Shown: positions 1 through 64,000 of the stretch, one piece after another | Numbering within the stretch: the stretch's first letter is position 1 | Layout of the letters: every line of letters starts with the position of its first letter | Assembly (NCBI GenBank): GCA_026125795.1 | Contig: JAHCKM010000004.1 | Span: 558,001-622,000, forward strand | From: Burkholderiaceae bacterium | GTDB taxonomy: Bacteria > Pseudomonadota > Gammaproteobacteria > Burkholderiales > Burkholderiaceae_C | Direction of reading: 5' to 3' | Length of the DNA stretch: 64,000 nt | Position numbers and translations under genes: made by a program | Notes under the pieces: model-generated | What the model was told of the DNA's origin: nothing | What the model saw: only the letters and a program-made list of their open reading frames with translations | The model's database searches: none

Positions 1-60
1 CTGCGGCAGTTCGAGCCGTTGCCCGCCGCCGAGCGCAAGACGGAAGGAGCCATGCCATGA
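1..60 (+). CDS. 3' end of a probable nitrite reductase large subunit (NirB), partial
   Basis: An open frame enters the window at base 1 and ends at the TGA at 58-60, encoding the C-terminal 19 residues LRQFEPLPAAERKTEGAMP. The stop overlaps the ATG of the next gene (ATGA), a layout typical of translationally coupled genes. The neighbour is a NirD-type subunit, so the upstream gene is most likely the NADH-dependent siroheme nitrite reductase large subunit NirB. That identity rests on context only; the visible tail carries no diagnostic motif. Confidence 0.5.
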   Translation: MRQFEPLPAAERKTEGAMP

Positions 61-437
61 CCGAGTGGGTGAATGTCTGCAGCGTCGACGACATCGCGCC
101 GCTCGGCTCGCGGCGCGTCGCGCGCGAGCGCGGCATCGCGGTGGCGCTGTTTCGCACCGCCGACGACCGGGTGTTCGCGCTGCTCGACCGCTGCCCGCAC
201 AAGGGCGGTCCCTTGAGCCAGGGCATCGTGTTCGGCGACAGCGTCGCCTGTCCGCTGCACAACTGGACGATCGCTCTTGCCGACGGCCAGGCGAAGGCAC
301 CCGATCACGGGTGCACCGTGCCATTCGCCTGCAAGGTCGAAGGCGGCGACGTGTTCCTCGATGTCGGCGAGTTGGCCACGCGAGCGGTCGATCTCGCGCC
401 GCCGGTGGCCGGACCGCGCGTGCGCGAGCACTGCTGA
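57..437 (+). CDS. nirD: Nitrite reductase small subunit NirD, Rieske-type
   Basis: A 126-residue Rieske-fold protein expected to partner NirB in cytoplasmic NADH-dependent reduction of nitrite to ammonium. It has a complete set of [2Fe-2S] ligands: C46-P-H48 followed by C65-P-L-H68, with the segment CPHKGGPLSQG and then CPLHNW. Some NirD proteins have lost these ligands; this one keeps them. The ATG at 57 overlaps the stop of the upstream frame, and GGAGCC sits just ahead as a ribosome binding site. It is followed after 23 bases by a NasA-type nitrate reductase, consistent with a nitrate-to-ammonium assimilation operon. A general Rieske ferredoxin role is possible but less likely in this context. 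Confidence 0.88.
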   Translation: MTEWVNVCSVDDIAPLGSRRVARERGIAVALFRTADDRVFALLDRCPHKGGPLSQGIVFGDSVACPLHNWTIALADGQAKAPDHGCTVPFACKVEGGDVFLDVGELATRAVDLAPPVAGPRVREHC

Positions 438-460
438 TCGACCCAGGGAGCGCAAACAAG

Positions 461-2713
461 ATGATCTTCGGACGCCGCGGTCGCAAGCCGATCCGCATCC
501 CGGTCAAGGCCGTCGAGCAGTGGAAGTACACCACGTGCAACTACTGCTCCACCGGCTGCGCGATCGAGATCGGGCTCGATGCGCAGGGGCGCATTGTCAC
601 CAGCCGCGGCCATGCCGGCGCCGACGTCAACCGCGGCAAGCTGTGCATCAAGGGCCTGCTCGAGCACGAGCTGTTCGATTCACCGGGCCGCGGCAAGGTG
701 CCGCTGATGCGCAACAAGGCGCACGAGACCTTTGCGCCGGCGAGCTGGGACGCCGCGCTCGACCGCAGCGCCGCCGAGATCAAGCGCATCCAGGCGCAAT
801 ACGGACGCGATGCGTTCGCGGTGGTCTCGACAGGACAGCTTCTCACCGAAGAGTTCTACACGCTGGGCAAGCTGGTGCGCGGCCAGATCGGCACCAACAA
901 CTACGACGGCAACACCACGCTGTGCATGGCATCAGCCGTGTCGGGCTACAAGCGCAGCTTCGGCAGCGACGGGCCGCCGGGCTGCTACGAGGACTTCGAG
1001 CACACGCACTGCCTGATGGCCTTTGGCTCCAACCTGCCGGAGCAGCACCCCATCATCTACTGGCGCCTGAAGGAGGCACTGGAGAAGCGCAAGTTCCCCG
1101 TCATCGTGGTCGACCCGCGCGTCACGATGCTGGCGCAGTTCGCCGACATCCATCTGCCGATCACGCCGGGCACCGACGTCGTGCTGCTCAACGCGATGCT
1201 GCACGTGATCTTCAAGGACGGTCTGGAGGATCGCGCGTACATCGAGCAGCACACGCAGGGCATCGAGGCGCTGCGCGCGCTGGTGATGAGCAGCGACTAC
1301 GACCCGGTGCACGCACAACACGTGTGCGGCATCGACGAAGACCGCATCCGGCAGGTGGCGCGCCTGTATGCCAACGCGCCGGCCGCCATGAGCATCTGGA
1401 CGATGGGCATCAACCAGTCCACGCACGGCTCGGATGGCGTGGTGGGCATCAACAACCTCAACCTCGTCACCGGCAACATCGGCAAGCCCGGCGGCACGAG
1501 CCTGTCGATCACCGGGCAGTGCAACGCGATGGGCACGCGCGAATGGTCGTCGTGCTCCGGTTTGCCTGGCTATCGGGCGCTGGAGAAGGAGAAGGACCGC
1601 AAGACGGTGGCCGAGTTCTGGGGCGTCGACGAAAGCTTCTTCCCCAAGAAGCGGGGCATGACGCAGACCGATATCTTCCCGGCCATCGAAGACGGCCGCA
1701 TCAAGGGCCTGTGGCTGGTGGCCACCAACCCGATGACCTCGATGCCCAACCAGCCGCGCATCCGCAAGGCGATGGAACAGCTCGAGTTCCTGGTGGTGCA
1801 GGACGTCTACGAGGACGTCGAGAGCAACGAGTACGCGCACGTCTACTTGCCCGCCGCGGTGTGGGCCGAGAAGGAAGGCTGCCACACCAACACCGAGCGT
1901 CGCGTCAACCTGACGCGCAACGTGTTGAAGCCCTATGCCGACTCCAAGCCCGACTTCTGGATCTTCAAGGAGATGGCCAAGCGCTTCGAGGACCGCCACA
2001 AGATCCACTTTGCCGACCGACCCGAGGGCGCGTTCGAGGAGATGAAGCTGCTGTCGGTCGGCGCCGGCCGCACGCTCGACATCTCGGGCATGAGCTACGA
2101 CCGCATCGAGGCGGCGCGCGGAATCCAGTGGCCGTACAGCGCCGAACGGGCCGCGGCCGACGAAGCGCGTGTCGGCCCGGCCGGCGCGTTGGAGATGAAG
2201 CAGCGCCAGGACTTCAAAGGCAATCCGCGCCTGTACACCGACGGCGTGTTCCAGACCGACACCGGACGCGCCAATCTGATCGCGCTGCCGTTCATCGACA
2301 ACAACGAGCGGCCCGATGCCGAGTACCCGTTCTGGCTCAACTCGGGGCGCGTGGTCGAGCACTTTCACACCCGCACGCGCACCGGAAAGATCGGCAACTG
2401 CAACAAGTTCAGCCCGACGCCGTACATGGAGATGAACCCCGACGCGGCCGACGAGCTCGGCGTGGCGCACGGCGCCTACGTGCGCGTGGTGAGCCGGCGC
2501 GGCGATGCGGTGGTGATGGTGCAGTGCACGCACCGCGTGCCGCGCGACATGCTGTTCATCCCGTTCCACTTCCACGACTGCGTCAACCGCCTGACGCTCG
2601 GCCTGCTCGATCCGTACTCGCGCCAGCCCGCCTTCAAGCAGAACGCCGCGCGCGTCGAGAAGATCGATCAGCGCGAGGCGGCGCGCCTCAACCTCGAACG
2701 GCGCGCGTTCTGA
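461..2713 (+). CDS. nasA: Molybdopterin nitrate reductase catalytic subunit, NasA/NapA type
   Basis: A 750-residue molybdopterin oxidoreductase, probably the assimilatory nitrate reductase. The N-terminal [4Fe-4S] site is C26-x2-C29-x3-C33 with C62 in GKLCIKG. The predicted molybdenum ligand is C155 in CMASAVSGYKRSFG, a segment typical of NapA/NasA; DMSO reductases have Ser there. It starts MIFGRRGRKPIRIPVK and has no Tat signal, so it should act in the cytoplasm. The ATG at 461 is chosen because upstream frame sequence only shadows nirD. Typical NasA proteins are longer (about 850-900 residues) with an extra C-terminal domain missing here. The next genes encode a chlorite dismutase and a DmsBC-like fusion, suggesting quinol rather than ferredoxin or NADH as electron donor. 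Formate dehydrogenase is the main alternative. Confidence 0.82.
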   Translation: MIFGRRGRKPIRIPVKAVEQWKYTTCNYCSTGCAIEIGLDAQGRIVTSRGHAGADVNRGKLCIKGLLEHELFDSPGRGKVPLMRNKAHETFAPASWDAALDRSAAEIKRIQAQYGRDAFAVVSTGQLLTEEFYTLGKLVRGQIGTNNYDGNTTLCMASAVSGYKRSFGSDGPPGCYEDFEHTHCLMAFGSNLPEQHPIIYWRLKEALEKRKFPVIVVDPRVTMLAQFADIHLPITPGTDVVLLNAMLHVIFKDGLEDRAYIEQHTQGIEALRALVMSSDYDPVHAQHVCGIDEDRIRQVARLYANAPAAMSIWTMGINQSTHGSDGVVGINNLNLVTGNIGKPGGTSLSITGQCNAMGTREWSSCSGLPGYRALEKEKDRKTVAEFWGVDESFFPKKRGMTQTDIFPAIEDGRIKGLWLVATNPMTSMPNQPRIRKAMEQLEFLVVQDVYEDVESNEYAHVYLPAAVWAEKEGCHTNTERRVNLTRNVLKPYADSKPDFWIFKEMAKRFEDRHKIHFADRPEGAFEEMKLLSVGAGRTLDISGMSYDRIEAARGIQWPYSAERAAADEARVGPAGALEMKQRQDFKGNPRLYTDGVFQTDTGRANLIALPFIDNNERPDAEYPFWLNSGRVVEHFHTRTRTGKIGNCNKFSPTPYMEMNPDAADELGVAHGAYVRVVSRRGDAVVMVQCTHRVPRDMLFIPFHFHDCVNRLTLGLLDPYSRQPAFKQNAARVEKIDQREAARLNLERRAF

Positions 2714-2715
2714 CG

Positions 2716-3267
2716 ATGAACACCGCGGCGCGTCTGTTCCACTTCCTCGGGGGCGAGGCCGGGCCCTGGCGTGTGATCGCGCAGCAAGCGGTCGTCGGCG
2801 CGCCGCTCGCGCCGGTGGAACACGTGGCGGTGAGCCCCACGCCAGATTCAGCCTGCGGCTGGGTGTTGCGCGGCATCACCAGCAACGAGCGTTATGTCGA
2901 GCGAGGCGAGAAGGAGGCGCTCGTCGCACGTCAGCAAAGCCTGGGACGGCCGCAATCCACGCGCGCTGCGCTGATCCCGCTACGCAAGAGCGCGGCTTGG
3001 TGGGCACTGACGCAGGACGAGCGGCGCGACGTGTTCGAAGCGCGCTCGCGCCATATCGAGACCGGACTGCGCTATCTGCCTGCTGTGGCAAGGCGGTTGC
3101 ACCACTGCCGCGATCTGGGGCCGGACGAGCCCTTCGACTTCATCACCTGGTTCGAGTACGCGCCGGTCGACGAACCGGAATTCGACGAGTTGCTGCAAGC
3201 ACTTCGTGCCACGCCCGAATGGGCTTTTGTGGAGCGCGAGGTGGACATCCGCCTTGCCGCTTTGTGA
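2716..3267 (+). CDS. cld: Chlorite dismutase, short (clade 2) type
   Basis: A 183-residue heme enzyme predicted to convert chlorite to chloride and dioxygen. Length and sequence match the short dimeric chlorite dismutase characterised from Nitrobacter winogradskyi: shared segments include RAALIPLRKSAAWW, LTWFEYAP-like FITWFEYAP and VEREVDIRL. The expected proximal heme ligand is H113 and the distal catalytic arginine R126 (AVARRL); these line up with H114 and R127 of the Nitrobacter enzyme. It begins two bases after the nitrate reductase stop and ends 11 bases before the iron-sulfur/membrane subunit gene, so it is embedded inside the reductase operon. The likely job is removing chlorite made when nitrate reductase acts on chlorate. 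No signal peptide is seen, so it should be cytoplasmic. Confidence 0.9.
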   Translation: MNTAARLFHFLGGEAGPWRVIAQQAVVGAPLAPVEHVAVSPTPDSACGWVLRGITSNERYVERGEKEALVARQQSLGRPQSTRAALIPLRKSAAWWALTQDERRDVFEARSRHIETGLRYLPAVARRLHHCRDLGPDEPFDFITWFEYAPVDEPEFDELLQALRATPEWAFVEREVDIRLAAL

Positions 3268-3278
3268 CGGACGGGCCC

Positions 3279-5249
3279 ATGCTGAACATCAAGCTCAACC
3301 CACTCACCGGCGAGGCCTTCATCCAGGATGCGCCCGCGGCACCGCCGGCACGGCCGTTGTGGGAGCCGCGCACCGAGGAGCAGCCGTACGCGCTGCTGCC
3401 TGAAACGCCGCTGCCGGAGCGCAACCGCTACGGCCAGAAGATCGATCTCATCGAGCACACCGAGGGCCAGTTCCAGCCCGGCCGCTCGATGTACATCAAC
3501 GACAACCCGGCGGTCGGCTCCAACCCCAACCGCAACAAGCAGCACGGCTTTTATTTCACCGCCGACAACTGCATCGGCTGCCACGCCTGCGAAGCCGCCT
3601 GCAGCGAGAAGAACGAGAACCCGCCGCACCTGGCGTTCCGCTCGGTGGGTTATGTCGAGGGCGGCAGCTTCCCCGACTTCAAGCGCCTCAACATCTCGAT
3701 GGCGTGCAACCACTGCGACGATCCGGTGTGTCTGAAGGGTTGCCCGACACGCGCCTACACCAAGCACACCGAGTACGGCGCCGTGCTGCAGGACCCGGAG
3801 ACCTGCTTCGGCTGCGGCTACTGCACCTGGGTGTGCCCGTACAACGCGCCGCAGCTCGACCCGGTGAAGGGCCAGGTCAGCAAGTGCAACATGTGCGTGG
3901 ACCGGCTCGAGGTGGGCCTGAAGCCGGCGTGCGTGGCCGCCTGCGTCGGCAATGCGCTCGATTTCGGCGTGATCGAGACCGTGCCCGAGCGGCGCGAGCA
4001 GGCCAAGGTGGAGATCCCGGGCTTTCCGTCGCCGGAGATCACCAAGCCCAACATCCGTTTCCAGCAGATCAAGCAGCTGCCCGACGAGATGAAGCGCACC
4101 GACTCGATGCCGGTGAAGTACCACCGCGACGAGGACGGCCGCTACCGCACCGCAGTGGACCAAAAGCGCGGCAAGGACGCGCAGTGGAACTGGAAGCGGC
4201 TGTCGTCGCGCGAGAACCCGCTGGTGCTGTTCACGCTCGCCGCGCAGGCCGCGGCCGGCGCGTTCGCGCTGCAGTTCGGCGGCGCGCTGGCCGGCATTGC
4301 GGGTTTCACCGCGTTCGCGCAATCGCCGCTGTACGCGACGCTGGCGATCGTCAACTTCATGCTGGTGGCGTTCGGCCTGTTCATGTCGACGATGCACCTG
4401 GGCAAGCCGCAGCGCTTTTATCGCGGCTTCAACAACCTGCGCCACTCGCCGGTGTCGCGCGAGGGTCTGGGCATTGCCGTCTTCATTGGCGGCCTCGGGC
4501 TGCACATCCTGGCCAGCCTGCCCGGCAACGCCTGGTTCCAGGCGCTGTCGCGCGCGCTGTCCGGCGCTGACATCGGCGCGCTCGCGGCCACGTCGGCGGT
4601 GCGCGTGCTGGGCGTCGGCTCCGGCGTGCTCGCGCTGCTCGGGGCCGGCGCGGGGCTGTACTACATGAACCGCTGCTATCGCATCCCGGCGCGGCCGTTC
4701 TGGAACCACTGGCAGGTGGCCACCGCATTCGGTGGCAGCGTGCTCGCGCTCGGATCGTTGCTCGCCGGCGCGGTGGTGCTCGGCACCTTGGCCGCGCTCG
4801 ATGCACCGCGCGACACCGCCGCACTGGTGTTCGGCGCGCTGTTGAGCGCGGGGCTTGCGATCGAAGGCATCGGCCACGTCGCGCATGCCAAGGCAATGGG
4901 CACGGCCGCGCACGAGGGCGGCGCGTCGTACTACATCCAGTCGACGACCTTCGGCAAGACCTACACGCTGCGCAACACGCTGCTCGGTGCCAATCTGCTG
5001 CTGGCCTTGTGTCTGCTGACCGTGCTGGCGGTCGACGGCGCCAGCGCGTACACGCTGGCCGGCTGGGCGCTGGTGGGAGCGGTCACCGTCTTCACCAGCC
5101 TGATCGGCCGTGCGCTGTTCTACGTGCTGGTGCTGCCCACCACGATGCCTGGCGCGTTCTTCTGGAAGAACAAGGGCTTCGAGGAGCACGCGCGCCAGAT
5201 CGGACTGGCGCGTCTGCCGCAGGTGGGGGTGGCGCCGCTGCGGCATTAG
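3279..5249 (+). CDS. Fused iron-sulfur (DmsB-like) and membrane anchor (DmsC-like) subunit
   Basis: A 656-residue fusion. Residues about 90-230 form a ferredoxin-like subunit with sixteen cysteines in four groups: C98/C101/C104/C108, C143/C146/C151/C155, C176/C179/C182/C186 and C203/C206/C218/C222, enough for four [4Fe-4S] clusters. From about residue 313 the protein becomes a polytopic membrane domain with roughly eight helices, resembling the DmsC/YnfH quinol-oxidising anchor. In most relatives these are two separate proteins. It follows the nitrate reductase and chlorite dismutase genes closely, so it is inferred to pass electrons from membrane quinol to the cytoplasmic NasA-type subunit. 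The start at ATG 3279 lies 11 bases after cld. Partnering with a different molybdoenzyme cannot be excluded. Confidence 0.85.
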   Translation: MLNIKLNPLTGEAFIQDAPAAPPARPLWEPRTEEQPYALLPETPLPERNRYGQKIDLIEHTEGQFQPGRSMYINDNPAVGSNPNRNKQHGFYFTADNCIGCHACEAACSEKNENPPHLAFRSVGYVEGGSFPDFKRLNISMACNHCDDPVCLKGCPTRAYTKHTEYGAVLQDPETCFGCGYCTWVCPYNAPQLDPVKGQVSKCNMCVDRLEVGLKPACVAACVGNALDFGVIETVPERREQAKVEIPGFPSPEITKPNIRFQQIKQLPDEMKRTDSMPVKYHRDEDGRYRTAVDQKRGKDAQWNWKRLSSRENPLVLFTLAAQAAAGAFALQFGGALAGIAGFTAFAQSPLYATLAIVNFMLVAFGLFMSTMHLGKPQRFYRGFNNLRHSPVSREGLGIAVFIGGLGLHILASLPGNAWFQALSRALSGADIGALAATSAVRVLGVGSGVLALLGAGAGLYYMNRCYRIPARPFWNHWQVATAFGGSVLALGSLLAGAVVLGTLAALDAPRDTAALVFGALLSAGLAIEGIGHVAHAKAMGTAAHEGGASYYIQSTTFGKTYTLRNTLLGANLLLALCLLTVLAVDGASAYTLAGWALVGAVTVFTSLIGRALFYVLVLPTTMPGAFFWKNKGFEEHARQIGLARLPQVGVAPLRH

Positions 5250-5350
5250 CGGCATAACGGCGAACCCGGGTCGGGCGCCACGGCACGTCGCCGCGGCGCC
5301 GTCGGTACCCGGCAACCTGGGGGCGTGTCTCCGAGGCACGCTTCATCGCC

Positions 5351-6613
5351 ATGAAGACCTGCCGCGCCTTCGCCTTCGCGTCATCCCTTGCCTGTGTCGC
5401 GGTTGCTGCCGGCGCGCAGCCCAAGCAGGAAGTCAAACCGCCGCAGGCCCAGGCCTGGATCGACGTGGCCACCTTCTCGGGCCTGGGCCTGCCGATGGGC
5501 GGGCCGGGCGGCGCGGGTGGACCGGGCAGCGGCAGCCCGATGGGTGCGCTCGGCGGGCTGTTCGGCGGCGGCACCAACAAGGTCAGCTTCCTGATGACGC
5601 AGTCCGGCGGTGCCGGGCGCTTCGTGGACACGACGTTGATGACGCGGCGCAATGCCCAGCTCGCCGAGGCCACGCAGAACGTGCCGCCGGCCTTTCTCAG
5701 CCCGGCGCTCAAGCTCCTCGCCCCGCGCGAAGCCGCGCCGGCCCCACGCGAGACCGACGACGAGGTGGTTCAGGATCCGCCGAAGCCGCAGGGCAGGATC
5801 TCGTTGTACTGGGGTTGCGGCGACACGGTGCGCGCCGGCCAGCCGCGTGTGGTGGATCTGGCCAACGCCAGTCCGGCCGATCTGGCACAGGTGTTCCAGG
5901 CGCGCCGCGCGACGCAACGCGGTGCGCATGCCGCGAACGGACGTCCGCACTGGCCCAATCCGACCGATGCTCGCGCGGTGCCCGACGGCGCGTCGCTCGT
6001 GGGCGCGCATGAGTTCGTCGGCAACGGCGTGCCCGAGGGCTTCCGCTTCAGCGTGCCCGCCGCGCAGGACCTGATGCCGCCGCTGCAACTGCAGCAACTC
6101 GACCAGGACGGCGCGCTCGCGCTCAACTGGACCGCACCGCCGAACGCGCGCGCCTTCTTCGTCGCCGCGATCGCCGCGCGCAGCCAGAACGACATGGTGA
6201 TCTGGACATCGAGCGAACTGCCCGACCTGGGCATGGGCCTGATCGACTACCAGACCAACGCCGCGGTCGACCGCTGGCTGCGCGACAAGGTGCTGCTGCC
6301 GCCCGGCGCCACGCGCTGCACGGTCCCCAAGGGCGTGCTTGCCGAGGGCGCGATGCTGCGTGCGATCGCGTACGGCCACGAGCTGAACCTCGCGCATCCG
6401 CCGCGCCCGACCGACCCCAAGTTGCCATGGGAACCCGAATGGGCGGTCAAGGTTCGTGTCAAGTCGGTGGCCTCGGCGATGGTCGGAATGCCGTCGATGG
6501 AGTCAATGCCGCGCGGCGGCACGCAGGAGGCGAAAGACGCCGAGCCGGCCGAGAAGAAGGACGCGAAGAAGCCCAGCGCGATGGATCTGCTGCGCGGCGT
6601 GATCGGGCGCTGA
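5351..6613 (+). CDS. Secreted protein of unknown function, Gly-rich N-terminus
   Basis: A 420-residue protein I do not recognise. The N-terminus MKTCRAFAFASSLACVAVAAGAQ is a clear Sec signal peptide, with probable cleavage after AGA at about residue 22. Residues 47-76 are rich in glycine and methionine or proline (GLPMGGPGGAGGPGSGSP). The centre and C-terminal half look globular, and the last 50 residues are charged and lysine-rich (EPAEKKDAKKPSAMD). No catalytic motif or lipobox was seen. It lies 101 bases downstream of the nitrate operon on the same strand and is convergent with the minus-strand run that follows. The gap before it has no strong ribosome binding site but holds a GC-rich inverted sequence (CCGGGT...ACCCGG). 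Confidence 0.7.
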   Translation: MKTCRAFAFASSLACVAVAAGAQPKQEVKPPQAQAWIDVATFSGLGLPMGGPGGAGGPGSGSPMGALGGLFGGGTNKVSFLMTQSGGAGRFVDTTLMTRRNAQLAEATQNVPPAFLSPALKLLAPREAAPAPRETDDEVVQDPPKPQGRISLYWGCGDTVRAGQPRVVDLANASPADLAQVFQARRATQRGAHAANGRPHWPNPTDARAVPDGASLVGAHEFVGNGVPEGFRFSVPAAQDLMPPLQLQQLDQDGALALNWTAPPNARAFFVAAIAARSQNDMVIWTSSELPDLGMGLIDYQTNAAVDRWLRDKVLLPPGATRCTVPKGVLAEGAMLRAIAYGHELNLAHPPRPTDPKLPWEPEWAVKVRVKSVASAMVGMPSMESMPRGGTQEAKDAEPAEKKDAKKPSAMDLLRGVIGR

Positions 6614-6645
6614 GCCGGCGCCGGAACGGGCACGCGGGCGGCGGT

Positions 6646-6858
6646 TCAGTGGCCGCCGGCCACCTTCTCGCCAGCCTTGAGCCGGTATTCGGTGCCGCAG
6701 TACGGGCAACGCCCCGAACCCTGCACGCTCAGGTCAAGGAACACCCGGGGATGGTTGCTCCACAGGGGCATCTTGGGGTTCGGGCAGAACACCACGCCCG
6801 GACCCTGCAGGTCCTTGGCGGCCACCTCGACGATCGATTTGTTCGGGTCGGCACTCAT
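6646..6858 (-). CDS. Small CHCC zinc-finger protein
   Basis: A 70-residue protein of the zinc-finger family related to the mitochondrial complex I subunit NDUFS6 (zf-CHCC). The metal site is visible as FCPNPKMPLWSNHPRVFLDL followed by GRCPYCGTEYRL, giving a Cys-His-Cys-Cys ligand set. The start MSADPNKS at 6858 is preferred over a longer frame whose first residues are GC-rich and unconserved in style. In Burkholderiales such genes commonly sit next to ilvE, as here (70 bases downstream of it). The biochemical role is not known. Confidence 0.85.
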   Translation of the reverse strand: MSADPNKSIVEVAAKDLQGPGVVFCPNPKMPLWSNHPRVFLDLSVQGSGRCPYCGTEYRLKAGEKVAGGH

Positions 6859-6899
6859 GCATGCACCCTTGGCGCTTCGCGCCGTCCTGCCGAGCGGCA

Positions 6900-6932
6900 A
6901 TGAGCCCCTTCGGGCAGCCGTGTGGGGCTCAT
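6900..6932 (-). terminator. Hairpin overlapping the ilvE stop codon
   Basis: A perfect nine-base inverted repeat, ATGAGCCCC at 6900-6908 and GGGGCTCAT at 6924-6932, with a 15-base loop. The ilvE stop (6929-6931) is part of the stem. There is no strong T-run, so it may stabilise the 3' end or partly terminate before the zinc-finger gene. The same TGAGCC-type stem recurs at the ends of two other genes in the window. Confidence 0.55.
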
Positions 6933-7855
6933 ACCGCAGTCAGCCACTCGGCGTACTTGGGATTGCGTCCGTTGACGATGTCGAAGAACGCGTTCTGGAT
7001 CTTGGTGGTCAGCGGGCCCCGTGCGCCCTCGCCGAGCGTGACGCGGTCGTACTCTCGGATCGGCGTCACCTCGGCCGCGGTGCCGGTGAAGAACGCCTCG
7101 TCGGCGATGTAGACCTCGTCGCGCGTGATGCGCTTCTCGACGATCTTCAAGCCAAGGTCGGCGCAGATCGAGAAGACGGTGTTGCGCGTGATGCCGTTGA
7201 GCGCGCCGGCCGACAGATCCGGTGTGTACACCACGCCGCCCTTGATGACGAACAGGTTCTCGCCCGCGCCCTCGCTGACGAAGCCGGCCGAGTCGAGCAG
7301 CATCGCTTCGTCGTAGCCGTCTTCCGTGGCCTCCAGGTTTGCCAGGATCGAGTTGGTGTAGTTGCTCACCGCCTTGGCCTGCGTCATCGTGATGTTGACG
7401 TGGTGGCGCGTGTAGCTCGAGGTCTTGACGCGGATGCCCTTCTTCAAACCTTCTTCGCCCAGGTAGGCACCCCACGGCCAGGCCGCGATCATCAGGTGGA
7501 TGGTGTTGCCCTTGGGGCTGACGCCGAGCTTCTGGTCGCCGATCCAGGTGAGCGGGCGCAGGTAACAGCTGTCGAGCTGGTTGACGCGCACCACCTCGCG
7601 CTGCGCGTCGCACACCTGCTCGAAGCTGTAAGGGATCTTCATGCGCAGGATCTTGGCCGAGTTGAACAGCCGCTCCGTGTGCTCGCGCAACCGGAAGATC
7701 GCGGTCTTGCCGGCGGCCGTCTTGTACGCGCGCACGCCTTCGAACGCGCCGCAGCCGTAGTGCAGCGTGTGCGTCAGCACGTGGATCTTGGCGTCGCGCC
7801 AGTCGACCAGCTGGCCGTCGAACCAGATCTTGCCGTCGCGGTCGGACATCGACAT
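6929..7855 (-). CDS. ilvE: Branched-chain amino acid aminotransferase
   Basis: A 308-residue fold-type IV PLP aminotransferase for the last step of leucine, isoleucine and valine synthesis (and first step of their breakdown). The PLP lysine is predicted at K161 in TQAKAVSNYTNS, followed by the family signature DEAMLLDSAGFVSEGAGENLF-like block. Length is normal for bacterial IlvE. ATG 7855 and a second ATG two codons later are both possible; a GGAAG ribosome binding site lies just upstream. It follows the YegD-like chaperone gene after 34 bases and precedes the zinc-finger gene, probably in one transcript. Confidence 0.95.
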   Translation of the reverse strand: MSMSDRDGKIWFDGQLVDWRDAKIHVLTHTLHYGCGAFEGVRAYKTAAGKTAIFRLREHTERLFNSAKILRMKIPYSFEQVCDAQREVVRVNQLDSCYLRPLTWIGDQKLGVSPKGNTIHLMIAAWPWGAYLGEEGLKKGIRVKTSSYTRHHVNITMTQAKAVSNYTNSILANLEATEDGYDEAMLLDSAGFVSEGAGENLFVIKGGVVYTPDLSAGALNGITRNTVFSICADLGLKIVEKRITRDEVYIADEAFFTGTAAEVTPIREYDRVTLGEGARGPLTTKIQNAFFDIVNGRNPKYAEWLTAV

Positions 7856-7889
7856 GGGACTTCCTTCGCGGGTGATGCGGACGGTGATT

Positions 7890-9206
7890 CTAGGCCGCCG
7901 TGCCTTCGAAGACGCGGCGCGCGTGCACACCCAAACCCGTGGCGACGCTGGCAAAGCGATCGCCGCGCACGGTGGCGGCGTTCGGCGCCACCGCAGCGAT
8001 GGCATCGATCAACGATTGCAGCCCGGTGGAGCCGCCGGTGAAATACATCGCGTCGAGCCGGCCGGGTTGCAGGCCGGCCTGCTGCAAGGCCTCGCGCGCC
8101 GCGGCGACGATGCGTTCGCGGTCGGCCGCGATCGCGTCCATCGCCTGCGGCTCGCGCAGCAGCGTCGCCAGGCCTGCTTCGACCATGGCCAGGTCGATCG
8201 GTGCGGCGGGCACGCCGGACACCGCGATCTTCGCCTCCTCGGCACAAGCGGCCAGCGCGTGGCCGAGGCGTTGCGTGAGGATGGTCATCAATCGCGCATG
8301 CAGCCTTTCGTCGGCATACCAATCGCGCATGCCGCGCCATTCGAGCACGCGCGCCGGCGTGTAGCAGGTGTTGATCAGGTGCCAGGTCGCCAGGTCGAAG
8401 TAGATGCCGCTGGGCACCTCGCGCGGCGCGCCGCCGTCGGCGCGCGCTGGGCCGAGTGCACCGTGGCCGGCCAGCGGCAGGATGTATTGCAGCTCGATGC
8501 GGCGGTCGAAGTCGGTGCCGGCCACGTGCACACCGTGGTTGGCCAGGATGTCGTCGCGCCGGTCGAGCCGTCTGCGGCGTCCGGGGCCGATGCGCACGAC
8601 GCTGAAGTCCGACGTGCCACCGCCGATGTCGGCCACCAGCACGATCTGCTCGTGCTGCGCCGTCTGCTCGTGGTGGAACGCCGCCGCGATCGGCTCGTAC
8701 TGGAACTGCACGTCGGTGAAGCCCGCTTCGCGCGCCACGCGCGCCATCGCGTCCTGCGCCGCGGCGTCGCGCTCGGGCTCGTCGTCGACGAAGAACACCG
8801 GCCGGCCGAGCACCACACGATCGATGACGGAGCCGGCGCGCGCTTCGGCCTTGGCCTTCAGATGGCGCAGGTAGCTGCCGATCACGTCGAGGTAGCGCAC
8901 CGAATGGCCGCCGCCGACCTCGGTGCTGCGCTCGACCAGGCTCGACCCGAGGATGCTTTTCATCGAGCGCATCAGGCGGCCTTCGGTGCCTTCGACATAG
9001 GCGGCAATTGCCGCGCGGCCATACAGCCGTTGCGGCTGCTGATGCACGGCCAGGCCTTCGACGGCATAGAACACCGCCGTCGGCATGCCGGTGAAGCCGT
9101 CTTCGAGCGCCACCAGCTCCACCGCTGCGCCGCCCGGCGCCGGCAACGCGACGGCCGAGTTGCTGGTGCCGAAGTCGATCGCGCAGTACGCGCGCTGCGG
9201 GCTCAT
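7890..9206 (-). CDS. Hsp70-family chaperone-like protein (YegD type)
   Basis: A 438-residue protein with the actin-like ATPase fold of Hsp70 but without a full substrate-binding domain, which is the YegD-type architecture. Nucleotide-binding motifs are visible: AIDFGTSNSAVAL near the N-terminus, VADIGGGTSDFSV in the middle and YFTGGSTGLQSLIDAI near the C-terminus. DnaK is about 200 residues longer. The start MSPQRAYCAIDFG at 9206 overlaps the stop of the upstream membrane-protein gene by four bases, implying translational coupling. Client proteins are unknown. Confidence 0.87.
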   Translation of the reverse strand: MSPQRAYCAIDFGTSNSAVALPAPGGAAVELVALEDGFTGMPTAVFYAVEGLAVHQQPQRLYGRAAIAAYVEGTEGRLMRSMKSILGSSLVERSTEVGGGHSVRYLDVIGSYLRHLKAKAEARAGSVIDRVVLGRPVFFVDDEPERDAAAQDAMARVAREAGFTDVQFQYEPIAAAFHHEQTAQHEQIVLVADIGGGTSDFSVVRIGPGRRRRLDRRDDILANHGVHVAGTDFDRRIELQYILPLAGHGALGPARADGGAPREVPSGIYFDLATWHLINTCYTPARVLEWRGMRDWYADERLHARLMTILTQRLGHALAACAEEAKIAVSGVPAAPIDLAMVEAGLATLLREPQAMDAIAADRERIVAAAREALQQAGLQPGRLDAMYFTGGSTGLQSLIDAIAAVAPNAATVRGDRFASVATGLGVHARRVFEGTAA

Positions 9207-9613
9207 GAGGGCGCGGGCGTTTCGTTGGCCGGGTCGGCCGCGCGCAGCAATGTCCAACGGTCGACCTTGCCGTCACGCAGTTCGATGCGCACCGCGTCGC
9301 CGCCGGCGTCGCGCCACTCGAAGGTTTCCGGATCGTCCGACACCTTCGTGCCCAGGCTCTTGGTGACGGCCAGGACCTGCGGCAGCCGCTGGCCGCGCTG
9401 CAACTTGGCATGCAGCATCACCGCGTTGGGCACCTGGCCCACCGGCGCGGCGCCGGCGCGGCGCAGCACGCGCAGCGCGCGGCTGAACTGCAGCAGCAGC
9501 CAGAACACGATCATCGTCACGGCCAGCACCACGCCCTGCCAGCCCCATTGCGCATAGCCGATGGCCACCGCCAGCGCGGCCAGCGCCCAGCCGAGAATCG
9601 GGTTGTTCAGCAC
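9203..9613 (-). CDS. Small membrane protein of unknown function
   Basis: A 136-residue protein starting at a GTG. Two hydrophobic segments (about residues 7-25 and 27-44, including LAALAVAIGYAQWGWQGVVL and VTMIVFWLLLQF) predict an N-terminal helical hairpin in the membrane. The remaining 90 residues are soluble and end in a charged domain (DDPETFEWRDAGG). No enzyme motif is visible. It begins three bases after the monooxygenase-like gene and overlaps the YegD-like gene by four bases, so it belongs to the same operon. Function unknown; I recognise only a generic conserved-hypothetical pattern. Confidence 0.75.
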   Translation of the reverse strand: MLNNPILGWALAALAVAIGYAQWGWQGVVLAVTMIVFWLLLQFSRALRVLRRAGAAPVGQVPNAVMLHAKLQRGQRLPQVLAVTKSLGTKVSDDPETFEWRDAGGDAVRIELRDGKVDRWTLLRAADPANETPAPS

Positions 9614-9616
9614 CGC

Positions 9617-9979
9617 TCAAGCACCGCCGTCGCCGGGCCGCGTGCCGTCGGCGCGGTCCCAGCCGTAGGCGCGCTCGACCTTGGCGATGCGCAGCTCGTA
9701 GTGCGAGTACCACTGCGCGCGGCCGCGGTTGCGCGCCGCGGTGTGCTCGAGCACGCGGCGCCAGGCTGCGATGTCGTCGAGGCTGCGCCAATACGACACC
9801 GTGATGCCGAGCCCAGAGGCGTCGCGCGTGCTCTCGACGCCGAGGTAGCCCGGTTGCTGCGCGGCCAGCTCGACCATGCGGTCCGCCGTGGCGCCGTATT
9901 CATGGTCACCCTCGGTGCGCTGCGACGTGAAGATCACCGCGTAATAGGGCGGCTGCGGGCGGGGGGCAAAGCGTGACAT
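9617..9979 (-). CDS. Antibiotic-biosynthesis-monooxygenase-like (ABM) small protein
   Basis: A 120-residue protein of the dimeric alpha-beta-barrel type. PPYYAVIFTSQRT at the N-terminus, MVELAAQQPGYLGVES in the middle and ISYWRSL-like VSYWRSLDDIAAWRR are typical of YqjZ-like ABM-domain proteins. These small proteins include cofactor-free monooxygenases and heme-degrading enzymes, but substrate cannot be inferred. ATG 9979 is used because AGAGGG lies just upstream and the longer frame adds only arginine-rich sequence. It lies 43 bases downstream of radA on the same strand. Confidence 0.78.
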   Translation of the reverse strand: MSRFAPRPQPPYYAVIFTSQRTEGDHEYGATADRMVELAAQQPGYLGVESTRDASGLGITVSYWRSLDDIAAWRRVLEHTAARNRGRAQWYSHYELRIAKVERAYGWDRADGTRPGDGGA

Positions 9980-10022
9980 CGAAGCCCTCTGGCGAAAAAG
10001 GGCGCGAAGCATAACGCCTGCG

Positions 10023-11396
<1,374 letters not shown>

Positions 11397-11403
11397 GTCA
11401 GCG

Positions 11404-11479
11404 GCGCCCGGCCGCCCGAAGGCGTTGACGCGCCTCCGGAGCCTCGAAGGGGCTCCGGCGCAGCCCGGTGGGCGGCCGG
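11404..11479. repeat. Decayed GC-rich structured repeat, possible family-1 member
   Basis: Lies in the gap between divergent radA and the EamA gene. It has GCCCGGCCGCCCGAAGG at one end and internal complementary arms (CCGGAGCC...GGCTCCGG). It resembles the 62-bp repeat described at 51725, 25749, 27717 and 15784 but is more diverged, so membership is uncertain. Confidence 0.35.
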
Positions 11480-11489
11480 CGGAGCGAGC

Positions 11490-12479
11490 ATGGGGGCTGG
11501 TGCATCGGCGGCATTGTGCGGGTTGCGGCTGTACTGGCATGCCTGTGCTGCGGCCGGCGCGCTGGCGGACGATATTCTCCCGCGCTTGCGTCTGCTTGAA
11601 TCGCCCCGCGTGCTGTTCTGGGTGCCCACGTTGATCTGGGCTTCCACCTGGCACGTGATCCTTTATCAGCTGGCCGAAACGCCGCCGCTCAACTCGGTGG
11701 CCTGGCGCTTTCTGCTGGCCGGCCTGGTGCTGCTCGGGGTGGCGATCGCGCGCGGCGAGCGTTGGCGCCTCGAGCCCCGCTGGCATGGCTGGATCCTGTT
11801 GGCGGGCCTCGTCCAGTACAGCATCAACTACTGGGGCGTCTACGAGGCCGAGCGCCACATCCCGTCGGGGCTGGTGGCGGTGTTGTTTTCGTTGATGGTG
11901 TTCGGCAACGCGCTCAGTGGCTGGTGGCTGTTCGCTCAGCCGGTGACGCGGCGTTTCCTCGTCGCCGCGGCCTGCGGCGTGCTCGGCGTGGTGCTGATCT
12001 TCTGGCCCGAGGTGGTGGCCACCGGCGCACGTCCCAACGCGGCGCTCGGCCTGGGCGTGGGCGTGCTCGCGGTGGTGATGGCCTGCATCGGCAATGCGCT
12101 CACGCTGTCGCTCACGCGGCGCGGCGTGCCGCTGGTGCCCATCCTCGGCTGGGGCATGACCTACGGCGCGCTGTTGCTGCTGGCGATCGCGGCGGCGCAG
12201 GGCAGCCTGGGCGCCGTCGGCCGCAGCGCCGCGTGGTTTGCCAGCCTGCTGTACCTGACGTTGTTCGGCACCGTGATCGCGTTCTTCGTCTATTTCCGGC
12301 TCGCGCAGCGCGTGGGACCGGCACGCGCCGCGATGACCGGTGTGATGATTCCGCCGATCGCGCTCGCGATCTCGGCTGCGCTCGAGGGCTGGCGGCCCAC
12401 CGCCCTGTCGCTGGCCGGCGTGGCGCTGTGCCTTGGCAGCGTGTTCGTGGCCACGCGCACGCCGGGATCCGCCCGATGA
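11490..12479 (+). CDS. EamA/DMT-family transporter
   Basis: An integral membrane protein of the drug/metabolite transporter superfamily with about ten helices in two EamA halves; for example IGNALTLSLTRRG opens the second half and the C-terminus is LAGVALCLGSVFVAT. The start is uncertain. ATG 11490 has GGAG six bases upstream and gives 329 residues, but its first 30 residues are atypical. TTG 11586 gives 297 residues beginning LRLLESPRVLFWVP, closer to the usual family length. Substrate is unknown. The stop is three bases from the convergent arfB. Confidence 0.85.
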   Translation: MGAGASAALCGLRLYWHACAAAGALADDILPRLRLLESPRVLFWVPTLIWASTWHVILYQLAETPPLNSVAWRFLLAGLVLLGVAIARGERWRLEPRWHGWILLAGLVQYSINYWGVYEAERHIPSGLVAVLFSLMVFGNALSGWWLFAQPVTRRFLVAAACGVLGVVLIFWPEVVATGARPNAALGLGVGVLAVVMACIGNALTLSLTRRGVPLVPILGWGMTYGALLLLAIAAAQGSLGAVGRSAAWFASLLYLTLFGTVIAFFVYFRLAQRVGPARAAMTGVMIPPIALAISAALEGWRPTALSLAGVALCLGSVFVATRTPGSAR

Positions 12480-12482
12480 CCG

Positions 12483-12887
12483 TCAGGGTTCGCCGCGGCG
12501 TGTGGCCTTGATCGCGCCGCGCCTGGCCTTGTCCTGCAGGCGGCGTTCCTTCGACGCGCGCGTGGGCGCGGTGGCGATGCGACGGCGCGGCAGCTGTGCC
12601 GCGGCGTCGATCAGATCGCGCAGCCGTTCGAGCGCCGCGGCGCGGTTGCGCGGCAAGCTGCGGTGCTCCTGCGCCTTGATCGTGATCACGCCGTCGGCGC
12701 CGATGCGCTGATCGCTGCGCGCGCGCAGCCGGGCCTTCAGCGCATCGGGCAGGCTCGACGACTCGATGTCAAAGCGCAGCACGACGGCATTCGACACCTT
12801 GTTGACGTTCTGGCCGCCGGCGCCCTGCGCACGCACCGCCTCCACGCGCACCTCGCGCTCGTCGAACACGAACGGAATGCGTGGCAC
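12483..12887 (-). CDS. arfB: Alternative ribosome-rescue factor ArfB (YaeJ)
   Basis: A 134-residue peptidyl-tRNA hydrolase that releases stalled ribosomes on mRNAs lacking a stop codon. The catalytic GGQ motif is at about residue 24 (GAGGQNVNKVSNAV) and the C-terminal tail is lysine/arginine-rich (RASKERRLQDKARR), which enters the mRNA channel in characterised ArfB. The start is a GTG at 12887. It lies 12 bases downstream of alr on the same strand, so co-transcription is likely. Confidence 0.94.
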   Translation of the reverse strand: MPRIPFVFDEREVRVEAVRAQGAGGQNVNKVSNAVVLRFDIESSSLPDALKARLRARSDQRIGADGVITIKAQEHRSLPRNRAAALERLRDLIDAAAQLPRRRIATAPTRASKERRLQDKARRGAIKATRRGEP

Positions 12888-12899
12888 GGCCCCATGCCC

Positions 12900-13988
12900 C
12901 TACGCGATGCGCACCGGTACGCGCGGCGCGAGCGCGCACATGAGCTCATAGGCCACCGTCTGCGCCGACGCGGCCACCTCGTCGATCGGTAGCACGGTGC
13001 CCTGCGGTCCCTGACCCCACAGCGTGACCTCGCTGCCCAGGCCGGCCTGCGGCAGCGCGGTGAGGTCGACCGTGATCATGTCCATCGAGACGCGGCCGAC
13101 GGTGCGGGTGCGCATGCCGTCGACCAGCACCGGCGTGCCGCTGCCGGCGTGGCGCGGATAACCGTCGGCGTAGCCGCAGGCGACGACGCCGATGCGCATC
13201 GGCTGTGCGGCACTGAAGGTGTTGCCGTAGCCCACGGTGTCACCGGGCGCCAGCTGCTGCAGCGCGATCACCTGCGCGCGCAGCGTCATCGTCGGACGCA
13301 CGCCCCAGTGGGCGGCCGTGTGCTGCGGATGATCGGGCGCGCTGCCGTACACCATGATGCCGGGGCGCACCCAATCCGCCGCGGCGGCCTGCGCGTGGCG
13401 CAGCACCGCTGCGCTGTTGGCCAGGCAGCGCTCGCCGCTCAGGCCCTCGGTCGCGCGCTCGAACGTGGCCAGCTGCGCCGCGACACCGCCCGCGCCGTCG
13501 GCGTCCGAGAAATGCGTCATCAGCGAGATCTCGTCCACTTGCGGCAACGCGTTCAAGCGCGTCCAGGCGGCGCGGAACGCGCAGGGCGCGAAGCCGAGGC
13601 GGTTCATGCCGCTGTTGAGCTTGAGGAACACGCGGTGCGGCTGTTGGGTCTTGTGGCGGCCCAGCCAATCGATCTGCGCGTCCTGGTGCACCGTGTGCCA
13701 CAGGTTCAGGCGCGAGCACAGCTCGAGGTCGCGCGGCTCGAAGCAGCCTTCGAGCAGCAAGACCGGGCCGCGCCAGCCGAGCTGGCGCAGTGCTGAAGCC
13801 TCGGCCAGATCGAGCAGCGCGAAGCCGTCGGCGCCGCGCAGCGCCTCGTACACGCGCTCGATACCGTGTCCGTAGGCATTGGCCTTGACGACCGCCCAGA
13901 CGCGCGCGCCGAGCGCACGCGAGCGCGCCTGCGCCAGGTTGTGCACCAGCGCGTCGTGGTGGATGAGGGCTTCGATCGGGCGCGGCAT
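12900..13988 (-). CDS. alr: Alanine racemase
   Basis: A 362-residue fold-type III PLP enzyme converting L-alanine to D-alanine for peptidoglycan. The PLP lysine is K35 in [10 protein letters not shown]. The opposite-face catalytic tyrosine is in [11 protein letters not shown], and [11 protein letters not shown] is a further family signature. The ATG at 13988 gives the usual N-terminus [17 protein letters not shown]. It is divergent from lplT across a 181-base gap. Confidence 0.96.
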
Positions 13989-14102
13989 GGAACCACAAGT
14001 GTGCCTCGTCCTCGAAAGAGGCCGCTTGCATGCCGCGACCTGCCGAGTGGGCAGCAGCACGTGCACGGACCGAAGTCACGATCGGCCTGCATCGCAGCGT
14101 GC

Positions 14103-14131
14103 TATAACCCGCCGCCCACGGTGCACACCGT
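14103..14131 (+). promoter_or_regulatory. Possible -10 element and inverted repeat upstream of lplT
   Basis: In the 181-base gap between divergent alr and lplT, TATAAC at 14103-14108 resembles a -10 box, but no convincing -35 lies 17 bases upstream. Immediately downstream is a perfect inverted repeat ACGGTG-CA-CACCGT (14118-14131) that could be an operator. Assignment is tentative. Confidence 0.3.
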
Positions 14132-14169
14132 CCGTGCGCCGTTGGGGGGCGCCGCTGCCGCAGAAGCGC

Positions 14170-15447
14170 ATGAAAAAAGGCTTCTACACCATCATGTCGG
14201 CGCAGTTCTTCAGCTCGCTGGCTGACAACGCGCTGCTGGTTGGCGCCATCGAACTGCTGAAGAGCACCCACGCTCCGGCGTGGCAGGTGCCGGCGTTGAC
14301 ACCGATGTTCGCGCTGTTCTACGTGCTGCTGGCGCCGCTGGTGGGCGCGTTCGCCGACGCGATCCCCAAGGGCCGGGTGATGTTCATCTCCAACACCATC
14401 AAGGTGCTGGGCTGCCTGATGATGTTGTTCGGCGGCCATCCGCTGCTGGCCTATGCGGTGGTGGGGCTCGGCGCGGCGGCTTACTCGCCGGCCAAGTACG
14501 GCATCCTCACCGAGCTGCTGCCGCCGTCGCAACTGGTCAAGGCCAACGGCTGGATCGAGGGACTGACGATCGCGTCGATCATCCTCGGTGTGTTGCTGGG
14601 CGGCCAGCTCGTCGGGCAGCGCATCGCACCGCTGCTGCTGGGCTTCGACTTGCCGAGCATCGACACCGGCATCGACACGGCACCCGAGGCGGCGATCGCG
14701 TCGATCGTCCTGCTGTACGTCGTGGCCGCGGTGTTCAACCTCTACATCCCGCGCACCGATGCGCCGCTGCAGCCGTTGAACATCAGCATCGTCGAGCTGG
14801 TGAGCGACTTCAGCCAGTGCAACGCACGCCTGTGGGCCGACAAGCTCGGGCAGATCTCGCTGGCCACCACCACGTTGTTCTGGGGTGTCTCGGGCAATCT
14901 GCGCGTGATCGTCTTTGCCTGGGCCGCGGCGGCGCTGGGCTACGGCACGACGCAGGCATCGTCTTTGGTGGGTGTGGTGGCGATCGGCACCGCATTGGGC
15001 GCGCTGGTGGCCTCCTGGGCCATGCGGCTGGACAGCGCCACCCGCGTGATCCCGCTCGGCGTGGCGATGGGCGTGCTCGTCATCGGACTCAACGTGATCC
15101 GCGAGCCCTGGATCGCGGCACCGTTCCTCGTGATGCTCGGCGCGGCCGGCGGCTTTCTCGTCGTGCCGATGAACGCGCTGCTGCAGCATCGCGGCCACAA
15201 CCTGATGGGTGCCGGCCGCTCGATCGCGGTGCAGAACTTCAACGAGCAGGCCGCGATCCTCGGCCTGGGCGCGTTCTACACCGGCATGACCAAGCTCGGC
15301 CTGTCGGCGTTCGTGGCCATCGCGGTGTTCGGCATCTTCGTGGCCGGCACGATGTGGTTGATCGGCCGCTGGCACCGCAGCAACACGGTGCAGCACCGCG
15401 ACGAGGTCGAACGGCTGCTGGCGATCGCGCGCTCCGACAAGCAGTGA
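14170..15447 (+). CDS. lplT: Lysophospholipid transporter LplT
   Basis: A 425-residue major-facilitator protein that flips lysophospholipids across the inner membrane for re-acylation. The N-terminus MKKGFYTIMSAQFFSSLADNA is characteristic of LplT, with about 12 membrane helices after it. The acyltransferase/acyl-ACP synthetase Aas, often adjacent or fused, is not in the window. The start ATG 14170 is set by this conserved N-terminus. It ends 24 bases from the convergent EF-hand gene. Confidence 0.92.
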   Translation: MKKGFYTIMSAQFFSSLADNALLVGAIELLKSTHAPAWQVPALTPMFALFYVLLAPLVGAFADAIPKGRVMFISNTIKVLGCLMMLFGGHPLLAYAVVGLGAAAYSPAKYGILTELLPPSQLVKANGWIEGLTIASIILGVLLGGQLVGQRIAPLLLGFDLPSIDTGIDTAPEAAIASIVLLYVVAAVFNLYIPRTDAPLQPLNISIVELVSDFSQCNARLWADKLGQISLATTTLFWGVSGNLRVIVFAWAAAALGYGTTQASSLVGVVAIGTALGALVASWAMRLDSATRVIPLGVAMGVLVIGLNVIREPWIAAPFLVMLGAAGGFLVVPMNALLQHRGHNLMGAGRSIAVQNFNEQAAILGLGAFYTGMTKLGLSAFVAIAVFGIFVAGTMWLIGRWHRSNTVQHRDEVERLLAIARSDKQ

Positions 15448-15471
15448 CGATCGAGCGGCCTGTGAAGCGGT

Positions 15472-15768
15472 TCAGGTGCGGAAGCCGGCCACGAACTCCT
15501 CGCGGCTCAACGATCCGTCCTTGTCCTTGTCGAGCTCCTGCCAGCGCGTGGCGATGCCTGGCATGCGCGTGATTTCGCGCTTGGACACCTTGCCGTCGGA
15601 GTTGGTGTCGATGCGCGCGAACAGCGCGTGCGGCGACTTGTCCTGTGGCGGTGCCTTGTCCTGTGGCGCTGCCTTCTGCGCGGCCGCCACGCTCGGCATC
15701 AGCAGAGCAGCCAGGGCGATGGCCGCCGGCGCGAGCCAGCGGCGGGTGCAGGGGTGGATGCGTGACAT
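15472..15768 (-). CDS. Small secreted EF-hand protein
   Basis: A 98-residue protein with a signal peptide (WLAPAAIALAALLMPSVAAAQ, cleavage near residue 30) and two EF-hand calcium loops: DTNSDGKVSKREI and DKDKDGSLSREEF. Between signal and domain is a repeat-like linker (APQDKAPPQDKSPH). AAGGAG lies eight bases upstream of the ATG. It is expected in the periplasm as a calcium-binding protein; its partner is unknown. Confidence 0.88.
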   Translation of the reverse strand: MSRIHPCTRRWLAPAAIALAALLMPSVAAAQKAAPQDKAPPQDKSPHALFARIDTNSDGKVSKREITRMPGIATRWQELDKDKDGSLSREEFVAGFRT

Positions 15769-15783
15769 CGCTGATCTCCTTGT

Positions 15784-15848
15784 GGGCCCGGCGGTCGCCT
15801 TCGGCGCCGGCGCCTCGAGGAAGCGGCGGCGCCTTGGAGCGGCCCGGC
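15784..15848. repeat. Family-1 structured repeat, copy E
   Basis: Gap copy between the EF-hand gene and the second EamA gene. Over its last 55 bases it lines up without gaps with the copy at 27717-27778: both have CGCCTTCGGCG near one end, a central palindromic core, and CGCCTTGGNGCGGCCCGGC at the other. Its core (CCTCGAGG) is shorter and more decayed than in the other copies. The rest of this 162-base gap shows nothing else clear. Confidence 0.6.
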
Positions 15849-15930
15849 GGCGTACGGGCCGGATCACGGCCCGCTCGTCACGCACCATTTTTCGTGCACT
15901 TGCAACCGGAGTTGCCAACAGGGGCACCGG

Positions 15931-16836
15931 TTGAACTCGAATCCCATCACCCGGGTCCAAGGCGCTGCATCGGCGGCGCCGGTGCTGGCCTTGTTGTTCA
16001 ACGCCTTCACCTGGGGCGTCTCGTGGTGGCCGTTTCGCCACCTGCAGGCACAAGGCGTGCATCCGCTGTGGGCCACCGCGCTGTGTTACCTGCTGGTGAG
16101 TGCGGTGCTCGGACTGCGCCGCCCGGCCGCGCTTCTCGACGTGCTGCGCACGCCGGCACTCTGGGTGCTGGTGTTCGCCTCGGGGTGCACCAACGCCGCC
16201 TTCAACTGGGGCGTCACCACCGGCGACGTGGTGCGCGTGGTGCTGCTGTTCTACCTGATGCCGCTGTGGACGCTGCTGCTCGCGCGTTGGCTGCTGCATG
16301 AGCCGCTGCACGGCGGCGTGCTGCTGCGCGCGGCGCTCGCACTGGGCGGCGCGCTGGTGGTGTTGTGGCCGGCCGAAGGCGGCTGGCCGGTGCCGCAGCA
16401 GAAATCGGACTGGCTCGGCCTGATCGGCGGCGTGGCGTTCGCGCTCAACAACGTGATACTGCGCCGTGAGTCGCACCGCGACGCCGATGCGCGCGCGCTG
16501 GCGATGTTCAGCGGCGGCGCCGTGATCGGCGGCACGGCGGCGCTGTTGGGCGCTGCAGCCGGCGTGGCGCCGCCGCCGTGGCACAGCGCGGCGGCCTGGG
16601 GCGCTCCGGTGGTGCTGCTGGCGCTGTGGTTCATGGGCTCCAACCTGGCCCTGCAGTTCGGCGCCGCACGCCTTCGCGCCAGCACGACGGCGGTGGTGAT
16701 GGTCAGCGAGGTGCTGTTCGCCAGCGTGTCGGCGGCATGGCTGGGTGCGGCGACCTTGACGGTGGCCACTCTCGCCGGTGGCGGCTTGATCGCAGCGGCC
16801 GCTCTGCTCGCGGCGTGGCAGGAACGGCGCAGCTAG
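15931..16836 (+). CDS. EamA/DMT-family transporter
   Basis: A 301-residue protein with about ten predicted membrane helices and two EamA halves (LFNAFTWGVSWWPFRHL begins helix 1; NNVILRRES opens the second half). The only plausible start is TTG 15931, with a weak GGGG ribosome binding site. The substrate cannot be inferred; related proteins export amino acids or metabolites. Its last four bases overlap the convergent response-regulator gene. Confidence 0.86.
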   Translation: MNSNPITRVQGAASAAPVLALLFNAFTWGVSWWPFRHLQAQGVHPLWATALCYLLVSAVLGLRRPAALLDVLRTPALWVLVFASGCTNAAFNWGVTTGDVVRVVLLFYLMPLWTLLLARWLLHEPLHGGVLLRAALALGGALVVLWPAEGGWPVPQQKSDWLGLIGGVAFALNNVILRRESHRDADARALAMFSGGAVIGGTAALLGAAAGVAPPPWHSAAAWGAPVVLLALWFMGSNLALQFGAARLRASTTAVVMVSEVLFASVSAAWLGAATLTVATLAGGGLIAAAALLAAWQERRS

Positions 16837-17750
16837 CGCGGCCGCATGCCCACCACCGCCAGCAGCTCGTCGGCCACCAGCGGCTTGCCGAGATAGGCGT
16901 CACAGCCGGCGAGGCTGCCGCGCACGCGGTCGGTCTGTGTCGCGTGGGCCGACACCATCGCCACCACCGGCGGTCGGCCGGTGCGACTCATGCGCTTGAT
17001 GTGGCGGCACAGCGCCAGGCCGTCCATGCGGCTCAACCGCCCCAGCTCGACGTCGAGAAACACGTACTTGAAGTCGTGCGCGCGCAACTGTTCGAGCGCC
17101 TTGTCGCTGTCGGTGGCGGTGCGCGAGCGCAGGCCGAGCTCGCCGAGCTTGATCTCGAGGAAGCGCAACGCGATCTCGCTGTCGTCGACCAGCAGAGCGT
17201 CGCAGCGGATTTCCTTGGCCGGCGCTGCAGGCGCTGGGTCAGCCGCAGCCATGCGATCGGGAAACAGGTCGGCCAGTTCCGACAGCTGCGAATCGAGCAG
17301 GCCGGGCACCGTGGCGCCGGCGTCGGCGCTGTTCAGCCCGGCGGGCTGTGCCAATGGAAGGGTGCGCGGCTGCACCGGTGCAGCCGGTCTCGGCGCTGCC
17401 GCAGGCACTGCTGGCACCACGGTGTCCGCCGGCCCGTGCACGCGTTGCACCGCGGCGTCGAGCTCGCGCAGCAGCGACAAGGCGTCGATCGGTCGCTTCA
17501 GGCGCGCCAGCGCACCGGCCGGCACCGTGGTGCCGCCGACGAACAGCGTGTCGGCGAGGCGGCCGGCATCGAGCGCGCGCTGCAGCGCCGACCGGGCATC
17601 GCCATCCACCACGAGAAAACGCGCTTCCTGCGGCGTGGCGACCAGCGTGTACGTCGGCGTGCGCGTGCCGGCGAGAGCGAACTGCATTGCCAGCGCTCGA
17701 CGTTCGAAGTCGCTGAAGCCGAGCAGGCAGACGCGGAGGTTTGATGCCAT
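16833..17750 (-). CDS. Response regulator with C-terminal receiver domain, no output domain
   Basis: A 305-residue protein. The C-terminal 120 residues form a CheY-like receiver: acidic pair D189/D190 (LLVDDSE), phospho-acceptor D233 (YVFLDVELG) and K289 (YLGKP). The first 105 residues look like a separate alpha/beta domain that begins MASNLRVCLLGFSDFERRAL, and a proline/alanine-rich linker (about 110-180) joins them. No DNA-binding or enzymatic output is visible, so signalling probably works by protein contact. No histidine kinase lies nearby. ATG 17750 is used because upstream frame sequence is not conserved in style. Confidence 0.8.
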   Translation of the reverse strand: MASNLRVCLLGFSDFERRALAMQFALAGTRTPTYTLVATPQEARFLVVDGDARSALQRALDAGRLADTLFVGGTTVPAGALARLKRPIDALSLLRELDAAVQRVHGPADTVVPAVPAAAPRPAAPVQPRTLPLAQPAGLNSADAGATVPGLLDSQLSELADLFPDRMAAADPAPAAPAKEIRCDALLVDDSEIALRFLEIKLGELGLRSRTATDSDKALEQLRAHDFKYVFLDVELGRLSRMDGLALCRHIKRMSRTGRPPVVAMVSAHATQTDRVRGSLAGCDAYLGKPLVADELLAVVGMRPR

Positions 17751-17898
17751 GCGAAAGGCCGAAGGAGGATGTGCAAAGCGCGCGACGCTGCGCGAGCAGC
17801 TATGGTCGGCGCCGGTCCGACGCGCGTCAATGTGCGTGTCGCACGCCGCGCGGGATAACATCACGGCGCCGCGTGCTGCGAACGAAAAGGCGATTCAA

Positions 17899-18390
17899 AT
17901 GGCACAAGCCGACGTGTGGGGATTCGAAGCTCAGACCATCGCGGGACAACGCGTGAAGCTGAGCCGCTACAAGGGCAAGGTGCTGTTGATCGTCAACACC
18001 GCCAGCCAGTGCGGCTTCACGCCGCAGTTCGACGGCCTGCAGGCATTGTGGCAGGCCTATCAGGACCAGGGCCTGGTGGTGCTGGGCTTCCCGAGCAACC
18101 AGTTCGGCGCGCAGGATCCGGGCAACAATGAAGAGATCGCGTCGTTCTGCCAGCTCAACTACGGCGTGTCCTTCCCGATGATGGCCAAGATCGAAGTCAA
18201 CGGAGCGGGTGCCCACCCGCTGTACCAATGGCTCACGCGCGAGGCACCGGGCGTGCTCGGTAGCCAGGCGATCAAGTGGAACTTCACCAAGTTCCTGGTC
18301 GGTCGCGACGGCAGGACGATCAAGCGTTACGCGCCGCAAGACGAGCCCGCCAAGCTGGTGGCCGACATCGAGGCCGCGCTCGCGGCCTGA
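17899..18390 (+). CDS. Glutathione peroxidase family thiol peroxidase
   Basis: A 163-residue cytoplasmic peroxidase that reduces hydroperoxides. The peroxidatic cysteine is C38 in NTASQCGFTPQ. The other catalytic residues are in FPSNQFG (Gln) and KWNFTKF (Trp/Asn). A second cysteine in IASFCQLNYGVSFP matches the resolving cysteine of thioredoxin-dependent members, so thioredoxin rather than glutathione is the likely reductant. There is no selenocysteine. A 148-base gap separates it from the divergent response regulator. Confidence 0.93.
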   Translation: MAQADVWGFEAQTIAGQRVKLSRYKGKVLLIVNTASQCGFTPQFDGLQALWQAYQDQGLVVLGFPSNQFGAQDPGNNEEIASFCQLNYGVSFPMMAKIEVNGAGAHPLYQWLTREAPGVLGSQAIKWNFTKFLVGRDGRTIKRYAPQDEPAKLVADIEAALAA

Positions 18391-18405
18391 GCGTCGAGGG
18401 CGCTG

Positions 18406-19533
18406 TTGGCTGCTGACGCCGAGGCGCTGGCGCGGCTGTTCGTCCACTTTGCCGAGCGCGAGGTCACCGACGATCCGCTGTACGTGGCACTGTGCCTGCA
18501 TGCGGCTGCGCTGCCGGCGCTGCTGGCGCTGATGCAGCACGCGCCGCCCACGCAGCGTGTGCCCAACCTGCTGCTGGCGGCCGTGCACGATCGTGTGCTG
18601 GCCGGCGTGTCGCATCCGCTGCGCGAGTACTTTCCAAGCGCCGGCGGCACGCGCGAGCCCGATGCGGCATTGGCTGCAATCTTCGATGACTTCGTCACGA
18701 CGCAGCACGACGCGTTGCGCACCGCGCTGGCCACGCGCAGCACGCAGACCAACGAGATCGGTCGCTGCGCCGTGTTGTGGCCGGTGCTGTGCGCGCTGGC
18801 GCGGCGCGGGCAGACCCGACTGGCGTTGTTCGACTTCGGCAGCAGCGCTGGCCTGAACCTCGGCGTCGACCGCTACCGCTACGACTATGGGCTGTTCGTG
18901 TCGGGCGCGGGCGGCGCCGACGCACCGCGGATCGAATGCCACGTGGTCGGCGATGCGCGTGCGCTGCAAGGTGTTGCGGTGCACGCGCCGCGGATCGTCG
19001 AGCGCATCGGCGTCGACCCGGCGCCGGTCGACGTGCACGATCCGGCGCAGCTGCGCTGGCTGCGCGCCTGCCTGTGGCCGTACGACCTCAGACGCCGCGC
19101 GCGCCTGGACGCTGCGGTGGCGCTGGCGCAGCGCAGCGACTCTCGCGTGCGCCGCTGCGACGATTGCGCCGCCGCCATCGAGCCCTGGCTCGACGGCCTG
19201 CCGGCCGATGTGCTGCCCGTGGTGTTCAACAGCTGGGTGCTGCACTACCTGGACCCGGCGGCGCGCCATGCGCATGTGCTGAAGATGCGTCGGTGGGTGC
19301 AGCGGCGCGGCATCGTTTGGCTCAGCGCCGAGGGCGCCCACATCGCGCTCGGTGCAGCGCCCGCGCCCGCGGGAGGCGACGCGCGGGTCAGCGACGCGCA
19401 GCTGGCCAACGGCTCGTTGTGGTGGCTGACGCAACGTGATGCCGGTGCGGGTACGGTGGTGGCCACGCTGCTGGCGCGTTCGCACCCGCATGGGCGCTGG
19501 CTGCAGTGGCTCGATGCGCGGGCGGCGTCTTGA
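18406..19533 (+). CDS. DUF2332-family protein
   Basis: A 375-residue protein with the features of the DUF2332 family: LNLGVDRYRYDYG following LFDFGSSAGLN, and NSWVLHYLDPAARHAH near the C-terminus. The GSSAGLN glycine-rich loop and overall layout suggest a Rossmann-like, perhaps methyltransferase-related fold, but no activity is established. The start is TTG 18406, 16 bases after the peroxidase stop; no better start is visible. It precedes tyrB by 44 bases. Confidence 0.75.
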   Translation: MAADAEALARLFVHFAEREVTDDPLYVALCLHAAALPALLALMQHAPPTQRVPNLLLAAVHDRVLAGVSHPLREYFPSAGGTREPDAALAAIFDDFVTTQHDALRTALATRSTQTNEIGRCAVLWPVLCALARRGQTRLALFDFGSSAGLNLGVDRYRYDYGLFVSGAGGADAPRIECHVVGDARALQGVAVHAPRIVERIGVDPAPVDVHDPAQLRWLRACLWPYDLRRRARLDAAVALAQRSDSRVRRCDDCAAAIEPWLDGLPADVLPVVFNSWVLHYLDPAARHAHVLKMRRWVQRRGIVWLSAEGAHIALGAAPAPAGGDARVSDAQLANGSLWWLTQRDAGAGTVVATLLARSHPHGRWLQWLDARAAS

Positions 19534-19577
19534 TGCCGTGCCACCGATAATCGCCTCTCGTCTTGCAGGAGCAACCC

Positions 19578-20774
19578 GTGTTTGAGCATGTCGAGCCGTA
19601 TGCCGGTGACCCGATCTTCGCCTTGGTCGACGCTTTCAATGCCGACCCGCGGCCGCACAAGGTCAATCTGTCGATCGGCATCTACTTCGACGACGAGGGC
19701 CGCATCCCGGTGCTGGCCAGCGTGCGCGAGGCCGAGGCGCAGATGCTGGCGCAAGGTGGCGCCAAGCCGTATCTGCCGATGGAAGGCGCCGCCGACATGC
19801 GGCGCGCGGTGCAGGCGCTGCTGTTCGGCGCGCAGCACGAAGCGGTGATGGCGGGCCGTGTCGCGACGATCCAGTCGGTGGGTTCCAGCGGGGGCCTGAA
19901 GGTGGGGGCCGATTTCCTCAAGCGCTGGTTCCCGGGCAGCGGCGTGTGGATCAGCGATCCGAGCTGGGACAACCACCGCTCGATGTTCGAAGGCAGCGGC
20001 TTCACGGTGAACACGTATCCGTACTACGACCCCGCCAGCGGCGGCGTGCGCTTTGAAGCGATGCTGGCGGCGATCGAGCAGCTGCCTGCGCGCAGCATCG
20101 TGCTGATTCACGCGTGCTGCCACAACCCGACCGGTGTGGACCTCACGCACGCGCAATGGGACCGGCTGGCGCCGGTGCTGAAGGCGCGCCAGCTGATCGG
20201 CTACCTCGATCTCGCCTACCAGGGCTACGGCGACGGCTTGAACGAAGACGCCTACGCAGTGCGCAAGCTCGCCGATTCGGGAGCCGCCTTCGTGGTGGCC
20301 AACTCGTTCTCCAAGAGCATGAGCGTGTACGGCGAGCGCTGCGGCGCGCTGTCGGTGGTATGCCCGACGCCCAAAGAAGCCGAGCTGGTGCTCGGCCAGC
20401 TCAAGCTGACCGTGCGGCGCATCTATTCCAGCCCGGCAATCCACGCCGCCGGCATCGTTGCCCGCGTGCTCACCGACGGCAAGCTGCGGCCGATGTGGGA
20501 GGCCGAGGTGGCCCAGATGCGTGAGCGCATCCAGGCGATGCGGCGCGCGCTGCACGAGGTGTTGAGCGCGCGGGTGCCCGGCCGCGACTTCGGCTACCTG
20601 CTGACGCAGCGCGGCATGTTCAGCTACACCGGCCTGAGCGCGCAGCAGGTGGACCGGTTGCGCGAAGAGCACGCGGTGTACTTGATCCGCTCCGGTCGCA
20701 TGTGCGTGGCGGGCCTGAACCGCGGCAACGTCGAGCGCACCGCGCAGGCATTTGCCGCCGTGCTGGCTGGCTGA
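19578..20774 (+). CDS. tyrB: Aromatic amino acid aminotransferase
   Basis: A 398-residue fold-type I PLP aminotransferase that makes phenylalanine and tyrosine (also aspartate/leucine) from 2-oxo acids. It follows the E. coli TyrB pattern closely: EHVEPYAGDPIF at the N-terminus, CCHNPTG, the PLP lysine in NSFSKSMSVYGERCG, RRIYSSP, and GMFSYTGLSAQQVDRL. GTG 19578 is preferred over TTG 19563 because AGGAG lies six bases before the GTG. A three-hairpin repeat follows the stop directly. Confidence 0.94.
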   Translation: MFEHVEPYAGDPIFALVDAFNADPRPHKVNLSIGIYFDDEGRIPVLASVREAEAQMLAQGGAKPYLPMEGAADMRRAVQALLFGAQHEAVMAGRVATIQSVGSSGGLKVGADFLKRWFPGSGVWISDPSWDNHRSMFEGSGFTVNTYPYYDPASGGVRFEAMLAAIEQLPARSIVLIHACCHNPTGVDLTHAQWDRLAPVLKARQLIGYLDLAYQGYGDGLNEDAYAVRKLADSGAAFVVANSFSKSMSVYGERCGALSVVCPTPKEAELVLGQLKLTVRRIYSSPAIHAAGIVARVLTDGKLRPMWEAEVAQMRERIQAMRRALHEVLSARVPGRDFGYLLTQRGMFSYTGLSAQQVDRLREEHAVYLIRSGRMCVAGLNRGNVERTAQAFAAVLAG

Positions 20775-20834
20775 CAGCGGCCGCGAGGCCGCTGCGGCGA
20801 GGCTGACTTCGAGCAAGTCAAGGTGCAAAGCACC
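20775..20834. repeat. Three-hairpin element (family 2), copy G
   Basis: Three consecutive hairpins directly after the tyrB stop: CAGCGGCC/GGCCGCTG (20775-20782, 20787-20794, loop GCGA), TGACTT/AAGTCA (20804-20809, 20815-20820) and GGTGC/GCACC (20822-20826, 20830-20834). The linker between hairpins 1 and 2 is CGGCGAGGC. A copy with the same order and spacing is at 58284-58352. It probably acts as a terminator or mRNA 3' stabiliser between tyrB and the convergent LysR gene. Confidence 0.65.
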
Positions 20835-20838
20835 GGCC

Positions 20839-20859
20839 CGAGCCAAAAAGGTGGGCTCA
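20839..20859 (-). terminator. Hairpin beginning in the LysR stop codon
   Basis: On the minus strand the LysR stop TGA (20859-20857) runs into GAGCC-CACCTTTTT-GGCTC, a five-base stem with a T-rich loop. It faces the tyrB end and is analogous to the stop-overlapping stems after ilvE and livF. Confidence 0.45.
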
Positions 20860-21804
20860 CGCCGGCGCCTGCACGGCGCTGTGCAGCACCTCGCGCAGCC
20901 AGAGGTGCGCCGGATCGTCGTCGCGCCGCAGGTGCCACACCATCTCTACATGCACCGCCCCGGGATCGAACGGCAGCTCGCGCGTGGCCAGTTCACCGGG
21001 CCGTCCCGTGGCTGCCAGGAATGACAGCGGCAGCACGGTCAGCAGGTCCGACTGCGTGACCACGCGTCCCGCGGTGAAGAACTGGTTCACCGTCAGCACG
21101 ATGCGGCGCCGCCGCCCCATGTCGGCCAGCGCACGGTCGATCAAGCTGAGCGAGCGGCCCGAGAAGCTCACCTGCAGGTGGTGCGCGGCGCAGAACGTTT
21201 CCAGCGTGAGCTTCTTGCGCGCCAGCGGATGGTCGCGCCGCATCACGCAGACATAACGCGTGTCGTACAGCCGCTCGTGGCGCAGCGTGTCCTCCTGAGT
21301 CAGCAGCGCCGCGATCAGGTCGGGAAAGTGCCCGACCGCCAGATCGGCCGTTCCCTGCTCCAGCAATTTGCGAGGGTCGCGCGTGGTGAGCGGCAGCACG
21401 CGCAGGTTGGCCGCCGCCTGCACCGACTCGATGGCGCGCACCAGCCACGGCGCCAACAGTGCCGCGGTGGCGTCGGCCATCGCGATGCGGTAGTTCACCG
21501 CATCGGTGCGCGGATCAAAGTGCTCCGGCGCGAGCGCCCGCTGCAGCGTGGCCAGCGAGCGCCGCACGCGCGGCCACAGCGCCTCGGCGCGCGGCGTGGG
21601 CTTGAGGCCGGACGCCGTGCGCACGAACAGCGTTTCCCCGAGCGACTCGTGCAGCCGCTTCAGTGCGTGGCTCGCAGCGGGTTGAGTAAGTGCTAACACG
21701 TTGGATGCGCGCGTCAGATTGCCCTCGGCCATCACGGCGTCAAACACACGCAAGAGGTTGAGGTCGAGCGTTCTGAAGTTGATGGGCAGGGAGCGATTCA
21801 ACAT
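20857..21804 (-). CDS. LysR-family transcriptional regulator
   Basis: A 315-residue regulator with an N-terminal winged helix-turn-helix (residues about 12-70; GNLTRASNVLALTQPAASHA is the recognition region) and a LysR substrate-binding domain after residue 95. The N-terminal LDLNLLRVFDAVMAEGNLTRA style resembles the NodD/NahR branch, which often senses aromatic compounds. It is divergent from two tiny genes across a 95-base gap holding a good promoter and a palindrome, so it probably controls them and itself. Its inducer is unknown. Confidence 0.92.
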   Translation of the reverse strand: MLNRSLPINFRTLDLNLLRVFDAVMAEGNLTRASNVLALTQPAASHALKRLHESLGETLFVRTASGLKPTPRAEALWPRVRRSLATLQRALAPEHFDPRTDAVNYRIAMADATAALLAPWLVRAIESVQAAANLRVLPLTTRDPRKLLEQGTADLAVGHFPDLIAALLTQEDTLRHERLYDTRYVCVMRRDHPLARKKLTLETFCAAHHLQVSFSGRSLSLIDRALADMGRRRRIVLTVNQFFTAGRVVTQSDLLTVLPLSFLAATGRPGELATRELPFDPGAVHVEMVWHLRRDDDPAHLWLREVLHSAVQAPA

Positions 21805-21834
21805 GCATGCTGTTTATAACGCTGTTGCCCAGTC

Positions 21835-21868
21835 TTCAATTGAAATGTGTACGTGTAAACCCTATGCT
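21835..21868 (+). promoter_or_regulatory. Sigma-70-type promoter with overlapping palindrome
   Basis: A -35 TTGAAA (21840-21845) and -10 TATGCT (21863-21868) separated by 17 bases point at the small gene at 21900, giving a leader of about 25 bases. A perfect ten-base palindrome TTCAATTGAA (21835-21844) covers the -35 and is a candidate operator for the divergent LysR regulator. This gap is notably AT-rich for the window. Confidence 0.6.
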
Positions 21869-21899
21869 GCATTGCAACTAAATCAGCAAGGGGAACCGC

Positions 21900-22169
21900 A
21901 TGTCATCCATCACCGTCACCGGTGTTCCGCGCGTCAAGGCCCCGCGCGGCGCGATCTGGGCCGCGCGCGGTGCCGTCGCCGTCTGGGCGGCGCTGTCGCG
22001 CTGGCTGGCGGACAAGCCGCTGCAGATCCGCTCGGCAGCCGTGGAGGCCGCCGTCGAAGCGGCTCGCGTGCGCGCCCTGGCGCGCCGCCACGCCAACACC
22101 GATCCGGGCTTCGCGGCCGACCTGATGGCGGCGGCCGATCGCCACGAGGCCCAGCACGCCGATCGCTAA
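21900..22169 (+). CDS. Small protein of unknown function
   Basis: An 89-residue protein not recognised. A moderately hydrophobic amphipathic stretch (GAVAVWAALSRWLADKPLQI) is followed by an alanine/arginine-rich helix (AAVEAAVEAARVRALARRHA) and an acidic tail. There is no signal peptide. AGGGG lies seven bases before the ATG and a good promoter lies upstream. It shares an LSRWL segment with the next small gene, so the two may be distant relatives. Control by the divergent LysR is inferred from layout. Confidence 0.65.
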   Translation: MSSITVTGVPRVKAPRGAIWAARGAVAVWAALSRWLADKPLQIRSAAVEAAVEAARVRALARRHANTDPGFAADLMAAADRHEAQHADR

Positions 22170-22200
22170 GTTCGGGATCGGGCCCACGAAAGGAGTCCTC

Positions 22201-22350
22201 ATGAAGACGACCACCAAGTTGAGCGAGATGCAGCGTCACCGTGCGCTCGTGGCCGGCGAACGTCTGGGCGAGGCGCTGCTGGTGCTGTCGCGCTGGCTGT
22301 CGCGCGCCATGCAAGCGTTGCGCGCACCCGTGCGCGCCTCAGGCCAGTAG
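22201..22350 (+). CDS. Very small protein, 49 residues
   Basis: Encodes MKTTTKLSEMQRHRALVAGE and a following amphipathic helix (LGEALLVLSRWLSRAMQALR). AAGGAG sits six bases before the ATG, one of the clearest ribosome binding sites in the window, which is the main argument that it is translated. It lies 31 bases after the 89-residue gene and shares the LSRWL motif. It ends in ASGQ-stop ahead of a bidirectional hairpin. Function unknown. Confidence 0.55.
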   Translation: MKTTTKLSEMQRHRALVAGERLGEALLVLSRWLSRAMQALRAPVRASGQ

Positions 22351-22392
22351 AGTCCTTCTGGCGGCTCGCGCCTGTCTCTCGCAGGCCGTGAA

Positions 22393-22425
22393 GTGAGCCC
22401 GTCCGGGCGACCGGGCGGGGCTCAC
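22393..22425. terminator. Bidirectional hairpin overlapping the livF stop
   Basis: GTGAGCCC (22393-22400) pairs with GGGCTCAC (22418-22425), with further GC pairing inside. The livF stop (22422-22424, minus) is within the stem. It separates the convergent small-gene transcript and the livKHMGF transcript. No U-tract follows on either side. Confidence 0.55.
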
Positions 22426-23144
22426 ACGCCCAGGTAACGCCTCCACAGCGTCGGGTCCGCTGACAACGCGTCGGACGAACCGGCCCACGCGACCCGGCCT
22501 TTTTCGAGCACCACATGGTGGTCGGCAAGCCGGATCAAGCGCTGCACGTACTTGTCGATCACGAGGATCGATTGGCCCGCATCGCGCAGCTGCGACAGGG
22601 CGTGCCAGATCTCCTCGCGCACCAGCGGCGCCAGGCCTTCGGTGGCCTCGTCGAGGATCAGCAGCCGCGGGTTGGTGACCAGTGCGCGGCCGATCGCCAG
22701 CATCTGCTGTTCACCGCCCGACAGCTGCGCGCCCCACTGGCTGCGTCGCTCGGACAGGCGCGGGAACAACTGGAACACCCGCGCCGCGTGCCACGGCGTG
22801 CGGCCATCGGCACCGGGCCGCGTGAATGCGCTGAGGTGCTCGAGCACGCTCAGGTTGGCATAAACCTGCCGCCCCTCGGGCACCAGCGCCACCCCACGCC
22901 GCGCGATGCGGTGCGCCGGCTGCGCGGCGATCGAGTCGCCGGCAAACCGCAAGGCCTCGGCCTGCGACGCGATGATGCCGGTGATCGCATGCACCAGCGT
23001 GGTCTTGCCCATGCCGTTGCGGCCGAGCAGGCCGACCACCTCGCCGGATCCCACGCGCAAGTCGACGCCATGCAGCACCTGGGCACTGCCATAGCCGGCG
23101 CGCAGCCCCTTCACCTCGAGCAGCGGCTGGTCGGCCGGGCTCAT
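22422..23144 (-). CDS. livF: Branched-chain-amino-acid-type ABC transporter ATPase LivF
   Basis: A 240-residue ABC ATPase of the LivF type. Walker A GRNGMGKTT, ABC signature LSGGEQQMLAIGRAL, Walker B LLILDEATEGLAP. Together with LivG it powers import through LivHM. Here the importer is linked to an aromatic dioxygenase, so an aromatic or amide substrate is more likely than leucine. Its start overlaps livG by four bases. Confidence 0.92.
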   Translation of the reverse strand: MSPADQPLLEVKGLRAGYGSAQVLHGVDLRVGSGEVVGLLGRNGMGKTTLVHAITGIIASQAEALRFAGDSIAAQPAHRIARRGVALVPEGRQVYANLSVLEHLSAFTRPGADGRTPWHAARVFQLFPRLSERRSQWGAQLSGGEQQMLAIGRALVTNPRLLILDEATEGLAPLVREEIWHALSQLRDAGQSILVIDKYVQRLIRLADHHVVLEKGRVAWAGSSDALSADPTLWRRYLGV

Positions 23145-23890
23145 TCCTGCCCCAGGTAGGCCGCGACCACCTGCGCGTCGCGCCGCACGTCATCCGGTCT
23201 GCCGCTGGCGATGATGCGACCGCTGACCAGCACCGAGACACGATCGGCCAGCCGGAACACCGCGTCGACGTCGTGCTCGATCAACAACAGGGCCGCGTCA
23301 TGTCGCAAGCCATGGATCAGCGCTTCCATGCGCGGCGACTCGTCGGCGCCGAGACCTGCCATCGGCTCGTCGAGCAGCACCAGGCGCGGGCCGGCAGCGA
23401 TCGCCATGCCCACCTCGAGCGCACGCCGCTGGCCGTGCGACAGCGCGTGGATCGGCGCGTCGGCCTGGGCCTCGAGACCGAGGCGGGGCAACAGCGCACG
23501 GGCGCGCTCGAACAGTGCCGTCTCGCGCGCCACCGGCCGCCATGCGCTCCCGCTGCCACCGGAGGCGGCCTGCAACGCAAGCGCCACATGTTCGAGCACG
23601 CCAAAGCTCGCGAACAGCCGCGTGATCTGAAAAGACCGCGCCAGCCCGCGACGCGCCCGCTGATGGGCACTCAAGGCGGTGATGTCATGGCCGTCGAAGG
23701 TGATGCGTCCGGCGTCGGGCGCCAACTGGCCCGCGAGCTGCGCCACCAGCGTGGTCTTGCCGGCGCCATTGGGCCCGATCAGCGCATGCACCTCGCCGAG
23801 CCGCACCTGCAGGTCGACGCCGTCGGTCGCCACCACGCCGCCGAAGCGTTTATGCAGCGCCTGCACGTCGAGCAAGGCGGGGGCGTTCAT
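23141..23890 (-). CDS. livG: Branched-chain-amino-acid-type ABC transporter ATPase LivG
   Basis: A 249-residue ATPase with Walker A GPNGAGKTT, ABC signature in LSHGQRRALEVGMA and Walker B LVLLDEPMAGLG. The SHGQ in place of SGGQ is common in LivG. The typical LivG insertion (GLARSFQITRLF) is present. ATG 23890 overlaps livM, and the end overlaps livF, each by four bases. Confidence 0.92.
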   Translation of the reverse strand: MNAPALLDVQALHKRFGGVVATDGVDLQVRLGEVHALIGPNGAGKTTLVAQLAGQLAPDAGRITFDGHDITALSAHQRARRGLARSFQITRLFASFGVLEHVALALQAASGGSGSAWRPVARETALFERARALLPRLGLEAQADAPIHALSHGQRRALEVGMAIAAGPRLVLLDEPMAGLGADESPRMEALIHGLRHDAALLLIEHDVDAVFRLADRVSVLVSGRIIASGRPDDVRRDAQVVAAYLGQE

Positions 23891-24816
23891 CGCCCGATCG
23901 CCCGCTGCAGCAGGCCACCCAGACCATTGCGCGCGAACAGCACCACGGCCAGCAGCACCCAGCCGGTCCAGAACTCCCAGTGCTCGGTATAGGCCGACAA
24001 CACCTCGCGCAACAGCAGCAGCACGGCGGCGCCGGCCAGCCCACCCCACAACGTGGCCACACCGCCGAGGATCACCATCACCATCAGCGTGCCCGACTGC
24101 GTCCAATGCAGCACGTTGGGGCTGACGTAGCCCTGCTGGTTCACCGCGAGCAGCCCGGCGATGCCGCCCAGCATGCCGGCCGCCACGAACACCAGCAGCC
24201 GCAAGCGGAACGTGGCGAAACCGAGCGCCTCGGCGCGTTGCTCGTCGTCGCGGATCGCGAGCACCGCGCGGCCCAGCCGCGACGGCACGAAGCGCGCCAG
24301 CGCATAGAGGCTCGCTGCCAGCACGGCCAGCGCCGTGTAGTAGAAGGCGGTGGTGTTCTTCAGGTCCAGCCCCAGGCCGAACATCGAACGTGCGCGGATG
24401 TTCAAGCCTTCGTCGCCGCCGTAGCCCTTGATCGAGTTGGCCAGGTAAAACAGCATCTGGGCGAATGCCAGCGTGATCATGATGAAGTACACGCCGCGCG
24501 TGCGCAGCGAGATCGCGCCGATCAGCGCCGCCACGAGTCCGCACACCAGCAGCGTGGCCGCGACGTGCAGGTAGCCGTTGCCCAGTCCCTCGCTGACCAT
24601 CACGCCCGTCACGTAGGCGCCCAGGCCGACGAACGCCGCGTGGCCGAACGACACCATGCCGCCGTAGCCGAGCACCAGGTTCAGGCTGGTGGCCGCGATC
24701 GCATAGACCAGCACGCGGCCGGCAAAGCTGATGTAGAACGACGCGCCGAGCGCGTCGAGCAGCCACGGCAGCGCCAGCGCGAACGCACACACCGCGGCGA
24801 ACGCGATGCGTTTCAT
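23887..24816 (-). CDS. livM: ABC transporter permease LivM
   Basis: A 309-residue permease with eight to nine predicted helices. SLNLVLGYGGMVSFGHAAFVG is the LivM-type signature. The start ATG 24816 gives a proper signal-anchor (MKRIAFAAVCAFALALPWLL). It overlaps livH upstream and livG downstream by four bases each. It forms the inner-membrane pore with LivH. Confidence 0.92.
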   Translation of the reverse strand: MKRIAFAAVCAFALALPWLLDALGASFYISFAGRVLVYAIAATSLNLVLGYGGMVSFGHAAFVGLGAYVTGVMVSEGLGNGYLHVAATLLVCGLVAALIGAISLRTRGVYFIMITLAFAQMLFYLANSIKGYGGDEGLNIRARSMFGLGLDLKNTTAFYYTALAVLAASLYALARFVPSRLGRAVLAIRDDEQRAEALGFATFRLRLLVFVAAGMLGGIAGLLAVNQQGYVSPNVLHWTQSGTLMVMVILGGVATLWGGLAGAAVLLLLREVLSAYTEHWEFWTGWVLLAVVLFARNGLGGLLQRAIGR

Positions 24817-25730
24817 GCGCGCGCGGGGAACAGGCCTTGCGGCCGCACCGCGAGCACCACTGCCATGAACACGTACACCGCGATCGACGCGATCGCCGGC
24901 CCGGCGGCGCTGGCCCACTGCGGCGGCAAGAACTCGCGGAACGCCTGCTGCAGCAGGGTGCGGCCCAGCGTGTCGACACAGCCCACGAGCACCGAGCCGA
25001 CCAGCGCGCCGCGGATCGAGCCGATGCCGCCGATCACGATGACGACGAAGGCGAGGATCAGGATGTTCTCGCCCATGCCCACCTGCACCGCCAGCAGCGG
25101 CCCGAGCAGCGCGCCGGCCACCGCGCACAGGCCCGCGCCGATGCCGAACACGGCGGTGAACAGACGCCGCACGTTGACCCCCATCGCCTCGGTCATCACG
25201 CGGTTGGCGGCGCCGGCCCGCACCAGCGCACCCAGCCGCGTGCGCGCCACCAGGAGGTACATCGCCACGGCGAGTGCCAAGCCCACGCCGAGGATCAGCA
25301 GACGGTAGGCCGGGTAGCTCAACCCGGGCAGCAACTGCACCGGACCGGCCAGCACGTCGGGCGCCGACAGCGGCAGGTCATTGCCGAACACCATCTTCAC
25401 GCCGTCGTTCAGGATCAGGATCAGCGCGAAGGTGGCCAGCACCTGCGACAGATGGTCGCGCGCATACAGCGTGCGCAACAGCGTGGTCTCCAGCAGCATG
25501 CCGAAAGCCGCCGTCAGCACGATGGCGCCGAGCACGCCGGCCAGGAACGAGCCGGTCAGCCCGACCAGCCATGCGGCGATGAACGCGCCCACCATGTACA
25601 GCGAGCCGTGCGCGAGGTTGATCATGTCCATCACGCCGAACACCAGCGTGAGGCCGGCCGCCAGAAGGAACAGCATCAGCCCGAACTGCAGCCCGTTGAG
25701 CAGTTGTTCGACGACCAGGAGCCAGGGCAT
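24813..25730 (-). CDS. livH: ABC transporter permease LivH
   Basis: A 305-residue permease with about eight helices. The start QLLNGLQFGLMLFLLAAGLTL and MDMINLAHGSLYMVGAF are LivH hallmarks, and VIVIGGIGSIRGALVGS is the conserved cytoplasmic coupling loop. It is separated from the solute-binding protein gene by 93 bases that contain a structured repeat. Confidence 0.92.
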   Translation of the reverse strand: MPWLLVVEQLLNGLQFGLMLFLLAAGLTLVFGVMDMINLAHGSLYMVGAFIAAWLVGLTGSFLAGVLGAIVLTAAFGMLLETTLLRTLYARDHLSQVLATFALILILNDGVKMVFGNDLPLSAPDVLAGPVQLLPGLSYPAYRLLILGVGLALAVAMYLLVARTRLGALVRAGAANRVMTEAMGVNVRRLFTAVFGIGAGLCAVAGALLGPLLAVQVGMGENILILAFVVIVIGGIGSIRGALVGSVLVGCVDTLGRTLLQQAFREFLPPQWASAAGPAIASIAVYVFMAVVLAVRPQGLFPARA

Positions 25731-25748
25731 GCCGGCGCCTCAGTTGGC

Positions 25749-25813
25749 GCCGGGCCGCTCCCAAGCCAACTGAGCGCCCCCTCGGGGGGCAGCGAACGCA
25801 GTGAGCGTGGGGG
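25749..25813. repeat. Family-1 structured repeat, copy B
   Basis: Fills most of the 93-base gap between the solute-binding gene and livH. It reads GCCGGGCCGC at one end, a perfect CCCCC/GGGGG core (CCCCCTCGGGGGG) in the centre and GAACGCAGTGAGCG near the other end. It matches the copies at 51725 and 27717. Its position suggests a processing or attenuation hairpin that sets more binding protein than permease, as seen with REP elements in other ABC operons. Confidence 0.7.
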
Positions 25814-25823
25814 TGAACATCAA

Positions 25824-27017
25824 TCAGGGCTTCATCTTGCACTCGCCGACATAGGCGTCGCCGTGGTCCTTGAGGATCGGCTCGCCGATCGACTTGTTGA
25901 TCAGCCCGCCCTTGCCGTCGGAGCCGACCGTGCGCACGTAGTAGTTCTGGATCGGGTACTGGTTGGTGTTGAACTTGAACGGACCGCGCACCGAGTCGAA
26001 CTTGGCCGCCTTCAGCGCCTTGCGCAACGCCTCGCGGTCCTCGAGCTTGCCTTTCACGTCGCGCACCGCGGCGTTGATCAGCAGCGCGGCGTCGTAGCCC
26101 TGCGATGCGAACACCGACGGCACGCGCTTGTACTCCTTCTGGAACTCGGCCATGAACTTCTGGTTGGCCGGGTTGGGGAAGTCCGGCGACCAGTGTGCGG
26201 TGTTGAACAGGCCCGCCATCGCGGCGCCCACCGGATTGATGATGTCCTGGTCGGCCGAGAAGCCCGGCAGCACGAGCTGGATGTCCTTGCCGAGGCCGGC
26301 GCCGACGAACTGCTTGATGAAGTTGATGCCCATGCCGCCGGGCAGGAAGATGTACAGCGCCTGCGGCTTGGCAGCGCGGATCTCGGCCAGCTCGGCGGCG
26401 TAGTCGAGCTGCCCGAGCTTGGTGTAGTTCTCGCCGATCACCTGGCCCTTGAACATGCGCTTGAACCCGGCCAGCGAGTCCTTGCCGGCCTGGTAGTTGG
26501 GCGCCAGCAGGTACACGGTCTTCAGGTTGCGCGTGTTGGCGTATTGGCCGGCGGCCTCGTGGTAGGCATCGTTGGGCCAGCTCACCGCGTAGAACAGCGG
26601 GTTGCAGTCCTTGCCGGCGATCGACGACGGCGCCGCGTTCGGGCTGATGTAGATGGTGTTGTTGTCCAGCGCCTCGGGCAGCGCGGCCAGCATGATGTTG
26701 GAGAACACCACGCCGGTCATGAAGTCCACCTTGTCGCGCTTGACGTTCTTCTCGAACAGCTGCTTGGCGACGTCGGGCTTGAACTGGTCGTCGCTCACCA
26801 GGACCTCGGCCGGCAGCCCACCGAGCTTGCCGCCGTTCAACTTCACCGCGAGCAGGAAGCCGTCGCGGATGTCGATACCGAGCGCCGACGAGGGCCCCGA
26901 CAGCGTGCTGACGAAGCCGACCTTGACCTTGTCGGCGCCCAGGGCGGCGCCGCCGGCCAGTGCGGCGGCCACTGCGATGGCGCCGATGCGCAAGCGCGAG
27001 CGAAACGAAGACCTCAT
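25824..27017 (-). CDS. ABC transporter periplasmic solute-binding protein (LivK type)
   Basis: A 397-residue periplasmic binding protein with a signal peptide (RIGAIAVAAALAGGAALG, cleavage near residue 28). The mature start ADKVKVGFVSTLSGPSSALG is the type I periplasmic-binding (Leu/Ile/Val family) pattern also used for aromatic acids and amides. It lies between the dioxygenase beta gene (14 bases upstream) and livH, tying the importer to the dioxygenase. The ligand is unknown. Confidence 0.9.
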   Translation of the reverse strand: MRSSFRSRLRIGAIAVAAALAGGAALGADKVKVGFVSTLSGPSSALGIDIRDGFLLAVKLNGGKLGGLPAEVLVSDDQFKPDVAKQLFEKNVKRDKVDFMTGVVFSNIMLAALPEALDNNTIYISPNAAPSSIAGKDCNPLFYAVSWPNDAYHEAAGQYANTRNLKTVYLLAPNYQAGKDSLAGFKRMFKGQVIGENYTKLGQLDYAAELAEIRAAKPQALYIFLPGGMGINFIKQFVGAGLGKDIQLVLPGFSADQDIINPVGAAMAGLFNTAHWSPDFPNPANQKFMAEFQKEYKRVPSVFASQGYDAALLINAAVRDVKGKLEDREALRKALKAAKFDSVRGPFKFNTNQYPIQNYYVRTVGSDGKGGLINKSIGEPILKDHGDAYVGECKMKP

Positions 27018-27031
27018 GTGTGCCCCTTCCT

Positions 27032-27700
27032 TCAAACCCAGATTTGGATCACGTAGTCGAACGGTGCCTGCGCGTTGAACAGGTCGACGCGCTGCAATTG
27101 GATCTTCAGTTGGCCGTCGGCGCCGCGCCTGAGCGTGTGGCGGTAGCGGCCGCCGAAGTGGCGGATCGAATCGCGCCGCAGCTCCATCATGTGAAAGCGC
27201 GAGCGCACGACGATGCGGTCCTGGCCCGCTTCCTCCAGCGCGACGTGGCTGACGAGGTGGTTGGTCTCCCACAGCGGCGCCTGCGACCAGGCGTTGGGAT
27301 GCGTGACGCGGCCCTTGCGGATCTCCATCATCGGCTTGTCTTCGATGAAGATCGACGGCGAGCTTTCCCACTCGGTCTGCTCGGCGCGCGCGGGCATCCA
27401 GTAGATGCCGTCGTCGGCGAACAGGTCCATCCAGGCCTGCCACTGCTTGGCGTCGAGCAACTCGGCCTGGCGGAACAGCAGCTGTTCGACCTCGCGCTGC
27501 AGGTCGGCGCCAGCGCTGCCGAGCAACGCGACCGGCAGCTCCCGGCCCCGGTGCGGCGTGCGCGGCGAATGCGTCGGCTCGATCGCCTGCGCGCCGGTCG
27601 GTCCCCTGTCGGTGTCACCCGCGATCACCACGTCCTGATCGAGCAGGTGTGCCATGTCCGGGCCCGCACTGGGGATGGTCTTGGCTTGTGTGGCCATCAT
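27032..27700 (-). CDS. Aromatic-ring-hydroxylating dioxygenase beta subunit
   Basis: A 222-residue small subunit with the cone-shaped NTF2-like fold typical of ring-hydroxylating dioxygenases. EVEQLLFRQAELLDAKQWQAW and LFADDGIYWMPA are family features, and VRSRFHMMELRR and FGGRYRHTLRR mark the C-terminal half. The N-terminal 60 residues are longer than usual. Two ATGs (27700 and 27697) follow an AGGAG; the first overlaps the alpha-subunit stop by four bases. It should form an alpha3-beta3 oxygenase. Confidence 0.9.
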   Translation of the reverse strand: MMATQAKTIPSAGPDMAHLLDQDVVIAGDTDRGPTGAQAIEPTHSPRTPHRGRELPVALLGSAGADLQREVEQLLFRQAELLDAKQWQAWMDLFADDGIYWMPARAEQTEWESSPSIFIEDKPMMEIRKGRVTHPNAWSQAPLWETNHLVSHVALEEAGQDRIVVRSRFHMMELRRDSIRHFGGRYRHTLRRGADGQLKIQLQRVDLFNAQAPFDYVIQIWV

Positions 27701-29082
27701 GCAGCTCCTGTGTTGGCCCCCATGCCGCCTTCGGCGTCGGCCCCCCGAGGGGGCGTCGTCGCCTTGGGGCGGCCCGGCGGCGACTGCATGTAGCGCTTCC
27801 ACGCGGCGAACTGGCTGCGCATCACCACCTCCGACGTGCCGTGGTTCGAATACGCCACGCCGTTGTCGATGCGGTCGTCGCCCATGTTGCGGTGAAAGCT
27901 CACCCAGTCACCGCCGTCGGACTGCAGGCCCCACTGTCCCTTGGTCCAGTTCTCGAGGTCGTCGGCGTTGATCATCGTGGCCGGCGAGTTCACCAGGTTG
28001 TAGTACCACAGACTGCGCCGGTAGATGGCCTCGGGCGCACCCTTGAGGCGGAAGTGCCAGATCTCCGACAGCGTCTTGTCAGGCGAGATCGGCCGCAAGC
28101 AGCGCAGCTGCTGCAGCGGCGACTGCACCGAGAGATACGGGTACACCAGCACGTGGTGGATGCTGCGCGACAGGTACTCCTCGGTCTTCTGCTCGCCGTA
28201 GGCCTTCTTCAGCAACGCCTCGTATTCCAGCGTGTCCTTGTCCTGCGGCCTCAAGCCCATGTAGGCCTTGAGGATGCCGTGGCCCTGCGGGTAGTTGATG
28301 GTCTGCACGCTGTCCCACTGCTCGAAGCTCGACGCAAACGCCGACAGGTAGTGGTAGTACAGCGGCACGGATTCCTTCTGCTCCTTCAGCCGCCGCTCCA
28401 CGCGGCCCGCCGCGATGCCTGTGCTCTGGTGCGTCACCGACGGATGCAGCGCGTCGAGCTGGTTCTCCATGAAGAACTTCCAGTTCGACTGCTGGATCAC
28501 GCGGTGGCACACCGGCACGATCTCCACCTCGCCCAGCGGCGAGCGATCGCACATGTCGTCGAACGCGACCTTGGCCTCGCCGAGGAACTCCAGCAACGTG
28601 GGTCCGTCGGCGGCCAGGCTGGCGAACACGAAGCCGCGGTAGCGGTCGACGCGCGCGGCGCGCTTCATGTGGCAATCGGGGTTGTTCTTGTCCATGCGCG
28701 TGCCCTCGTAGCCCTTGGCCAGCGGGATCGCGCGGATCTTGCCGTCGAGGTGGTAACTCCACGCGTGGTACGAGCAGACGAACGCATCGCCGGTGTTGCC
28801 TTGCAGGTTGCCCACCAGCTGCACGCCGCGGTGCGCACAGCGGTTGTGCAGCACGTGGATGCCTCGGTCGGCGGCGCGCACCATCACCATCGGCTGGCGG
28901 CCGATCGTCACGGCGACGTAGTCGCCCGGGTTCGGGATCTGCGACTCGTGGCCGCAATAGACCCACACACGCTCGAAGATGCGCTCCATCTCGCAGTCGA
29001 AGATCTGCTGGTCGGTGTACACGCTCTTGTGCACGCGGTCAGGCTCGACGAATCGGGCGACATCAAGGGTGTTGTCCTGCAT
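27697..29082 (-). CDS. Aromatic-ring-hydroxylating dioxygenase alpha subunit
   Basis: A 461-residue catalytic subunit that would dihydroxylate an aromatic ring using O2. The Rieske [2Fe-2S] ligands are C82, H84, C103 and H106 (CAHRG and CSYHAW). The mononuclear iron site has D210, H213 and H218 (QLDALHPSVTH), matching D205/H208/H213 of naphthalene dioxygenase. Its last 28 residues (from SPPGRPKATTPPRG) are encoded by a GC-rich repeat, so the original stop may have been displaced. AAAGGAG lies six bases before the ATG. Ferredoxin and reductase genes are missing nearby. The substrate is unknown; an aromatic acid is a fair guess. Confidence 0.92.
   Translation of the reverse strand: MQDNTLDVARFVEPDRVHKSVYTDQQIFDCEMERIFERVWVYCGHESQIPNPGDYVAVTIGRQPMVMVRAADRGIHVLHNRCAHRGVQLVGNLQGNTGDAFVCSYHAWSYHLDGKIRAIPLAKGYEGTRMDKNNPDCHMKRAARVDRYRGFVFASLAADGPTLLEFLGEAKVAFDDMCDRSPLGEVEIVPVCHRVIQQSNWKFFMENQLDALHPSVTHQSTGIAAGRVERRLKEQKESVPLYYHYLSAFASSFEQWDSVQTINYPQGHGILKAYMGLRPQDKDTLEYEALLKKAYGEQKTEEYLSRSIHHVLVYPYLSVQSPLQQLRCLRPISPDKTLSEIWHFRLKGAPEAIYRRSLWYYNLVNSPATMINADDLENWTKGQWGLQSDGGDWVSFHRNMGDDRIDNGVAYSNHGTSEVVMRSQFAAWKRYMQSPPGRPKATTPPRGADAEGGMGANTGAA
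27717..27778. repeat. Family-1 structured repeat, copy C, inside the dioxygenase alpha gene
   Basis: A 62-base element whose minus strand reads GCCGGGCCGCCCCAAGG, then the CCCCCTCGGGGGG core, and ends GGCATGGGGG. It has exactly the same length as the copy at 51725. Here it is translated as the C-terminal tail of the dioxygenase alpha subunit. Confidence 0.7.
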
Positions 29083-29097
29083 GGCGAACTCCTTTGC

Positions 29098-29571
29098 TCA
29101 GGCGGCGCGCTCCTGCGCAGCCGGCTCGTGGTCCAGGTTGGTCTTCATGCGCGCCAGCGTCGAGCGCAGCCGGTCGATGGCGCCGGTGGGCAGCCCTTCG
29201 ACCGCGATGCGGTTCAGCGTCTCCACGGCCGGCCACACGCGCTGGAACAGGCGCTCGCCGCTCGCGGTGGGTGCGAGCCGCGTCACGCGCAGATCGCTGG
29301 CGTCGCCAAGGCGGGCAACCCAACCCGCTTGTTCCATGCGATCGACCGTGCGCGTCAGCGTGGTGCGGTCGATCGTGGCGAGATCGGCCAGCTCGCTCAT
29401 CGAGCAGCGACGGCGAGCGCACAACGACGCCAGCACGCGCCACTCGGGCACGCGCAGGCCGAAGGTGCGCAGCTCCTGCGTCAGCCGGCGGTCGCGGCTG
29501 CCGATCACCTGCGTCAGCCAGAAGAACGGGTGCTGCTCGAGCTCGAAGCGTGGCGGCGCAGAACGGGCCAT
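29098..29571 (-). CDS. MarR-family transcriptional regulator
   Basis: A 157-residue winged-helix regulator. The DNA-binding region is LRVPEWRVLASLCARRRCSMSELADLATIDRTTLTRTVDR with wing residues DASDLRVTRLAPTASG; such proteins usually repress until an aromatic ligand binds. ATG 29571 is used; a TTG two codons upstream is possible. It sits 15 bases before the dioxygenase alpha gene, so it is likely co-transcribed with and controlling the dioxygenase-transporter operon. Confidence 0.9.
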   Translation of the reverse strand: MARSAPPRFELEQHPFFWLTQVIGSRDRRLTQELRTFGLRVPEWRVLASLCARRRCSMSELADLATIDRTTLTRTVDRMEQAGWVARLGDASDLRVTRLAPTASGERLFQRVWPAVETLNRIAVEGLPTGAIDRLRSTLARMKTNLDHEPAAQERAA

Positions 29572-29649
29572 GGACAAACGTACCGCGACTTATGTGCGTT
29601 TGCAACTGTCTCGAACCCGTACCCGGCAAGCTTGTCCGCGAGCGCAGCT

Positions 29650-30597
29650 CTAAGCGCGGCGCAGCCGTGCGCGCCAATCGCCGGGGCTCTGACCAAAGCG
29701 GGCCTTGAAGCTGCGGCCGAACGCCGGCAGATCGCGAAAGCCGTGTGCCAGCGCGATGTCGCCGATGCCGCGTGCGCGCCACGCCGGATCGGACAATGCC
29801 GCGGCGCAGCGCTCCAGGCGCTCGTCGCGCAGCCAGCGCATAACGCCGGTGCCCATGCTGGCGAACGCACGCTGCAGCGAACGCGGCGACACCCGCTGCG
29901 CGCGTGCGAGCGCGTCGATATTCAGGTCGGGGTCGGCGATGCGCTCGCGCGCGTCGCGCTGCGCCCGCTGCACCAGCGCGCGCCGCGCGTCGATCGGCGC
30001 GTCGCGGTGCAGCGCGCTGTGCGCGGCCAGCAGGTGGAACAGCTCGTCGAGCAGCACCGCCGCCTCGTTGTCGTCGACTTCGGGCAGCGCAGCGTCGAGC
30101 CCCTGCACAAAGCCGTGCAGCACGCGGCCGAAACCGCCGACCGGCTGCAGGCGCTGCGCCAGGCGGCGTTCGAGGTCCGGCGCGAGCGGCCCCACGCAGC
30201 TGCGCGGCACCTGGATCACCGTCTGGCGAAAGGTGTGGTCGAACTGCAGGCGATACGGCCTCGAGTTGTGGAACAGCAGCATGTCGCCCGGCCGCAGCAG
30301 GGCGTGTGCGCCGGCCTGCTCCACGCCGCAGGTGCCGCTGCGTTGCAGCATGAAGGTGTAGACGTCGCGTTCGTCGGCGCGTGCAATCTGCGCCGCGCCG
30401 CGGCTCACGCACTGTGCGCCGGCATCGACCTGCGAAAACACGCGGCCGCATGCGGCGCGCACGTCCATGCGCGCATGGAACGCCTGGCGCGCGACCGGCT
30501 CGGCGTCCATCGGCACGTAGACCGAGCAGACCACCTCGCGCCAGAAGCCGGCCCGCTCGCGCGGCGTGACGCGCGCGGTGTCGAACTGCAGGTTCAT
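29650..30597 (-). CDS. AraC-family transcriptional regulator
   Basis: A 315-residue activator. The N-terminal cupin-like sensing domain (AraC_binding_2 style: PGDMLLFHNSRPYRLQFDH) is followed by two C-terminal helix-turn-helix motifs (NIDALARAQRVSPRSLQRAF and IGDIALAHGFRDLPAFGRSF). The arrangement resembles FeaR-type regulators of aldehyde and amine oxidation. It is divergent from the nitrilase gene across 141 bases, so the nitrilase is a likely target. ATG 30597 starts MNLQFDTARVTPRERAGFW; the longer frame is arginine/alanine-rich shadow. Confidence 0.9.
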   Translation of the reverse strand: MNLQFDTARVTPRERAGFWREVVCSVYVPMDAEPVARQAFHARMDVRAACGRVFSQVDAGAQCVSRGAAQIARADERDVYTFMLQRSGTCGVEQAGAHALLRPGDMLLFHNSRPYRLQFDHTFRQTVIQVPRSCVGPLAPDLERRLAQRLQPVGGFGRVLHGFVQGLDAALPEVDDNEAAVLLDELFHLLAAHSALHRDAPIDARRALVQRAQRDARERIADPDLNIDALARAQRVSPRSLQRAFASMGTGVMRWLRDERLERCAAALSDPAWRARGIGDIALAHGFRDLPAFGRSFKARFGQSPGDWRARLRRA

Positions 30598-30738
30598 CGC
30601 TCGTCCTTGACGCTGCGCGCAAAGCCGGTTGGCGCGCGCTGCACACGCACACGCGTGCCGCGCACCTAGCATGGTCCCGCGCCGACGCAGCGTCCGGCGC
30701 CCAGTGGATTCACTCTACTGCCATCGAAAGGAAACGTC

Positions 30739-31869
30739 ATGCCCGCCAAACCCGCAAAACCAGTGCTCGGTGGCCGCGACAAGGTCAAGGTCGCGATCGC
30801 GCAGAAGTCGCCGGTGTTCATGAACCTCGATGCCAGCGCGGAGCGGGCCGAGGCGCTGATCCTCGAGGCGGGGCGCAACGACGCGCAGCTGGTGGTGTTT
30901 CCCGAGGCCTGGCTCGCCGGCTATCCGTACTGGACCGAGGGCTGGGACTCCGCGTTGCCGCAATGGGCGGGCGGCCGAATGCAGTTCCGCGACAACGCGC
31001 TGGTGGTGCCGGGCGAACACGCCGAACGCATCGCGCAGGCCGCGCGCAAGGCCGGCTGCTATGTCGTGCTCGGCTGCAACGAGATGGACGCGCGGCCCGA
31101 GGTCAGCACCATCTACAACAGCCTGATCTTCTTCGCCCCCGACGGACATGTGATGGGCCGTCACCGCAAGCTGATGCCCACCTTCACCGAGCGGTTGTTC
31201 TGGGGCCACGGCGACGCCGACGACCTGGTCGTGTTCGACACCGAGATCGGCCGCCTCGGCGGCTTGATCTGCGGCGAGCACCTGATGACGCTGGTGCGCG
31301 CGGCGATGATCGCGCAGGGCGAAGACATCCACGTCGCGGTGTTTCCCGGCGCGTTCGAGCTGCACACCGGACCGCAACTGGAAGAGCCGGAGAAGGCCGG
31401 CTGCTTCTGGGGCCACTTCGAGGTGCGCGCGCATGCGTTCGAAGCGGGTGCGTTCGTCGTGTCGGCGTGCGCGGCCATCAACGACGACGACGTCGCGGCC
31501 GACTTTCCGTACAAGGGCAGGATGAACATCGGTTATGCCAACGGCGGCAGCGAGGTGGTGGCACCTTTGGGCATCGCGCTCGCAGGCCCCACCTATGGCG
31601 AGGCGATGGTCTACGCCGAGCTCGAGGCCTGGATGATCAAGGCCACCAAGGCGATCGTCGACACCATGGGCCACTACGCGCGGCCCGACGTGCTGCGCCT
31701 GCTGGTGCGGCGCGAGCAGGGTTGGATGCAGGCTGGCGCGGCACGCGACCTGTCGCCGCTTCGTACGGTGCTCAACGATGACGCGCTCAAGCGTGCGGCC
31801 GACAAGCGCGACGTCGACTCCGACACCGTGATCGAGATGGCCGAGGGCGTGCGCCGCGCGGTCGGCTGA
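30739..31869 (+). CDS. Nitrilase-superfamily carbon-nitrogen hydrolase
   Basis: A 376-residue enzyme of the nitrilase branch, which hydrolyses nitriles to acid and ammonia. The catalytic triad is E56 (FPEAWLAGYP), K144 (RHRKLMPTFTER) and C178 (LICGEH). Most true nitrilases have CWEH; the glycine after the nucleophile is unusual. GGAAAC lies upstream of ATG 30739. It is divergent from an AraC regulator and convergent with an aldehyde dehydrogenase. A cyanide- or amide-specific role is possible. Confidence 0.88.
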   Translation: MPAKPAKPVLGGRDKVKVAIAQKSPVFMNLDASAERAEALILEAGRNDAQLVVFPEAWLAGYPYWTEGWDSALPQWAGGRMQFRDNALVVPGEHAERIAQAARKAGCYVVLGCNEMDARPEVSTIYNSLIFFAPDGHVMGRHRKLMPTFTERLFWGHGDADDLVVFDTEIGRLGGLICGEHLMTLVRAAMIAQGEDIHVAVFPGAFELHTGPQLEEPEKAGCFWGHFEVRAHAFEAGAFVVSACAAINDDDVAADFPYKGRMNIGYANGGSEVVAPLGIALAGPTYGEAMVYAELEAWMIKATKAIVDTMGHYARPDVLRLLVRREQGWMQAGAARDLSPLRTVLNDDALKRAADKRDVDSDTVIEMAEGVRRAVG

Positions 31870-31884
31870 ACGTGGCATGAAGGC

Positions 31885-31910
31885 GGGCGGTTGCACCGAC
31901 CGCCCGTTCT

Positions 31911-31911
<1 letters not shown>
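31885..31911. terminator. Bidirectional terminator between nitrilase and aldehyde dehydrogenase genes
   Basis: GGGCGGT (31885-31891) and ACCGCCC (31899-31905) form a perfect seven-base stem with loop TGCACCG. GTTCTT follows on the plus strand, giving a short U-rich tail for the nitrilase transcript. The whole 41-base gap between the two convergent genes is used by it. Confidence 0.7.
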
Positions 31912-33365
<1,454 letters not shown>

Positions 33366-33607
33366 GCGTCCTCCGGGTCCTGATCCCTTGCAGTCAAGGG
33401 TGGCGACGGCTTTCGGGCATCATATTCCGCCTCCATGATGACCCCACGCTCGCTTCGCTGGCTGCGGCCGGCGCTTGGCGCCTTCACATCGCTGCGCGAT
33501 TTGGGCTCGCGCCGCAACCTTCGGTTGTCGCTGCCCCCAAGGGCTCCGAAGGAGCCGCTGCGTGGTTCCTGCGCGTCAGCGGCTTCGAACAGCCGGGCGT
33601 CGCTGAC
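33366..33607. other. Intergenic region with small hairpins and a repeat fragment
   Basis: The 242-base gap between divergent aldehyde dehydrogenase and permease genes holds no supportable gene. CCCCACGCTCGCTTCGCT (from 33442) resembles one end of the family-1 repeat. Two small stems are perfect: CAACC-TTC-GGTTG (33515-33527) and GGCTCC-GAA-GGAGCC (33542-33556). Promoters for both genes should be here, but none is clear. Confidence 0.5.
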
Positions 33608-34570
33608 ATGAGCGTGTTCCTGCTCAAGCGCTTTGCCACGTTTGCCGCCACGCTTCTGGTGGCTTCGGTGCTTGTGTTCGCGGTGCTCGATCTGTTGCCC
33701 GGCAACGTGGCCCAGGTGATGCTTGGTGACACCGCCACGCCGGAGTCGATTGCAGCGCTCGAGCAGAAGCTCGGGCTGAACCGACCCGCGCTGGTGCGCT
33801 ATGGCGACTGGATCGGCGGGCTGCTGCGGGGCCGCACCGCGATGAGCCATTCATACGACACGCCGACCGCCACGCTGATCTATGAGCGCCTGCAGGTCAC
33901 GTTGCCGCTGGCGCTGATGGCGATGGTGCTCACGGTGCTGATCGGCATCAGCGCCGGCATCTTCGCGGCCGCACGCCAGAACCGGATCGGCGACGTCAGC
34001 ATCATGGGATTGAGCCAGCTCGGCATCGCGGTGCCCAGCTTCTGGTTCGCGATCCTGTTGATCCTGCTGTTCGCGGTGAAGCTGCAATGGGTCAGCGCCG
34101 GCGGCTTTCCCGGCTGGACCGAAGACGACGGCGGCGGGCCGTGGGATGGTTTTGTTGCACTGCTGCTGCCGGCGGTTGCGCTCGCGGTGGTGCAGGCCGC
34201 GGTGCTGGCGCGCTGGACGCGCTCGGCGGTGCTGGAAACCCTGCGCGAGGACTACGTGCGCACCGCGCGCGCCAAGGGTCTGAGCCGGCGCGCGGTGCTG
34301 TGGCGGCACGTGCTGCGCAACGCAATGATTCCCGTGCTCACGATCCTCGGCTTGCAGTTCGCCTTCTTGATCAGCGGCACCATCGTGGTCGAGAACGTGT
34401 TCGTGCTGCCGGGCATCGGCCGCCTGGTGTTTCAGGCCATTGCCAACCGCGACCTGGTGGTGGTGCGCGACGTGGTGCTGCTGCTGGTGGCGATGGTGGT
34501 GATCGTCAATTTCGTGGTCGACGTGTTGTACGCGGTGATCGATCCGCGCCTGAAACCGAGCGACGCATGA
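33608..34570 (+). CDS. Peptide-type ABC transporter permease (DppB/GsiC type)
   Basis: A 320-residue inner-membrane permease with six helices. Features of the DppB group: LLKRFATFAATLLVASVLVF at the N-terminus, DLLPGNVAQVMLG, and the EAA loop ALREDYVRTARAKG-like block (EDYVRTARAKGLSRRAV) that contacts the ATPases. It pairs with the next gene (40-base gap). The imported substrate could be a peptide, glutathione or opine-like compound. Confidence 0.9.
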   Translation: MSVFLLKRFATFAATLLVASVLVFAVLDLLPGNVAQVMLGDTATPESIAALEQKLGLNRPALVRYGDWIGGLLRGRTAMSHSYDTPTATLIYERLQVTLPLALMAMVLTVLIGISAGIFAAARQNRIGDVSIMGLSQLGIAVPSFWFAILLILLFAVKLQWVSAGGFPGWTEDDGGGPWDGFVALLLPAVALAVVQAAVLARWTRSAVLETLREDYVRTARAKGLSRRAVLWRHVLRNAMIPVLTILGLQFAFLISGTIVVENVFVLPGIGRLVFQAIANRDLVVVRDVVLLLVAMVVIVNFVVDVLYAVIDPRLKPSDA

Positions 34571-34610
34571 CAGGTCAGCGCGCCGCACGGCCGCTCCGGG
34601 GGCCAAGGCC

Positions 34611-35477
34611 ATGAGCGCGGTGATGGTCGGCGCCGCGCCGCAGAGCCACTTTGCCATGCGGGCGCTGCGTCATCCGAGCTTCGCGGTCGGAGCGCTCTTG
34701 TCATCCTTGCTGCTGCTTGCCGCCGTGATTGCGCTGGTGTGGACGCCGTACCCGCCAGCCGACATCGACATCCCCCACAAGCTGCAAGGCTCGAGCGCCG
34801 CGCACTGGTTCGGCACCGACAGCCTCGGGCGCGACATCGCGTCGCAGCTTCTGGCGGGGGCGCAGGCGTCGATCCTGGTGGGCGTGTTCGCGGTGCTGAT
34901 CGGCTTTTCGATCGGCACCGGCCTCGGCCTGCTCGCTTCGGCGCGCGGCGGCTGGGTCGAAGAGGGCGTGATGCGGCTGTCGGACTTCACGTTCGCGTTT
35001 CCGGCGCTGCTGTCAGCCATCATGCTGGGCGCGATCTACGGGCCGGGGCTCGTCACCGGCATCGTCGCGATCGGCGTCTTCAACATCCCGGTGTTCGCGC
35101 GCGTCACGCGCGCCGCGGCCAACGCGATCTGGGCACGCGAATACGTGCTGGCCGCGCGTGCGGCGGGCAAGAACCGCTGGCAGATCACCTGGCACCACGT
35201 GGTGCCCAACATCGCCAGCGCGCTGATCGTGCAGGCCACCAACCAGTTCGCCACCGCCATCATCGCCGAGGCCGCGCTGAGCTACCTCGGCCTCGGCACC
35301 CAGCCCCCGATGCCGAGCTGGGGCCGCATGCTCAACGAGGCGCAGACGCAAATGTTCCAGGCGCCGATGCTTGCGGTGTACCCGGGCATGGCCATTGTGC
35401 TGGCGGTGCTCGGCCTCAACCTGATGGGCGACGGCCTGCGCGACCTGCTCGACCCCAAACTCGCGCGCAAGAGATGA
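34611..35477 (+). CDS. Peptide-type ABC transporter permease (DppC/GsiD type)
   Basis: A 288-residue permease with the DppC layout: an N-terminal helix, HWFGTDSLGRDI, then the membrane domain with coupling loop REYVLAARAAGKNRWQI. HHVVPNIAS and ALSYLGLGTQPP are family hallmarks. Its stop overlaps the ATG of the next gene (ATGA), suggesting coupled translation with a DsbA-family gene. Confidence 0.9.
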   Translation: MSAVMVGAAPQSHFAMRALRHPSFAVGALLSSLLLLAAVIALVWTPYPPADIDIPHKLQGSSAAHWFGTDSLGRDIASQLLAGAQASILVGVFAVLIGFSIGTGLGLLASARGGWVEEGVMRLSDFTFAFPALLSAIMLGAIYGPGLVTGIVAIGVFNIPVFARVTRAAANAIWAREYVLAARAAGKNRWQITWHHVVPNIASALIVQATNQFATAIIAEAALSYLGLGTQPPMPSWGRMLNEAQTQMFQAPMLAVYPGMAIVLAVLGLNLMGDGLRDLLDPKLARKR

Positions 35478-36121
35478 CCATGAAGACCCTGAAGATCGAT
35501 TTTGTCTCCGACGTGGCGTGCCCGTGGTGCGCCATCGGGCTGAACTCGTTGGAGCGCGCGCTGGAGCGCACGCGGCCCGATCTGGATGCCGTGCTGCACT
35601 TCCAGCCGTTCGAGCTGAACCCGGCGATGCCGGCCGAGGGCGCCGACACGGTGCAATACCTGTCGGACAAGTACGGCATCACACCGGAACAGATCGCGCG
35701 CAACCAGGCCAACATCCGTCAGCGCGGCGCCGACGTTGGCTTTGCGTTCGGGCCGCGGCCGCGTGTGTGGAACACCTTCGATGCGCACCGCTTGCTGCAC
35801 TGGGCCGGCTTGCAGGGCAGGCAGCGCGAGCTGAAGCATGCGCTGCTCAAGGCCTACCACGGCGAGGGCCGCAACCCCGGCGCGCACGACGTGCTGGTCG
35901 AGCTGGCCGGCGCCGTCGGGCTCGACGTCGATGCGGCGCGCGAGGTGCTGCAAAGCGGCCGCTATGCCGACGAGGTGCGCGCCGCTGAAGGCCTGTGGCA
36001 GCAGGCCGGCATCCACGCGGTGCCGGCCATCGTCATCAACGACCGGCACCTGATCTCGGGCGGTCAGCCGCCCGAGGTGTTCGAACGGGCGCTGCGCCAA
36101 ATCGCCGAGCAGGAAGCCTGA
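35474..36121 (+). CDS. DsbA-family oxidoreductase (FrnE type)
   Basis: A 215-residue thioredoxin-fold protein. The redox motif is CPWC near the N-terminus (FVSDVACPWCAIG). Cis-proline is in IHAVPAIVIN, and FDAHRLLHWA and ISGGQPPEVF are FrnE features. There is no signal peptide, so it is cytoplasmic, unlike DsbA. ATG 35474 overlaps the permease stop by four bases; an internal ATG at 35480 is also possible. Its presence within an ABC operon suggests thiol handling of the imported compound, for example a glutathione or disulfide substrate (inference). Confidence 0.88.
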   Translation: MTMKTLKIDFVSDVACPWCAIGLNSLERALERTRPDLDAVLHFQPFELNPAMPAEGADTVQYLSDKYGITPEQIARNQANIRQRGADVGFAFGPRPRVWNTFDAHRLLHWAGLQGRQRELKHALLKAYHGEGRNPGAHDVLVELAGAVGLDVDAAREVLQSGRYADEVRAAEGLWQQAGIHAVPAIVINDRHLISGGQPPEVFERALRQIAEQEA

Positions 36122-36131
36122 GCAGCGCATC

Positions 36132-36638
36132 GTGGCCCGCAACGTCGAGATCAAGGCCCGCATCGACAGCATCGAAACGCTGATGCCTATGGCGCGAGCG
36201 CTCGCGCAGCGCGATGCCGAGCTGATCGCGCAGGACGACACCTTCTTCCGCGTGCCGCACGGCCGCCTCAAGCTGCGCGAGTTCGCCGACGGCAGCGCCG
36301 AGCTGATCCATTACCACCGCACCGACACGGTCGATGCCAAGCTGTCCGACTACCGCCGCGTGCCGGTGCCCGATGCCGCGGCGCTGCGCGAGGCGCTCGG
36401 GCGTGCGCTCGGCCTGCTCGGCCGCGTGCGCAAGCAGCGCTGGCTGCTTCTGGCGGGGCAGACGCGCATCCACCTCGACCGCGTCGAGGGCCTGGGCGAC
36501 TTCGTCGAGCTCGAAGTGGTGCTGCGCGAGGAGCAAAGCGAGGCCGACGGCGTGCGCATCGCCGAGCAGCTGATGCACGAGCTCAGGCTGGCGCGCGCGG
36601 AGCGCACTGCCGGCGCCTACGTCGACTTGCTGGCGTGA
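36132..36638 (+). CDS. CYTH-domain protein (class IV adenylate cyclase-like)
   Basis: A 168-residue CYTH tunnel-fold protein. ARNVEIKARI is the N-terminal signature; later strands have LKLREFADG, YRRVPVP, KQRWLLL, RIHLDRVEGLGDFVELEV. Members hydrolyse or cyclise triphosphates (thiamine triphosphate, inorganic triphosphate, ATP), and specificity cannot be read here. It starts at GTG 36132, ten bases after the FrnE-type gene. Its stop overlaps the GTG of the ABC ATPase gene. Confidence 0.85.
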   Translation: MARNVEIKARIDSIETLMPMARALAQRDAELIAQDDTFFRVPHGRLKLREFADGSAELIHYHRTDTVDAKLSDYRRVPVPDAAALREALGRALGLLGRVRKQRWLLLAGQTRIHLDRVEGLGDFVELEVVLREEQSEADGVRIAEQLMHELRLARAERTAGAYVDLLA

Positions 36639-37619
36639 ACGCCATGCACTTGCTCGAGGTCGACAATCTGCGCGTCACGCTCAACACCGGGCGCGGCCCG
36701 GCTGACGCGCTGCGTGGTGTGTCCTTCGCCATCGATCGCGGCGACACCGTGGGGCTGATCGGCGAATCGGGGTGCGGCAAGTCGATCACCGCGCTGGCGC
36801 TGATGGGCCTGTTGCCCGAGGGTGCGATCGTCACCGGTTCGATCCGGCTCGAAGGGCGCGAGCTCGTGAACCTGCCCGAAGGTGAGCTGTGCCAGTTGCG
36901 CGGGCGCCGCATGGGCATGGTGTTCCAGGAGCCGATGACCGCACTCAACCCGCTGCACACCGTGGGCCACCAGATCGCCGAGCCGTTGCGCGTGCACCTC
37001 GGCTTGAGCGCGCGCGACGCGCGGGCGCGCGCACTCGAGCTGTTGCAGCGCGTGCGCGTGCCGCAGGCGGCGCGCCGGCTCGATGCCTATCCGCACCAGC
37101 TCTCGGGCGGCCAACGCCAGCGCGTGGTGATCGCGATCGCGCTGGCCTGCGGGCCCGATCTGTTGATCGCCGACGAGCCGACCACGGCGCTCGACGTCAC
37201 CGTGCAGCGCGAGGTGCTCGACCTGATCGCCGAGCTGGTCGCCGAGCGCGGCATGGGGCTGCTCTTGATCAGCCACAACCTCGGCGTGATGGCGCGCACC
37301 GTGCGCCGGCTGATGGTGATGTACGGCGGCATCGTCGCGGAACGCGGGCCCACCGACAGCGTGTTCGCGCGGCTGGCGCATCCGTACACGCGCGCGCTGT
37401 TCGCGTCGCGCCCGCGCCTGGGGCTGCCGCGTGGCACGCGGCTGCCGACGATTGCCGGGCGCGTGCCGGAGCTGGCCGATCTGCCGCATGGGTGTCCGTT
37501 CGCCGATCGCTGCCCGCGCGTCGTGGACGAGTGCCGTGCGGCCATCCCGCCGGCGCTGCCGGTCCACGCCGCGCACGACGCCCGCTGCATCCGCATGCAC
37601 GAGGCGCCCGAGGCCGTGC

Positions 37620-37627
<8 letters not shown>
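36635..37627 (+). CDS. Peptide-type ABC transporter ATPase (DppD/OppD type)
   Basis: A 330-residue ATPase: Walker [12 protein letters not shown] signature [15 protein letters not shown], Walker [13 protein letters not shown]. The C-terminal oligopeptide-transporter extension has the cysteine cluster [15 protein letters not shown], which binds a [4Fe-4S] cluster in studied OppD/DppD proteins. The start is GTG 36635 (overlapping the previous stop as GTGA) or ATG 36644. It overlaps the next ATPase gene by eight bases. Confidence 0.92.
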
Positions 37628-38429
<802 letters not shown>

Positions 38430-38501
38430 GGTTGGCACGCCGTGCCGCGATGTGCAAGTTGAGGCACCATGGCCGGCTGGGAAGCCGACAGGAGTTTGAC
38501 G

Positions 38502-40007
38502 ATGACATTGCACCGACGCGGCGCGCTGGCCGCTTGCGCACTGATTGCCGCCCTGGCCACTGCAGGGGCCGCGCCGCCCGCGCAGGCACAAAGCAAGAAA
38601 GACAGCGTCACGCTGGCCATGGTGCTCGAGCCGCCGGGTCTTGATCCAACCATCGCGCCGGCCGCGGCGATCGGGGAGATCGTTCATTACAACGTGCTCG
38701 AGGGTTTGACCAAGATCAACGTCGACGGCTCGGTCACGCCGTTGCTGGCCGAGAGCTGGACCATGGATCCCGACGGCCGCAGCTACACCTTCAAGCTGAA
38801 GAAGGGCGTCAAGTACCACGACGGTGAGGCGTTCGACTCGGCGGCCGTGAAGTTCAGCTTCGACCGTGCCAAGGACGAGAAGAGCACCAACAAGGCCAAG
38901 GGCGCGGTGTTCAACAACATCAGCTCGATCAGCGCGCCCGATCCGCACACGGTGATCCTCACGCTGAACAACGCCGACGGCAACTTCCTGTTCCGCATGG
39001 GCGAGAACACCGCGGTGATCCTGCACCCCAAGAGCGCGGCCGGCACCGCGACCAAGCCGATCGGCACCGGACCGTTCAAGTTCGACGACTGGAAGAAGGG
39101 CAACTCGGTCACGCTCACCCGATGGGATGGTTTCCGCGACGCCAAGTCGATCAAGCTCAAGCGCGTGACCTTCCGCTTCATCAACGACCCGGCGGCGCGC
39201 GTGGCGGCGCTGCTGGCCGGCGACATCGACGGCGTGCCGCGCCTCGACGCGCCGCAGGCGGTCAAGCAGCTGCAGGCCGACAAGCGCTTTGTTGTCGAGA
39301 TCGGCTCGACCGCGGGCAAGGGCATCATGACGATCAACAACAAGAAGAAGCCCTTCGACGACGTGCGCGTGCGCCGCGCGCTGATGCATGCGATCGACCG
39401 CAAGGCGTTCATCGACGGCGTGCTCGAGGGGCTGGCCAAGCCGATCGGCAGCCACTTCGCGCCCACCGATGCCGGTTACGTCGACCTCACCGGCGTGTAC
39501 CCCTACGACCCCGAGAAGGCCAAAGCGCTGCTGAAGGAAGCCGGCGTGGCCACCCCGCTCAACGTGACGTTGACGCTGCCGCCGCCGCAATACGCGCGCA
39601 AGGGCGGCGAGGCGGTGGCCGCGATGCTGGCCAAGGTCGGCGTGGTGGCCAAGATCGAGAACGTCGAATGGGCGCAATGGCTTGGCGGCACGTTCAAGGG
39701 CAACTTCGACCTGACCATCATCAATCACGTCGAGCCGCTCGACTTCATGCAGTACGCCAACACGGCCTACTACTGGGGCTACGACAGCAAGGCGTTCCGC
39801 GACCTGGCGGCCAAGTACGCGGCCGAGACCAATCCGAAGGAGCGCACGCGCCTGTTCGGCGAGCTGCAGAAGAAGCTCACCACCGATTCGGTCAATGCGT
39901 ACATCTTCAACCCCGCGCAGGTGGCGGTGTCGAGGAAGGGCCTGAAAGGCTTGTGGGCCAGTTCGCCGATCTTTGCCAACGACATGGCGTCGGTGTCATG
40001 GCAGTGA
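38502..40007 (+). CDS. Peptide-type ABC transporter substrate-binding protein
   Basis: A 501-residue periplasmic protein of the SBP_bac_5 (DppA/OppA/GsiB) family. The signal peptide is LAACALIAALATAGAAPPAQAQ with cleavage near residue 30. VTPLLAESWTMDPDGRSYTFKLKK-type sequence near residue 85 is the family signature. AGGAG lies eight bases upstream of ATG 38502, so this start is preferred over 38469. The gene sits at the distal end of the operon before the amidase. Confidence 0.92.
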   Translation: MTLHRRGALAACALIAALATAGAAPPAQAQSKKDSVTLAMVLEPPGLDPTIAPAAAIGEIVHYNVLEGLTKINVDGSVTPLLAESWTMDPDGRSYTFKLKKGVKYHDGEAFDSAAVKFSFDRAKDEKSTNKAKGAVFNNISSISAPDPHTVILTLNNADGNFLFRMGENTAVILHPKSAAGTATKPIGTGPFKFDDWKKGNSVTLTRWDGFRDAKSIKLKRVTFRFINDPAARVAALLAGDIDGVPRLDAPQAVKQLQADKRFVVEIGSTAGKGIMTINNKKKPFDDVRVRRALMHAIDRKAFIDGVLEGLAKPIGSHFAPTDAGYVDLTGVYPYDPEKAKALLKEAGVATPLNVTLTLPPPQYARKGGEAVAAMLAKVGVVAKIENVEWAQWLGGTFKGNFDLTIINHVEPLDFMQYANTAYYWGYDSKAFRDLAAKYAAETNPKERTRLFGELQKKLTTDSVNAYIFNPAQVAVSRKGLKGLWASSPIFANDMASVSWQ

Positions 40008-40019
40008 AGCTGGCTCTCC

Positions 40020-41405
40020 GTGGCTGATTTGCACCGGCTCGACGCGAGCGAGCTCACCGCGCTGTACCGCGCACGAAAGGCCTCGCCGGTCGAGGCCGTG
40101 CGCGCCGTGATCGCGCACATTGAGCGCAGCGAGCCCAAGCTGCACGCGCTCTACGCGTTCGACCCGGATGCGGCGCTTGCCGCAGCGCGCGCCAGCGAAA
40201 CACGCTGGGCCGACGTCCAGCCGCTGTCGGCGCTCGACGGCGTGCCCGGCACGCTGAAGGAGAACATCGCCACCAAAGGCACGCCGGTGCCGGTGGGCAC
40301 GGCCGCTTCGCTGCTGACGCCGGCCGCCGAAGACGCGCCGCCCGCGGCACGCTGGCGCGAAGCGGGCGCCGTGCTGCTGGCCAAGACCACGATGCCCGAC
40401 TACGGCATGTTGTCCTCGGGCCTGTCGAGCTTTCACGAGCTGGCGCGCAACCCGTGGGACCTGAGCATGAACCCCGGTGGCTCGAGCGCGGGCGCGGGCG
40501 CGGCGTCGGCCGCGGGCTACGGACCGCTGCACGTCGGCACCGACATCGGCGGGTCGATCCGCCTGCCCGCGGGCTGGTGCGGCGTGTTCGGCTTGAAGCC
40601 GAGCCTGGGCCGCATCCCGATCAAGCCGCCGTACCCCGGCCGCGCGGCCGGCCCGATGACCCGCACCGTGATGGATGCGGCGCTGCTGATGGCCGAACTC
40701 AGCAAGCCCGACTGGCGCGACACGATGAGCTTGCCTTACCAGCTCATCGAGTGGACCGCGCTGGATCGTGATGTCAAGGGGCTGAAGCTCGGCTTGCAGC
40801 TCGATGCCGGTTGGGGTCTGGCGGTCGATCCCGAGATCCGTGATGCCGTGGTGGCCGCGGCCCATGCATTCGAAGCCGCCGGCGCGATCGTCGAGCCGAT
40901 GCCGGCGTTCTCGACGCGCGCGATGATCGACGGCATGGACCGCTTCTGGCGCATGCGCAGCTGGCTCGACATGCAGGCGCTGCCGCCCGAGCGGGCCGCC
41001 TTGGTGCTGCCCTACATCCGCGCCTGGGTCGAGCCAGCCGCGCGGCTCACCGCCGCCGAGGTGTTCGACGGCTACAGCCAGATGGGTGCGCTGCGCGACG
41101 CGGCCGTCCACGCCTGCCAGCCGTACGACTTTGTGCTGTCGCCGGTGAGCCCGGTGTCCACCTATGCCGCCGAATGGGCTGGCCCGACCAACGACCCGGC
41201 GCGGCCGCTCGAGCACATCGCGTTCACGCTGCCGTACAACATGAGCGAGCAGCCGGCGGCGTCGATCAACTGCGGCTACACGGGCAGCGGCTTGCCGATC
41301 GGGCTGCAGATCATCGGCCACCGGCACGATGATCTGGGTGTGCTGCAGGTGGCGCGGGCGTACGAGCAGATGAGGCCGCAGCAAAGGCCCTGGCCGATGC
41401 AGTGA
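40020..41405 (+). CDS. Amidase-signature-family hydrolase
   Basis: A 461-residue amidase. The Ser-cisSer-Lys triad is K80 (TLKENIA), S155 (NPGGSSAG) and nucleophile S179 (GTDIGGSIRLP). It begins at GTG 40020, 12 bases after the binding-protein gene, and so probably hydrolyses an amide brought in by this transporter. It could also take an amide from the nitrile pathway nearby. Its last 95 bases overlap, in antisense, the end of the membrane-protein gene on the other strand. Confidence 0.9.
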   Translation: MADLHRLDASELTALYRARKASPVEAVRAVIAHIERSEPKLHALYAFDPDAALAAARASETRWADVQPLSALDGVPGTLKENIATKGTPVPVGTAASLLTPAAEDAPPAARWREAGAVLLAKTTMPDYGMLSSGLSSFHELARNPWDLSMNPGGSSAGAGAASAAGYGPLHVGTDIGGSIRLPAGWCGVFGLKPSLGRIPIKPPYPGRAAGPMTRTVMDAALLMAELSKPDWRDTMSLPYQLIEWTALDRDVKGLKLGLQLDAGWGLAVDPEIRDAVVAAAHAFEAAGAIVEPMPAFSTRAMIDGMDRFWRMRSWLDMQALPPERAALVLPYIRAWVEPAARLTAAEVFDGYSQMGALRDAAVHACQPYDFVLSPVSPVSTYAAEWAGPTNDPARPLEHIAFTLPYNMSEQPAASINCGYTGSGLPIGLQIIGHRHDDLGVLQVARAYEQMRPQQRPWPMQ

Positions 41406-42501
41406 ACGCCAACGCCGCGAGCGCTGCCGAGCCGAGCGCGGCATGCACGGCAACGACACCCGTCACGCCGAAGCGCTCCACGGCCAAACCGAAGACGAGG
41501 GTCAGAACCGCGTAGCCGCCTGCGGCACGCAGCGGCGACGTGCCTCGTTGGCCGCGACGCGCCGGCGCCCACAGCTGTCCGCCCCAGGCCAGACCCCACG
41601 CCGCACCGTGGGTGAGCGCAAGGCCCAGCAAGTCGTGCGGCGCCGGTGCCCACAGCGCGATCGCGGCGCCGAGCGCCAGCAACACCGCGCACACGCTCGC
41701 CAAGCGTCGCACGGACCACGTGCCGATCGACGCGCGCAGCAGCCACACCGGGCCGAACATCGCGGCAAGGTGCAGCAGCACCATCGCTTCGGCGGGCACC
41801 GATTGCGCGCGGCACCACGCGGCCATCCACGGCAGCGCCGCCATCATCGGCAGCATGGCCAGGCCGGCGAGCAAGGTGGGCCACTGCAGCGAGTCGCGCC
41901 ACGCGCCCGCTGGCCATGCGGGCAACGAGCAATCGAAGAGGCCGGCGCGGCAACCCGGCGTGCGCTGCGAGGCCGCATCGCGCTGCAAGGCGACCAGCAC
42001 GATCGCGATGAGCACGACGAAGACACCGAGCCGCAGCGAGAGCGCGGTCCCGTCGCCGACGTCACCGAGCGCCAGCCCGGCCCACAGCGCGCCGACGCCT
42101 GCCGCACCGATCGGCGGTGCCGGTGCCACGTGCTGGGCGAGGCGCAACCCGCGCACCACACCGGAGGCCAGCGCGGTCAGCGCGGCCCAGCCGAGCAGCG
42201 CGACCCACAGCGCCGCGAGGCCGCCACCATGCGCCGTGCTCCACAGCGCAAATGCTGTGATCAGCGCGGTGACGATCAGCGACGCTGCGCGCGCCGGTGC
42301 GTGCAACGCGCCGCTGGTGGCCACGGTCGCCGCGGCGCCGAGTGCGAGCAGCCACACCGCCACCATCGCAAAACCGCTCGCGACACCGGGCGCCAACGCC
42401 ATTGCAAAGCTGCCGATGCCGACCCAGCCGGCGATCAGCAAGGCCCAGGCGCAAGTGCGCGCCGCGTTCAGGCGCCGGGGCGAGCGCAATGGCGCGTTCA
42501 C
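41311..42501 (-). CDS. Polytopic membrane protein, unassigned (possible MFS-like)
   Basis: A 396-residue alanine/leucine-rich protein with about eleven predicted helices (for example CAWALLIAGWVGIGSFAMAL at the start and LTLVFGLAVERFGVTGVVAV near the end). No family signature was recognised. The overall pattern, with GVVRGLRL between helices, resembles a 12-helix transporter. GTG 42501 overlaps the stop of the MobA-like gene, placing it last in the CO-dehydrogenase-type operon. A 95-base antisense overlap with the amidase gene means the C-terminus should be treated with care. Confidence 0.65.
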   Translation of the reverse strand: MNAPLRSPRRLNAARTCAWALLIAGWVGIGSFAMALAPGVASGFAMVAVWLLALGAAATVATSGALHAPARAASLIVTALITAFALWSTAHGGGLAALWVALLGWAALTALASGVVRGLRLAQHVAPAPPIGAAGVGALWAGLALGDVGDGTALSLRLGVFVVLIAIVLVALQRDAASQRTPGCRAGLFDCSLPAWPAGAWRDSLQWPTLLAGLAMLPMMAALPWMAAWCRAQSVPAEAMVLLHLAAMFGPVWLLRASIGTWSVRRLASVCAVLLALGAAIALWAPAPHDLLGLALTHGAAWGLAWGGQLWAPARRGQRGTSPLRAAGGYAVLTLVFGLAVERFGVTGVVAVHAALGSAALAALAFTASARAFAAASSARTPAPPAAHPDHRAGGR

Positions 42502-43190
42502 GGGAACGCCTCGGTGGCGAACGCGGCCGGCCACAGCAGCCTGTGACCGGTGCTGGCCGTGAAACGCGCCACGTCATCCGGCGTGTCGATATCGACGCGA
42601 TAACGCCGGTTGTCGGTGTCGAACCAGCGCACGCGCTCGGGATGTGCGGCGCGCCATTTGCGACACGCGGCATCCGATGCACCGGCCAGCCACTCGTCGC
42701 GCAACGCGGCGTCGAAGATCACCGGGTTGCCGGGCAGCGCCGCGCCGTCGACGCTGACGCGCGGCACCACCATCGACGCGCTCCCGCGCTGCTTGAACGC
42801 GCCGATCAAGGCGACGATGTCGGCCTCACCGATCAATGGCTGGTCGGCCAAGCTGACGATCACCGCGTCGAGCCGTGGCGACAGCGCCTGCAGTCCGAGG
42901 CGCACCGACGTGTGCTGGCCTTGATCCGGGTCCGGGTTGCGCACGATCGTGATCGGGAACGGCGCAACCGCGGGCTCGATCGCATCGGCATGGTGGCCGA
43001 GCACGACCACCAGCTCGTCGACGCCGGCACCCGACAGCGCGACGCACTGGCGCACGATCAGCGGCACGCCGCCGAGCTCGAGCAGCGCCTTCGGCCGGTG
43101 GCCCAGGCGCGATCCCGCGCCGGCGGCGAGCAGCACCGCACCGATCGTCGTGCGGCTGTACAGGCCGTTGGCTTTGAGGAGGCAGCCCAT
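42498..43190 (-). CDS. MobA-like nucleotidyltransferase, probable molybdenum cofactor cytidylyltransferase
   Basis: A 230-residue glycosyltransferase-A-fold NTP transferase. The nucleotide motif is LLAAGAGSRLGHRPKALLEL, followed by DQPLI with the metal-binding aspartate and GNPVIF. This is the MocA/CoxI-like branch that adds CMP to molybdopterin for xanthine-dehydrogenase and CO-dehydrogenase enzymes. Its place in the operon right after coxE supports supply of MCD cofactor to the encoded hydroxylase. It overlaps the following membrane-protein gene. Confidence 0.86.
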   Translation of the reverse strand: MGCLLKANGLYSRTTIGAVLLAAGAGSRLGHRPKALLELGGVPLIVRQCVALSGAGVDELVVVLGHHADAIEPAVAPFPITIVRNPDPDQGQHTSVRLGLQALSPRLDAVIVSLADQPLIGEADIVALIGAFKQRGSASMVVPRVSVDGAALPGNPVIFDAALRDEWLAGASDAACRKWRAAHPERVRWFDTDNRRYRVDIDTPDDVARFTASTGHRLLWPAAFATEAFP

Positions 43191-43202
43191 CGTCGTGTCC
43201 TT

Positions 43203-44384
43203 TCAGCGCAGCGCGTCGATCACCTTGGGCATCGCATCGCGCAAGGCGCGCAGATTGCCGCCGGCAGCGAGCAGGTCAATGTGCGGCTGCGCTGCCTGCA
43301 TGCCGAGCGAGACCGGCGCAAAGCCGGGCTCGTCGAGCAGCGGATGGATCCACACCACGCAACGCGCACGCCGCTTGAGCTCGGCCAATGCGTCGGACAG
43401 GTGCTGCGGCTCGCCGGTGTCGTAGCCGTCGCTGAAGATCAGGATTGCGGTACGCGAGTGCACCAGCCGCGCCGCGTGCTCGCGGTTGAATTGCGCCAGG
43501 CTGTCGCCGATGCGCGTGCCGCCGCCGAAGCCCTGCGCGATGAAGTGCAGTTGCTCCTGCGCGCGCCACGGGTCGGGGTCGTGCAGGGCGCGCGACACCG
43601 CGGTGGTGCGTGTATGGAAGATGAAGCTGTGCACGTCGCTGCGTTCGGCGGCGAGCGCACGTGCCAGCCGCAGGTAAAAGAAGCTGGTCTGCGACATCGA
43701 GCGGCTGACGTCGATCAGCAGCACCAGACGCGGCTGCACGCGGCGCCGCTGCCGCCACGACAGGCGGATCGGCGTGCCGCCGCTGGCCACGCTGCGCCGG
43801 ATCGTCGATGGCAGGTCGAGCCGTCGGCCGCGCTGCGACGGGTGTGTGCCGCGCAGCTGGATGTGCCGGATGCGGCGCGCGAAGCGGCGCATCAGCGCCT
43901 CGATGTCGACCGTGTGCTCGCGCGCGGTCAGCGTGCGGAAGTCCGCTGAGGTGAGCGACTCTTCGCGGCTGGCCACGTGCGGCGGGCGCAGCGCGTCTTC
44001 GTCGTCGCCGTCGGCCGATGCGTCGCCGACGACGGCGCCGGCTTGTTGGCCGCTTGCCGCCGCGCGTGCCTCGCGCGCCACCGGCTGCTGCCAGCGGTTG
44101 GCCGGCAGGAACCAGGCATCGAAGAGATCATCGAAGCGCCGCCACTCGTCGGCGCGCCCGCACAGCAGGGCCTGCAGGCTCCAGCGCAGCACGTCACCCT
44201 GCAGCACGCCACTGGCCTGCGCGGTGCGCAACGTGGGCACCGCATCGGCGCCGACCGCGAAGCCGTTGGCGCGCAGGAACGCCGGAAAGCCGGCAAGGCG
44301 ATCGGCCGCACGCGTGCCGATCGCGTTTGTGTCCATGCTCAACATGCCGCCGCCGAACATTAGGAGTGGCGGCTGCATCAACAT
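43203..44384 (-). CDS. coxE: VWA-domain protein CoxE, maturation factor
   Basis: A 393-residue protein of the CoxE group. The C-terminal von Willebrand A domain has a MIDAS motif DVSRSMS (LVLLIDVSRSMSQ), GGTRIGDSL and FSDGYDTGE. In Oligotropha, CoxE works with the AAA ATPase CoxD to insert copper/sulfur into the CO dehydrogenase active site. ATG 44384 overlaps the end of the ATPase gene; 44378 is an alternative (TGATG). Confidence 0.88.
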   Translation of the reverse strand: MLMQPPLLMFGGGMLSMDTNAIGTRAADRLAGFPAFLRANGFAVGADAVPTLRTAQASGVLQGDVLRWSLQALLCGRADEWRRFDDLFDAWFLPANRWQQPVAREARAAASGQQAGAVVGDASADGDDEDALRPPHVASREESLTSADFRTLTAREHTVDIEALMRRFARRIRHIQLRGTHPSQRGRRLDLPSTIRRSVASGGTPIRLSWRQRRRVQPRLVLLIDVSRSMSQTSFFYLRLARALAAERSDVHSFIFHTRTTAVSRALHDPDPWRAQEQLHFIAQGFGGGTRIGDSLAQFNREHAARLVHSRTAILIFSDGYDTGEPQHLSDALAELKRRARCVVWIHPLLDEPGFAPVSLGMQAAQPHIDLLAAGGNLRALRDAMPKVIDALR

Positions 44385-45271
44385 GCGGCCGCCAGTCGCG
44401 CCACCACCTCGCGCGGAAACGCCGCGCGGTCCTCGCGCGTCTTGATCAGCGCGCTCAGGGTGTCGAGGATGCGCTCGGCACCGTCGACGTCGATCACCGA
44501 CACGTTCAGTCGCAGCAGAGCGGCCGCCCAGTCGAGCGTTTCGGCGATGCCGGGCTTCTTCTGCAGATCGATGCGTCGCACCGCCTGCACGAAGGCCACG
44601 ATCTGCTGCGCCAGCGCCGGCGCCACGTCGGGCGCCTTCTTGTGCACGATCGCCAGCTCCTTGTCGTGGTCGGGGTAGTCGATGTACTGGTACAGGCAGC
44701 GCCGGCGCAGCGCGTCGGACAGCTCGCGCGTGCCGTTGGAGGTGATCACCACCATCGGCCGATGCGTCGCGCGCACGGTGCCCAACTCCGGGATCGAGAG
44801 TTGCCAGTCCGACAGGAGCTCCAGCAGGTAGGCCTCGAAGGCTTCGTCGGCGCGGTCGATCTCGTCGATCAGCAGCACCGGCGCGGCGTCGCCGCTGATT
44901 GCCTCCAGCAGCGGGCGCTTGAGCAGATAGCGCTCGGAAAAGATGTCCTGTTCTTTCTGCTGCAGGCCGCGCTCGTCGTGCTCGAGCAGCTTGATCGCCA
45001 GCAGCTGGCGCTGGTAGTTCCACTCGTACATCGCCGCGTGCGCGTCGAGCCCTTCGTAGCACTGCAGGCGGATCAACCGCGTGCGGCGCACCGCGGCCAG
45101 CACCTTGGCCACCTCGGTCTTGCCGACCCCGGCGTCGCCTTCCAGCAGCAGCGGGCGCTGCAGGTCGTGCATCAGCAGCAGCGCCGCCGCCAGCGACGGC
45201 TCGGCGATGTAGCCGGCCTGGGCCAGGTCGCGCTGCAACGCAGCGAGCTCGTCGCTGCGCGCTGACTTCAT
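44378..45271 (-). CDS. coxD: MoxR-type AAA+ ATPase CoxD
   Basis: A 297-residue AAA+ ATPase: Walker A EGDAGVGKTEVAK, Walker B VLLIDEIDRAD, sensor region VITSNGTRELSDALRRRC with the arginine finger. CoxD is required for assembling the [CuSMoO2] centre in studied CO oxidisers. The ATG 45271 overlaps coxG by four bases; the end overlaps coxE. A homologue is in the second cluster at 58390. Confidence 0.92.
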   Translation of the reverse strand: MKSARSDELAALQRDLAQAGYIAEPSLAAALLLMHDLQRPLLLEGDAGVGKTEVAKVLAAVRRTRLIRLQCYEGLDAHAAMYEWNYQRQLLAIKLLEHDERGLQQKEQDIFSERYLLKRPLLEAISGDAAPVLLIDEIDRADEAFEAYLLELLSDWQLSIPELGTVRATHRPMVVITSNGTRELSDALRRRCLYQYIDYPDHDKELAIVHKKAPDVAPALAQQIVAFVQAVRRIDLQKKPGIAETLDWAAALLRLNVSVIDVDGAERILDTLSALIKTREDRAAFPREVVARLAAAC

Positions 45272-45870
45272 GCTCTCCTGCCGAACAACGATCCGAGCCA
45301 GCCTTTCAGCACGGCCCACAACAACGCCAGACCGTTCAACGGCTTCGCCTCGGCGACGGGTGGTGGCGTGGCCGGCGCACTGCCCGCGACAGCCGGCGCA
45401 GCGGCAGTCGCCTGCATCGCCTGCACCCGGGCGGCGAAGTTGGCCGCGAACTGGCCCAGTATCTGATCGGTCACCGGCCCCATGAAGCGCTGGCCGAACG
45501 TTGCGGCCTTGCCGCTCACCGAGACATCGCTGGTGCCGATCAGATTGCACGACGCCGCGTCGACCGCATCGACGCGTGCCGTCAGGTCCATCGTCGCGCC
45601 CGAGCCGCCGGCCGAGTCGGTGCCCTTGGCCAGCAGCTGCAACGTGCGCGCCGCGGCATCGAGGCGCTTGACCTCGATGTCGCCGCGGAACGACATGTTG
45701 GCCGGCCCGAGCTTGAGGGCGACCGTGCCTTTGTAGTGTGTGTCGTCGATGCGTTCGGTCACCTTCGCGCCGGGCATGCAGGCGGCCACGCCCTCGATGT
45801 CCTGCAGCAATGCCCACGCGACGTCGGCCGACGCCGGCATCGGGAACGTCTTTTCGAGTTGAACCTTCAT
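45268..45870 (-). CDS. coxG: CoxG-like SRPBCC-domain protein
   Basis: A 200-residue protein of the START/SRPBCC fold (MPASADVAWALLQDIEGVAACMPGAK is the family start). After a proline/alanine linker the C-terminus is a hydrophobic segment (LNGLALLWAVLKGWLGSLFG) that would attach it to the membrane. CoxG recruits CO dehydrogenase to the inner face of the cytoplasmic membrane in Oligotropha. It follows coxL by nine bases. Confidence 0.9.
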   Translation of the reverse strand: MKVQLEKTFPMPASADVAWALLQDIEGVAACMPGAKVTERIDDTHYKGTVALKLGPANMSFRGDIEVKRLDAAARTLQLLAKGTDSAGGSGATMDLTARVDAVDAASCNLIGTSDVSVSGKAATFGQRFMGPVTDQILGQFAANFAARVQAMQATAAAPAVAGSAPATPPPVAEAKPLNGLALLWAVLKGWLGSLFGRRA

Positions 45871-45879
45871 CGTGTGCGG

Positions 45880-48294
<2,415 letters not shown>

Positions 48295-48327
48295 GGCGTG
48301 TCTCCGTGTGTGCGTCGCTGAGGGGAT

Positions 48328-48822
48328 TCAGGCCGTGGCGGCTTGCGCTGCGGCGAGCTTCCTGGCCGCCGACTGCACGGCCTTCACGATGTTCTGGTAG
48401 CCGGTGCAGCGGCACAGGTTGCCGGACAGCCCGTAGCGGATCTGTTGTTCGCTCGGGTTCGGGTTCTCCTTCAGCAACCGGTAGGCGCGCACCAGCATGC
48501 CCGGCGTGCAGTAGCCGCATTGCAGCCCGTGCTCCTCGTGGAACGCCTGCTGGATCGCGTGCAGCACGCCGCCTTGCTCCAAGCCCTCGACGGTGAGCAC
48601 CTCGGCGCCATCACACTGCACCGCCAGCATCGTGCAGGCCTTGACCGACATGCCGTCGACGTCGACCGTGCAGGCGCCGCAGTGCGAGGTCTCGCAGCCG
48701 ATGTGCGGTCCGGTGTGCGCCAGGCGCTCGCGCAGTGTGTGGATCAAGAGCTCGCGCGAGGGCACCGTCAAGGCGACGGACTTGCCGTTGAGCCGGAACG
48801 AGATCGTGTGGGTGTTCGACAT
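48328..48822 (-). CDS. coxS: CO-dehydrogenase small subunit, 2x[2Fe-2S]
   Basis: A 164-residue electron-transfer subunit. The plant-type N-terminal [2Fe-2S] site uses C43, C48, C51 and C63 ([11 protein letters not shown] and KACTML). The second cluster is in QCGYCTPGM and GNLCRCTGY. It passes electrons from the molybdenum site of CoxL to FAD in CoxM. It lies 18 bases after coxM in the form I order. Confidence 0.93.
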
Positions 48823-48840
48823 GGATCGTTTCCTTTCCCG

Positions 48841-49707
48841 TCAGGCCTTGGCGCGCGACCGCGCGCTCAGCAGTGCGCGGCGCGCCATCTCGCCGGCCAT
48901 CGCGGTCTTGTAGTCGGCGTCGCCACGCAGGCACACGCCGGGCGAGCACGCTGCGGTGACCAGGCGTACGGCTTCGGCGAGCGAGGCGTCATCGAGGGGC
49001 TTGCCGGCCAGGTAGCCCTCGGCCTGGTTGCACTTGAGCGGCGTCGGGCCGGCATTGGTCAAGGCAATCGACACACGCGCCACGGTGCTGCCCTTCATCT
49101 GCAGCAGCACGGCGGCGGCCGCGGTGGCGAAGTCGCCGGTCTTGCGTTTGAGCTTGGTGTACGACCAGCCGGTGCCCGCGGCCGGCACCGGGATGCGGAT
49201 CTGCGTCAGGATCTCGTCGGGTGCGGCGCGTGTCTCGTACAGGCCGACGAAATAGCCGTCGGCCTTGACGACACGCTCGCCCTTCGGACCGGTGAGCACG
49301 AACGACGCGTCGAGCGCGAGCATCAGCGCCGGATGGTCGTTGGCCGGATCGCCGTGGCAGATGTCGCCACCGATCGTGCCGCGGTAGCGCACCTGCGGGT
49401 CGGCGATCTGGGCCGCGCCCTCGGCGAGCAGCGGCAGCTTGTCGGCGATCAACGATGAATCGAGCAGCTCGTGCTCGGTGGTCATCGCGCCGATGCGGAT
49501 TTCGTCGCCGGCCTGGCGAATGCCTTTCAGGTCAGGGATGCGGCCCAGGTCGATCAGCGCACCCGGCGTGGCGAAGCGCAGCTTCATCATCGGCAGCAGG
49601 CTGTGGCCGCCGGCCAGCAGCTTGGCATCGGGCCCGAGCGAGCCGAGCAGTTGCACCGCGTCGGCGACCGAGCGCGGCGCGTGGTAGTCAAAACCGGCTG
49701 GAATCAT
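48841..49707 (-). CDS. coxM: CO-dehydrogenase medium (FAD) subunit
   Basis: A 288-residue FAD-binding subunit. FAD motifs: AGGHSLLPMMKLR and TIGGDICHGDP, plus IRIGAMTTEHELL. Length and sequence match CoxM. ATG 49707 has GGAG upstream. It opens the hydroxylase operon, 242 bases downstream of the CO-sensor gene. In form I clusters M is first, as here. Confidence 0.93.
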   Translation of the reverse strand: MIPAGFDYHAPRSVADAVQLLGSLGPDAKLLAGGHSLLPMMKLRFATPGALIDLGRIPDLKGIRQAGDEIRIGAMTTEHELLDSSLIADKLPLLAEGAAQIADPQVRYRGTIGGDICHGDPANDHPALMLALDASFVLTGPKGERVVKADGYFVGLYETRAAPDEILTQIRIPVPAAGTGWSYTKLKRKTGDFATAAAAVLLQMKGSTVARVSIALTNAGPTPLKCNQAEGYLAGKPLDDASLAEAVRLVTAACSPGVCLRGDADYKTAMAGEMARRALLSARSRAKA

Positions 49708-49949
49708 CGTCAGGTCTCCTCGTCGCAGATCACGCTCGACAGCAGCGCTGCCACCTTCACCGCGCCGCGGCGCTGCGGGCGCACACGTTAGACCGGCCCC
49801 GCGCGCCGCGGCGGCCGCGCTGCACGAACCGCGCCGCGGCCGCCATGAAGCGCGGTGGCGAGCGCATGAGCCGTACCTTGCGCCTCGCGCGGGGCGAGCG
49901 ATTGCGGGAAAACCCGCGCCGCCAGCGGCGCGGGCGGCGCACCGTCGAA
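49708..49949. other. rcoM-coxM intergenic region with overlapping hairpins
   Basis: A 242-base gap without a supportable gene. Next to the rcoM stop are two perfect stems that share bases: CGCGCCGC/GCGGCGCG (49915-49922, 49925-49932) and GCGGG-AAAA-CCCGC (49904-49917). A further stem CTCGC/GCGAG lies beyond. Forming one of the first two blocks the other. The promoter and RcoM site for coxMSL should be here; no motif is certain. Confidence 0.5.
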
Positions 49950-50705
49950 TCAGCGTTCGGCGGCGGCCTCGGCGATGCCCAGACGTTGGAGCAGGCGCGG
50001 CACGCTGGTGCGTGCCACCGGCAGCGCGCGCTCGTCGCCCTGCAGCTTGAGCGACACCCGGCCGTCGTCGCGCACGATCTGTTCGGCGAAGTCGAGATTG
50101 GCCACGCAGCTGCGGTGGATGCGCAGGAACACGTTGCTGTCGAGCCGGCCTTCGAGATCGCCGATCGCCAGGTTGCAGAAGCTCGAGCCCTGCGCGGTGT
50201 GCACCCAGGTGTAGTGGCCCTCGGCGCGGATGTAGCGCACGGTCGACGCATCGACCAGCACGATGCGGTTGGCCGCCACGGTCGGGATCTTCAGCAGCTG
50301 GCGTTTCACGTCGGGGCGCTGAACGCCGGGCTCGTGGTGCATCACCGCATCGGTGATGTCGTAGAACACCAGCGTGTGGCCCACGGCCTCGCCGCGCTCG
50401 TCGGACATCTTGGTCACCTTGACCAGCAGCACGCGCTCCGGGATGTTGATGATCATCGTCATCGGCGGCGGGTTGCTGACCGGGCATTCGGCCTGGTCGA
50501 TCAGGAACTTCACCTTGGGCTGCGAGCGCTCCGGATGAAACGACAGCACCACCTTCTGGAACGGCTGCTTGTCTTCCACCGGCAGCACGCGGCGCGCGAA
50601 GCTGTTCATCGCCACGACCTTCATCTCGCGGTCGAGTTGCACCAGGCCGACGTCGCTGCGTTCCAGCAGGTACAACGGACTGCCCATGCTCACGCGTGCA
50701 TCCAC
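49950..50705 (-). CDS. rcoM: RcoM-type CO-sensing transcription factor (heme PAS + LytTR)
   Basis: A 251-residue single-component regulator. The N-terminal PAS domain (about 10-120) matches RcoM of Burkholderia xenovorans: heme ligands H57 (FHPERS), C74 (ECPVSNPPP) and M84 (MTMIINIPER) line up with H74, C94 and M104, with a three-residue shorter loop between the first two. FYDITDAV closes the domain. The C-terminal LytTR DNA-binding domain has RYIRAEGHYTWVHT and FLRIHRSCVANLDF. It lies directly upstream of coxM on the same strand, so CO-induced activation of the operon is the expected role. The start is GTG 50705 with GGGAGG upstream; ATG 50687 is an alternative. Confidence 0.9.
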   Translation of the reverse strand: MDARVSMGSPLYLLERSDVGLVQLDREMKVVAMNSFARRVLPVEDKQPFQKVVLSFHPERSQPKVKFLIDQAECPVSNPPPMTMIINIPERVLLVKVTKMSDERGEAVGHTLVFYDITDAVMHHEPGVQRPDVKRQLLKIPTVAANRIVLVDASTVRYIRAEGHYTWVHTAQGSSFCNLAIGDLEGRLDSNVFLRIHRSCVANLDFAEQIVRDDGRVSLKLQGDERALPVARTSVPRLLQRLGIAEAAAER

Positions 50706-50812
50706 GATTCAGGCCCTCCCGGCAAGGCGTCGAGCGTGGATTCAAGCATCAATGCGCCGCGCGCGCATCGGGCCGATGCCGAGGTGCGCCCGCCGCGATA
50801 GAGTTGCCCCAC

Positions 50813-52234
50813 ATGGCACTCAAGGACACGCGCGGCAACCTGCTCGGCACCGATTCGGCGCCGGCGCGCGACGCCGCCGAGACGGCACTGTGGCGCATGA
50901 TGTCGTTCTACGACCCGCCGATCGACGACCTCGACCGCGCTGTTCGCGAGGATCCGCACTGGGCGCTGCCGCACGTGATGAAGGCGGGTTTCCTGCTCAG
51001 CCTGACCGAGCCCTCGATGCGCTCCGAGGCGCGTGGCCATCTCGAGCGCGCGCAAGTGCTGCTCGCCACGGCGCCCGCACGCGAGCGCATGCACCACGAG
51101 GCCACCACGCGCGTGCTGCACGGCCGCTGGCACGATGCCTGCGCGTTGTGGGACCAATGGCTGCTCGAGCACCCGCGTGACGCGCTGGCGCTGCTATGGG
51201 CGCACCTGTGGGATTTCTACCGCGGCGATGCGATCAACCTGCGCGCGCGTCCGGCACGCGCGCTGCCGGAGTGGGACGAGGCCGACCCGCTGTACCCGCA
51301 CGTGCTGGCACTGCACGCGTTCGGCCTGGAGGAGAACAACCTGCAGGTGCAGGCCGAGGAGGCGGGCCGGCGGGCGCTGGCGCTCGATCCGCGTTCGCCG
51401 TGGGCGATCCATGCGGTGGCCCACGTGATGGAGATGCAGGGCCGCTTCGACGACGGCGCCGCGTGGCTGCGCCAGCACCAGCGCCAGTGGGCCGAAGGCA
51501 ACGGCTACGCCTGCCATCTGTGGTGGCACCTGGGGCTGTTTCGCCTCGAGGGCCTCGACGACATCGGCGTGCTGCGCCTGGTCGACGCGCATCTGGCCGG
51601 CGACGCGTTGCAGGTGACGCTGCAGCGCGTCGATGCGGCGGCCATGTTGTGGCGCCTGCACCTGCTCGGCGTCGACGTGCGGGAGCGTTGTGCTGCGCTG
51701 GTGGCGCAGTGGGGTCGCGTCGGCGCCGGGCCGCCCCAAGCCGGCGGCTCCCCCTCGGGGGGACGCGAGCGCAGCGAGCAAGGGGGCAACGAGCTCGACG
51801 ACAGCGCCGGCTACTACGCGTTCAACGACGTGCACGCGCTGCTGGCGATGCTGGCGGCCGACGATGGCGCGCGCGCCGAGCACTGGGTGGCGCGCTGTGC
51901 GGCGCGTGCGCTGGCTGCAAACGATGCGCCGCACAGCAACCACGCGATGGCACGCGACGTCGGCGCGCCGCTGATGCGCGCGCTGATGTGTTTTGCGCGC
52001 GGCGAGCATGCGGCGGCGGCACAGGCACTTTATGCCGTGCGCGCCAAGGCACAGCGTTTTGGCGGCAGCCACGCGCAGCGTGACCTGGTTGACCAGACGC
52101 TGCTGGCCGCAGCCGCCGCCGAACCGGCGGCGCGCGCGCTCGGCCGCGCGGTGCTCAACGAGCGACGCAGCGCCAAACCGGTCACTCCGTTGACCCGCCG
52201 CTGGGCCGATCGGCTGGGCGTGGCGCTGGCTTGA
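50813..52234 (+). CDS. Tetratricopeptide-repeat protein of the TTC38 type, with an in-frame repeat
   Basis: A 473-residue helical-repeat protein resembling TTC38. Pairs of helices run throughout, for example FGLEENNLQVQAEEAGRRAL and HAVAHVMEMQGRFDDGAAWL, the latter typical of the family. Residues about 305-326 (GPPQAGGSPSGGRERSEQGG) are the translation of a 62-base GC-rich repeat inserted without breaking the frame; this loop should be surface-exposed. There is no signal peptide. It is divergent from rcoM across 107 bases. Function is unknown. Confidence 0.82.
   Translation: MALKDTRGNLLGTDSAPARDAAETALWRMMSFYDPPIDDLDRAVREDPHWALPHVMKAGFLLSLTEPSMRSEARGHLERAQVLLATAPARERMHHEATTRVLHGRWHDACALWDQWLLEHPRDALALLWAHLWDFYRGDAINLRARPARALPEWDEADPLYPHVLALHAFGLEENNLQVQAEEAGRRALALDPRSPWAIHAVAHVMEMQGRFDDGAAWLRQHQRQWAEGNGYACHLWWHLGLFRLEGLDDIGVLRLVDAHLAGDALQVTLQRVDAAAMLWRLHLLGVDVRERCAALVAQWGRVGAGPPQAGGSPSGGRERSEQGGNELDDSAGYYAFNDVHALLAMLAADDGARAEHWVARCAARALAANDAPHSNHAMARDVGAPLMRALMCFARGEHAAAAQALYAVRAKAQRFGGSHAQRDLVDQTLLAAAAAEPAARALGRAVLNERRSAKPVTPLTRRWADRLGVALA
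51725..51786. repeat. Family-1 structured repeat, copy A, inside the TTC38-like gene
   Basis: A 62-base element reading GCCGGGCCGCCCCAAGCC at one end, core CCCCCTCGGGGGG, and CGCGAGCGCAGCGAGC near the other end. It matches copy B in nearly every outer position and copy C in length. It is read in frame within the coding sequence. Confidence 0.72.
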
Positions 52235-52250
52235 ATCAACCGGAACGAGC

Positions 52251-52592
52251 ATGGATCATCCGCTGAAGGTGACCGAGGACCACATTGGCGAGCACCTGCG
52301 CGAGAGCGAGGCGTCGGGCGAGCTGCGCCGCGCGCCGAGCTACGGCAAGCCGCTCCACTTCAACGACGGCTACGACGAGACGCCGCCCGAGCTGCGCATG
52401 GCGATGAAGGTGCTGCACGACGCGGGCGTGGCACCGCCCGAGGTCGAGCTGATGCACCGGCTGGCAGCGCTGCGCCGCGACGCGGCGTCGGCCACCGATG
52501 CCGAGCAGGCGCGCGAGCTGTCGAGAAAGGCCAGCGATCTCGAGCAGCTGATCAAGCTGCGGCTGGAGCGCCTGCGCAGCGGCACGCTGTGA
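52251..52592 (+). CDS. DUF1992 (DnaJ-C28-like) protein
   Basis: A 113-residue protein with the DUF1992 pattern known from E. coli YhdN and eukaryotic DNAJC28: DHIGEHLRESEASGELRRAPSYGKPL, then ETPPELRMAMKVLHDAGVAPPEVEL. A coiled-coil-like tail follows. It begins 17 bases after the TTC38-like gene and converges on the glutathione transferase gene nine bases away. Role unknown. Confidence 0.88.
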   Translation: MDHPLKVTEDHIGEHLRESEASGELRRAPSYGKPLHFNDGYDETPPELRMAMKVLHDAGVAPPEVELMHRLAALRRDAASATDAEQARELSRKASDLEQLIKLRLERLRSGTL

Positions 52593-52601
52593 GCGCGCGC
52601 C

Positions 52602-53261
52602 TCAGACGAAAGGCTCTCCGAGCGACTCGTCGGCCAGCACGCGCTGCACGGCCGGCCGCTGCAGCATGCGCTGCAGGTACGGGCCCAGGTGCGGCCACTC
52701 GCGCGCCGGCCTGGCCGCCGGGCCTTTGAAGCCGCGCGTCCAGCGACTCATCACGAATGCATACGGATCGAGCGCGCTGTAGGTCGCGCCCGCGAGCCAC
52801 GGCTGGCCGTGCGACGCGAGCTCGGCGTCGAGCTGCGCCAGCAGTTCGCCGATGCGCTGCTGGGCATGCGTGCGCACCTGCGCGGCGCCGTCGACGTTGC
52901 CGGCATCGACCCAACGCTCGGGGTAGAAGTAAGGCATCAACGTCGCCTGCAGCGAGTTGGTCAGCCAGACCAGCCACTTGTAGAAGTGCGCACGCTCCGC
53001 CGTGCCGACGGGGGGCGCCAGGCCGGCTTGCGGATGGGTGTCGACCAGGTGCAGGCAGATGGCCGCGGTTTCGTACAGCACCAGCGCGCCGTCCTGCAGC
53101 ACCGGGATCAGCCCGTTGGGATTGAGCCTGAGGTACTCGGCCTCCTTGTGGGCGCCGCGCGTGCGGTCGACCAGCTTCAGCTCGAACGGCACCTTGAGCT
53201 CGTGCAGCAGGATGTGCGGCACCATGCTGGCATTGCCGGGGTAGTGGTGCAAAACGAGCAT
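52602..53261 (-). CDS. Glutathione S-transferase family protein
   Basis: A 219-residue GST with an N-terminal thioredoxin fold (LHHYPGNASMVPHILLHEL; catalytic Ser likely in GNAS), cis-Pro in PNGLIPVL, and glutathione-binding YETAAI with a helical C-terminal domain after about residue 85. ATG 53261 is preferred over GTG 53279 because GGAGA lies upstream of it. Substrate unknown. Confidence 0.9.
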   Translation of the reverse strand: MLVLHHYPGNASMVPHILLHELKVPFELKLVDRTRGAHKEAEYLRLNPNGLIPVLQDGALVLYETAAICLHLVDTHPQAGLAPPVGTAERAHFYKWLVWLTNSLQATLMPYFYPERWVDAGNVDGAAQVRTHAQQRIGELLAQLDAELASHGQPWLAGATYSALDPYAFVMSRWTRGFKGPAARPAREWPHLGPYLQRMLQRPAVQRVLADESLGEPFV

Positions 53262-53335
53262 GCGAGAAGTCTCCGGCACGGCACGGGCGGGTCGCCAGTG
53301 TGCCGCAACCCCGGGCCGCTTCGAGGGGGCCGCCG

Positions 53336-54340
53336 TCAGGTCGCGCAGCCCGCTTCGACGCTCGCGACCGCGCCGGTGGCCACCGGCGCCGGAATGCGAT
53401 AGCCGTAGCGCACGGCGGTGAGCTCGGCCAGGATGCCCACCGCGATCTCCGGCGGCGTGCGCGCGCCGTTCTTGAGCCCCACCGGGCCGTGCAGACGGTC
53501 GAACTCGGCCTCGGTGATGCCGAAGTGTTCGATCAGCCTGTTTTTCCGCTTGGCCTGGTTGGCGCGCGAGCCGATCGCGCCCACGTAGAACGCCGGGCTC
53601 CTGAGCGCTTCCATCAGCGCGAGGTCGTCGAGCTTGGGATCGTGCGTCAACGCGATGATCGCGGTATGGCCGTCGACCTTGAGCTCGGTCAGCAGGTCAT
53701 CCGGCATCTGGCGCGACAGCGTGGCGCCCTCGATGTGGAACCCGGTGGCGTACTCCTCGCGCGGGTCGCAGACGATCACCTCGTAGTCGAGCGCCTTGGC
53801 CATCTGGGCCAGGTATTGCGTCATCTGGCCAGCGCCGATCAGCACCAGCCGCCAGCGCGGGCCGTGGTGGGTGGTCAGCGCGGTCTCGGTGAGCTCCAGC
53901 TCGTCGGTGTCGCCGGCCGCTTCGAGCACGACCTCCCCGCTGGCGATGGTCAGCACGCGCCGCACCCTTTCACCCTTGGACAGCCGCTCCAGCAGCTCGC
54001 CGATGCGCGTGCGTGGCAGCACCGGCTCGAGCACCAGCTCAATCAGGCCGCCGCAGGGCAGGCCAAAACGGTGCGCCGCGTCGGCGTCTATCCCGTAGCG
54101 CACCACCTGAGGCACCCCGCGGGTCAGCACGCCCTCGCGCGCCTTGTCGATCAGGTCGTCCTCGATGCAGCCGCCCGACACCGAGCCGGTCACCAGGCCG
54201 TCGTCGCGGATGGCCACCACCGAGCCCGGCGGGCGGGGCGCCGAGCCCCATGTGCGCGTGATCGTGCCGAGCACGACACGGCGGCCATCGGTGCACCACT
54301 GGGACACCTGACGCAGCACTTGCAGATCCACGTTGTCCAT
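53336..54340 (-). CDS. xdhC: XdhC/CoxF-family molybdenum cofactor sulfuration factor
   Basis: A 334-residue protein of the XdhC/CoxF family that binds MCD cofactor and assists its sulfuration before insertion into the hydroxylase. The N-terminal part has APRPPGSVVAIRDDG and GSVSGGCIEDDL with the functional cysteine; the C-terminal Rossmann part has LVLIGAGQMTQYLAQMA and YVGAIGSRANQAKR, plus GLKNGARTPPEIAVGI. ATG 54340 starts MDNVDLQVLRQV; longer frames are shadow. It is divergent from the form II cluster, and no other XdhC gene occurs in the window, so it may serve both hydroxylases. Confidence 0.92.
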   Translation of the reverse strand: MDNVDLQVLRQVSQWCTDGRRVVLGTITRTWGSAPRPPGSVVAIRDDGLVTGSVSGGCIEDDLIDKAREGVLTRGVPQVVRYGIDADAAHRFGLPCGGLIELVLEPVLPRTRIGELLERLSKGERVRRVLTIASGEVVLEAAGDTDELELTETALTTHHGPRWRLVLIGAGQMTQYLAQMAKALDYEVIVCDPREEYATGFHIEGATLSRQMPDDLLTELKVDGHTAIIALTHDPKLDDLALMEALRSPAFYVGAIGSRANQAKRKNRLIEHFGITEAEFDRLHGPVGLKNGARTPPEIAVGILAELTAVRYGYRIPAPVATGAVASVEAGCAT

Positions 54341-54608
54341 CGAGCTTGAACCTCCAGTTCGGACCGGTCCGGTCAGCCATTGTGCGCGAGCGAGACGACG
54401 CGCGCTGGCACGCGATCGCCGGCGCTCCACGCCGGCGGCCTTGTTGCGCCTTGGAACAGCTTGGGCCGCTCGGCTCCTGGGTTGGCGCGGCGCATCAGGG
54501 TTAACCAGCCGGTGCGTCCATTCGGTGTGCGACCTACCATGAAAGTTCCTGCCTGCGCTGGCGCCGTGCCACGCGCGCGCATCCCCAAGGCCAAACCCAG
54601 GAGACACC
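54341..54608. promoter_or_regulatory. Divergent control region between xdhC and the form II cluster
   Basis: A 268-base gap with no supportable gene. AGGAG at its right end serves the small-subunit gene. A GC-rich stem GCCGGCG...CGCCGGC lies around 54418-54442. No clear promoter pair could be fixed. Confidence 0.4.
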
Positions 54609-55079
54609 ATGGGAATCCCCCTCACGCTCACCGTCAACGGGGCGTCGGTGACCCGCGAAGTCGAGCCGAGCACCCTGTTGGGCCGGTTCCTCCGCGAAAC
54701 GCTGCGCCTGACCGGCACTCACATCGGCTGTGACACCACGCAGTGCGGCGCCTGCACGGTGCACGTGAACGGGCGCGCGGTGAAGAGCTGCACCATGCTG
54801 GCCGTGCAGGCCGCCGGCGCCGAGGTCACGACGATCGAGGGCCTGGCCGCCAAGGACGGCACGCTGCACCCCATGCAGGCGGCGTTCCGCGACTGCCATG
54901 GCCTGCAGTGCGGTTTCTGCACCCCGGGCATGGTCATGAGCGCGGTGGACCTGGTGAAGAACCACAACTGTTCCACAGAAGAACAGATACGCGCCGGGCT
55001 GGACGGCAACCTGTGCCGCTGCACGGGCTACCACAACATCGTCAAGGCCGTGGCGCAAGGCGCCGCGGCCATGAAGTGA
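54609..55079 (+). CDS. Molybdenum hydroxylase small subunit, 2x[2Fe-2S] (form II cluster)
   Basis: A 156-residue CoxS-like subunit. First cluster: C41, C46, C49 ([11 protein letters not shown]) and the cysteine in KSCTML. Second cluster: QCGFCTPGM and [13 protein letters not shown] lies five bases before the ATG. It is the first gene of an S-L-M set, the order typical of form II CO-dehydrogenase homologues. Confidence 0.93.
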
Positions 55080-55095
55080 AGAAAGGGGGACCGAG

Positions 55096-57453
55096 ATGAA
55101 CGCACCCCAAGCCGGATTCATCGGCCAGAGCGTCAAGCGGCGCGAGGACGCGCGCTTCCTGACCGGCCGCGGCCAGTACACCGACGACATCACGCTGGAA
55201 GGCCAGACCTACGGCGAGTTCCTGCGCAGCCCGCACGCGCATGCGCGCATCAAGAAGCTCGACACCGCGGCCGCCGCCAAGGCGCCCGGTGTGCTGGGCA
55301 TCTTCACCGGCGAGCATTTCAAGCAGGTGGGTGGCCTGCCGTGCGGCTGGCTGATCAACAGCCTCGACGGCACGCCGATGAAAGAGCCGCGTCACCCGGT
55401 GCTGGCCGACGGCAAGGTGCGCTACGTGGGCGACCGCGTCGCGCTGGTCGTGGCCGAGACGCGCGAGCAGGCCGAGGCGGCCGTGCAGCTGATCGAGGTC
55501 GACTACGAGGAGCTGCCGGCGGTGGTCGATGCCGCCAAGGCGGCGCAGGCGGGCAGCGCGGTCCACGACGAGGCCCCCAACAACACCTGCTACCACTGGG
55601 GCATCGGCGACAAGGACGGCGTGGATGCCGCGCTGAAGGGCGCCGCGCACGTCACGACCTTGAGCTTTCGCAACAACCGGCTGATCCCCAACGCGATCGA
55701 GCCGCGCGCGGCCAACGCGTCGTATGACGCCAACGCCGACAGCTACACGCTGTACGTGGCCAACCAGAACCCGCACGTCGAGCGGCTGCTGATGTGCGCC
55801 TTCGTGCTCGGCATCCCCGAGCACAAGATGCGCGTGGTGGCGCCCGACGTCGGCGGCGGCTTCGGCTCGAAGATCTTCCTCTATGGCGAGGAGACCGCGC
55901 TGGTGTTTGCCAGCAAGGTGATCAGGCGGCCGATCAAGTGGGCGGCGTCGCGCTCGGAGGCTTTCCTTTCCGATGCGCATGGCCGCGACCACATCACCAC
56001 CGCCAAGCTCGGCCTCGACAAGGATGGCAAGTTCCTGGCGCTAAAGGTCGAGACCACGGCCAACCTCGGCGCCTACCTGTCGACCTTCTCGTCGGCGGTG
56101 CCCACCATCCTCTACGCGACGCTGCTCGCCGGCCAGTACAAGACGCCGAAGATCTGGTGCGAGGTGACCGCGATGTTCACCAACACCACGCCGATCGATG
56201 CCTATCGCGGCGCCGGGCGCCCGGAGGCCACCTATGTGGTGGAGCGCATGGTGGAGACCGCGGCCTCCGAGCTGCGCATCGACCCGGCCGAGATCCGGCG
56301 GCGCAATTTCATCACCGAGTTCCCGTACGCGACGCCCGTGGGCCTGACCTATGACACCGGCGACTACGCCGCCACGCTGAACAAGGCGCTCGAACTCGGC
56401 GACGTGGCCAACTTCGCCAAGCGCAAGGCCGCCACCGAGGCCAAGGGCCTGAAACGCGGCATCGGCTACTCGGCCTACATCGAGGCCTGCGGCATCGCGC
56501 CGTCGAGCGTGGCCGGCGCACTGGGCGCGCGCGCCGGCCTGTTCGAGGCCGGCGAGGTGCGGGTGCACCCGACCGGCAAGGTGACGATCTTCACCGGCAG
56601 CCACAGCCACGGCCAGGGCCACGAGACCACGTTTGCGCAGGTGGTGGCCGACCGGCTCGGCATCGCGATGGATGACGTGAGCATCGAGCACGGCGACACC
56701 GGCAAGATCCTGTTCGGCATGGGCACCTACGGCAGCCGCTCACTGGCGGTGGGTGGCACGGCGATCGTGAAGGCCGTGGACAAGATCATCGCCAAGGGCA
56801 AGAAGATCGCGGCGCACCTGATGGAGGCCGCCGACACCGACGTGGTGTTCGAAGGCGGCGCGTTCAAGGTGGCGGGCACCGACAAGAGCGTGCCGTTCGC
56901 GCAGGTGGCGCTCACCGCCTACGTGCCGCACAACTTCCCGCACGACAAGCTGGAGCCCGGCCTGAACGAGAACGCGTTCTACGATCCGAGCAACTTCACC
57001 TATCCGGCCGGCACCTACATCTGCGAGGTGGAGGTCGACCCGGCCACCGGCGCGGTCAAGATCGACCGCATGACCGCGTGCGACGACTTCGGCAACGTGA
57101 TCAACCCGATGATCGTCGAAGGCCAGGTGCACGGCGGGCTGGCGCAGGGACTTGGCCAGGCGCTGCTCGAGCACGGCGCGTACGACGAGGACACTGGCCA
57201 GCTGCTCACCGGCAGCTACATGGATTACGCGATGCCGCGCGCCGACGACTTTCCCACTTTCAACGTGGAGACGGTCAAGGGCACGCCCTGCACGCACAAT
57301 CCGCTCGGCGTCAAGGGCTGCGGAGAGGCCGGCGCGATCGGCTCGCCGCCGGCGCTGATCAACGCCATCTGCAACGCGCTGGGCGTCAAGGACGTGCCGA
57401 TGCCGGCATCGCCGTACAACGTGTGGAAGGCGGCGCAGTCGCTGGGCCGCTAA
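55096..57453 (+). CDS. Molybdenum hydroxylase large subunit, form II type (AYRGAGR)
   Basis: A 785-residue Mo-MCD subunit. The active-site loop is AYRGAGR (residues 369-375), the form II signature that lacks the copper-binding cysteine of true CO dehydrogenase. Other motifs: [25 protein letters not shown] and the catalytic glutamate in [12 protein letters not shown]. Form II enzymes are of mixed or unknown specificity, and this one is better called a xanthine-dehydrogenase-family hydroxylase than a CO dehydrogenase. It lies 16 bases after the small-subunit gene. Confidence 0.92.
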
Positions 57454-57471
57454 GCCGAACAGGAGAACACC

Positions 57472-58254
57472 ATGCAAGCATTCAACTACGCCAAGCCGTC
57501 GTCGCTGGCCGATGCGGGGCGCGCCGCCGGCGGCGCCGACGCCAAGCTGCTGGCCGGCGGCCAATCGCTGCTCGCAGCGATGAAGCTGGGCCTCGCGGCG
57601 CCCGCGGCGCTGGTCGATCTCGGCGGCCTGAAGGAGCTGCAAGGCATCAGCGTGTCGGGCGGCGTCGTCAAGATCGGCGCGATGACCACGCACGCCGCGG
57701 TTGCGGCGTCGAAGGAGGTGCAGCAGGCGATTCCGGCGCTGGCCGCTCTCGCGGCCGGCATCGGCGACCGCCAGGTGCGCAACCGCGGCACCATCGGCGG
57801 CAGCCTGGCCAACAACGACCCGGCGGCCGACTATCCCGCCGCGGTGTTGGGCCTGGGCGCGACGATCCACACCGACAAGCGCACCATCGCAGCCGACGAC
57901 TTCTTCAAGGGCCTGTACCAGACCGCGCTCAACGACGGCGAGATCATCACCGCGGTGAGTTTCCCGGTGCCGGAGAAGGCCGGCTGGCAGAAGTTCAAGC
58001 AGCCGGCGTCGCGTTTTGCGCTGGTGGGCGTGTTCGTCAGCAAGGGCAAGGGCGGGGTGCGGGTCGCGGTGACCGGTGCCGGCCCGGGCGTGTTCCGCGC
58101 CACGGCGCTGGAGCAAAAGCTGAGCAGCAGCTGGTCGGGCGCGGCGTGCGACGGCGTAAAGATCGATTCCAATGGCCTGAACAGCGACCTGCACGGCTCT
58201 GCCGAATACCGTGCAGCGCTGATTCCCGTGCTGGCGAAACGGGCCGTCGGCTGA
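57472..58254 (+). CDS. Molybdenum hydroxylase FAD subunit (form II cluster)
   Basis: A 260-residue CoxM-like FAD subunit with AGGQSLLAAMKLGLA and TIGGSLANNDPAADYP as FAD-binding motifs. It is about 28 residues shorter than the coxM in the other cluster. AGGAG precedes the ATG. It is followed by a three-hairpin repeat before the AAA+ gene. Confidence 0.92.
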   Translation: MQAFNYAKPSSLADAGRAAGGADAKLLAGGQSLLAAMKLGLAAPAALVDLGGLKELQGISVSGGVVKIGAMTTHAAVAASKEVQQAIPALAALAAGIGDRQVRNRGTIGGSLANNDPAADYPAAVLGLGATIHTDKRTIAADDFFKGLYQTALNDGEIITAVSFPVPEKAGWQKFKQPASRFALVGVFVSKGKGGVRVAVTGAGPGVFRATALEQKLSSSWSGAACDGVKIDSNGLNSDLHGSAEYRAALIPVLAKRAVG

Positions 58255-58283
58255 AGCGCTCTATCCCGCCTGTGACACACTGA

Positions 58284-58352
58284 CAACGGCCGAAAGGCCG
58301 TTGCGTCGAAGGCTGACTTCGCGCAGCGAAGTCAAGGCGCGCTTGCGCGCCT
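58284..58352. repeat. Three-hairpin element (family 2), copy H
   Basis: Three hairpins in a row: CAACGGCC-GAAA-GGCCGTTG (58284-58303), TGACTTCGC-GCA-GCGAAGTCA (58314-58334) and AGGCGCGC-TT-GCGCGCCT (58335-58352). Order, linker (CGTCGAAGGC) and spacing match the copy after tyrB at 20775, while stem bases differ in compensating pairs. It separates the FAD-subunit gene from the AAA+ gene and may lower expression of the accessory genes or protect the upstream mRNA. Confidence 0.68.
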
Positions 58353-58389
58353 GCCGAAGACAAAACGCCGCACCGAAGTGAGTCGCCTT

Positions 58390-59307
58390 ATGACGACGAC
58401 CGACCTCCCGACCAGCATCGACGAGCTGCAACAGCGTTTGCTCGCGCTCGACTACGTGGCCGACCGCCAACTCGCCACCGCGGTGTTCCTGGCGCTGAAG
58501 CTGCAGCGCCCGCTGTTCCTCGAAGGCGAGCCGGGCACCGGCAAGACCGAGATCGCCCGCACACTGAGCGTGATGCTGGAGCGCGAGCTGATCCGCCTGC
58601 AGTGTTACGAGGGCCTCGACCTCGCAGGTGCCGCGTACGAATGGAACTACGGCCGCCAGATGCTCGAAATCCGCCTGGCCGAAGGCACGGGCGTCAATCG
58701 CGATGCGCTGGCCGGTGAGCTGTTTTCGAAGAAGTTCCTGATCCAGCGCGCGCTGCTGCAGGCGATCGACCCGGCGCGCAGCGTGCCGCCGGTGCTCTTG
58801 ATCGACGAGTTGGACCGCGCCGACGAGCCGTTCGAGGCCTTCCTGCTCGAGGTGCTGTCGGAGTTCCAGATCACCATCCCCGAGTTCGGCACCGTCAAGG
58901 CCACCACGCCGCCGATCGTCGTGCTGACGTCGAACCGCACGCGCGAGATCCACGACGCGGTGAAACGGCGTTGCCTGTACCACTGGGTCGGCTTTCCCGA
59001 CGCCGCGCGCGAGCTGCAGGTGCTGCAGCGGCGGGTGCCGGGCGTTTCGCAGCAGCTGGCACAGCAGATCGTCGGCTTCGTGCAGCGCATGCGCCAGGTC
59101 GAGCTGTACAAGCAGCCCGGCATCGCCGAGACCATCGAATGGGCGCGCGCGCTGATGCAGCTCGACGCGCTGGTGCTCGACCCCGCGGTGATCCAGGACA
59201 CGCTGGGCGTGCTGCTGAAGTACCAGGACGACATCGCGCGCATGCAGGGCGGTGAAGCGGCGCGGCTGTTGGAAGAGGTGCGCAACGCGTCGCGTGCGGC
59301 GGTGTGA
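58390..59307 (+). CDS. MoxR-type AAA+ ATPase, CoxD-like (form II cluster)
   Basis: A 305-residue AAA+ ATPase: Walker A EGEPGTGKTEIAR, Walker B VLLIDELDRAD, sensor VVLTSNRTREIHDAVKRRC. It resembles the coxD product at 44378 along its full length (shared LIRLQCYEGLD, AYEWNY-type and PGIAETIEWARAL segments). ATG 58390 is used; GTG 58378 is possible. It is expected to act in active-site maturation with the VWA protein encoded next. Confidence 0.9.
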   Translation: MTTTDLPTSIDELQQRLLALDYVADRQLATAVFLALKLQRPLFLEGEPGTGKTEIARTLSVMLERELIRLQCYEGLDLAGAAYEWNYGRQMLEIRLAEGTGVNRDALAGELFSKKFLIQRALLQAIDPARSVPPVLLIDELDRADEPFEAFLLEVLSEFQITIPEFGTVKATTPPIVVLTSNRTREIHDAVKRRCLYHWVGFPDAARELQVLQRRVPGVSQQLAQQIVGFVQRMRQVELYKQPGIAETIEWARALMQLDALVLDPAVIQDTLGVLLKYQDDIARMQGGEAARLLEEVRNASRAAV

Positions 59308-59310
59308 GCC

Positions 59311-60513
59311 ATGCTCGTCGCGCCGCGCCAGTCCCCGGGCCACCTGGCCGAGAACGTCATGCACTTCGCGCGCGTGCTGCGCAGCGCGGGTATCTCGGTG
59401 GGCACCGATCGCATCCAACTCACGCTGCAGGCGTTGGGCATCGCCGGATTCGACAGCCGCAACGATTTTCATGCGGTGCTGAGCACCTGCATGCTCGACC
59501 GCATCGAGCACAAGGAGCTGTTCGACCAGGCGTTCGAGCTGTTCTGGCGCGATCCTGATCTGGAAGGCCGCATGCGCGCGATGCTGCTGCCCAAGGTGCG
59601 CGCGCAGGCTGCGCTGACACCCGAACAGCGCGAGAACCGCCGCCTCGGCGACGCGCTGTTCCCGAACCCGCGGCCCGATGCCCCGCAGCCGCAGCCCGAC
59701 GAGCAGATCGATCTCGATGCCGCCTTCACCGTCAGCGACACCGAGGTGCTGCGCAAGGCCGACTTCGACACCATGAGCGCCGACGAGTGGCGCGCCGCGC
59801 GCCGCGCGCTGGCGATGATGCGCTGGGTGTTCGAGCCCTTGCCGACGCGCCGCGCTTCGGTGTCGCCGCGCGCCGGCCGCATCGACTGGCGGGCCACGCT
59901 GCAGACGATGGCGCGTCACGGCGGCGAGCTGGGCACGATGCGCTGGCGCCGGCCGCGGCCGTTGCCGGCGCCGATGGTGGTGCTGGCCGACATCTCCGGC
60001 TCGATGAGCCGCTATTCGCGCATGCTGCTGCACTTTGCGCATGCGCTCGGCCATGCCGAGGCGCGTGTCGAGAGCTTCGTGTTCGGTACACGCCTCACGC
60101 GCACCACGCGGTTGCTCAAGAGCCGAGATCCCGATGTGGCCGTGTCGCAGGTGGTCAAGGCGGTGGAAGATTGGTCCGGCGGCACGCGCATTACCCACTC
60201 GCTGCACGAGTTCAACCAGCGTTGGGCGCGGCGCGCGCTGAGCAGCCGCACCACCGTGCTGCTGATCAGCGACGGCCTGGAGCACGGCGACACCCAGGCG
60301 CTGTCGCACGAGATGGAGCGCCTGGCCAAGAGCTGCCGGCGGCTGATCTGGCTCAACCCGCTGCTGCGTTTCGAAAAGTTCCAGCCGCGTGCTGCCGGCA
60401 TCCGCGCGATGCTGCCGCATGTGGATCGATTCTTGCCGGTGCACAACCTGGAAAGCCTGGAGCACCTGGTGCGGTTGCTGGGCAGCCCCGACAAGCCCGA
60501 ACGCCTGCATTGA
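59311..60513 (+). CDS. VWA-domain protein, CoxE-like (form II cluster)
   Basis: A 400-residue CoxE-like protein. The VWA domain (from about residue 220) has MIDAS residues DISGSMS, GGTRITHSL and ISDGLEHGD. It starts three bases after the AAA+ gene. It probably forms a maturation pair with that ATPase. It is divergent in its N-terminal half from the CoxE-like protein at 43203. Confidence 0.9.
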   Translation: MLVAPRQSPGHLAENVMHFARVLRSAGISVGTDRIQLTLQALGIAGFDSRNDFHAVLSTCMLDRIEHKELFDQAFELFWRDPDLEGRMRAMLLPKVRAQAALTPEQRENRRLGDALFPNPRPDAPQPQPDEQIDLDAAFTVSDTEVLRKADFDTMSADEWRAARRALAMMRWVFEPLPTRRASVSPRAGRIDWRATLQTMARHGGELGTMRWRRPRPLPAPMVVLADISGSMSRYSRMLLHFAHALGHAEARVESFVFGTRLTRTTRLLKSRDPDVAVSQVVKAVEDWSGGTRITHSLHEFNQRWARRALSSRTTVLLISDGLEHGDTQALSHEMERLAKSCRRLIWLNPLLRFEKFQPRAAGIRAMLPHVDRFLPVHNLESLEHLVRLLGSPDKPERLH

Positions 60514-60526
60514 CAACCAACCCGCC

Positions 60527-61057
60527 ATGCAACTGAGCAACCAACAAACACTGCCCGTCACCCAGGCGCAGGCCTGGGAGGCCCTCAACGACGTCTCGTT
60601 GTTGCAGGCGTCGATTCCGGGCTGCGAGTCGATCACGCCCACCGGCGACAACCAGTACGACGTGGCGATCACCGCCGCGGTGGGCCCGGTGAAGGCGCGT
60701 TTCAAGGGCAAGCTCCGCCTGCAAGACCTGCAGCCGCCGACGTCATACACGATGCACTTCGAGGGCCAGGGCGGAGCGGCCGGCCACGGCAAGGGCAGCG
60801 CGCAGGTGCGGCTGGAGAGCAGCGGCGCGCGCGAGACCGTGCTGCACTACAGCGCCAATGCCAGCGTCGGCGGCAAGCTGGCGCAGATCGGCTCGCGGCT
60901 GGTCGACATGGCGGCGCAGAAGATGGCAAACGACTTCTTCGCCACCTTCAATGCCAAGCTGTCGGAGCGTTATGGCGCCGCCGCGCCGCCGGCGGCCCCG
61001 GCCGGCGCGTGGGCGCGTTTCGTGGCATGGCTCAAGCGCTTGTTGGGCGGGTCGTGA
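60527..61057 (+). CDS. CoxG-like SRPBCC-domain protein (form II cluster)
   Basis: A 176-residue SRPBCC protein: TLPVTQAQAWEALNDVSLLQASIPGCESI is the CoxG-type start. The C-terminus after a short AAAPPAAPAG linker is amphipathic (WARFVAWLKRLLGGS), suggesting membrane contact. It follows the VWA gene after 13 bases. Its stop overlaps the GTG start of the sugar-kinase gene. Confidence 0.9.
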   Translation: MQLSNQQTLPVTQAQAWEALNDVSLLQASIPGCESITPTGDNQYDVAITAAVGPVKARFKGKLRLQDLQPPTSYTMHFEGQGGAAGHGKGSAQVRLESSGARETVLHYSANASVGGKLAQIGSRLVDMAAQKMANDFFATFNAKLSERYGAAAPPAAPAGAWARFVAWLKRLLGGS

Positions 61058-61995
61058 ACGGTCGGCTCGACCTGGTCTGTCTTGGCGAGGCGATGGTCGA
61101 GTTCAACCAGTCGCGCGACGATCCCACGCACTACACGGCTGGCTTCGGCGGCGACACCTCCAACTGCGCGATCGCCGCGGCGCGCATCGGCGCCCGGAGC
61201 GGCTACATCACGCAGCTCGGCGATGACGTGTTCGGCCAGCAGTTGCAGGCCTTGTGGTGTCACGAGAAGGTCGATGTCACCGGCGTGCGCGTGCTGCCCG
61301 GGGCCGAGACCGGCGTGTATTTCGTGACGCACGGGCCGCAGGGCCACGCGTTCACCTATCGGCGCGCCAACAGCGCGGCCAGCCGCATGTCGCCCGAAGA
61401 TGCCGGCTTCGCGCCTTGCCTGCAGCAGATCGCGCAGGCGCGCGCGCTGCACGTCTCGGGCATCTCGCAGGCGATCTCGGCGTCGGCGCGCGACACGGTG
61501 TTTGCAGCCCTCGCGCTGGCGCGCGAACGTGGCGTGCACGTGTCGTACGACTTGAACTTCCGGCCTCGGCTGTGGAGCGTGGAAACGGCGCGTCCGGTGG
61601 TCGAGCGCACGGTGCCGCTGTGCGACATCTTCCTGCCGAGTGTGGACGAGGCCGAGCTGCTGGCCGGCACGCGCGGCCCGGAGCAGGCGCTGCAATGGGC
61701 GCATGGTCTGGGTGCACCGACGGTGCTGTTGAAGCTCGGTGCAGAGGGATGTTGGGTGTCGCACGCAGGCCAGGTGACGCGACTGCCGCCACACCGAGTG
61801 CAGCCGGTCGATGCGACCGGCGCCGGCGACTGTTTTGCCGGCTGCCTGCTGGCCCGCCTGGCGAACGGCGACGACGTCGTCGCCGCCGCGCGCGCAGCCA
61901 ATGTGGCGGCGGCGCTCAGCACGCTGGGCGTGGGCGCGGTGGCGCCGCTGCCGACATGGCCCCAGGTGCAGGCCGCGATGGCGGACCGGGACTGA
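61054..61995 (+). CDS. PfkB-family sugar kinase, probable 2-keto-3-deoxygluconate kinase
   Basis: A 313-residue ribokinase-fold kinase. LVCLGEAMVEFNQ at the start, GGDTSNCAIAAARIG, and the C-terminal DATGAGDCFAG with the catalytic aspartate. The N-terminal style fits KdgK, which phosphorylates 2-keto-3-deoxygluconate; other sugar acids are possible. GTG 61054 overlaps the CoxG-like stop; ATG 61027 is an alternative inside that gene. Its link to the hydroxylase cluster could reflect a shared transcript only. Confidence 0.85.
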   Translation: MNGRLDLVCLGEAMVEFNQSRDDPTHYTAGFGGDTSNCAIAAARIGARSGYITQLGDDVFGQQLQALWCHEKVDVTGVRVLPGAETGVYFVTHGPQGHAFTYRRANSAASRMSPEDAGFAPCLQQIAQARALHVSGISQAISASARDTVFAALALARERGVHVSYDLNFRPRLWSVETARPVVERTVPLCDIFLPSVDEAELLAGTRGPEQALQWAHGLGAPTVLLKLGAEGCWVSHAGQVTRLPPHRVQPVDATGAGDCFAGCLLARLANGDDVVAAARAANVAAALSTLGVGAVAPLPTWPQVQAAMADRD

Positions 61996-64000
61996 TGCGC
62001 TTGTGGCGTGGGTTGGCGCTCGCCGCAGCGCTGTTGGCGGCCTGCGCCGGCGCGTGGCCGCAGTCGCCGGTGGCCGCGCGACCGCGCATCGCGCTGGTGT
62101 TGTCGGGCGGCGGCGCACGCGGCGGCGCGCACATCGGCGTGCTCAAGGTGCTGGAAGAGCAGCGCGTGCCGATCGACATCATCGTGGGCACCAGCGCCGG
62201 TGCCATCGTCGGCGCGTCGTATGCGAGCGGCATGCCGCTGACCGAGATCGAAAAGGAGATGAAGACCCTCAGCACCGCGACGCTGTTCCACGACCTGTCG
62301 CGCGACGACGTGCCGCTGCGCCGCAAGGCCGACGACGCGCTGAACTACATCGGCCCCGAGGTCGGCCTCGGCCCCGGCGGGCTGGAGCTGCCCAAGGGCG
62401 CGGTGGCCGGCGTCGCGCTCGAGGCGGTGCTGCGCCGCCTCACGGCGCGGCAGCGCGACAGCGACTTCGACAAGCTGCCGATCCGCTTTCGTGCCGTGGC
62501 CACCGACGTGGCCACGTCGGAGATGGTGGTGCTCAAGCAGGGCAGCCTGAGCGCGGTGATCCGCGCCAGCATGGCGATCCCTGCGGTCGTCAACCCGGTG
62601 GAGATCGACGGCCGCCTGCTGGTTGACGGCGGCGTCGTGCGCAACCTGCCCATCGACGTGGCGCGCAGCCTGGGCGCGCAGGTGGTGATCGCGGTCAACA
62701 TCGGAACGCCGCTGCTACAGCGCAAGGAGATCACGTCGCTGCTGTCGGTGTCGGACCAGCTGACGCGCATCCTCACCGTCAACAACGTCAACCAGTCGCT
62801 CAAGGAGCTGACGCCCGACGATGTGCTGATCACGCCCGACCTCGGTGTGGTCGCGACATCGGACTTCGATCGCCTGCCCGAGGCAGCGGCCGCCGGCGAG
62901 GCAGCGGCACGCCAGGTGGTTGACCAGCTGGCGCGCTGGCAGCTGGCGCCCGAGGTCTACGCGGCGCTCACGGCCGCGCGCACGGCCACCGGCGCCAGCA
63001 CCGACGTACGCATCCAGGAGGTGCGCATCCAGGGCCTGGAGCGGGTCAACGAAGACGTGGTGCGCGCCGCGATGGAAACCCAGTCCGGCAGTGTGTTCGA
63101 CGCCACCAAGGCCGACAACGACATGCGCCGCATCTACGGCCGGGGCGACTTCGAGCGCGTGAGCTACTTCCTCACCGAGCTGCCCGGCGGCGGCCATGCG
63201 ATGACCACCGACGTCGGCGAGAAGGCGTGGGGCCCGCACTACCTGCGCCTCGGCTTCGGCCTGTCCACCGACTTCGAAGGCACGTCGTACTTCAACCTGC
63301 TGCTGACGCACCGCTGGACCTGGCTCAACCGGCTCGGTGCCGAGTGGCGCAACGACGTGCAGATCGGCCACAACGAGCGCCTGCGCACCGAATGGCATCA
63401 GCCGCTGTCGTCGGCGCAGCGCTGGTTCGTCTCACCCTATGCCGAGCTGGCGCGCGAACCGTTCGACTTCTTCGACAATGAAGGGCGTCGCGCCGCGCGC
63501 TTTCGGCGCGACATCCGTCAGCTCGGCCTCGATGTCGGCGTGCCGTTCGGCAACGTCGGCGAGGCGCGGCTCGGCGTGGTGCGCGGGCGCGTCAAGCTGG
63601 GCACCGACATCAGCTTCATTCCCGGTTCGGAGGTGGTGCCGCCGTCGGAGGTGGCCGGCGCCGTGTTGCGCCTGCGGCTCGACGCGCTCGACAGCGTGCG
63701 CCTGCCGCGCGCCGGCTACGCGCTCGACCTGCGGCTGTTCCGCTCCTACCCGCAGTGGGGTGCCGACGAGGCCTACAGCCGGCTCAGCACCAGCGCTCAG
63801 GGCGCGTTCTCGCTCGGGCCGCATGCGCTGCAGTGGGCCGGCTTCGTGTCGCGCGCGATCAGCGAAGACCTGCCCTTCCACGAGCTGTCGAGCCTGGGCG
63901 GCTTTCTGCAGCTGTCGGGCTACCAGACCGGCGAATTCATCGGACGCGGCGCGCGTTTCGGTCGCCTGAGCTACACCTACCGCATCGCTCGACCGGGCTT
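61995..64000 (+). CDS. Patatin-like phospholipase with C-terminal POTRA/beta-barrel region, partial at window end
   Basis: The first 668 residues are inside the window and the frame is still open. A signal sequence with a possible lipobox LAAC (C17) is followed by a patatin domain: oxyanion GGGARGGAHIG, nucleophile serine in GTSAG, and aspartate in DGGVVRNLP. After about residue 340 comes a POTRA-like segment (IQEVRIQGLERVNEDVV), then alternating beta strands as in an outer-membrane barrel. This is the PlpD-like (type Vd autotransporter) layout. The ATG overlaps the kinase stop by one base (TGATG). Confidence 0.88.
   Translation, partial: MRLWRGLALAAALLAACAGAWPQSPVAARPRIALVLSGGGARGGAHIGVLKVLEEQRVPIDIIVGTSAGAIVGASYASGMPLTEIEKEMKTLSTATLFHDLSRDDVPLRRKADDALNYIGPEVGLGPGGLELPKGAVAGVALEAVLRRLTARQRDSDFDKLPIRFRAVATDVATSEMVVLKQGSLSAVIRASMAIPAVVNPVEIDGRLLVDGGVVRNLPIDVARSLGAQVVIAVNIGTPLLQRKEITSLLSVSDQLTRILTVNNVNQSLKELTPDDVLITPDLGVVATSDFDRLPEAAAAGEAAARQVVDQLARWQLAPEVYAALTAARTATGASTDVRIQEVRIQGLERVNEDVVRAAMETQSGSVFDATKADNDMRRIYGRGDFERVSYFLTELPGGGHAMTTDVGEKAWGPHYLRLGFGLSTDFEGTSYFNLLLTHRWTWLNRLGAEWRNDVQIGHNERLRTEWHQPLSSAQRWFVSPYAELAREPFDFFDNEGRRAARFRRDIRQLGLDVGVPFGNVGEARLGVVRGRVKLGTDISFIPGSEVVPPSEVAGAVLRLRLDALDSVRLPRAGYALDLRLFRSYPQWGADEAYSRLSTSAQGAFSLGPHALQWAGFVSRAISEDLPFHELSSLGGFLQLSGYQTGEFIGRGARFGRLSYTYRIARPG

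Follow-up and report, generated by a model that had tools for sequence, protein, structure and literature searches.

The cox locus described here probably encodes a working form I Mo-Cu carbon monoxide (CO) dehydrogenase, controlled by the CO sensor RcoM and belonging to a distinct branch whose substrate pocket has been repacked, as judged from sequence. Its large subunit, CoxL, carries the active-site motif AYRCSLR in place of AYxCSFR, and this Phe-to-Leu change comes together with six further changes in the same protein. As far as our searches reach, this linkage is new.

An intact cox operon beside an RcoM homologue

Within the window (the whole 64,000-nucleotide stretch analysed), the genes rcoM-coxMSLGDE-mocA lie throughout on the minus strand, and all of their reading frames are free of stops:

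42498..43190, minus strand: mocA-like nucleotidyltransferase (Pfam NTP_transf_3; best NCBIfam model TIGR03310)
43203..44378, minus strand: coxE, VWA protein (Pfam VWA_CoxE)
44378..45271, minus strand: coxD, AAA+ ATPase (Pfam AAA_5; start at 45271 read off the translation, the domain search having begun at 45265)
45268..45870, minus strand: coxG (Pfam COXG)
45880..48294, minus strand: coxL, Mo-Cu subunit, 804 aa (AYRCSLR, C384, L386, E757; TIGR02416)
48328..48822, minus strand: coxS, 2Fe-2S subunit (Pfam Fer2_2, Fer2)
48841..49707, minus strand: coxM, FAD subunit (Pfam FAD_binding_5, CO_deh_flav_C)
49823..49870, minus strand: putative RcoM operator, three repeats whose first six bases are YTCRTG, 21-bp period
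49950..50705, minus strand: rcoM, GTG start, 251 aa, haem PAS and LytTR CO-sensing regulator (Pfam LytTR, E 1.5e-17; PAS_4)

The open reading frame coordinates bear out the gene order M-S-L with coxG, coxD and coxE behind it, and the translation contains AYRCSLR, Cys384 and Glu757 of CoxL, all as described in the original prediction. The mocA-like product scored 112 bits against TIGR03310, under the cut-off of 186, and a mocA-like gene is found 3' of coxE in many related loci. A scan of positions 49600-50900 for sigma-70 promoters and terminators found none.

CoxL passed the NCBIfam model of the aerobic CO dehydrogenase large subunit (TIGR02416; 1340 bits, cut-off 991), and the solved enzymes that match it best are 1FFU and 1N5W, which we take to be those of Hydrogenophaga pseudoflava and Afipia/Oligotropha carboxidovorans, respectively. 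It shares with both the active-site Cys and Glu, Gln240 and Arg387, and differs from them at seven otherwise invariant sites. The M-S-L gene order is that of form I and is shared with OM5, whose CoxL is 64% identical to that of the window; the 16-kb stretch of OM5 contains MHYT-type genes and no annotated RcoM, whereas the window has RcoM. As its motif departs from the strict AYxCSFR of form I, we place the protein within the form I clade as a variant rather than a typical member. No second form I gene was found in the host's own genome at E <= 1e-180 besides the window copy, nor in any of nine relatives with AYRCSLR (next matches <=42% identity), and the idea that the host also has a canonical form I gene as a backup was rejected on these grounds.

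AYRCSLR proteins form one clade within form I

A chance origin of the motif can be excluded because 17 distinct full-length CoxL sequences (hereafter Leu rows) carry AYRCSLR. In a tree of 126 rows, from which 9 short and 6 identical rows had been removed and nine diagnostic columns left out, these 17 form a single clade (SH-aLRT 100) inside the 116-row form I group, apart from 10 form II-like rows; rows L005 and L092 are the window CoxL itself. Ramlibacter monticola KACC 19175 and Variovorax sp. dw_308 are among the isolates with an AYRCSLR enzyme. The original prediction had suggested "a distinct form I branch" and named phylogeny of the large subunit as the check, and the tree agrees with it on both the branch and its placement with form I. 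Our best reading is that the AYRCSLR proteins make up a distinct branch that appears to be centred on Burkholderiales, in a collection whose Phe-type rows are weighted to that order and sample other phyla sparsely. Loci were obtained for 30 of 38 family matches, and the motif was read in those 30.

Seven linked changes are fixed in CoxL

The seven changed sites are P265G, A346V, P348A, F390L, M505L, L565A and Y568W, which by alignment correspond to G261, V342, A344, L386, L498, A558 and W561 of the window CoxL. In a site count of 135 rows, made once 10 short rows and additional identical ones had been removed, all seven are fixed in 17/17 Leu rows and different in all 108 other form I rows collected (Phe rows), across which these sites are otherwise invariant and which cover Pseudomonadota, Chloroflexota, one actinobacterium, one deinococcus and one haloarchaeon. 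No intermediate with part of the seven changes occurs among these 17 Leu and 108 Phe form I rows, and three solved CO dehydrogenases (1FFU, 1N5W and 8UEM) are Phe-type at every one of the seven sites. The Phe-to-Leu change put forward at the outset is real, but it does not stand alone: with every Leu row carrying all seven changes and no Phe row carrying any, a lone point change was rejected in favour of one of seven linked changes.

Such sites are rare elsewhere. Among 49 nested form I clades with between 5 and 60 members each, where the Leu clade is favoured by having been spotted via one of its seven sites, the runner-up has two, and a clade with a longer stem than the Leu clade (0.257 vs 0.224) has just one. 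The seven sites in CoxL fall among 160 columns that are invariant in the Phe loci, compared with none among 156 such columns in CoxM, CoxS, CoxD, CoxE and CoxG combined, where L018 and L148, identical to each other in CoxL, both enter the Leu counts.

Several changed sites may lie in the substrate pocket

Alignment with published relatives suggests that several of the seven sites sit in the substrate pocket. Those that can be placed would lie in or beside it; M505L was not placed. F390L would affect the residue that faces Cu (PMC6334162), L565A and Y568W the loop carrying the aromatic residue that holds the substrate in relatives, A346V and P348A the channel loop, and P265G the residue preceding the Mo-proximal glycine loop; literature searches on Phe390, Tyr568 and the channel residues led to the modelling papers PMC6334162 and PMC7862525. 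In quinoline oxidoreductase, the residue aligned with site 568 is Y545. Its counterpart in Kdh, an enzyme of the nicotine pathway, is W551, and replacing W551 by Ala inactivates Kdh (PMC8305194); the AYRCSLR proteins have Trp at this position, as Kdh does. The Cu-binding Cys and the catalytic Glu are retained in 17/17 Leu rows; since the branch has kept these two residues as well as Gln240 and Arg387, its enzymes probably still oxidise CO.

RcoM adjoins a putative operator

The RcoM homologue upstream of cox has PAS and LytTR domains (Pfam), and alignment confirms that its H57, C74 and M84 match the His, Cys and Met positions of other RcoM-like proteins, as originally claimed; the Cys position is presumably a haem ligand. 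Its His-to-Cys distance is 17 residues, three fewer than the 20 of the Paraburkholderia and Caballeronia proteins in the alignment, which does not include the LB400 sequence. RcoM of Paraburkholderia xenovorans LB400 is like that of the window in its PAS-LytTR architecture, His and Met ligands and triple direct-repeat operator (PMC9670170, PMC11347149).

The putative operator spans 163 to 116 bases upstream of the coxM start, between rcoM and coxM. In the published RcoM1 site, TTCNNGCA occurs three times, separated by spacers of 12-13 bp (PMC11347149), and the window likewise has three direct repeats, imperfect and with 13-bp spacers, that match 14/18 specified bases of this consensus. None of 100 simple shuffles did as well. 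The operator score threshold of 14 was fixed after the window's own score of 14 was seen; the YTCRTG pattern was derived from the window site itself. By the published consensus, an operator triplet is found at 12/20 loci with co-directional RcoM vs 3/34 loci without RcoM, the latter being mostly from other lineages and therefore not a matched control. CO control at the window locus is supported because RcoM-type repeats stand between rcoM and coxM, and the original notion of a CO-induced enzyme gains from their adjoining an RcoM with aligned haem-ligand positions. We infer that CO would bind the RcoM haem and that RcoM would then bind the three repeats ahead of coxM, and that the operon would be expressed. 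Electrons would enter respiration, and perhaps CO2 fixation as well.

The rcoM/cox/mocA layout is already in print: rcoM occurs with coxMSL, coxGDEF and mocA in Cupriavidus ulmosensis and Paraburkholderia terrae, with regulator and accessory genes as in the window, in a study that selected by AYXCSFR (PMC11771112). The loci that we examined from Cupriavidus, Paraburkholderia and Caballeronia have a Phe-type CoxL and encode RcoM on the strand opposite cox, whereas in the window both are on the same strand. A search for further AYRCSLR proteins beside rcoM, as proposed originally, revealed no tie between them, and coupling of the Leu motif to RcoM was rejected: among loci whose upstream sequence extends for 3 kb or more (12 of 20 Leu loci and 42 of 51 Phe loci, identical Phe rows excluded), RcoM is present at 6/12 and 20/42, respectively. 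Its absence from half of the testable Leu loci counts against our best reading. The original prediction was silent on both the operator-like repeats at 49823-49870 and the six other linked sites.

Discussion

The AYRCSLR motif has been reported before. It appears among the form I motifs given in two papers of 2026, one counting AYRCSLR form I CoxLs and remarking that the motif "may be less functional" (PMC13203968), the other accepting (A/S)YRCS(F/L)R as form I (PMC13240472). These CoxLs have the same motif as the window CoxL; in their accessible parts, the two papers treat the motif alone and mention neither linked sites nor a clade. In the literature searched, where accessible, we found no published assay of an AYRCSLR enzyme, and nothing on it in work on Ramlibacter CoxL physiology.

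On the reading that we prefer, at least seven replacements would have been fixed in the catalytic subunit on the stem of the Leu branch, and the repacked pocket would change CO affinity, turnover or side reactions. Neutral drift of the lineage could instead have left an enzyme no different in behaviour from other form I CO dehydrogenases, consistent with the unaltered operon and metal ligands and with the conservative nature of some replacements (F to L, M to L). Drift would, however, have had to fix seven changes together at sites invariant in 108/108 Phe rows of several phyla, where 48 other clades have at most two such sites and five companion proteins have none, and we consider it unlikely. 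The cox accessory genes are kept in Leu loci long enough to show them, and dN/dS is 0.12-0.21 (six pairs); decay is argued against by these observations and by synteny. An impaired CO dehydrogenase heading for loss, a view of the motif suggested by PMC13203968 and one that the lost aromatic ring facing Cu might favour, is also hard to reconcile with the same change set in every Leu row, the retained operator-like repeats and the lack of a backup form I gene in 9/9 genomes, and appears highly improbable.

We likewise give little credence to a pocket rebuilt for another small substrate, with CO not the main one. Such a change of substrate would be in line with the joint alteration of several pocket positions, with Trp at site 568 as in Kdh and with the lack of RcoM from half of the Leu loci that could be judged; against it stand the Cu-binding Cys in all 17 Leu rows, the cox accessory genes and, at the window locus, the CO sensor with its operator-like repeats. 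Only tentatively would we go so far as to call AYRCSLR a functionally new Mo-Cu branch, with a rebuilt pocket that makes its range of substrates or its CO kinetics clearly different, with the Cu site kept and with its hosts dependent on it as their sole form I enzyme. That claim would draw on the lost Cu-facing Phe, the Trp placed where the substrate-holding Trp of a relative sits, the altered channel loop and the single branch in the tree.

Some form I surveys select the exact motif AYRCSFR (PMC12996764, PMC6784897), and the AYRCSLR branch is therefore dropped from them. If its enzymes oxidise CO with other kinetics, they would provide a natural experiment on Phe390, Leu565 and Tyr568 at the Mo-Cu site; if they do not oxidise CO, counting the branch among CO oxidisers would be wrong. 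At least two named strains carry the AYRCSLR enzyme and could be used for tests.

An rcoM-cox operon with an AYRCSLR large subunit

The original prediction of an rcoM homologue beside a coxMSL-type operon, with a large subunit that carries AYRCSLR and keeps Cys384 and Glu757, is borne out. The frames are open, the rcoM, cox and mocA-like genes contain the expected domains in domain model searches, and the window CoxL (AYRCSLR, with Cys384, Leu386 and Glu757) clears the curated model for aerobic CO dehydrogenase large subunits with 1340 bits against a cut-off of 991. Because a form II operon lies about 4 kb from rcoM, form I and form II CO dehydrogenases share one island:

50705 to 42498, minus strand: rcoM, coxM, coxS, coxL, coxG, coxD, coxE and a mocA-like gene, in this order, all frames open
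within 53336-54718, minus strand: XdhC-family gene
54500-60513, plus strand: form II operon
ending near 55079, plus strand: form II small subunit
55096-57453, plus strand: form II large subunit, AYRGAGR
57472-58254, plus strand: form II medium subunit
58378-59307, plus strand: coxD-like gene of the form II operon, assigned by eye
59311-60513, plus strand: coxE-like gene of the form II operon, assigned by eye

Neither the motif nor the layout is new as such, since both are already published: passages of PMC13203968 count AYRCSLR among the six motifs found in 707 form I CoxLs, remarking that it "may be less functional", a passage of PMC13240472 accepts (A/S)YRCS(F/L)R as the motif, and one in PMC11771112 reports an rcoM-cox-mocA arrangement for two Burkholderiales isolates. 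The exact AYRCSLR string occurs in one paper of the open-licence literature searched. What is new, as far as the main texts searched there show, is a linked change at seven CoxL sites, of which we found no earlier description. Through this all-or-none remodelling, what had been a side remark on a known motif becomes a question that can be tested in named strains.

Seven CoxL sites change together in a single clade

CoxL sequences were collected from named genomes (best 80 of 90 loci), from nine plasmid regions and from further genomes of the family, order, genus, phylum and class, yielding 135 distinct full-length rows: 17 with AYRCSLR (Leu rows), 108 form I rows with Phe (Phe rows; 98 AYRCSFR, 9 SYRCSFR, 1 AYACSFR) and 10 form II-like. 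At seven columns one residue is common to 17/17 Leu rows and another to 108/108 Phe rows, giving P265G, A346V, P348A, F390L, M505L, L565A and Y568W (A. carboxidovorans numbering, set by Cys388); no intermediates at these sites occur among the 135 rows. T560K and Y633H are nearly as clean, with T in 106/108 and Y in 107/108 Phe rows. Read from alignments, each of the solved CO dehydrogenases 1FFU, 1N5W and 8UEM carries the Phe-row residue at every one of the seven sites; the window CoxL is Leu-type there. Of 160 columns invariant in Phe rows, 144 are the same in every Leu row, and Q240, R387, C388, D684 and E763 are kept in 17/17.

A tree of 126 rows was built by a quick method (LG+G4) with nine diagnostic columns left out; long branches were flagged among its form II-like and non-proteobacterial rows. 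As had been proposed, the Leu rows form a distinct branch of form I, a single clade (SH-aLRT 100, stem 0.22) inside its mostly beta- and gammaproteobacterial part. For every form I clade with 5 to 60 members (49 clades among 116 form I rows), we then asked how many positions hold one residue throughout the clade and a different one, without exception, in the rest of form I. The Leu clade has seven (six without the site through which it was chosen), the next clade two and the remainder none or one, the 49 clades being nested and not independent. One clade of Chloroflexota, whose stem is longer (0.257 vs 0.224) and which has 80 near-private changes, shows one such site. The catalytic subunit alone is affected, since the pooled companion proteins have 0/156 such columns against 7/160 in CoxL.

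Sites fixed for another residue in Leu loci, by companion protein
CoxM: 0 in 22 invariant columns (16 Leu, 99 Phe loci)
CoxS: 0 in 38 (18 Leu, 103 Phe loci)
CoxD: 0 in 57 (16 Leu, 81 Phe loci)
CoxE: 0 in 19 (10 Leu, 32 Phe loci)
CoxG: 0 in 20 (16 Leu, 61 Phe loci)

Compared pair by pair with six Leu relatives, the window CoxL gives dN/dS values of 0.12 to 0.21, indicating purifying selection.

The changes probably repack the pocket

The seven sites were placed by alignment rather than by coordinates. F390 faces the Cu ion (a passage of PMC6334162), and P265 is the residue just before the aspartate in the glycine loop close to Mo. In an HMMER alignment, window Trp561 (site 568) falls on Tyr545 of quinoline oxidoreductase 1T3Q, which passages of PMC8305194 equate with Trp551 of the nicotine-pathway enzyme Kdh, a residue that holds the substrate steady. 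Site 348 falls on Thr332 of 1T3Q, with a register one off via a form II protein; the same source assigns Thr332 to the channel, names Kdh Glu345 as its counterpart and gives Kdh W551A and E345A as inactive. M505 obtained no placement. The pocket of Leu-clade CoxLs is thus predicted from sequence to differ, which may alter kinetics. Most likely, the window locus encodes a working CO dehydrogenase, in which the seven linked replacements would repack the pocket and whose operon RcoM would switch on.

RcoM and a putative operator

RcoM control of the window operon is supported by sequence, in that the aligned His, Cys and Met haem-ligand positions are kept and candidate RcoM-type repeats, commoner at RcoM loci, are present. 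Three repeats, CTCATGCG, TTCATGGC and TTCGTGCA, lie between rcoM and coxM with a 21-bp period, within the period of 20-21 of the RcoM1 site described in a passage of PMC11347149 (three TTCNNGCA repeats, 12-13 bp spacers). Scores of at least 14 of 18 specified RcoM1-consensus bases, a threshold chosen after the window's score of 14, were found at 12/20 loci with co-directional RcoM, 4/8 with divergent RcoM and 3/34 without RcoM. Two Leu loci with co-directional RcoM, L012 and L076, fall below it, although at L012 YTCRTG occurs three times at a period of 21 bp. The three passing loci without RcoM are two alphaproteobacterial loci and L070, which has a partial rcoM match.

At L070 (5103-5315) this match covers just 77 residues while three operator-like repeats are intact; either rcoM is broken or the assembly is in error. 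In the Leu clade, RcoM of L013 and L016 has Leu at the Met84 position, with Met residues adjacent. RcoM of L022, a Chromatiaceae MAG, carries Tyr in place of the Cys, and that of L045, a Nitrospirota MAG, is a two-frame match with His and Cys absent in the frame read. Directly behind the window rcoM stop lies a hairpin rich in GC with four T after it (about 49905-49935, minus strand), which a terminator scan requiring five T in eight did not report.

The pairing of RcoM with AYRCSLR was part of the original prediction; it holds at the window and at 6/12 testable Leu loci (at least 3 kb upstream, window left out), with no tie to the Leu motif, as RcoM also accompanies 20/42 Phe loci under the same upstream requirement. 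L017 and L018, the two loci of a deeper Leu subclade with upstream sequence, have the order mocA-coxMSLGDE-coxF (a coxF-like gene) and no RcoM. From these counts and this absence, sensor and motif are independent traits.

RuBisCO is present in the genome of the host, a Burkholderiales bacterium, and, at the Pfam cut-off, in 10/14 Leu and 14/17 Phe genomes, so autotrophy on CO is possible and not specific to the Leu branch. No second CoxL match above 42% identity was found in 9/9 Leu genomes examined, drafts in which genes may be missed.

RcoM-type repeats also precede coxM at the alphaproteobacterial loci L046, L049 and, more weakly, L146, none with a full RcoM. An MHYT-domain gene lies upstream of coxM at L146, and since the repeats there accompany it, CoxC-type regulators may use RcoM-like repeats.
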